A DNA stretch of 64,000 nucleotides. It comes from Halichondria panicea (lineage: Eukaryota; Porifera; Demospongiae; Suberitida; Halichondriidae). The DNA is taken from assembly GCF_963675165.1 (NCBI RefSeq), contig NC_087384.1, positions 6,621,182 through 6,685,181 on the forward strand. The letters are read 5' to 3'. The position numbers and the translations under genes were made by a program. The notes under the pieces were generated by a model. The model was not told the origin of the DNA, made no database searches, and saw only the letters and a program-made list of their open reading frames with translations. Shown here in pieces: positions 1-64,000 of the stretch (its first letter is position 1; every line of letters starts with the position of its first letter).

Positions 1-638
1 TGAATAGTATGTCACAGAACACCCGCTCAGTGTAGCTTTATCTCCAGTGCAGTTGACTTCACTGATATCGTATGGAATATAGTCCTGATAACTCTGGTAT
101 AGTTCTGATAACTCCTGTTACAAAGCGTCCTGTGTAAAGGGAAAGATATTTTAGTTGAGATCTATAGCAAATTATATAGAACTGAGTTCAATGCTTAATC
201 ACTCACATCAACTAGATTTATAGCAATGGACGTATCAGTTGATAATCCTATACCAACATACCTCCTTGCTGACAAAATCCCAGCTCTCGACACACCACTC
301 GAGTCTCTTCAATCCCCCAGGTATCTTGACACGAAGTGTACCACACTGATTCAAAGCAAATGTTCACTCTCCCCTCTCTGGAGTTGGGTCCATCTGCTAA
401 CCTAACCTCTCCTTCTCTTCCAAAGCAAAAGATTGCCCTGTAATGATGCAGATATGCAAAGCTGACGTAGACTACAGAAGGATTGATGGAGGATCGATCG
501 TCTACTATTTACTTACTAGATCTACTAGACTAGGTAGCCTATGATTCCAGCTTACCTCACTACTGGACAGCAAGCAAATAGTATGACTATGAAGAAGGTT
601 GTAATTGTAATACAGCAAGGCAGCACCCTCCCAGCCAT
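1..638 (-). pseudogene. K: 5' part of a type 1 SRCR receptor gene, damaged, cut by window edge
   Basis: The ATG at 638 opens a signal peptide (MAGRVLPCCITITTFFIVIL...) nearly the same as that of gene G. Exon 1 runs about 638-556 and ends at a GTAAGC donor. Exon 2 (about 445-271) encodes the first half of an SRCR domain, with REGEVRLADGPNSREGRVNIC and a second cysteine block ending GFCQQG. Exon 3 (131 to the edge) should encode the second SRCR half. It carries a 16-base local duplication (AGTTATCAG repeated) that shifts the frame and gives an early stop. Downstream exons lie outside the window. The start codon sits inside a perfect 87-base palindrome. It may be a pseudogene, or the duplication may be an assembly error. 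Confidence 0.6.
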
Positions 639-709
639 GGTTGTTGCTTTGTGGTAGATGTGTAACTTACACATCTACCACAAAGCAACAACCATGGCTG
701 GGAGGGTGC
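623..709. repeat. Perfect 87-bp palindrome (43-bp arms, 1-nt centre)
   Basis: Bases 623-665 are the exact reverse complement of 667-709, with a single C at 666. The left arm contains the start codon and first codons of gene K. The right arm is an inverted copy of it that ends exactly where the truncated FN3 exon of pseudogene J begins. It marks a rearrangement junction. Confidence 0.95.
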
Positions 710-711
710 CA

Positions 712-2124
712 GTTGCTAGGGCTACCCCACCTCAAAATAAATGAGGTAGGGCTCAGGTTTGTTGCAGACAGCCATGGTGGAGCACTAGGGGGAGCTGTGT
801 AGACAAGAATTAAGGAAATATACTAGCCCTTTACACTCGGGGTTTGAAGGCTTACCTATGGTCACAGTGGTAGAACTGTTTAATTTGAGCTCCGACCAGC
901 CACACTGTTAGCGCTCACATAGAAAGTGTATGTTGTGAGTGTCAAGCCATTGATTGTTAAACTTGTCGATGTAGTTTGCATTTCCTGGTTATTGTAGGAT
1001 ACCCGATATCCAGTTATATAGTAGTAGTTCGTTGATGGGTGTGACCACGATATTTGAACTGATTGTGGACTCTGAATAGTTCCCCGCACAGAATTAGGTC
1101 TACCTGGAACAGCTGCAGTGTGGAGAATAAGAGTTGGATTACTGACCTGATACAATGTAATCTCCTTACACAAAGAAGTGCATCTTGAAGAGCTACTTCC
1201 AGCACTGTTGTAGCTTCAGATGCAGCATCGATAGTTGCAGCTAGTAACATCAGCAGCAGAATAAATAGTGAAATTGGTTTGTATTAAACCAGGACACCCA
1301 GGAGCTGTACAGGTGACTCTATATAGCCATCGATATTTCTGCAGCTGCTTGTACTTGGATAAGACCACGTGAGACTAAATAAGATAGAACTGAGAATACT
1401 TATTGAAGGGTTTGATAGAGAATTTGGAGCTGTGCATAGAGTATGAAATGAATTTATGATTACAGCTCTGTATAGCATGGGAACATCTAGCTAGTGAAGA
1501 CTCACTATTAACATATCGACATCCAACACAACAGCTTGTGAGCATGAACCAATAAGGGACATAACACTGCAAGAACTCAGATCACTCTCATGTCCAGTAT
1601 ACAGTCAACTTCCTTGAAATAGCTAGAATTGTACGGAGTAGATGTGATATCTGCAAACATGTAATATTATAATAAAACCGCATTAATTAACCTATATAGT
1701 CTAACTGACAACTGGGTCCACAGTAATCCAATTGTCTGCATACAACATAAGCCAGGCCTATCGAGCGGGTACAAATGCTGTACCACGTCTCAGCTCCGTT
1801 GCATACCTCTACCCTCCCAGTTGTAGGCCAGGTGTTGTCTTTTAATCTGACGTCATTTATCGTACACCCTTTGCAACTTCTAAAAAAGAAACTATGCAAA
1901 CTCAACACGAAGACAGTACAATATGCTATAGATACACTGTAACTAAGTGCATTTTACCATTAACTTAATCACCGTTTCTCTACCACGCTGAAACTAGAAC
2001 GAGCTATCAGTATAGAACTAGAACTAGCTATCAGTATAGCTATAGGCTATTGACATGAAACTGACCTTAATACTTGCCACAAGAGCAATGGTAGGAGCAC
2101 AGCCACAATCCTTTTAACCTGCAT
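712..2124 (-). pseudogene. J: truncated type 2 SRCR-FN3 receptor pseudogene
   Basis: Exon 1 (2124-2072) encodes the type 2 signal peptide MQVKRIVAVLLPLLLWQ. Exon 2 (about 1888-1715) is the first SRCR half, starting SCKGCTINDVRL. Exon 3 (about 1650-1480) is the second half and has two small indels that break the frame after EVDC. The first FN3 exon (about 1433-1164) has a 2-base insertion (GGCTATATAGAG against GGCTATAGAG in relatives) and a CGA-to-TGA stop in the CCI-SYN motif. The second FN3 exon (about 1110-858) ends early in an inserted TAA after AGRSS. The third FN3 exon is cut at 712, where it joins the palindrome. No TM or tail follows, so this is a dead 5' fragment. Confidence 0.85.
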
Positions 2125-2455
2125 TCCTAATTAGTTAGATCTATAACTCTCTCCTAATAGTTATATAACATGCATCAATTCTCTATAGCCTGGCCCAATG
2201 AACAAAATTCTTCAACTGTACTGACACACTAATATTACGATGTGTTAACGTGTTATGGTTTGCTCAGTACACGTGCACAGCAATGTTTGCAAGCGGTCTA
2301 ACAATGAAAGTTAAAATGTTGGGGTTCAGAACAACTGAACTGCACTAACACAAAATAATTATGATGCAGCTATCAAACACATGAAAAACAATAATATGAA
2401 TGTTTATAGTATGGTTCGCGCAGTACACAGCAATTTTGCACTGATATAAGTAACA

Positions 2456-2600
2456 ATGAAAGTTAAAATATTGGGGTTTTTATTTTGGCTAGAAGCTCCA
2501 AATTTGAAGCCTTGGTTGTGGTACATTGCTTCTTGTCGTCATGGAAACATCGGCTCTCATTTGCGGGACAGCATATCCAACTGGTGGATCAAGTTTAGAC
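2456..2600 (-). pseudogene. Relic of the gene C tail exon (3' end)
   Basis: This stretch resembles the end of the gene C cytoplasmic exon (30640-30790): the same order of sequence around the stop region, the 'atggaaa..atcggctctc' block and the 'gcgggacagcatatccaactggtgg' block. It lies just upstream of pseudogene J, as the C tail lies just upstream of gene D. A C-tail/D-start unit was therefore copied here and then decayed. An inverted-repeat element interrupts its right side. Confidence 0.7.
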
Positions 2601-2622
2601 TGGCGGCGACAGCCCCTTGCGT

Positions 2623-2889
2623 GCGTAGCGCGAGGGACTGGCAAACTGCCTATCAGTCACTCGTCTCAGCTGCAACGAGCATTGCAGCCTATCAGATTGC
2701 TCAACGTCATATAATTGTAACCGCACTTACACTTTAGGGGATTCAGTACATTCCATAGTAGCTAAATCTCATAGCAAAATTTAACCGCATTATCTATAAT
2801 GATATTCATGTTTGGTAGTGTCATATGATCTATACACTTCCGCTGAGACGAGTGACTTATAGGCAGTTGGCCAGTCGCTTGCGCTACGC
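2623..2889. mobile_element. Imperfect inverted-repeat element (MITE-like)
   Basis: The sequence from 2623 (gcgtagcgcgagggactggc) recurs as an imperfect reverse complement ending at 2889 (...ccagtcgcttgcgctacgc). The arms are about 48 bases and share the core CACTCGTCTCAGC. The interior is not coding. It looks like a small non-autonomous DNA transposon inserted in the C-tail relic; the target duplication is not clear. Confidence 0.6.
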
Positions 2890-2996
2890 AGTAAACATAA
2901 ACAATATACACTATCACATACTACCAAGGGCGATTGACCGCCGAAACTACACTACTGTGTCTCTATGCAATGTCAATGACTGATAAGGGTTCTCCT

Positions 2997-3872
2997 CAGG
3001 GGCGGATCCAGAGGTAGTTCGTTGGGTTCGTACGAACTACCCTTCCACTAAGTTGATACTTTATATTACACCTGGCTAGCTAGCTTACTGTCATGACAAT
3101 AGGGTACAAAGTTCTCTCTGCATAATGTGAGGGTGGGGCTGGTACTCTCTGCATAATATGAGGGTGGGGCTGGCTATATTGACTCATCCAGCAATGGTCG
3201 CAGTGATAATTGAGCCTGGCCATGAATCCTAACAAAAGGTTTAGATTGCAACCCTCCATTGACTCCTGGTTAAAGTTTCAGGTAAGGGAGAGTTCATGGC
3301 ACTGCATACTGAATGATAGACACTGTATAGATTAATTATAATTGCTATAATAATTATATTGACTAATATAATATAATCTAGATGATCTACAGCCAGTCTC
3401 CTCTTCAAGAGAACCACCAGCCACCACCGTCTCTTCTCCAGTCATCAACGTCTCTCCTCCAGCCACCACCGTCTCTCCTCCAGTCACAACCATCTCTCCT
3501 CCAGTCACAACTATCTCTCCACTGGAACCACCAGCCACCTCCATCACCCCTCCATGTTCATCGAAGCAAGCAACGAGATCTTCCGCTGAGGATCAGCCAA
3601 TGGAGCTCTCCTGAAAGAGAAGAAAGTGCAATCACTATCCCAGAGCATGAGAATGGCTTTGCCTTGTGTTCTTTCAGATATTATATAATTTATGTTTTTG
3701 TATAATGTTTTTGTTGAAGGGAATGTGGTTAATTAATGGGCGTGGCATGTAAAAGGGGGCGTGGTCAGCCAAAAATTTCGGCGCTATGCGCCGAGTAACA
3801 CTTCTTCTTGTCCACGCTTCGCGCGGCCAAGAAGTAAGAACCCCCCTTCCCTAAATCCTGGATCCGCCCCTG
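2997..3872 (+). mobile_element. Inverted-repeat DNA transposon (hAT-like) carrying a transposase remnant
   Basis: The ends are perfect 15-bp inverted repeats, CAGGGGCGGATCCAG at 2997 and CTGGATCCGCCCCTG at 3858-3872. They are flanked by CTCCT on both sides, a probable 5-bp target duplication; intact paralogues read through uninterrupted here. Inside, on the plus strand, an ATG at 3222 gives MNPNKRFRLQPSIDSWLKFQ followed by a good donor (3282) and an acceptor near 3381-3391. It leads into a Pro/Ser/Thr-rich 15-base repeat segment that runs to a stop. That resembles the N-terminus of a transposase with the catalytic part deleted. The superfamily assignment rests on the CAG...CTG termini only. 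Confidence 0.75.
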
Positions 3873-6100
3873 CTCCTCCTGCTTCCTCACCAATGCTTGA
3901 TAGTGGCCCTCCTCCGAGGTACTCTCTGACTGCATTACAAAACTAGTCTGTCCACGACTAATGCATGTAGATATCGGCTGATAATCGCTAGGCTCTTCAC
4001 GCTTCATCAATGGCTGGTAGTGGCCTTCAGAATTGTTAGGGACAGTCTCAATATTCTCACCATCTTTGCTAGCACCGACTGTCACCATCTCGTACACACT
4101 TTGTTCTGCTCTCTTGGTAATGGTTCTCAGAATCAGTCGCAAATTGTATCTCTTTAGTCTGAAATGCATTTCCCTAGAGTCTCCTTTTGATCTATTTGAA
4201 GTGAGAGTTTGATAAACATCGGAGTTGTCTTGGCAACTCTCTTCGTAACGTCTTGGTGGAATCAACGGCTGGTAGATCTTTTCTTCGTCCTCTAGGTCTG
4301 GTTCGTCCTTCCTCCTCACCTCGAGGCTTTGTACGAATTCGTTGTCCAGCAGGTATGATCGAGGTGGGACTGCAGGCTCATCATCGCTCCTTTGTGAGCC
4401 TACACTGACTTGATCCATGATGGCGGTTCTTGAGGGAATGGCTGGTTGACCATCAAAATTCTCGACCATGAAGTCATCATCTTCAAGATAGCGTCTCGTG
4501 GGAATGGAAGGAATTGTTTTTGCTTTTTGTTCAGTTGTGTTCAGTTTCTGCTCATTTGTAGACTGATGCTCGTTTTTAGTACCAGAGTGGTGTCTGCAGC
4601 AATAAAAACAATTTTAAATTAAAATAGCAAAATGAAAATGGATGCACTTACTTTGCGTTGTCTTTTATCTGTCTTTTCTTTCTCCGACACAAACAAATTA
4701 CGATCAAGAAAGCATTTGAAATCACTACCACTAACGCAAATGCTCCACATCCTATCAATATTCCGTACTTTACACCTGTTTGTAAAAGTACACAATGTAA
4801 CGTTGGCTATATATAGTACTCACCTATTGCCGTAGTAACAGGTCCGTACACAGTGTGGGGCCCTTCCCCAGCAGCTGTCACGGCCGATAACTGAAACCAG
4901 AAAGTAGTGAATTCTTCTAGAGATTCTATAGTTGTCATGACACCCACTTCTGGCATTCTAGCGATAACAATATTGTCAGCATTCAGAATATACATATTGT
5001 ATCTGGTAATGATCCCGTTCTGATCTTCAAGGGGAGGTGGGCTCCAGAACAGCTGCACTGAGGAGTCACGCAATGATCCATGCCGTACATTCTGTGGAGG
5101 GCCACTTGGTCCTGTTACAGGTGCAGAATGGAATTAACAGCATGCGCTGTAACAATATTCATTTCACTAATATGTAGGCAAGGGAATCTAAGTTTAAATA
5201 AGGCTATAATGGGAAACAAGGGTTCTACAAATTAATGTACTCAAGGGCTTATAAGAGAAGAGGGCATGCAACTCACTACTACCCTACGTAATCACCATAC
5301 TTCATATCAGAGGCAGGATCTATATCCTATAAATAGAAACCAGTAGTGTGCAAAAGTCAAGCATTCCGCCCAATTGGAATAAATCCTTGACGTAATGTAG
5401 ATCTAGTAAACACATTTCTTCCTAGCAATAATCAGCACTGACACCATGCACTTACTGTCCTCTGGCATTTGGAAGGGTGGTAGTGACTGGCTGTATGGAC
5501 CCCTAGCAACAGTGTACGCTGCCACAGTCCAGCTGTACCTATAGTGTGGGTGTAAGGATAACTCCAAGCTTGTTCCGATTGCTTTGGCTTTGTGATCCTC
5601 GCACTGTCCCTCTGGTTCAATCTGACACACCCTCACTTCATAGTGGCGAATGATTCCATTCCTCTGGTAGTAGGGAGGTTCAATCCAGGAGAGCAATACA
5701 GCAGTGGAGTTAAGTGCACGTTGACGGACATTTGCAGGAGACCCAGAAGGGGCTATATAAACAAATGCTAATATTAGGAGTGCATGAATACACACCTGGT
5801 TCTGTGAATGAACAGCATGCACCGTGACACTACATAATGTCATACATACACTACCGTATAGCAGGTAATTTTCGTGGGGTAAAAAATTCGTTTATCTGGA
5901 AAACGATGGTTTTCGTGAGTAAAAATTTCGTTTAGTCTCGTTACTTGTACTGCATTCATACGTTCCGGTAAGCCACGCCTACATTAACATTTCGTGGAGG
6001 TCAGCTTACCCACGAAAATAACGAATTTTTTACCCCACGAAAATTACCTGCTATATGGTATTTAAATCTATTTTGGCTCATAGTAATGGTACCGTAGGCA
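3873..6100. repeat. Segmental duplication, copy 1 (pairs with 20017-22250)
   Basis: Corresponding positions keep an almost constant offset of 16144 bases across FN3-5, FN3-6, TM and most tail sequence, including introns. Only scattered substitutions and a few small indels are seen. Confidence 0.9.
5852..6060. mobile_element. MITE with taccgtatagc-type terminal inverted repeats
   Basis: The left end (taccgtatagcaggtaattt, then tcgtggggtaaaaaattcg) is mirrored at the right end (cgaattttttaccccacga, then aaattacctgctatatggta). The interior is AT-rich and non-coding. It lies in an intron of pseudogene I. A matching copy is at 21996-22203 and a lone end is at about 19803-19833. Confidence 0.85.
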
Positions 6101-7807
6101 CATGCAATGGCCAATCTAGTAAATAAATAAAGGTATGCTGTGATAATGGGGAAATAAGGTATTACATTCCTTCTGTAATAATTAGCATTGACATCACTTA
6201 CTGTCCTCGCATTTGGAAGGGTGGTAGTGACTGGCTGTATGGACCCCTAGCAACAGTGTAGGCTGCCACAGTCCAGCTGTACCTATAGTGTGGGTGTAAG
6301 GTGGATAACTCCAAGGTTGTTCCAGTTGCTTGGTGATCCTCGCACTGTCCCTCTGGTTCAATCTGACACACCCTCACTTCATAGTGGCGAATGATTCCAT
6401 TCCTCTGCTGGTATGGAAGTTCAGTCCAGGAAAGCATTATGACAGTGGGGTTAAGTACTCGATGATGGAGATTTACAGGAGACCCAGAAGGAGCTATATA
6501 AAAAATTAATTGATGAAAAAATTAATAACAATAACAAATGTACTCACCTCCTTCCAGTGTACGCTTATTAACGCAAGTGGTGCTTTCCCCAGCATTGTTC
6601 ACAGCTGACACACAACATCGATACATAGTATTTGGCTGCAAAGAACTAACTGTGTATGACACAATATTTAAGTTCAGTGTTGCTATTATTTGTGCTCCAG
6701 TGTTGCTGTAGGAGGTCTCGTCGCAGCTGATAGTGAAGCTATATGGGTGACCGTACGTGTTGCTAGGCCTACCCCAGTTCAAAATAAATGAGGTAGGGCT
6801 CAGATTTGTTGCAGACAGTTGTAGTGGAGCACTAGGGGGAGCTGTACAGACAATAATTAATGAATGTGCAAGGAGGGGTTTGAAGGTTTACCTATGGTCA
6901 CAGTGGTAGAACGGCTTTGACTCCGACCAGCCACACTGTTAGCGCTCACACTGAAAGTGTACGTTGTGAGTGTCAAGCCATTGATTGTTAAACTTGTTGA
7001 TGTAGTATGCATTTCCTGGTTATTGTAGGATACCCGATATCCAGTGATATGCTGGTAGTTCGTTGATGGGCGTGACCACGATATTTGGACTGACTGTGGA
7101 CTCAGAACCGTTCCCCGCACAGAATTGGGTGTACCTGGAACAGCTGCAGTAGTGTGGAGAATAAGAGTTGGGAGTTAACACTGACATGATACAATGTAAT
7201 CTCCTTACGCAAAGAGGTGCATGTTGAAGAGCTACTTCCAGCATTGTTGTAGCTGTTAATGCAGCATAAATAGTTGCAGCTAGTAACACCACCAGCAGAT
7301 TAAGGGTGAGAGTGGTTTGTGTTGTTGATGCTACACTCAAACTGGAACACCCAGAAGCTGTACAAGTGACTCTATAGCCATCGATACTTCTGCAGTTGCT
7401 TGTACTACTTGGACGAGACCATCTGAGTCTAATTGAGGTGGAACTGAGAATACTTATTGAAGGGCTTGTTGGAGAAAGTGGAGCTGTGCATGGGGTATGA
7501 AAGGAAGTTATGATTGCAGCTATACAGCATGGGAGCATCTTAAGACTCACTATTAAAATTTTGGCAGTCAACAACAACAGCTTGTGAGCATGAACCAGTG
7601 GGAGGAGTCGTAATACTGCAAGAACTCAGATCACTCTCGTGTCCAGCACAGTCAACTTCCTTGTAATAGTTAGAACTGTACGAAGTAGACGTGGTACCTG
7701 CAAACATGTATAATTTAGATCTATAATAAATATATAGTGTGAACAGACCACAAAACCACAACACACTTGAGAGTCACCGCCTACTGCTATGAAGTGCAGT
7801 GTATTAT

Positions 7808-8274
7808 CAGAGGAGGTTGGCCACGCGTCATCAATCATGTGACATTCCTAAGGTCTCTGCTCACGTTACCATAGATACCGAATAACTGTGTGATAAAAAG
7901 TTATGGATATTCTTGCTTTGCTGACTTGTAACACCGGACTAGCTGTGTCTGTTGTCTGGCCGGACCAAGATTAGCTAGACTATAGGGTAGAGTATAGTTC
8001 AGCGGTGCTGTATGCAGCTTGCATTGTACTGGCTGGCAAGAATCTAGTAAACACTGTATGCACTGATAACTCGCCAGAATAGAGGGGATCGCTGGGGATC
8101 GGGTTGGTTAATGAATACTTTATATTCAAAGTAGCCAGAGAGATACATAAATGTTGCCTTCAGTCTCCAATGACCGTGCAACACCAGCTAGAAGTTTACA
8201 TAGAAAATCCTTGTCAATTTCTGCGCCAGCTCAGCAAAAAAAGTGATGCACGTGATCGTGTCCAACCTCCTCTG
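7808..8274. mobile_element. 467-bp non-autonomous DNA transposon with 9-bp target duplication and an empty site
   Basis: The ends are inverted repeats CAGAGGAGGTTGG and CCAACCTCCTCTG. Both sides are flanked by GTGTATTAT (7799-7807 and 8275-8283). The homologous stretch at about 26031-26110 reads straight through a single GTGTATTAT, which is the pre-insertion site. The interior has no meaningful coding sequence. A 9-bp duplication fits Mutator-like elements; the CAG...CTG ends would also suit hAT with one chance extra match. Confidence 0.85.
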
Positions 8275-8282
8275 GTGTATTA

Positions 8283-8640
8283 TGGCAATTAAAACTGGCA
8301 AATATGCATACATGAAAAAGTTATTATGTTCTTGTCTTTTTGTTTTTACTTTATTTGATTGTTCGTTGTTTACAGGACGACCTGCATTAAAACGCATTTC
8401 CTGCCCAAATAAAAAGTTTTCTAGGATAGATAGGTTTCTATGCAGCAAATGACTTTCAGAGCATGACATTATTAACATACAAAGTACACAACCACAAAGA
8501 ATGAATATTGACATAAAGAGCACTTGTTGCCTTTTGATCTCTGAGATCAAAGGAATAGCAGTGCCAGTATATGGGATAATGTAGAACCAATATGGTATAT
8601 TGCAAGTGACCTTTAATCCAATAAGCCACACCTATTCTCT
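8283..8640. repeat. Duplicated 3' flank of type 2 tails (pairs with about 26100-26460)
   Basis: The sequence downstream of the H tail matches that downstream of the D tail, for example the 'caaatatgcatacatgaaaaagttatt' stretch and the 'gcacttgttgccttttgatctctgagatcaaagg' stretch. Indels are small. No gene is seen in 8283-8949. Confidence 0.85.
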
Positions 8641-8949
8641 CCCTAGTTAAGATCTAGGACCACCCTCCACCCAATACTTCAAATTATTGGTTTTATAGTG
8701 CACACTGAATGAGACATTTGTGGTTCCTGTGGTAAATGTACTAGACAGCATATGCGTGGTTTCGATGCACGTATATTTAACAATATTGTAATTCCAGCCA
8801 CCAAAAACAGAACAAAACTACCAAATTATTATTCATATCTATGTAGCAAGTGGGGTCTATGCTGGTTTCTATATGCAGCAAATGACTTTCAAGGCAACAA
8901 ATTAGTTATGTAATAACTAAACTTAAACAAACAATACAATACACCAAGA

Positions 8950-11900
8950 CTACTCTCTTGAATACACCCATGCTACACTAGTGTCTCTATGCAATGTCAA
9001 TGACTGGTAAGTGTTCTCCTCCTGCTTCCTCACCAATGCTTGGTAGTAGCCCTCCTCCGAGTTACTCTCTGACTGCATTACAAAACTGTTTGTTAAAGTC
9101 TGTCCATGACCACTAATGCATGTAGATATCGGCTGATAATTGCTAGGCTCTTCACGCTTCATCAGTGGCTGGTAGTGGCCTTCAGAATTGTTTGAAACAG
9201 TCTCAATATTCTTATTCTCACCATCTTTGCTACCACCGACTGTCACTATATCGTACACACTTTGTTCCGCTCTCTTCACCAACGGCTGGTAATGGCTCTC
9301 AGAATCTACCGTAAATCGTGTCTCTTCACTCAGTATGGTAAAGTCACTTTTCGATCTGTTTGATGTGAGGGCTTGATCCTGCTGCAGGCTCATCAGCGCT
9401 TCTTTGCGGACTTGCACTGACTTGATCCATGATGGTGGTTCTTGAGGGAATGGCTGGTTGACCATCGAAATTCCCGACCATGAAGTCATCATCTTTAAGA
9501 TAGCGTCTCGTAGAAATGGGAGGAGTTTCTGTGTTCTTTGCATTTTTAAACAAATTCTTCATCCTTTGTAAGGTAAACCTCTTTTTTGGCTTGTTTTTTT
9601 GTTGGGGTTTATTTCCGTATAATACTGCTAATGTGTTCACTTTCTGTTTCTGTTCGGATGTGCTCAATGTCTGTTCATTTGCGTTCCCTTTTTGTTTGTT
9701 TGTAGACTGATGCTCGTTTATAGTACCAGAGAGATTTCTGCAGTAATTAATTAAAATAGCCAAATAAAATGAATGCACTTACTTTGTGTTGGCTTTTCTC
9801 TGTCTTCTCTTTCTCCAACACAAACACAGTACGATCATAACCACTACAGCTATTGCTAACGCTCCACATGATATAATCGTTCCGTACTTTACACCTGTTT
9901 GTAAATGTATATACACATTGTTGCATTTTGAGTGGGCAGATCAAAGGAAACACTGTGCCAATATCTGCCATATGGCACAGGTCAAGCCTTGAACTGTGCC
10001 ACTATGTAGATACTGGCATAGTATGGCTGAAGTTTACCTAAAGCCCACCCTTCACCCAGTAACCTGAAACGGTCCCTTTTATAGTATAACACTGTTAAAC
10101 AGATTCAGTGCCATTGGCTGGTTGTGGTTGGGACCACTCCAGTTGGATGGACTTAAATGTGAGCTCAGTGACATTGACAACCAGAGGGGCAGTAGGGAGA
10201 TCTGGGATTATTATAGTGTACCAACAATTATTGCATAATGTTAGCACACATGGAATACCTGGAGCAGTTGTAGCATTCACGCAACTTGTACCAGAGAACT
10301 CTCACTGTGACACAGCATTCGTATCATCTTGTGAACACACTCAGTCCAGTAATGTTAACAGCAGTTTCTGTGATGCTGTATATACATCTAGAGCTGACTC
10401 TTCTAGGTCCATTTTGTGTCTCACACACCACATAATATTCACCAATGATTTGCTCTGGTTCTAGCCACTCAATCAGCATTGATGTTTGTGAAGGCTTGAC
10501 TGTCACGTTTCTTGGAGGGCTGGGGGTTAGCTTTAATTTAATAATAATAAAAAGGAATCTCACAAGAAATAAAGAGCACTCACGTCCTCTTATATAGCTA
10601 GCAGGACCTACTCCGGCACTGTTGTTACCAGAAACACGGCAATAGAAGAAACAAGAATTGAAATTATCATCATCAAAAGGATCGTGGAATGTCACAAATC
10701 TATAGCAATGGACGTATCAATTCGACCATAATTATGATTGTCATGTCTACTTCCTTGCTGACAAAATCCCATTATTCGTGAACACACTCAGTCCAGTAAT
10801 GTTAACAGCAGTTTGGGTGATGCTGTATATATGTCTAGAGCTGACTCTAGGTCTAGTCTGTGTCCCACACACCACATAATAAGCATCGAAAAGCCCATAG
10901 ACTTGCTCTGGCTCTAGCCACTCAATCAGCAGTGACGTTTGTGACGGCTGGACTGTCAAATTTCGTGGAGGGGTGGGGATAGCTGTATAAAAATGAAAAT
11001 TTAATTGCATATACATGACGTTATAATACACTCACGTCCCTCCACACAGTTTTGAGGACCTTGTCCAGCATTGTTGTTGCCCGAAACACAGCAAGAAAAG
11101 GTGCACGAATCGAAAATACTATACCTAGAAGTGTATTGTATTGTTGCATTTAAAGAGTGAACTGTTATTTCCGTGAAGTAGAAATAGCAATGATCGTAAC
11201 AGAATATTCTGTACTCATCCACATCAGTGCAGTTGCTCATGTCTGGAGGTGACCAGGTCACTTGAATGGAGTACGGATTAAGATTAACGCCAGTGATCTC
11301 CACATTTGTTGGGATGTTTGGAACTAATGGAAAAGGAACATGATGAGATTTGGGTTAATGGATGTATTTTAACACATGACTTACTTGAATAACAAGACAC
11401 TCCGGCCCCCACGAAAGTATCACAGTTACTTGACGGGTAGATCACAGAACAGTTGCTCAGTGTGGCTTCATCTCCAGTGCAGTTGACTTCACTGATATCG
11501 TATGGAATATAGCGCTGATAGCTCTGACCTGTTACTAAGCTTCCTGTGTAATGCAAGTGCAAGATATAAAATCTATGTATAATAATCGTGTACACTAGAA
11601 TTCAATGCTCATAAATCTATAGCAATGGACGTATCAATTCAACCATAATTATGATTGTCATACCAACATACCTCCTTGCTGACAAAACCCCAGCTCTCGA
11701 CACACCACTCGTGTCTCTTCAATCTCCCAGATGTCTTGATATGGAGTGTACCAGCGTCTATTCACACAAATATCCACTCTCCCCTCTCTGGAGCTGGGTC
11801 CATCTGCTAACCTAACTTTTCCTTCTCTTCCAAAGCAATAGTATCCCCTGTGATGATGCAGATATGCAAAGCTGACGTAAACTACATAAGGAGGAGGATC

Positions 11901-12043
11901 GATCATATATTATTTGCTCACTATAGATCTAGCTATTGATAGCCTATGATTCTAGCGTACCTCACTACTGGACAGCAAGCAAATAGTATGATTATAAGGA
12001 AGGTAGTAATTGTAATACAGCAAGGCAGCACCCTCTCAGCCAT
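8950..12043 (-). pseudogene. H: chimeric receptor pseudogene, type 1 front joined to type 2 TM and tail
   Basis: The front is type 1, as in G: signal peptide (ATG 12043), SRCR halves (about 11862-11690, 11549-11393), FN3-1 (11325-11034) and FN3-2 (10983 to about 10775). FN3-2 breaks at LSVFTN into a piece of the SRCR exon-2/intron sequence. A second partial FN3-1 end (about 10690-10588) and another FN3-2 (about 10530-10275) follow, the latter with an in-frame TGA after LSVFTR. FN3-3 is cut at about 10097. The TM exon (9900-9785, GVKYGTIISCGALAIAVVVM) and tail (about 9738-8950) are type 2. The tail has lost about 220 bases after QRSADEPA, out of frame. ITAM-like pairs persist downstream in the other frame. 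It is unlikely to give a full receptor. Confidence 0.8.
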
Positions 12044-12249
12044 GGTTGTTGCCTTGTGCAAGATGTATAACTAGACTATATAATGGGATTATGACCAGCT
12101 AATGATATAACTCTTTGAATGCAACCACTTTATATAGGCCAAAGTACCACAACAAAATGAATATCGTTAACATCATCGCTTGTAACTTACATAACCACAA
12201 TAATGAATATCATTAACAGTACATACAATACACCCACTATCATATATAT

Positions 12250-12470
12250 CACACTACATTGTACACTACTGTGTCTCCATGCAATGTCAATGACTCATTG
12301 ACATTGCATGGAGACACAGATTGACTGGTAAGTGTTCTCCTTTTGCTTCCTCACCAATGCTTGATAGTGGCATTACTGCACTGCTCGTTAAAGTCTGTCC
12401 ACGACTAATGTATGTAGATTTAGATATCAGCTGATAATCACTGGGCTCTTCACGCTTCATCACTACACTA
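12250..12470 (-). pseudogene. Relic of a type 2 receptor tail
   Basis: Read on the minus strand, this gives decayed tail codons: VMKREEPSDYQLIS, then SRGQTLTSS, then, after a frameshift, HYQALVRKQKENTYQS. It matches the 3' ends of the D and E tails but has no upstream exons. It sits between intact gene G and the start of H, so a type 2 gene once ended here. Confidence 0.75.
12271..12317. repeat. Perfect 47-bp palindrome (23-bp arms, 1-nt centre)
   Basis: Bases 12271-12293 are the exact reverse complement of 12295-12317, with a single C at 12294. The sequence is the end of the type 2 tail (codons for SLTLHRDT) folded back on itself. It has the same geometry as the palindrome at 623-709. Confidence 0.95.
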
Positions 12471-12655
12471 AAATAATGTCCTGAAACTTGAATCAGTGTT
12501 CAGAATAGAGAGGCTTCATATCCTACTCATATTAATACAGCAATCAGAAATATGGCATGTTTACATGTACATTGAGTAAAAAAACATTGTACATTGAGTA
12601 AAAAATAGACATAACAAAGCATGACAGGAAGCAATACATATAACAATCATTCAGT

Positions 12656-15530
12656 TTATGTACGAATGGTGGTTTGAATAGTTTCGTACGTGTTGTCGTC
12701 CTCCGTCTGGAAGCTCAGTGGTTGGTACGCCCCCTCTTGAGATGTCCCACCCCCTCCAAACGACAGGGGCTCGTACTGATTGTCCTTATCATTCTTCCTG
12801 ATGGGCTCGTACTGTCCCTCTGAATTATTAGCCATGTCTGTCCCAACGTCTCTTGTCTCAAAGGCCAGGTCTTGATAGGCTGAGACTTCTTGTTCTTTGT
12901 AGGTCTTGGGAGGGATTAATGGCTGGTAGATCTTCTCACCGCTTTGCTGGCCAGGTTGAGTGATGGGTGGAGTAGCTATCAGCATCATTGGCTTCTTCTC
13001 TCTCTGTTTTTTGTTCATTGCAATCCCTCCACTCGAAGCAAGCACTGGTTTCTCATATCGTACATTCACCTCTTCTTTGTACTGCACGTGTCTGTGTGAT
13101 GTGTCGTTGTTTTGTGGACCACTTTTCAATGTACTGCCTTTCTCTTTGAGCTCTATATCTTCAGGAACATCGTACACAGGATCTGCAGTGCTGCAGCGAG
13201 TACAAGCAATTACAATGTTATGGATGCCTGGATACCATACGCTAGCTATTGAAATGAAAATGGTTACCTTTCAGTAGCTACTATAGGACTGTATACACAA
13301 TCAACAAATCACAATCAAAAATAATGGTGGAACACAGTGTTTGCAGTGGGTATTACCTTTGTTGACCTTGAAGAGTCACTTGTTTGCTCGTTCTTCTCTT
13401 GTAACAACAACAACAGCAGGTTATGCATGTTATCACAATACACAGAAGTAGTAACACTGCTAGCAGTACTCCAGCAGACACAGCTGTCACCAGGTTGCTG
13501 CCAGATTGTGGTTGTTGTGGTTGTTCTGTAGTGAATAATAACTATAATACCCTTCAATGCATTACATATCGTACCAGTATTTATAGCAGTCATGACAACG
13601 ATACATTGATGGAGTCCAACGCCCACAGAGTTCCCTGCTGAAACACAGCAAGTGTAGTTGGTGTTGGCAATAAGACCAGACACATTCACAGAGGTATTGT
13701 ATGCTCGTTGTATCTCTGCATTGTGGTGTGTTGATGTGCAGTTGATACTGTAGAACAAGATAGCTTGTCCATAGCTCTCAGCTGGCTCAGTCCAAGTCAG
13801 CGTGATACCGTTAGTGTAGGCCGAAACTATAGCAACTTTTTGTGGTTCAGTAGGAGGACCTGTATATAGAAAGATAAAATAATAGCTTATTCATCTACTG
13901 CATCAACATGCCTCGCTTTGTCTTTGCATCCACACAAGTCTCATTTCCTTCACCAGCTTGATTAGTAGCAGAGATACAGCAAGTGTAGTTGGTCAATGGT
14001 TGGAGGTTGCTCACAGTCTCTAGTCCATCAGCAGTGGTATTCAAGCTCACAATAGTTCCATTAGCTGGCAGGCATGTAATCGTGTAATGGGAGATGATGC
14101 CATTGATGGGTTGTGGCCTGGACCACTCCAGTTGAATGGACTTATATGTGATCTCAGTAACGTTGACAGCCAGGGGAATAGTAGGGAGATCTGAATGTAT
14201 GTATACCAACTGAAAAATGTTAGCTAAATAATCATACCTGGAGCAGTTGTTGCATTCATACAAGTTGGGATGCTTTCAATAATATCAAAGTAGAATATCA
14301 CTGTGACACAGCATTCATATCTGGTGAACACACTCAGTCCTATAAAGTTAACGGCTGTTTCTGTGATGCTGCGTATATTTCTAGTCTGTGTCCCACACAC
14401 CACATAATAAGCTAAGAACCGCCCAAGGTCTTGTTCTGGCTCCATCCACTCAATCAGTAGTGACGTTTGTGAAGACCGGGCTGTCACGTTTCTTGGAGGG
14501 GTGGGGAAAGCTGTACATTCAATACAATACAGGAATGACACAATATTTATACAAGCACTCACGTCCATACACACAGTTTTGAAGACCTTCTCCAGCACTG
14601 TTGTTGCCTGATACACAGCAACGGAAGAGGCAGGAGTCGACTGAATTAGAGTATTGTATTGTTGTATATAAAGAGTGATCTGTGTTTGTGTTTTCTTCTG
14701 AGATGTAGTTGCAATTGCTAATGCAAACAATTCTATATCCATCAATGTCGGTGCAGTTGCTCATGTCTGGAGGTGACCAGATCACTTGGATAGAGTATGA
14801 AAAAATGTTAGTGATCTCCACATTTGTTGGGCTGTTTGGAGCTAAAAGAAAAGTAAAACCTGATGAAATTTCGGGTTATGGATGTAATTAACACATAACT
14901 TACTTGAATAACAAGACACTCCGGCCCCAACGTAGCTGCTGTCACAATTACTTGAATAGTCAGTCACAGAACACCCACTCAGTGTGGCTTCATCTCCAGT
15001 GCAGTTGACTTCATTGATGTAGTTTGGAATATAGTTCTGATAACTCTGACCTGTTACTAAGCGTCCTGTACAATGGAAGGGCAAGATATTTTACAATGTA
15101 TTGCAGTATAAATGTAATTACTCTATAGAGCAATGGACATACCTATATACCTATATATATATACCATCATGCAACACACCTCCTTGCTGACAAAACCCCA
15201 ACTCTCGACACACTACTCGAGTCTCTTCAATCCCCCAGGAATCTTGACACGGGGTGAGCCACACTGAACCAAAGCAAATATCCACTCTCCCCTCTCTGGA
15301 GCTGGGTCCATCTGCTAACCTGATCTCTCCTTCTCTTCCACCACAATAGTATGCCCTGTAATGATGCAGATATGCTAAGCTGACGTAAACTACATAAGGA
15401 TTGATTGACATCTATATTTCCTTTCTAGATCTAGGATTCTAGCTTACCTCACTACTGGACAGCAAGCAAACAGTATGACTATGAGGAAGGTTGTAATTGT
15501 AATACAGCAAGGCAGCACCCTCCCAGCCAT
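12656..15530 (-). CDS. G: type 1 SRCR-FN3 transmembrane receptor with ITAM-like tail
   Basis: It appears intact. Exon 1 (15530-15448) gives a signal peptide, MAGRVLPCCITITTFLIVIL. One SRCR domain is split over two exons (15355-15180; about 15064-14912), as in group A SRCR genes. Four FN3 exons follow (about 14841-14571, 14513-14240, 14190-13910, 13860-13557), three of them with a CC doublet (TCC/RCC) in the F-strand position. FN3-3 ends in a likely GC-AG intron (GAG|GCATG), because phase is kept only that way. The TM exon (13528-13360) reads TAVSAGVLLAVLLLLCIVIT, then a Cys run and basic residues. The tail exon (about 13194-12656) holds YDVP, YQPL and the pair YEPI-x8-YEPL, plus YQPL-x9-YETI, in the ITAM pattern. 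It is a putative surface recognition receptor; the ligand is unknown. Confidence 0.85.
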
Positions 15531-15633
15531 GGTTGTTGCTTTGTGCAAGATGAGCGTAGCTTTATAAAATAAAATGTAAATGGCCATGGAATGAGGAAAC
15601 TGGTTTATGACGCAGACCCAGTTATGATTACTC

Positions 15634-15813
15634 TTAGATCATGTTTGCCATAAATACTGCAATTTGATTGGCTAAAGGAAGTGTTCTATCCAACTTAGAA
15701 AATCATGTACTTATTTAGAAAATCATGTACTTCACTTAGAAAATCATGTAGCAAAGATTAGATAAGAACATTCAAATCTGATTGGCTAAATACTCATGGT
15801 TGCTATGATCTAA
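15634..15813. mobile_element. Foldback element 1, upstream of gene G
   Basis: The ends are imperfect inverted repeats: ttagatcatgtttgccat at the left, and the complement of ttagatcatagcaaccat at the right. The interior contains short repeats of 'ttagaaaatcatgtac'. No coding sequence is seen. It may overlap the promoter region of G. Confidence 0.6.
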
Positions 15814-15818
15814 AATGC

Positions 15819-15951
15819 TTAGACACTGTTTAGGAAGTTTCCACATGATTTAGAAGTCCTCAGGGCTAGTAGAACCCTCACTGCGTTCGGGATACTACAA
15901 CCAGCCCTTTGGGCTTCTAAATCATGTAGAAACTTCCTAAACAGTGTCTAA
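15819..15951. mobile_element. Foldback element 2
   Basis: The arms are about 38 bases: tagacactgtttaggaagtt and onward at the left is the near-exact complement of ...aacttcctaaacagtgtcta at the right. The loop of about 60 bases is non-coding. Confidence 0.8.
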
Positions 15952-15959
15952 CTATTATT

Positions 15960-16050
15960 TAGCCTCGATCCCAGGGCGAGTTTTCGCTTTTATAACGGTT
16001 GTTCGCCTAACCATTATAAAAGCGAAAACTCGGCCTGGAATCGAGGCTAG
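15960..16050. mobile_element. Foldback element 3
   Basis: The arms are about 38 bases: tagcctcgatcccagggcga and onward, mirrored by ...cggcctggaatcgaggcta. The loop is short. Typical of a very small MITE. Confidence 0.8.
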
Positions 16051-16197
16051 ATTACTCTTTGATTATGCAACCCACTTTGTAAAGAAAAGTACCACAACAA
16101 ATGAATATCATTAACAGCTTGAAAATACAATACACAAATAATAATGAATATCATTAACAGTACTAAACAAACAGTACACCCACACACTAATCACATG

Positions 16198-19100
16198 CTA
16201 CACTACTGTGTCTCTATGCAATGTCAATGACTGGTAAGTGTTCTCCTCTGCTTCCTCACCAATGCTTGATAATGGCCCTCCTCCGAGTTACTCTCTGACT
16301 GCATTACAAAACGGCTCGTTAAAGTCTGTCCACGACCATTAACGCATGTAGATATCGGCTGATAATTGCTAGGCTCTTCACGCTTCATCAGTGGTTCATC
16401 AGTGGCTGGTAGTGGCCTTCAGAATTGTTAGGAACAGTCTCAATATTCTTATTCTCACCATCTTTGCCACCACCGACTGTCACCATCTCGTACACACTTT
16501 GTTCCGCTCTCTTCACCAACAGCTGGTAATGGTTCTCAGAATCTGCCGCCAATTGTGTCTCTTCACTCAGTATTATAACTTCCCTAAAGTCACTTTTCAA
16601 TCTGTTTGAAGTTAGGGCTTGATAAACACCGGAGTCGTCTTGGCAACTCTCCTCGTAATGTCTCGGTGGGATCAACGGCTGGTAGATCTTATCCTCGTCC
16701 CCTAGGTCCGGTACGTCCTTCCCACTAACCTCGGCTACAAACGCCTCGAGGTTTTGTACGACGAATGCATTGTCCAGCAGGTGCGTGCGAGGTGGGACTG
16801 CAGGCTCATCATCGCTTCTTTGCGGACTTGCACTGACTTGATCCATGATGGCGGTTCTTGAGGGAATGGCTGGTTAACCATCGAAATTCCCGACCATGAA
16901 GTCATCATCTTCAAGATAGCGTCTCGTAGGAATGGGAGGAGTTTCTGTGTTCTTTGCAGTTTTAAACAAATTCTTTATCCTTTGTAAGGTAGACCTCTTT
17001 TTTGGCTTGTCTTTTCGTTGGGGTTTATTTCCGTACAATACTGCTAACGTGTTCACTTTCTGTTTCTGTTCGGACGTGCTCAATGTCTGTTCATTTGCGT
17101 TCCCTTTTTGTTTGTTTGTAGACTGATGCTCGTTTTTAGTACCAGAGAGATTTCTGCAGTAATTAACTAATGAAATGAATGCACTTACTTTGTGCACTTA
17201 CTTTGTGTTGGTTTTTCTCTGTCTTCTTTTTCTCCAATACAAACACAGTACGATCATGAACACTACAGCTACCGCTAACGCTACACCTGCTATCAGTGTT
17301 CTGTACTTTACACCTGTTCGTAAAGTACACAATGTTAGCGTTGGCTATATATATATGGTATACTCACCTATTGCCGTAGTAACAGGTCCATACACAATGT
17401 GGGGGCCTTCCCCAGCAACTGTCACGGCCGATAACCGAAACCAGAAAGTAGTGATTTCATCCAGAGACTCTATAGTTGCCATGACATCCACTTCTAACGT
17501 TTTAGCGATAACGATATTGTCAGCATTCATAATAGAAACATTATATCCAGTGATAACTCCATTCTGATCTTCTAGGGGAGGTGGGCTCCAGAACAGCTGT
17601 ACTGAGGAGTCACTCAATGATCCATGCGATACGTTCCGTGGAGGGCCACTAGGTTCTGTGTATATAGAATGGAATTAACAGCATGTTGTTTATAATCACC
17701 TATTAATATTATGTGAACAATATGCAATGCTGGCATGTTTGTTTTCTATGTTCATTACAAATGATAGTTATAACAGGAGTGCATTCATGCACCCTGGTTG
17801 TATTGCAAAGCAATAATCAGTACTGCATGACATCATGCACTTACTGTCCTCTGGCATTTGGAAGGTTGACTGGCTGTAAGGACCCCTAGCAACAGTGTAG
17901 GCTGCCACAGTCCAGCTGTACCTATAGTGTGGGTGTAAGGATAACTCCAAGGTTGTTGTTCCAGTTGCATTGTGCTCCTCGCACTGTCCCTCCGGTTCAA
18001 TCTGACACACCCTCACTGCATAATAACGAATAATTCTATTTCTCTGTCGGTAGGGCAGTTCAATCCAGGAGAGCATTATGGCAGTGGAGTTAAGTGGTCG
18101 ATGGAGGATATTTGCAGGAAACCCAGAAGGGGCTATATGTAAAAATTATGTTTGGTTGATGAACATTTAAAAATGTACTCACCTATTTCCATGGTATCCG
18201 TAACAATGCAAGTAGTGCTTTCCCCAGCATTGTTCACAGCTGACACACAACAATGATAAGTAGCACCTGGCTGCAAAGAAAGAGAAATGTATGACGTATT
18301 AATGCTGGGGTAGTTGGGTATCATTAGTTGCTGTCCATTGTTTCCGTAAGAGGTGTCATTACATCTGATATTGAAATTGTATGGGTGACTGTACGTGTTG
18401 CGAGGCCTGTCCCAGCTCAAAGTAAATGAGGTAGAGTTCGGATTTGTTGCAGACAGCCGTAGTGGAGCACTAGGGGGAGCTGTTTATAATTATAGAAACA
18501 TTAAGGGTTTTGTGAAGAGAATGTATATACTCACTGAGAGGTTTGAAGGCTTACCTACGGTTATAGTGATGGAACTGCTTGGATTCGAATCAACCACACT
18601 TTTAGCTATCACGCTGAAAGTGTACCTTGTGCTGGGTACCACATTATTTATATTTAAATTTCTAGATGCAGGACTATTTACGTCCATAAATAATGATGTA
18701 CAAAATTAAGATGGGCAATTTCTGTAGGAAACCCGATATCCAGTGATGTATTGGTAGTTTGTCGATGGGGGTGACCACGATATTTGGACTGACCGTGAGC
18801 TCTGAATAGTTCCCCGCACAGAATTGGGTCTACCTGGAACAGCTGCAGTGTAGAGAATAAGAGTTGGGAGTTAAAATGCACTGACATGATACAACCACAG
18901 TATTTCTTACGCAGAGAGATGCATGTTGAAGAGTTAATTCCAGCATTGTTGTAGCTTTGGATGCAGCATCGATAGTTGCAGCTAGTAACACCATCAGCAG
19001 AATTAAAGGTGAGAGTGGTTTGTGTTGTTGACCCACTCAAACTAGAACACCCAAAAGCTGTACAATTAACTCTATAGCCATCGATCACATTTCTGCATTC

Positions 19101-19575
19101 ATATATGAGCTCTGATTCTGAGCCCACACAAGTGTGAATGAGCTTGCACTGGCAATGGTTATTGAAGGGAGTGATGGAGAAGGTGGAACTGTAATACAAT
19201 TCCATATACAATTTAACACAATACTATTAATAAATTATAACATCACTGAACAAACCTTTAGGTCCACCACAATCAAAATAAACAATACATGAACAGGGAT
19301 AGTCATAAAAATAGCAATCACTCAACAGTTCTTCATGTCCAAGGCAATAAACTTCCAAAGATGACGATTGAAAAACAATCCAGGCATCTGAGCAATAGAT
19401 ATAGTGGAGTATTACGTTATTAGTTATGATCAAGACTGACCTCCTCCATCGCAGAAGCTCAATTGTCTGCATACGGTATCACCTATATAGAAGTCATGAA
19501 CAGGGCAAATGCTGGACCATGTCCCTCGATACACACCTCTATCCTCCCAGACCTTGTAATACAGCCCTTATTAAT
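16198..19575 (-). pseudogene. F: type 2 SRCR-FN3-TM receptor pseudogene
   Basis: The exon order is like D: SRCR halves (about 19575-19440, 19392-19254), five FN3 exons (about 19190-18909, 18843-18555, 18482-18190, 18133-17845, 17656-17370), TM (about 17316-17190, GVKYRTLIAGVALAVAVVFM) and tail (about 17160-16198). Lesions: one base missing in the first SRCR exon (frame lost after GRIEVC); a frameshift in FN3-1 before the CRNVIDGYRV segment; a TAA in FN3-2 after NCPS; CAA to TAA after NFDG in the tail; and an 11-base duplication (CCACTGATGAA) that shifts frame at YQPLM. No clear signal-peptide exon is found. Five or more independent lesions argue for a true pseudogene. FN3-3 to FN3-5 and TM are still open. 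Confidence 0.85.
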
Positions 19576-19959
19576 TTTATGATAATGGTTGCTCAGTGGA
19601 CATACAGTAAAGCAGTAGCCTCTCAGCCATACTTGCAAATTGTTTTTATTTAGATCCAGATCGATGTAGCATGTAATAACTAATTTGTTGCCTTGAAAAT
19701 CATATAGAGCTGTCTGGTAAATTTCCCACTGGAACCATAACTATCTCATTCAGTGTGCACTATAAAAGCAATGATTTGACAGTTAGGGTTGGAGGTGGGA
19801 CACCCCACGAAAATTACCGCTATACGGTACTGCAGCAGCATGCACCCATAGATCTCAGAACATGAATATCGTTAACTTTCACTTACAATATATACACAAC
19901 CACAATATTTAAGAGCATAAACAATATACAATACACCCACACACTAATCACATGCTACA
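19576..19959. other. Spacer between E and F
   Basis: No gene is seen. It contains one end of the taccgtatagc-type MITE (about 19803-19833) and AT-rich sequence shared with the 3' flanks of other type 2 tails. Confidence 0.6.
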
Positions 19960-22900
19960 CTACTGTGTCTCTCTATGCAATGTCAATGACTGGTAAGTGT
20001 TCTCCTCTTGTTTCCTCACCAATGCTTGATAGTGGCCCTCCTCTGAGTTACTCTCTGACTGCATTACAAAACTAGTCTGTCCACGACCACTAACGCATGT
20101 AGATATCGGCTGATAATCGCTAGGCTCTTCACGCTTCATCAATGGCTGGTAGTGGCCTTCAGAATTGTTAGGGACAGTCTCAACATTCTCACCATCTTTG
20201 CTAGCACCGACTGTCACCATCTCGTACACACTTTGTTCTGCTCTCTTCACCAACGGTTGGTAATGGTTCTCAGAATCAGTCGCAAATTGTATCTCTTTAG
20301 TCTGAAATACCATTTCCCTAGAGTCTCCTTTCGATCTATTTGAAGTGAGAGTTTGATAAACATCGGAGTTGTCTTGGCAACTCTCTTCGTAACGTCTTGG
20401 TGGAATCAACGGCTGGTAGATCTTTTCTTCGTCCCCTAGGTCTGGTTCGTCCTTCCTCATCACCTCGAGGCTTTGTACGAATTCGTTGTCCAGCAGGTAT
20501 AATCGAGGTGGGACTGCAGGCTCATCATCGCTCCTTTGTGAGCCTACACTGACTTGATCCATGATGGCGGTTCTTGAGGGAATGGCTGGTTGACCATCAA
20601 AATTCTCGACCATGAAGTCATCATCTTCAAGATAGCGTCTGATAGGAATGGAAGGAATTGTTTTTGCTTTTTGTTCAGTTGTGTTCAGTTTCTGCTCATT
20701 TGTAGACTGATGCTCGTTTTTAGTACCAGAGTGGTATCTGCAGCAATGAAAACAATTTTAAATTAAAATAGCAAAATGAAAATGGATGCACTTACTTTGC
20801 GTTGTCTTTTATCTGTCTTTTCTTTCTCCAACACAAACAAATTACGATCAAGAAAGCATTTGAAATCACTACCACTAACGCAAATGCTCCACATCCTATC
20901 AATATTCCGTACTTTACACCTGTTTGTAAAAGTACACAATGTAACGTTGGCTATATATAGTACTCACCTATTGCCGTAGTAACAGGTCCGTACACAGTGT
21001 GGGGGCCTTCCCCAACAGCTGTCACGGCCGATAACTGAAACCAGAAAGTAGTGAATTCTTCTAGAGATTCTATAGTTGTCATGACACCCACTTCTGGCGT
21101 TCTAGCGATAACAATATTGTCAGCATTCAGAATATACATATTGTATCTGGTAATGATCCCGTTCTGATCTTCAAGGGGAGGTGGGCTCCAGAACAGCTGC
21201 ACTGAGGAGTCACGCAATGATCCATGCCGTACATTCTGTGGAGGCCCACTAGGTCCTGTTACAGGTGCAGAATGGAATTAACAGCATGCGCTGTAACAAT
21301 ATTCATTTCACTAATATGTAGGCAAGGGAATCTAAGTTTAAATAAGGGTATAATGGGAAACAAGGGTTCTACAAATTAATGTACTCAAGGGCTTATAAGA
21401 GAAGAGGGCATGCAACTCACTACTACCCTATGTAATCACCATACTTCATATCAGAGGCAGGATCTATATCCTATAAATAGAAACCAGTAGTGTGCAAAAG
21501 TCAAGCATTCCGCCCAATTGGAATAAATCCTTGACGTAATGTAGATCTAGTAAACACATTTCTTCCTAGCAATAATCAGCACTGACACCATGCACTTACT
21601 GTCCTCTGGCATTTGGAAGGGTGGTAGTGACTGGCTGTATGGACCCCTAGCAACAGTGTACGCTGCCACAGTCCAGCTGTACCTATAGTGTGGGTGTAAG
21701 GATAACTCCAAGCTTGTTCCGATTGCTTTGGCTTTGTGATCCTCGCACTGTCCCTCTGGTTCAATCTGACACACCCTCACTTCATAGTGGCGAATGATTC
21801 CATTCCTCTGGTAGTAGGGAGGTTCAATCCAGGAGAGCAATACAGCAGTGGAGTTAAGTGCACGTTGACGGACATTTGCAGGAGACCCAGAAGGGGCTAT
21901 ATAAACAAATGCTAATATTAGGAGTGCATGAATACACACCTGGTTCTGTGAATGAACAGCATGCACCGTGACACTACATAATGTCATACATACACTACCG
22001 TATAGCAGGTAATTTTCGTGGGGTAAAAAATTCGTTTATCTGGAAAACGGTGGTTTTCGTGAGTAAAATTTCGTTTAGTCTCGTTACTTGTACTGCATTC
22101 ATACGTTCCGGTAAGCCACGCCTACATTACCATTTCGTGGAGGTCAGTTTACCCACGAAAATAACGAATTTTTTACCCCATGAAAATTACCCGCTATACT
22201 GTATTTTAATCTATTTTGGCTCATAGTAATGGTACCATAGGCACATGCAATGGCCAATCTAATAAATAAACAAGGGTATGTTGTGATAATGAGGTATTAT
22301 ACATTCTTTCTGCAATAATTAGCATTGACATCACTTACTGTCCTCTGGCATTTGAAAGGGTGGTAGTGACTGGCTGTATGGACCCCTAGCAACAGTGTAG
22401 GCTGCCACAGTCCAGCTGTACCTATAGTGTGGATGTAAGGATAACTCCAAGGTTGTTCCAGTTGCTTGGTGATCCTCGCACTGTCCCACTGGTTCAATCT
22501 GACACACCCTCACTTCATAGTGGCGAATGATTCCATTCCTCTGCTGGTATGGAAGTTCAGTCCAGGAAAGCATTATGACAGTGGGGTTAAGTACTCGATG
22601 ATGGAGATTTACTGGATACCCAGAAGGAGCTATATAAAAAATTAATTGATGAACAAATTAATAACAATAACAAATGTACTCACCTCCTTCCAGTGTACGC
22701 TTATTAACGCAAGTGGTGCTTTCCCCAGCATTGTTCACAGCTGACACACAACACCGATACATAGTATTTGGCTGCAAAGAACTAACTGTGTATGACAAAA
22801 TATTTAAGTCTGTTGCTATCGAGTGTAGTCCAGTGCTGTAGGAGGTCTCATCACATCTGATAGTGAAGCTGTATGGGTGACCGTACGTGCTGCTAGGCCT

Positions 22901-24238
22901 ACCCCACCTCAAAATAAATGAGGTAGAGTTCGGATTTGTTGCAGACAGTTGTGGTGGAGCACTAGGGGGAGCTGTACAGACAATAATTAATGAATGTGCA
23001 AGGAGGGGTTTGAAGGTTTACCTATGGTCACAGTGGTGGAACGGCTTTGACTCCAACCAGCCACACTGTTAGCGCTCACATAGAAAGTGTACGTTGTGAG
23101 TGTCAAGCCATTGATTGTTAAACTTGTCAATGTAGTTTGCATTTCCTGGTTATTGTAGGATACCCGATATCCAGTGATATGCTGGTAGTTTGTCGATGGG
23201 CGTGACCACGATATTCGGACTGACTGTGGGCTCTGAACCGTTCCCTGCACAGAATTGGGTGTACCTGGAACAGCTGCAGTGTGGAGAATAAGAGTTGGGA
23301 GTTAACACTCACATAATACAATGTAATCTCCTTACGCAAAGAGGGGCATGTTGAAGAGCTACTTTCAGCATTGTTGTAGCTTCGGATGCAGCATCGATAG
23401 TTGCAGCTAGTTACATAAGCAGAATAAAAGATATGAGTGGTTTGTGTTGTTGACTCTACACTCAAACTGGAACACCCAGGAGCTGTACAAGTGACTCTAT
23501 AACCATCGATACTTCTGCAGTTACTTGTACTGGGACGATACCATCTGAGTCTAATTGAGGTGGAACTGCGAATACTTATTGAAGGGCTTGTTGGATAATT
23601 TGGAGCTGTGCATGGAGTATGAAATGAAGTTATGATTGCAGCTATACAGCATGGAGGCATCTTAAGACTCACTATTAAAATTTTGGCAGTCAACAACAAC
23701 AGCTTGTGAGCATGAACCAGTGGGAGGAGTCGTAATACTGCAAGAACTCAGATCACTCTCGTGTCCAGCACAGTCAACTTCCTTGTAATAGTTAGAACTG
23801 TACGAAGTAGACGTGGTACCTGCAAACATGTATAATTTAGATCTATAATAAAACCATCATATTTATAGTCTAACTGACTTCTGTCATCACAGTAATCCAA
23901 TTGTCTGCATACAACATTAGCCAGAAAATTTGAGGGCGTACAAACACTGTACCATCTCCCTCCACGGCACACCTCTACCCTCCCAGTCACGGTGTATTGT
24001 AATCTGACGTCATTTGTCGTACACCCTTTGCAGCTTCTGCAGATAAGAAATCCAAAAACTTAACACTAGACAGTCAGCTACAATGCCAGACAGTCACACA
24101 GATACTTCAAGTCTTACCATTACTTAATCACTGTTTCTCTACCAGTACCTAGGATATAGCTAGGCCGCATGCAACTGACCTTAGTACTTGCCACAAGAGA
24201 AATGGCAGGAGCACAATTACAATCTTTTTAACATGCAT
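19960..24238 (-). CDS. E: type 2 SRCR-FN3 transmembrane receptor, three ITAM-like pairs
   Basis: It appears intact. Exon 1 (24238-24188) gives the signal peptide MHVKKIVIVLLPFLLWQ. A short SRCR domain is split over two exons (about 24037-23877, 23819-23670; SCKGCTTNDVRL ... VVVDCQNFNS). Six FN3 exons follow (about 23610-23336, 23275-23021, 22976-22685, 22631-22341, 21898-21602, 21255-20969). FN3-4 and FN3-5 are close duplicates; FN3-1 and FN3-3 have the CC doublet. TM exon 20920-20796: YGILIGCGAFALVVVISNAF, then WRKKR. The tail exon (about 20740-19960) holds SH3-type PAIPSR and PAVPPR, IYQPLIPPRRY, VYQTL and three pairs at exact 8-residue spacing: YQPL-YEMV, YQPL-YQPI, YQAL-YQSL. All exon joins keep phase. 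It is a putative ITAM-type signalling receptor; ligand unknown. Confidence 0.87.
20017..22250. repeat. Segmental duplication, copy 2 (pairs with 3873-6100)
   Basis: It covers the last two FN3 exons, TM, tail and introns of gene E, nearly identical to pseudogene I at a constant offset. The gene I copy carries the disabling changes; this copy is open. Confidence 0.9.
21996..22203. mobile_element. MITE, second copy of the taccgtatagc type
   Basis: It has the same termini and interior as 5852-6060, in the equivalent intron of gene E. It was therefore present before the segmental duplication. Confidence 0.85.
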
Positions 24239-25306
24239 TGTATACTATACAGATCTACTTTAGCTAGACTAGTAGCATTGTAGCATGTGTCTCTAGATCT
24301 ATGTGGCTGGTTTATAATTATTCAGTCACTGCTTTACTTTAATAGCTAGCTAAGCTACCGGAAAACAAAGATTACACAACACAGCCCCAGGTTTATATAA
24401 ACTGCAACGCTCAGAGCATGAATCTCATTAGTGGGCATCCATTTGTAAATTGTAATTGGTTATGGCAATGAATATAATTATGAGACCCACACTACTGTCA
24501 CATATCTAAGCATTAATTTGTACATTTAATTGGTAATCTATGCTCAATTGAATCATCATAATTAAGGCGACTGCATGCTATATAGTGATAGCTTCAATAC
24601 AGCAAGCCAACACATATGTAGACCAATAGTTATAAAAAGGGTATACAAAACACTCGGGCATTCAATGAAACGCAAAACACACAGAGTAAGTGTTAATGAC
24701 TACTACGAGATATCCCCCTGCACAAGAACTAGGTCGCACAATCAAGCACTCCTGTGTAGGCAGGCAGGAGTTAACTGTTTCAGATATTCTTATTAACAGC
24801 TGCTTTCTGTTACCTAGTAAATTAGTCAATAGTACCTCCTATAACATGTTTAAAGTTACTCTTGGACGTTACCTGAACACATTCAGTCAGTTGATTACCC
24901 TAGCTACCTTTTAACTATTTATATGTTTGTATATAGGGAGCACCTAGAAAGGCTAGTGGCCTATTATGCTAACCCTTCCTGTTGGACAAATCTTAATTAT
25001 TGATTGAGACATTAAGATAGGCAAATCACATTGTTAGGGATATCACTAGCTACATGCATGGAAATACCCACAAGCGAAGTTCGACAAATAAAAGGTTACT
25101 TTTCAGTCAGTAAAAGGGTGGCTGTATACACTCACTGGCATACTCAATATGCTAAATGGAATAGTGTTTGCGGTATTACCTTGGTTGGTTGTGAAGAGAC
25201 ACTTGTTAATGGCCACTCTTATAATTATAGCTATGCAAACAAATACCCACACACAAACAATTTGAAAGAGTTACCTTTCAGTACTATAGGACTATATCAG
25301 TAGTAC
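24239..25306. other. Spacer upstream of gene E; no gene seen
   Basis: About 1 kb of AT-rich sequence. Short open frames have no recognisable motifs. The part next to 24238 should hold the promoter of E; no core element can be assigned with confidence. From about 25100 the sequence becomes weakly like the intron upstream of the gene G tail exon. Confidence 0.5.
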
Positions 25307-25965
25307 CTTTGTTGACCTTGAAGAGTCACTTGTTTGTTCATTCTTCTCTTGTAACAACAACAGGAAATGCATGTTATCACAATACACAGAAGTAGCAACA
25401 ATGCTACTAGTGCTCCACCAAACACACCTGTCCCCAGGTTGCTACCAGCTTGTGTTGTTTGCTCTATAGAATATATTACCCTCGTAATGCATTACATAAT
25501 TATTCTTTACTAACATACGTACCTTGTTCTGTCCTGCATCCATGCACAAGTGTAATTTCCTTCACCAGCTTGATTAGTAGCAGAGATGCAACAGTGTGCC
25601 AAGGAAGCTTTTTGTTGGCCGTGAGTTTAGACTTGAATAGAGCCTTACCTAGTCTATACCTAGACACTATCAGCTTGTTAAATAGCATGTGTTCGATAAA
25701 TCGGTTGTTTACTCTCAATATACTAGCATGTTACGGATGCATCAATTCAACCACAAGATTGTTATGCCAACATACCTCCTTGCTGAAAAAACTCCAGCTC
25801 TCGACACACCACCACTTGAGTCTCTTCAATGAATTCCCCCCCTGGCCAGGCATCTCACATGGAGTGCACCAGACATCATTCAGACAACATGTCCACTCTC
25901 TCCCCTCTCTGGAGCTGGGTCCACCACAATAGAATGCCCTATGATGCAGATATGTTAAAGGTGAC
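25307..25965 (-). pseudogene. Remnant of a type 1 receptor gene
   Basis: Three pieces are in the correct order for a type 1 gene. The TM exon (25463-25307) is open with good splice sites: EQTTQAGSNLGTGVFGGALV, then a Leu-rich TM, CCCYKRR, and VTLQGQQR as in G. The end of an FN3 exon (about 25600-25525) reads HCCISATNQAGEGNYTCAW. The first SRCR exon (about 25945-25765) has frameshifts. The rest is deleted. It shows that a type 1 gene once stood between D and E. Confidence 0.75.
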
Positions 25966-26772
25966 GGGCACTCAGTACAGCTCATGACAGCAACTTCAAA
26001 AGAGAACATCCATAACTGTAAAAGGTCTAGTGTGAACAGACCACAAAACCACAACACACTTGAGAGTCACCGCCTACTGCTATGAAGTGCAGTGTATTAT
26101 GGCAATTAAGACTGGCAAATATGCATACATGAAAAAGTTATTACAATCTTGTCTTTTTGTTTTCCCTTTGTTTGATTGTTTGTCGTTTACAGGACGACCT
26201 GCATTTCCTGCCCAGTTTTCTAGGATAGCCTATGCAGCAAATGACTTTCAGAGCATGACATCATTAACAGACAAAGTACACAACCACAAAGAATGAATAT
26301 TGACATAAAGAGCACTTGTTGCCTTTTGATCTCTGAGATCAAAGGAATAGCAGTGCCAGTATATGGGATAATGTAGGACCAATATGGTATATTGCAAGTG
26401 ACCTTTAATCTACTAAGCCACCACCCTAACCAATAAGCCACACCTATTCTCTCCCTAGTTAAGACCTGGGACCACCCTCCACCCAATACTTTAAATTATT
26501 GCTTTTATATTGCCACACACAGTGAGACATTTATGGTTGCTGTGGTAAATGTACTAGACAGCATATGCATGGTTTTGATGCACTTACTATACGATATTGT
26601 AATTCCAGCCACCAAAAACAGAACAAAACTACCAAATTATTATTCATATCTATGCAGCAAGTGGGGTCTATGCTGGTTCTATATGACTTTCAAGGCAACA
26701 AATTAGTCATGTAATAACTAAACTTAAACTTCAATACAATACACCAAGACTACTCTCTTGAATACACCCATG

Positions 26773-29700
26773 CTACACTAAAGTGTCTCTATGCAATGTC
26801 AATGACTGGTAAGTGTTCTCCTCTTGCTTCCTCACCAATGCTTGATAGTGGCCCTCCTCCGAGTTACTCTCTGACTGCATTACAAAACTAGTCTGTCCAC
26901 GACTAATGCATGTAGATATCGGCTGATAATTGCTAGGCTCTTCACGCTTCATCAGTGGCTGATAATGGCCCTCCTCCGAGTTACTCTCTGACTGCATTAC
27001 AAAACTGCTCGTTAAAGTCTGTCCACGACCACTAATGCATGTAGATATCGGCTGATAATCGCTAGGCTCTTCACGCTTCATCAATGGCTGGTAATGGCCT
27101 TCAGAATTGTTAGGAACAGTCTCAATATTCTTATTCTCACCATCTTTGCCACCACCGACTGTCACCATCTCGTAAACACTTTGTTCCGCTCTCTTCACCA
27201 ACGGCTGGTAATGGTTCTCAGAATCTGCCGCAAATCGTGTCTCTTCACTCAGTATGGTTACTTCCCTAAAGTCACTTTTCGATCTGTTTGAAGTTAGGGC
27301 TTGATAAACATCGGAGTCGTCTTGGCAACTCTCCTCGTAACGTCTCGGCGGGATCAACGGCTGATAGATTTTATCTTCATCTCCTAGGTCCGGTGCGTCC
27401 TTCCCACTCACCTCAGCTACAAATGCCTCAAGGCCTTGCACAAATACGTTGTCCAGCAGGTACATGCGAGGTGGGACTGCAGGCTCATCAGCGCTTCTTT
27501 GTGGGCCTGCATTAACCTGATCCATGATGGTGGCTCTTGAGGGAATGGCTGGTTGACCATCGAAATTCCCGACCATGAAGTCATCATCTTCAAGATAGCG
27601 TCTCGTAGGTATGGGAGGAGTTTCTGTATTCTTTGCAGTCTTAAACAAATTCTTCAACCTTTGTAAAGAAGACCTCTTTTTTGGCTTGTCTTTTCGTTCG
27701 GATTTATCTCCGTACAATACTGCTAATGTGTTCACTTTCTGTTCATTTGTGTCTCTTTTAGATTTCAGTTTATGCTCATTTTTAGTACCAGAGTGGTTTC
27801 TGCAATGAAAGCAATTTTAAAATCTCAGAATTAAAACGAAAGCAATTACTTTGTGTTGATTTTTCTCTGTCTTCTCTTTCTCCAACACAAACACAAACAC
27901 ATGAAAGCAGTTGCAATCACTACCGCAAACGCTCCACCTGCTATCAGTGTTCCGTACTTAGCACCTGTTTGTAAAAGTACATGCACAATGTAACATTGGC
28001 TATATATAGTATTCACCTATTGCCGTAGTAACAGGTCCGTACACAGTGTGGGGGCCTTCCCCAGCAGCTGTCACGGCCGATAACTCAAACCAGAAAGTAG
28101 TGATTTCATCTAGAGACTCTATAGTTGCCATGACACCCACTTCTAACGTTTTAGAGATATTGATATTGTCAGCATTCATAATATAAACATTATATCCGGT
28201 GATAACTCCATTCTGATCTTCAAGGGGAGGTGGGCTCCAGAACAGCTGCACTGAGGAGTCACTCAATAATCCATGCCGTACATTCTGTGGAGGGCCACTT
28301 GGTACTGTGTATAGAATGGAGTTAACATACTAATTTTACGTATGTAGGTAGATCTACAATGACAGTCTTAGGGTAAGGGCACTAATAATCAGCACTGACA
28401 TTATGCACTTACTGTCCACTGGCATTTGGAAGAACGCTAGTGGCTGCCTGTATGGACCCCAATCAATAGTGTAGGCTGCCACAGTCCAGCTGTACCTATA
28501 GTGTGGGTGTAGAGATAACTCCAAGGTTGTTGTTCCAGTTGTTTGGTGATCCTTGCACTGTCCCGCTGGTTCAATCTGACATACTCTCACTGCATAGTAA
28601 CGAATGATTCCATTCCTCTGTCGGTAGGGAGGTTCAGTCCATATGAGCATTATGGCAGTGGAGCTAAGTGTTTGATATTGGACATTTGCAGAAGACCCAG
28701 TAGGGGCTATAAAAATTAATTAATCAAACAACAAAATAATTACGTACAGCAAAATTCACTCGCCTCTTTCCAGTGTACGCTTATTAACGCAAGTGGGGCT
28801 TTCCCCAGCATTGTTCACAGCTGACACACAACACTGATACGTAGCACCTGGCTGCAAAGAACGAACAGTGTATGACACACTATTTAAGTTTGATTCTATT
28901 AATTGTGCTCCAGTGTTGCTGTAGGAGGTCTCGTCGCAGCTGATAGAGAAACTGTATGGTTGATTGTACGTGTTGCTAGGGCTACCCCACCTCAAAATAA
29001 ATGAGGTAGGGCTCAGATTTGTTGCAGACAGTCGTGGTGGAGCACTAGGGGGAGCTGTATAAACAAAGAGTGAACAAATAACATACGTTTGAGACTTTAT
29101 ACTTAGTGAGGGGTTTGAAGGCTTACCTATGATCAATGTCACAGCAGGGGAGCTGCTTGAACTCAGACCAGCCACACTTTTAGCTTTCACATTGAAAGTG
29201 TATGTTGCGAGTCGTATCAGATTATTGATAGTTAAATTTCTGGATACAGCATTTACGTCCATAGACTGGGATGTACAAAACGGGCAATAATAATTATTGC
29301 TGTAGGAAACCCGATATCCAGTGATATGGTAGTAGTTTGATGATGGGCGTGACCATGATATTTGGACTGACTGTGGACTCAGAACCGTTCCCTGCACAGA
29401 ATTGGGTGTACCTGGAACAGCTGCAGTGTATAGAGAATAAGAGTTGGGAGTTAACACTCAAATAATACAATGTAATATCCTTACGCAAATAGGCGCATCT
29501 TTCAGAGCTACTTCCAGCATTGTTGTAGCTTTGGATGCAGCATTGATAGTTGCAGCTAGTAACACCAGCAGAATAAAAGGTGAGAGTGGTTTGTGTTGTT
29601 GATGCTACACTCAAACTGGAACACCCAGAAGCTGTACAAGTGACTCTATAGCCATCGATACTTCTGCAGTTGCTTGTACTGGGACGAGACCATCTGAGTC

Positions 29701-30403
29701 TAATTGAGGTGGAACTGAGAATACTTATTGAAGGGTTTAATGGAGAAAGTGGAGCTGTGCATGGGGTATGAAAGGAATTCATGATTGCAGCTATAGCGAC
29801 AGGCATGCATGGGACTCACTATTTATAACTCTTCGACATTCAATAACAACAGCCCGTGAGCATGAACCAATAGGGGTCATAACGCTGCAAGAACTCAGAT
29901 CACTTGCACTCTCATGTCCACTACAGTTAACTTTTTTGTAATTGACAGAATTGTGCGAAGTAGACTGGATATCTGCAAACATATATAAAACCGTCAGATA
30001 GTTAGCATGCAGCCTATTAACCTAGTCTAACTGACTGACCTCCACCAATAAATTCATAACAATTCGATTGTCTGCATATAACATTAGCCAGGGAATTGGG
30101 AAGATTTGAGGGGGCACAAACACTGTACCACGTCCCTCCATCACACACCTCTACCCTCCCAGTCACGGTGTTTTGTAATCTGACGTCATTTGTCGTACAT
30201 CCTTTGCAACTTCTGCAGGTAAATAACCCAAACTTGATTAAATAAGTCATGCAGCTATACAATGCTCAATACTAGATATCAAGTGTTAGTTTCTCTACCA
30301 CACTGGATCTAGGCTATAGTAGTCTATATACAACTGACCTTAAGCTTAATACTTGCCACAAGAGCAATGGTAGGAGCACAATCACAATCCTTTTAACCTG
30401 CAT
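26773..30403 (-). CDS. D: type 2 SRCR-FN3 transmembrane receptor, four ITAM-like pairs
   Basis: It appears intact. Exon 1 (30403-30353) gives the signal peptide MQVKRIVIVLLPLLLWQ. One SRCR domain is split over two exons (30212-30040, 29972-29820). Five FN3 exons follow (about 29754-29485, 29426-29127, 29053-28763, 28705-28412, 28303-28017). The first and third have CC in the F-strand and a nearby extra Cys. TM exon about 27967-27847: YGTLIAGGAFAVVIATAFMC, then CWRKRR. The long tail exon (27797-26773) has a Lys-rich start, TPPIPTRRY, PAIPSR, IYQPLIPPRRY, VYQAL and four pairs spaced by exactly eight residues: YQPL-YEMV, YQPL-YQPI (twice) and YQAL-YQSL. The extra pair comes from an internal repeat at about 26870-27070. 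It is the closest receptor to gene C, which starts the array. Confidence 0.87.
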
Positions 30404-30635
30404 TCCCTAGCTAGTTACTCTAACATTAGTCTATGGAAATTTTAGCAATGAACAAAATTCTTCAGCACAATTCTAGACACACTGAATTGCTATCCAACAT
30501 TGACAGGAAATAATTATGATGCAGCTATCAACAAACACATAAAAAAACAACAATTACATGACTGTGTTATGTTTAATATAGTTCGCTCAGTACACAGCAA
30601 TGTTGCATTAATTAAGTAACAATGAAAGTTAATAA
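30404..30635. other. Short spacer between C and D
   Basis: Only about 230 bases separate the gene C stop from the gene D start codon, on the same strand. The D promoter and the C polyadenylation site must both fit here. A decayed copy of this spacer lies at about 2125-2455, upstream of J. Confidence 0.6.
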
Positions 30636-50862
<20,227 letters not shown>

Positions 50863-51213
50863 ACTATCACTTGGTTTATTCTCTCTTACTGAATTATTGT
50901 TTAACTTTTGTTAGTCAAAAAAATGCACTGCGATATACAGAAGCCATGCATAATTATTACCAGCAAATCCATGTACTAGAATTTATAGTTTACTGAGCAT
51001 GCGCAGATCAATTACAATTAATGTAACAGAGAGACACTAAAAAACATCATGGAATGGGGAGGGCACAAAATTATAACAGTAATTACACAAGGGATACAAA
51101 ATTATATATACAAGCAATTAATTTTTGTGGTTGAAGCTACATTTCTACAGCCAGCTAGTAAATAATACCAACAGAGATAAAATAGTACCAGTCAGAATAT
51201 CTGATAAAAAAAG
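50863..51213. promoter_or_regulatory. Spacer between B and C, presumed gene C promoter region
   Basis: About 350 bases between the gene C start and the gene B stop, both on the minus strand. It is AT-rich, and no element can be assigned. It should contain the gene B polyadenylation signal and the gene C promoter, by position only. Confidence 0.45.
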
Positions 51214-53204
51214 TTAATATTGGTAGTCATCATCGTCAGCATAGCTAGGGTTGCTGAATCCCGACGTTCCCTGGGTACCCAGATTAATTTTCCTGACAGC
51301 ACCATCATCTTCCACCGGTTCATAGTCAGGGTTAAAGTCACTCACGGGCTTGTGACGAGGAAGAGTGGTCTGCAGAGCATCCATGGCTTCGTAGCTAGAC
51401 TGGTACTTGTTGCCAGGTTGCTTGCGAGGAAGGGTACCACGGGGAAGGGTTCCAGTTTTACCGGTAAGTGCTCCACGAGGGAGAGTGCCAGTTTTACCGG
51501 TAAGATCACCACGGGTGAGGGTACTCATCCCGCTAGTGTTGGTAAGGAGGGGGCGTTCGGGCACACTTCTCCTGTTGATATCACGGCCATCCATGTGATC
51601 TCTGCAGGGAACAATACAGCAGAACGTTAATTACATTGCAAAAATAAAATTTAAGATCACAATACTATAAAGATTACTCAAGATTGATTGCAACAGAGAA
51701 TCTCAGAGGGTCTAATGAAGTTCTTAAGCCTCTCTAATTGGACATGTATGGACATACCAACACTCCACAATGAACTTGTATAACAATGATGATTGGTACT
51801 AACCACCTCTAAACAAACTTAAGGCCATGTTCAATTGAGATGGAGGATTGACCACTTGGACAATTCTGGAGACACCACTATCAGTATACTATACATTTCC
51901 TGTACACATTGAGTACTTGTACACAGCCACTTACTGGACATTCAACCCCTCTCTCTTGTTCTTAACGTCCTTCCTGGCACAGCAACAGCAAGCGATGCAC
52001 ACGGGCACGATGATGACAAGAGATAACAGAGCTGCGCCGGCAATTCCTCCCACGATCTCCAGGGCAAGAATGATTGTGTTCGAGCCAGCTGCAGTTCCTG
52101 GAGCATCGGTAGGGGCACGAGCCAAACACATACCGTTACCGGGTTCTAGATTATTGATTGTGGTATTGCAGTAAGGGTTGACCTTAAAAGACGTTCCAAG
52201 AACGGATACAACGGGAGAAGTATCGACAAAACCTTGGATATGGGTGTCCCTAACGTCTGCACTGTCCAACACCGAGGTGGCTAGAACGTTTCCTTTGTAG
52301 ATAAACTCGTTGGAATCATCTCTGGCGCAATCTAGCATAGAGTCAGTGAGGTACTCTGTGGAGAAGCCGTTGCATTGGCAGCTGTCCACTACATAGTCGG
52401 CAATGGCCTGGTTGATGTCTTGAATCTTCTCGTCTGAGCGATCGGCCTGTTAGAGGTGGTGGGGTGGGGGTTAATATGCTGCCTGCTATAAAACAATGCT
52501 TTCGTACGAATCACATTATACCAGCTTTTGCATTGACATGCATTAGTGCAATCCTACAGGTACAATATAAAGTGTACGTGTAAGCTTCAAAATTATGCAG
52601 CTACTTATAGAACAACGTACCACATAAGTTCCGCACTGTTGGTCGCTGGCGAGGGTGAATCGAACTTGTACAGGGATGGGGTTGGACACTGGGAGGGAGG
52701 AGGGAGGGAAGAGGGGGGGAGAACGTAGAATAAACACTAAAATTCTCTGCACATATATTGAATTCAAATAGACATCCTCATGAAAAAAACGTCAGAATGG
52801 TGCTCAAAAAGCAGAAAGCTCACTAGACAAACAATTTAAAGGAGAGGAAGTGGGCGTGGGGACGAGGCTAAAAGCTCACATGTAACTTTGAAGGGATCGC
52901 TGTAGTCACTGGATCCTAGAGCAGTGCTAGCCCTCACGGCTACACAATACTCGTGTCCTGCGTCCAATCCAGCCAGACTATACTGTGAGTCATCTAGATC
53001 ATCCTCTATGACCAGGACAGAGTTGGAGTCCACATCGTTGGGATCAAAGCCAGAGCAGTCATCATTTCTCGAGTTGGCCTCGTTATAAGCCACCTCCACT
53101 CTTGTCAGGTAGCCGTGTGCGTCGTCAGGGCTGATGGGTTGGAGGGTGATCTGGGCGTTCTCTCCGTTTGTGCGAGGGGCAGCTGTTATCTGGGGCTGTA
53201 CGGG

Positions 53205-53264
<60 letters not shown>

Positions 53265-56093
53265 TGGTGAGGGGGGTGTTACGTAATACTATAGGTAAGA
53301 GTTAATTAATTCAACACACACAAATTTGCCTCTTTCTTACAGCGTAAACTATAAGCCTAAGAGGTGGTTACTTGTGTCTATATTATGAGACAAAGGACCC
53401 ATGCATTGCCTTGGATGGACATTTTTAAAGCATAGAGAAATGAAGTTGGGAATTAAGGCCAAAAATAGTCGGTAATATAAACTCACCTCCCTGCTTGGTG
53501 TAGACTATGAGGGTGTTGGGTTGGCCAGTACCTGCCTCAGTGGCAGCGCTTACCTCAACAGTGTACGGCACAAAAGGGGCTATAAAGAAGGAAAAGAGAG
53601 ACTAAATAATGTGAAAAATAAGTGCATTATCAAAATCATATTTGCAGAAAATAATAATTGTTATAACAAGGAAATCAAACTCCTCCCAGTAGTTGGCCAC
53701 CACACTGTACAGACATGCACGACTACTCACTCAGATTGTCAAGAGTGACGGAGAGATCGAAATCAGTGGATTGTTTGGTGAACGTCTGTCTGTAGCCTGT
53801 TCTAACGTTGGTGATGACGACAAAGTACTGAGTCAGCACTCCATTGGGAGGTGAGGGGGCGGTCCACGTGACACGAAACGATTGGTCGTTCAGAACAGAG
53901 AATGTGGCCTCAGGTGGGGGAGGAGCTATGAGGGGGCGGGGCACAAAGGTTAAGGTACAACCAGCGAAGCAACGATTGACATAGTAAAATTAAACTACAG
54001 ACATTTTTTGTGAAATTCTAAACTAAAATTGCACTTACCTGTTTGCATTGTTGTGTATGAGAGGTAACCGGAGACCACACCCTCTCCCACTGTGGTGTTA
54101 GCGGACATAGCCACAAGGATAGTCTGATATGGGAGGAGGTCCTTGATCTCGTATGAGCGAGCAGTGCTCAAGAGTTGTATTGGTACAACGTTGCCGTCAC
54201 GATAGTCAACATAGATGGTATAGCCTGTGATGACTCCACTGGGGTGGGCCGGCGTGTCCCAGCTAACGGTGACACGATAGGGGTCATTGAGGGCAGCGGA
54301 GACATCACTTGGGGGTGTGTCAGGCGCTGGAGTGGGAGAGGTCAGGTTAAATTATAACCCCAAAATTTCCAAGAGTTGTGCCCTAGAATTATTAATTAGT
54401 AGCAACGATGATAGAGATAATTAACCTTGTAGCTACTATACTGGGGTGAGTCTACCCAAGCACACTGGGGTGAGTCTACCCAAGCACACTGGGGTGAGTC
54501 TACCCAAGCATACTGGGGTGAGTCTACCCAAGCACACTCACTGTCTTCCAGAGTGGTGTTACTGGCACAAGAGAATGGACTGTCTCCGAGGTTAGTCCTG
54601 ATTGTTAGACAACACTCGTACGTGGTAGCCGGCGTTACCCCGCCAACTATGTACTGAACAGCGTTGGTATCCACAATTTCCATTTGCCTGAAGAATGACG
54701 AGTCGTCCGGTGACTGTACGATAAGAGTGTAGTGCATGACGTTCCCGTCACTGGTGTGCGGGGTGTCCCAGGTAACCACGATGTTTCTAGACCCACCATA
54801 CGTCACTTGATAGTTCCTGGGAGGAGCTATACAGAGAAAGAAAAAGAAGGTAGGTAAGTGAAGATTGTGCGATAGTGGATACAATGGATACAAAATTCCA
54901 GTGTTGCGAAATAAGCTACTCAATCAGTAGCCAACACGCAGTTATCGAAGTTTATAAAAATCAATTTTCAAGACGGTTTGTTTATCAGAAAGCTTGTAGA
55001 GTCTTAGAAGTGCTTTGAACATGAACTAAAGGATAAGACCATATTCATTGCTGGGGGTGGGGTCTGGGGGAGTGGTGGATAATAGCATTCAGAGGTATGG
55101 CTTTATGTGGTGTCATGGTGTTGCACTATTAGTGCTGACTTGCAGAACGTGCTGAACATCATTAGACACACACACACAGCTCAAACACTGACTATGAATT
55201 ATGGTCTGATATTCACACATACCCGTCACACCTGCTTATACACCACACCCACTCAACTAATACTAGTACAGACAGCGAAATTCATAGCCCAAGGGATAGA
55301 TAGCAATGAATTTTTTTTAGAAAATATCCACAAACAAAAAAGCACATAATTAAAATGTCTGCTATGAAATAATTTTATAACACCATCTACAAAACTCTTT
55401 CTAAAGGATATGCCATTGCATAAATAAACTGTTGCTATGCACATTCAATATACTTTTACTTTTCAATTGACTAGCTCAGACCAAAAGACTAGACTGTGCA
55501 TTACTCTACTCCCACACTGTCACACATGACATCTCATGCACTCAGGGATGTGCCCACACTGGTTGGTACTAACCACCTCTTAGGAGGCCTAGTTCCAGTT
55601 CACCACAGTCATCTTAGGCTAATAAGAGAGGCTGTGTTGAAGGTACCCCATTGCTTTGGGGGGGAGGGGGGACAAATGACTCACCTAGGCAGTTGATGCC
55701 ATCGTCAGCGTTGGTATGACTGTCGCTACAGAAACAAGTGTAGGAGCCGACCGTGTTCATACAGTCATGTTCACACAGATGGTTATCACCCTCGCACTCG
55801 TCGATATCTGCACAGATTGGAGGCAACAAAGGAATGAAAGAACATATTTTCAGCTTAAAAACAGCAGGTTTTGAATAATTATTGATGATTGTGAATACTG
55901 CAAATTGTGGATTAATCTTGCACACGTTATTGGTACTGTTTCTATGACTACACTACAGGTAACCATACCGTTGCATCTTGTTCTTTCTGGGTTCTGCACA
56001 GTTCCGTTGGGACAAGCACAATCGTAGCCGCCTTGAGTGTTGGTACAGAGTGCACCCTGTCCACATGGCATGCCCTCTGCACACTCGTCCACA

Positions 56094-56136
<43 letters not shown>

Positions 56137-59100
56137 TGGTCCTCATGACTAATGCTCATGTTACTAAACTATTCAACGCTATAATCATAGAGGCTTCAAA
56201 GACATGACTCTCGAGTATTTATTCAAAAGCCAGTTAAAGTACAACGACAATAATTATAATGTTTGCAGAGCAGGTTAGCTATTGCTATTAATTATTATTG
56301 CAAAGCTTTCTAGATAGCTAATTATTGCCTCAGAGAAGGGATGGATTGGGTTACCTTGACAAGTTCGTCCATTAGGTAGTAAGGTGTAACCGTTGAAGCA
56401 GCTGCAAGAGTAGGAGCCCTCGTTGTTAGCACAGACACTGTTGAGACCACACTCATCACTATCAGGAGAGCTGTCAGGCTCACTGCATTCATCAATGTCT
56501 GAAAATGACAATTAAAAAAAGAATAAATTTTAAACAATATAGCTTGCAAAATGTACAAATACAATAATTATAGGCTGACACACTGAGGGGTAGCCTGGGC
56601 TTAATGCATTATAGCAGCTGTTTGATAGTGCTACAATATGTTATGTGTGCTTAAAGAAGCGATTGATTTTAGGGCTATTTTGTCAATTTTCTAGGAAAAA
56701 GCGTGGGCTATTAAGGATTTAACTGACATTCTTCTTTGCAATAGGCACAGTGAAATGGAGTCATATGTTTGACCACACCCACCTGCGCAGGTTGTACCAC
56801 CATCAGCCGGCACTCTGTAACCTGTTCTACAAGCACAGTGATAGGAGCCGGGAGTGTTGATGCAGTCTTGCTCGCAGGCCAGGTCTCCATGACGACCAAT
56901 ACCATTTGGCAAACACTCGTCCACATCTAGAGGAAAAATATTATGAGGTCATTTTGTTTTCTTACTCAGTTCATATGTGTGGGCCTAAACGTGTGATTAG
57001 AGTTACAATGTACAGATAGTTATAGTAAGAACTGTTTTCTTACCATTGCAACGGCGGCCGTCAAAGTCCAAAGTCCATCCAATGCCACAGCTGCAAGTGT
57101 ACGAGCCGATGTTGTTATGGCAAGTCTGGTCACAAGTGTGGATATCAGGTGATCCCACAGGCTCTACGCACTCGTCAATATCTGCAGGAGGGAGGGGGGA
57201 TGAGAAGCTTGCTTTAACGGGTCATAACTTTAGCAATATTAGAAGAAAATATGCATTTTGTAGCTCTGAGAGAGATCTAGCTATCACATGACATGCTGAG
57301 ATTAAATGTAGCTGACCCAAAAACTCAGCCAACCAAATTTTAAACTTCTTTAGGGAGTAGTGAGGAAGAAAGGAGAGCAGGGGATAATGGTAGCTCCACA
57401 TATAGTAGGGTACCAGCTAACTCTCTGGCTGTGGTACTTACCAGAGCAAGTGTGACTGTCAGAGTTGAGCCTATAGCCGATATAACAGGAGCAGATGTAG
57501 GAACCAATGGTGTTGTCACAGTTATGGTCACAGCCATCGATGCCCAGCAAACACTCGTCAATGTCTATAAAACAGAATCATGGAAGTAAGTACAAGTATA
57601 CACAATGTAAATATTAATATTAATAGCGAGGGACTACTAAAGAACATGATTATAGCACAGACTTCAAACTAATAATAGCTACGTACAGATACACAGTGCT
57701 GGTCTATAAGCCACACCCACCATTGCAAGTCCTGCCATCAGGATCTAGCAAGTATCCATCGCCACAGCTGCAAGTGTACGAGCCAATGTTGTTATGGCAA
57801 GCCTGGTCACAAGCGTGGAGATCAGGTGATCCCACAGGCTCCAGGCACTCGTCAATATCTGCAGGAGGGAGGGGGGATTTAGGACCAATTCTTGCACAAA
57901 TACTAATTTCAATGTACTGATCCTTACATACCGTCGCAAGCAAATCCATCAGCGTTCAGCCTGTAGCCAGTCCTACAGCTGCAAGTGTACGAGCCGATGT
58001 TGTTATGGCAATTGTGCTCGCACTGGTCCACACCCTCGGCACACTCGTTAATATCTGTGTGTGTGGGGGGGTGGGTGGGTGTGTGTATGTGTGAGGGGTG
58101 TGTGTGCGTGTGTGCTTGATCAACTAGCAATTTCTCACCATCACACAGCCTTCCATCAGGATTAAGTCGATATCCAGTGTTGCAGCTACAGGTATAAGAG
58201 CCGACGTTGTTAAGGCAATTCTGAGCACAAGTGTGAGAACCTTCTGTACACTCGTTAATATCTGAAAAACAAAAGATAAGACTCATAGTAACCATGCCAA
58301 CACTAACACACAACGAGGGCAAGTATCAACCAGCCAACAAGAATAACATTTACAATTTGCATCAGAAAATCAATATTACCGTCACAGCCAAATCCATCAG
58401 CGTTCAGCCTGTATCCAGTGTTACAGCTGCAAGTGTACGAGCCGACGTTGTTATGGCAATTTTGAGCACAGTCATCGGTCCCCTCGGCACACTCATTGAT
58501 GTCTGAATTATATGAAATAACGGTTAAATACAAAGTGTACTGGGCATGCGTGTACTTACCGTTACAAGTGTGTTGGTCAGCATCCAGACGGTAACCAAGG
58601 CGACAGCTGCACTCGTAAGAGCCGATGGAGTTGGTACAGACTTGAGAGCAGCCATCAGTGTTCTCAGTGCACTCATCAATGTCTGCACAAAGCAACACAC
58701 ACACACACACACACACACAACCATGCAGTACACTTACTGTATGTACACGTAGCTTGCATGTACGGTACATAAAACACCACGACCTTTCAACTGGCTTCAA
58801 AATGAATATAACGTAAAATACTACGTCATTTTTTTTATACCTCCCACCTACTTTAATACGGATGCTCTCATATCTGTAACCATGGTAACATACCATTGCA
58901 ACTATGTTGATTGGTGTCTAGCCTGTATCCAGTGTTACAGCTGCAGTAGTAAGAGCCGTCAGTGTCATGGCAATTGTGCTCACAGCCATCAGTGTTTTCA
59001 GCACACTCATCAATATCTGTGCAGGGAGGGGAGGGGGGGGGGGGGAGGAGGGTTAGACAGACATTTGGTGCAAAAATTGGCAGTAATGATAACTGCAAGT

Positions 59101-61186
59101 GCAATGGGCAGTCTAGGTAGCTATCAAAACAAGCATTGGCTTTGCATGATGGAACGGCCTATTCAAATGCAGCTAGCACCCAGTCCAGCAAAGACACTCA
59201 CTGAGACATGACCTTCCATCGGGAGCCAGCCTGTATCCAGTGTTACAGCTGCAAGTGTAAGAGCCGACGTTGTTATGGCAATTCTGACCACACTGGTGAG
59301 TACCAACAGCACACTCGTCAATGTCTGCAAGAAAAAACATGCATATAACAAAGATATATATGCCAACAATTCACCATGCACTTGCGCAAGACATGCATGC
59401 ACAGTCATGCAGATTGACATCTCTTGCATGCAGCTGCAAACTATGAAATACCCAGACAGGTGTCTGCGCAATAAAGCATAACGTGACTAATCATGGAAAA
59501 TGAATACATTTCACACACCAATAAATATTTTTAGCAACAGCTTCCCACACACTGAATATTCTTATCACAAAACAATGGAAACAAATCACTACATTCCTTG
59601 TCCCATGAATATTTGTATGAATGGCTACCCCTCTGCACAATCTACAGTATACCTGCACAGGTCCGGCCATCTGGTTGGAGGCTGTAGCCAGGGTTACAGG
59701 CACAGGAGAAGCTGCCTGGTTGCTCCACACACACCTGCTGACAGTTGTCTGTACCCAGAGTACACTCAGGCACATCTGCACAAGAGGGGAATAATAATAC
59801 GTTTTCTACTCTAAATATCAATGCTTGATGTGGCAATGTTTTCTAACGGACACAATTAATGCTGTGAAAAAGTCAAGAATCCATGTATTTTATATAATTA
59901 TTAGCTGACCACATGAACACACACTGTAGCTATAGAGGCTATACATTATATACACAACCAGTGTGTTACCAACCAATGCAGCTCCTTCCATTACTGGAGA
60001 GAGTCCAGCCAGTCCCACACTGACAAGTGTAGCCTCCAATCGTGTTGACACAAGTTTGGTCGCACTGGTGAGAGCCCTCAGTGCACTCGTTAATATCTGT
60101 GCATGTGCGTGAGGACGTGAGATATACAGTAAGACTGAGGGGGGAGGGATGTTGGTTCCTTACCAGTGCAAGCACTGCCGCTAGCTCTGTATCCACTGCG
60201 GCACGTACAACGGAAACCACCAGCTGTGTTAACGCAGTTGTGTTGGCAATTATCCCGGTTTAAGTAACACTCGTTGACATCTGCAAGCAAAAATATAATA
60301 CACATAATTATACAGATGAGAACTCAAACTCAAACATTTTTTTACCTGTTTGGCATCTGTATCCAGTCCAGGTACTAGGGCAGGTGCAGGTGTTAGGGTC
60401 AGTGCAGGATCCACCATTCAGACAGCTACTAGAGCACACAGCTGCATCGTGTGCATGGATGCATGGAATAAACAACAAAAATATAGCTGAAAACTCAGTG
60501 GCTTATTTATGATTATGATAATAAGACAGTATTGCAGTTATTAAAGACATGCACGCATGGATTTAAATCAGTGTAATGTAGCTGAGCTCATTGCAAAACA
60601 CAAAATCTTACCTAATATAAATTTAAATATGGATTAACATTAAAGATAGGGAGTAACGTGTGTTTGACTCACGTTGACATCCTGACCCACTGAACCCTGA
60701 ACAACACTGTCGGACACTATAGTATCTAGTATAGCCTTGCCGAGTGTATGCTGCCACTTGACGGGATCGTTGGCAACGGCCCCAGCCCCAACTACGCCAA
60801 CACGAAACATAGTAATAGCTGGTATAGTAGTACACTCTCCTTGTGTAATAAGTGTACGCCTGCCGACTATAGCAGTATCTGTGGTGGTAGGAAGTCACCC
60901 TTGTGATCAGTGTGTACAATTTTTTTTATAGAATTTTGTACTCTTAGTACAAGCTTTTCAGCATTTAACATGTCTACACTAGCTACACTGCATAAATATT
61001 GCTGCTATAGAATCTATCTATGCTGCAAAAAAAGAGCATGGATCAAGCCCTGCACAGCACACACAGATATAACACATTGTTGCATATTATATACCTGGCT
61101 CTGTGGGTTGACTCTCCCAGCTTGGCCACAACCAGCAGGAATAGTCCCACTGCGGCAATCTTGAGGATGACGCCTCTAGGATTCAT
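51214..61186 (-). CDS. B: EMI-like/EGF/FN3 type I transmembrane protein
   Basis: The ATG at 61186 opens a signal peptide ([20 protein letters not shown]). An exon at about 60895-60675 resembles an EMI domain ([12 protein letters not shown] ... [11 protein letters not shown]). One plain EGF (60443) and 16 calcium-binding EGF modules follow, each on its own exon (D-[IV]-[DN]-E-C starts near 60283, 60099, 59777, 59325, 59019, 58683, 58504, 58263, 58057, 57861, 57567, 57183, 56929, 56503, 56096, 55811). The module at 59777 reads DVPEC. Four FN3 domains follow (54829, 54327, 53925 + 53578, 53206). The juxtamembrane module (52690 on; 52448 on) resembles that of gene [23 protein letters not shown], then CCCC. 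The tail (about 51603-51214) has repeats of [11 protein letters not shown], then [12 protein letters not shown] and YADDDDYQY. Likely an extracellular-matrix-facing adhesion protein. Confidence 0.88.
53208..53263. repeat. (TG)n microsatellite at a splice acceptor
   Basis: About 27 uninterrupted TG units on the plus strand. On the coding strand this is (CA)n-CAG directly joined to the exon that begins [10 protein letters not shown] in gene B. Confidence 0.95.
54436..54541. repeat. 24-bp minisatellite touching a gene B splice donor
   Basis: Four copies of 'actggggtgagtctacccaa' plus 'gcac'. On the coding strand the 24-base unit stays open as AWVDSPQ[CY] for four repeats directly after the end of the FN3 exon (NTTLED), in the same frame. 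A stop follows about 12 codons later. Confidence 0.9.
56097..56130. repeat. (TG)n microsatellite at a splice acceptor
   Basis: About 17 TG units. On the coding strand it forms (CA)n-CAG just before the EGF exon [11 protein letters not shown] of gene B. Confidence 0.9.
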
Positions 61187-61578
61187 GGCTGAAGCTCAGT
61201 ACGCATAAAAGATTGACTGTTTTGCAGCTAGCTAGCTCTGCAAGCGCAACTCTCTATCTGTTGCACAAGCAGATCCGCCCACCTTGCAGATATGCGCATG
61301 CGCATAATACACCCACTCACTAGTAACATTTAATTTGAGGCTGAATGAATAATGGTAACGTGAAGATAATGTATTATTAGTCGTTATTGAGGGTAACTTG
61401 GTCCTGAGCCAGTAGAGTCTGTTGGGTAAAAAAAATAGCAATTTAGCAATAAATTAGTGATCAAACTCCAGCCTCAGCTACATGTACATGTACCACTAAG
61501 GCTTACAACCACCCGTGAAGAAAAGCCAATGACGATTTAAAGTTTAAAGGCCAGGTACCCCGGTCCCAAATGAGCAGT
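61187..61578. other. Spacer between A and B
   Basis: About 390 bases with no gene. The part near 61187 should contain the gene B promoter; no clear core element is seen. Confidence 0.5.
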
Positions 61579-61787
61579 TTAAAATTCTAGTTCCCCAAGA
61601 AATGTGTCCGCTATATAACTCGCACTATTCATAGTACTGTAGCACACCTTTCCTAGGAGGGGGTGTGCTGTGTCAGTGGTTGAGTGGATAGCCACACCCA
61701 CTTTACAATCACACGAACACTTGACGAGGGAGTAGCATAGTTTGAGTTGGTCGTCCCACACGGCATTGTAATCTCTATCACCTGTGT

Positions 61788-61846
<59 letters not shown>

Positions 61847-61863
61847 AGTGTGTGTGTGCGTGT

Positions 61864-61904
<41 letters not shown>

Positions 61905-61941
61905 TGTGTGTGTGTGTGTGAGTGTGTGTGTATGGGTGTGC

Positions 61942-61984
<43 letters not shown>

Positions 61985-64000
61985 AGTGTGTGTGTGTGGG
62001 TGTGCGTGAGTGTGTGTGTGTGTGTGGGGGGCACAACACAGCACTGTGAATGCAGCTGGTACAGTACAGCCGTACCTGCAACGTGTACACATGTAGAGAG
62101 GGGGGTGGGCACTATCAGTGTCTGCAGTGTCATTCTCTTGGGTCTATTCCCAGAGAGATGTCGCCAGAGCTTGCTCGATCGTATCACTACACTCTTGTAT
62201 GTCTTCGACAGGTGACCTTTCAACTCAACTGCCTCAGTTAACCCTGAGGGTACGTGTATACAAGTGGCAAATACAATTAAGTAAAAAATCATAGCTTTTA
62301 AAGAGCCATGTTTTATTTTCTTTACCTTTAGCTAGTGTTAGCTCACAGGCAGAACAGGACACTTCTTTCCCCTGAAGCAATATACAACACAATGCCATGC
62401 AGCCATACTCCATACAATCATAAACACCTACCATCCATTTCTCCTTCAATGGTTTGACATCTTCACGCACCTCCTGTCTCGTCCTAACCTTACTGGAGAG
62501 AGGAGTCCTCTCATTGTCCACATCTCTCTTACTAGCCAGTCTCACGTTACTTCTCCTGATCCTAGGCTGGCCCATCGGGGACGAGTCCGTCCCTCTGCTA
62601 GGAGTGACCCCACCCATCATAGTCGTAGTTCCACCCTTTACAGTCGACAAGCTCAGTTTGGGCTTTAGAGTGCCGGGAGGTGTGCGGGGTTTCTGGTGAG
62701 AGAGAGGGGGCGTACTGTCTATATCATCTGTTGTTTCTTCACCACTGGGTACATCGCTAAATACTGTACTCATGGCTGCAGCTTCACACTTGAGTGGAGA
62801 CGGCTTATCTTCAGGTTGATCTACATATACATGTACTTCCATTTTACAGGGACTATCAGAGGAAAATGGATGATTGTTTTTCTTAACGTCCACCAAGAGA
62901 GGTTGGTTAGGACCGCCATCTTTAGAGAGAGCTCTCTTGGCTAACTTGACGGAAAGTGTTTCACATCCAACAGACGATGGTGTCTCAAACAAAACAGGCG
63001 ATTCTTCACAGACTGGGTAGAAGGGGGATGGGTTTGCTTCAATAGTTTCTTTCGATGTCCCTTCTTGTTTTATTACTGGTGGAGTGTTTTTTATAGTTTC
63101 TTCGAGAGAATCGTCCAAAATAATCACAACAGGTGAGGCTAGTTGCTTAGAAACAACGTTTGTGTTACTATTATCTGTTGTGCTTTTCTCTTTGCCTGTT
63201 GAAAGACTACTGGGTGTCATATTCTGAAGCTGAGACAGAGGTATAGTTGAACTAGAAGCTATCTTTGTTTTGCCTGGATACGAAAATTTCGATCTCAAAC
63301 TTTCTTTAGTGGAGCGAAGAAAATCGGTTATTTTGCCAGACGGGGTAGAACTTGCTTGTAAAATTGTTGTACGAGGCGGGCTGGCGGTGGTGGGGGGTGT
63401 GGTACTGTTGCGTAATAGTGGACTAGGGGGTCGTCTGTGGGGGGAATCACAAGGGGTGGAGGCAACAAAGGTAGAGCTAGATGTGACGGCAATGGTGGGC
63501 GTGGCTGCTATGTATTGTTGAGGGGAGGACATTGAGACACCGAGAGAAGGGGAGGGGCAAACAGTGGGCGTGCCTGGGTCACTAAAGGGACAGGGGAAAG
63601 GCAGAAGAATTAATGGAATATATAGATATGGGTTTTTTGTACGGTGGACATTTTCGTATTTTTTGCATTGTAGAGCATTATACGACACCCGCAATACGTT
63701 CAACGTCACTATCTGAGCTGTACGAATATTCATACGAAAATTACCCGCTAAGGGTAATTATACAAACGGAAACATACGCCTATACACAACTGTATGTAGA
63801 TGTAGCGCTGATGAGGCTCAGAGTGTATCACATGACCATGTACGCACCACACAGATAAGGTGGAGCTGTCAATGTCGGCCGTCTCCTGGTCCACTTTCAT
63901 TCTGTGATCAATAAAGGCTCTCAGGGAATGGAGGGCTTGTTTAAACTCCCTCTGGTGACTTATCCTCTGTCGTACCCACTTGGAGAGACCTGGATAGGAG
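61579..64000 (-). CDS. A: 3' part of an unrecognised, probably nuclear protein with SUMO-related motifs
   Basis: The gene continues beyond the right edge. Visible exons: about 63990-63860 ([20 protein letters not shown], likely helical); a large exon about 63582-62429; 62375-62330; 62237-62082; and a last exon from 61782 to the stop at 61579. Phases join correctly. The large exon is Ser/Pro/Thr-rich and disordered. It contains [13 protein letters not shown] (like a weak PCNA-binding box), [11 protein letters not shown] (a SUMO-interaction type motif: hydrophobic run plus acids) and VIKQEG (psi-K-x-E SUMOylation consensus). The C-terminus has [11 protein letters not shown] and a CSCDC cluster, perhaps a zinc site. 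I do not recognise the family. A role in chromatin or DNA repair is only suggested by these motifs. Confidence 0.65.
61781..62030. repeat. Compound (TG)n microsatellite, about 250 bp, in the last intron of gene A
   Basis: TG runs are broken by GAGTG, GCGTG and ATG interruptions. On the coding strand it ends (CA)n-CAG at the acceptor of the last exon of gene A. Open frames of His/Thr inside it are artefacts. Confidence 0.95.

Follow-up and report, generated by a model that had tools for sequence, protein, structure and literature searches.

Does gene E, a receptor gene on the minus strand of the DNA analysed here (the window, a whole stretch of 64,000 nucleotides), end in a tail of ITAMs, and does the same genome hold the kinases that would read such a tail? 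The original prediction took the gene for a multi-ITAM activating receptor of an early animal, one that links SRCR/FN3 recognition to SH2 kinases. According to the available text of PMC9486129, PMC9601881 and PMC2820527, Syk is known from sponges. Invertebrate ITAM receptors upstream of Syk have been argued for from the distribution of Syk (PMC5978004, available text), and an early origin of ITIM/ITAM receptors has already been suggested (PMC2248247, available text). A schistosome Syk was reported to lack ITAM-binding residues (PMC2820527, same portion), so Syk can exist without ITAM partners.

A literature search outside preprints and most subscription papers found ITAM or hemITAM receptors for molluscs, insects, tunicates and cnidarians, and none for sponges. 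No sponge ITAM receptor is described in the available portions of PMC9505182, PMC10253181 and PMC10815962, or named in that of PMC12065747.

Domain order and splicing of gene E

Gene E had been described as an SRCR-FN3 receptor, and Pfam bears this out with six fn3 matches and a split SRCR domain. All features given for the gene lie on the minus strand. The assignment to the SRCR superfamily comes from two exon halves, of which the N-terminal part (Pfam extent 23886..23993, 6e-06; exon donor at 23879) scores 27.0 bits, over the curated cut-off of 26.1, and the C-terminal part (exon 23673..23819 with splice sites, 2.2e-04) scores 21.9 bits, under it. The FN3 domains follow at 23358..23594 (8.4e-06; Pfam extent, not exon ends), in three exons with splice sites at 23022..23273 (5.2e-10), 22684..22971 (6.9e-13) and 22339..22629 (1.6e-07), in an exon at 21600..21898 (3.1e-08; donor site present, upstream end approximate), and in the membrane-proximal exon at 20968..21255 (6.9e-09; splice sites). 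Phase-1 splice sites connect this exon to the transmembrane one at 20796..20919 (GVKYGILIGCGAFALVVVISNAFLIVICLCWRKKRQIKDNAK), which has splice sites and a hydrophobic run ending in RKKR. A phase-2 junction (GCAAA/GTAAGT to TGCTGCAG/A) then leads into the last exon, 19963..20737, with the acceptor TGCTGCAG just before 20737 and the stop codon at 19960-19962. The minus-strand open frame 19960-20757 closes gene E and holds all three tyrosine pairs.

Over the part placed here, from the SRCR domain to the stop codon, the protein reads as type I, with a split SRCR domain, six FN3 domains, a transmembrane helix, RKKR and a tail. Because the hydrophobic segment and RKKR lie downstream of the FN3 and SRCR exons, the tail should be cytoplasmic; a tail facing outside, which would have counted against the prediction, was not found, and judged by sequence order the motifs belong to the intracellular portion of a membrane protein. 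AlphaFold gave the tail no fold, its mean pLDDT being 52, and no Pfam family was found when the receptor tails were searched against Pfam. The ectodomain of Draper/CED-1 (Nimrod) receptors is of EMI/EGF type. Pfam gave no match to an EMI or EGF domain in the gene E exons tested, where only fn3 and SRCR passed the cut-off, so these exons do not show a Draper/CED-1 ectodomain.

Paired tyrosines and PxxPxR motifs in the tail

A six-frame scan placed all three pairs in one shared open frame, at exactly the eight-residue spacing that had been claimed for them: YQPL-VKRAEQSV-YEMV at 20215..20262, YQPL-MKREEPSD-YQPI at 20104..20151 and YQAL-VRKQEENT-YQSL at 19984..20031 (all minus strand). Two of the three fit YxxL/I-x6-8-YxxL/I strictly; pair 1, whose second box ends in V, fits only if V is allowed, and is the weakest, as foreseen. 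In the same scan, chance matches to the strict pattern appeared too: five on the plus strand of the window, within frames 39 to 157 aa long, and two of the 12 on the minus strand, which fell outside receptor tails at 12596 and 49071.

At least three relaxed pairs arose in seven of 200,000 shuffles of the tail residues; with the YxxL/I/V boxes left intact, 239 of 200,000 gave at least three pairs all at spacing 8. On these figures a chance origin is rejected, bearing in mind that the pairs repeat one another within the tail. They resemble one another (a common SExxHYQxL...), so they are probably internal duplicates rather than three independent events. Such apparent copying of a single repeat makes their number less telling than their conservation.

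In alignment A1, which sets the E tail beside 13 of the 22 proteins from the tail search (14 rows; P0005, P0007, P0008, P0011-P0015 and P0022 were omitted as near-duplicates or fragments), Tyr107, Tyr171 and Tyr236 are near-invariant against a mean column identity of 38%. In ITAM 2, both tyrosines are the same in every row.

The tail holds a second set of short motifs, which the original prediction did not mention. A motif scan of the tail, with coordinates by arithmetic from its frame, found four of the form PxxPxR, a class II SH3 ligand: PSIPIR at 20638..20655, PAIPSR at 20572..20589 (both prolines and the arginine invariant in A1), PAVPPR at 20503..20520 and PLIPPR at 20395..20412, the last overlapping a further YQPL box (all minus strand). 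At least one PxxPxR occurs in 43 of 45 homologues, and two or more in 40 of 45, including members without ITAM spacing; in a second type of tail described below (C-type), one such site has Lys (PLIPPK) in all eight copies read. These motifs suggest that a Src-type kinase or an SH3 adaptor may dock on the same chain as the ITAMs.

Spacing and codon change among homologues

Searches of public contigs gave 22 homologous proteins with the tail as query (a query that began with five intron residues) and 45 with an alignment profile, three of the 45 (P0001, P0011 and P0014) coming from the window itself. A spacing that was not conserved would have spoken against the prediction, and was not found. 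By pattern, an x8 pair is present in 28 of the 45 and within the tail in 27, the exception being P0044, where it lies outside the tail; at least one strict ITAM pair is present in 25 of 45. Gaps between consecutive YxxL/I/V/M boxes were measured in 23 homologues of reduced redundancy. The gap was 8 in 26 cases (the one in P0044 included) and 9 in three; it was 15 or 16 in 20 cases, which correspond to a membrane-proximal YQPLIPPRRY module, and the remaining gaps were scattered, mainly from 19 to 38. The distance within a pair is thus fixed, and the other distances drift.

Seventeen of the 45 homologues have no x8 pair. Two of them (P0013 and P0015) end before the region, three (P0040, P0042 and P0043) are short, and P0045 shares gaps of 11 and 14 with P0044. 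The other 11, the distant homologues P0030-P0039 and P0041, have unpaired YxPL boxes only, with gaps of 10 or more. Spacing and both tyrosines are therefore under constraint in one part of the family and not in these distant relatives, and the ITAM form is confined to that part.

Codons point in the same direction. Among eight C-type copies (all pairs of copies pooled), pN/pS was 0.19 in the 33 ITAM columns versus 0.42 in the remaining 152. E and its paralogue F differ nonsynonymously at none of 117.7 ITAM sites and at 51 of 496 sites elsewhere, where an even spread would have put about 10 in the ITAM sites. Synonymous differences between E and F were also lower in ITAM codons (0.15 versus 0.28), so gene conversion may contribute by lowering both classes of difference. 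The comparison used eight of 13 C-type copies and the two open copies of six E-type ones; the pairs of copies are non-independent, and the figures are given without a significance value. Judged by these codon counts, the ITAM codons change more slowly than the rest of the tail, which demonstrates purifying selection.

The receptor array and its two tail types

When the genome (131 Mb, 39 contigs) was searched with the E tail and the C-type tail, all the matches listed fell in one array of about 84 kb on one strand (C8:6565001-6648820). The E-tail search returned 15 rows, 11 of them E-type tails or a fragment and four cross-matches to C-type tails; the C-type search returned 14 rows, 13 near full-length and one fragment. 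The array holds six E-type tails and a fragment at 6610855. Four of the six are broken by frame shifts or a stop, and E and F are open throughout. In the window, paralogue A (3765..4613) is frame-shifted across pair 1 and its C-terminus diverges, paralogue B (8950..9742) has a frame shift near 9380, and paralogue D (16224..17158) has an in-frame stop followed by a frame shift; the fourth broken tail, L001, lies just upstream of the window. Paralogue F (26776..27804) has four x8 pairs (all minus strand).

The C-type tail in the window (12659..13186, minus strand) carries YEPI-x8-YEPL and YQPL-x9-YETI. Among the eight of 13 C-type copies read, YEPI-x8-YE(P/S/L)L is present in all eight and YQPL-x9-YE(T/N)I in seven; the two pairs lie 12 or 13 residues apart. 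E-type and C-type tails have only about 30-40% local identity, yet both contain an x8 pair.

Several other stretches were observed along the minus strand. Remnants of E-type ITAMs lie directly downstream of C-type tails, at 12298-12481 of the window and at C8:6610855-6611061 (outside the window, at -10123 to -10326 on its upstream side); this looks like insertion of C-type exons ahead of E-type ends, or replacement of those ends. Between E and F, 25300-26066 holds a transmembrane-like frame (GGALVALLLLLCIVITCISCCCYKRRMNKQ) together with a piece that resembles SRCR but has no Pfam match, and is probably the remnant of a C-type gene. A further frame of 291 aa with many tyrosine boxes and no Pfam family (30636-31511) may be the tail of an additional receptor type. 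At 40992-42527, an open frame of 511 aa resembles, by eye, a channel of the ENaC/ASIC type.

The prediction also placed the gene in an early animal, and silicatein-type motifs support this. The active-site string CGASYAF occurs three times on contig C2 and a reversed control pattern not at all, and the two copies tested lie in Peptidase_C1 sequence. To our knowledge, silicatein is specific to sponges, and a demosponge is the likeliest source of the genome.

Kinases that might read the tail

The prediction would have suffered had the genome held no tandem-SH2 kinase, and one of the Syk family is present. A search for SH2 domains gave 71 matches, among them a neighbouring pair at C4:4842461 and 4846508 followed by kinase exons. 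The gene (about C4:4842437-4853620) encodes a tandem SH2 with interdomain A, no ankyrin repeats between the SH2 domains, and a C-terminal tyrosine kinase, as in Syk/ZAP-70. The best PDB match of the tandem SH2 (a query joined from three exon pieces, the inner ends of which around interdomain A have GT/AG sites) was human SYK (E 1.7e-48), followed by ZAP-70. Residues 9-254 of the query align to 11-255 of human SYK, that is, 246 query residues to 245. It is interdomain A that determines how far apart the two phosphotyrosine pockets lie. The arginine of the FLVR-type motifs is kept in both SH2 domains, as is the double tyrosine of the activation loop; the residue that we take to correspond to Lys242 of ZAP-70 appears to be Thr. 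For the kinase pieces, the best single-kinase rows were ZAP-70 (3e-77) and SYK (6e-77), while the next family reached 3e-61; ranked above all of these was an EGFR chain holding two kinase copies.

Src-like kinase frames were found at four further SH2 loci (L010, L012, L013 and L016). The one tested, the SH2-kinase frame of L010, matched SRC best (7.8e-160), ahead of ABL (3e-120). At L010, L012 and L016, the SH2 exons have SH3 matches upstream of them on their own strand (C2:7260084, 7254064 and 7449562). By eye, L018 is a SHARK-like SH2 frame with ankyrin-like sequence, and L017 (C3:8404573-8406287) is a SHP-like gene that combines a pair of SH2 domains with a PTP domain (HCSAGIGRTG). PTP domains also form a large tandem expansion at C4:335053-2605514, on the contig shared with Syk, and most of the PF00102 matches listed are on C4.

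Discussion

We read gene E as a single-pass SRCR/FN3 receptor with a disordered multi-ITAM tail that would signal from Src to Syk, within a tandem array bearing two types of x8 tail, and put the probability of this at roughly three in four. Binding of a ligand would cluster the receptor; a Src-type kinase, its SH3 domain held on the PxxPxR motifs, would phosphorylate the paired tyrosines; and the two SH2 domains of Syk would dock on a doubly phosphorylated pair, upon which Syk would be activated and the signal passed on. We infer an activating outcome, and the receptor may serve to recognise microbes or other cells. Within the criteria tested, which concern sequence, gene E is a multi-ITAM receptor, and that reading does not require common descent with vertebrate ITAMs.

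The same boxes could be given other tasks. YQPL, YQAL and YEPL all fit YxxPhi, the consensus of the endocytic or lysosomal sorting signals that AP-2 reads, and in distant homologues single YxPL boxes remain unpaired. On this account the tail would control uptake of a scavenger-type receptor. For such sorting, one signal is enough and no fixed distance to a second is needed, so that a constant 8 beside variable gaps is left unexplained, as are the slower change of ITAM codons and the PxxPxR motifs; we consider this account unlikely. A still smaller chance attaches to the even spacing being a functionless by-product of recent repeat copying and gene conversion. The three E pairs are indeed alike, F has four and the array copies are close, but the spacing persists at 35-51% identity (P0016-P0022 and P0025-P0029) despite changes in the other gaps, and it recurs in the dissimilar C-type tail.

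Pairing might also be secondary, with single phosphotyrosines recruiting a SHP-type phosphatase, PI3K or adaptors, and the tail acting as an inhibitory or general SH2 scaffold. The SHP-like SH2-SH2-PTP gene of this genome could read single boxes, and gaps of 21-28 between the pairs of E and F resemble those of ITIM/ITSM pairs. The ITIM consensus is [SIVL]xYxx[LIV]; by eye, SVYEMV and SDYQPI fit it, that is, two of the eight YxxL/I/V boxes of tail E, whereas the other six, with G, N, D or K at position -2, do not. Of the two spacings, x8 varies less. This scaffold seems to us slightly less credible even than sorting.

Gene E shares with vertebrate ITAM receptors and adaptors (CD3, CD79, FcR gamma and DAP12) cytoplasmic YxxL/I pairs at ITAM spacing in a genome with a Syk-family kinase, and with CD3 zeta several ITAMs in tandem. 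Unlike the vertebrate receptors, it unites ligand-binding and ITAM parts in one chain and has an SRCR/FN3 ectodomain and a PxxPxR array; its spacing is 8, whereas most vertebrate ITAMs have 7. The YEPI-RKG... start of CD3 epsilon is, as we take it, similar to the C-type YEPI-RKN.... A PDB sequence search with two ITAM stretches found no match up to E 10, and homology of these stretches to solved chains, CD3 epsilon included, was rejected.

Among invertebrates, Drosophila Draper with Shark and Src42A is likewise an ITAM receptor with Src/Syk-type kinases, but is of the Nimrod family and read by Shark (PMC5138034, available text), whereas E and F have three or four pairs and their genome has both Syk and the SHARK-like L018. 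Hydractinia Alr and Botryllus fuhc are clustered receptor genes with ITAM-, hemITAM- or ITIM-type tails, in other phyla and with other ectodomains (PMC12065747, available text). In oysters, CgIgIT2 (ITAM) binds microbes (PMC11999971, available text), as do CgCLec-TM1/-HTM (hemITAM), reported to associate with Syk (PMC13027682, available text); unlike gene E, these molluscan receptors have Ig or C-type lectin ectodomains. SRCR receptors are hugely expanded in one sponge, Amphimedon, which has 296 (PMC10855680, available text), and at least 213 SRCR matches were found in the present genome (150 scored of 1364 candidates). The word tyrosine does not occur in the main text of PMC10855680, and so tail signalling is not treated there.

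Candidate receptors and a matching kinase are now found in one genome, probably that of a sponge, which supplies candidates for the receptor side of a sponge ITAM-Syk system, a side missing from the literature searched. As a wider and more tentative proposal, to which we give somewhat less than even odds, sponges may run their own Src-ITAM-Syk recognition, in which a clustered, duplicating SRCR/FN3 family passed from single YxPL boxes, unpaired to this day in distant relatives, to true ITAMs at the spacing of 8 that suits Syk, and a PxxPxR array in the same chain pre-docks a Src-type kinase. If so, ITAM-Syk receptor signalling, possibly for self/non-self recognition, would stand at the base of the animals, and the change from lone boxes into an ITAM would be visible within one family. 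The age of the ITAM-Syk link thereby becomes a testable question, and this form of immune signalling may date back to the earliest animals.
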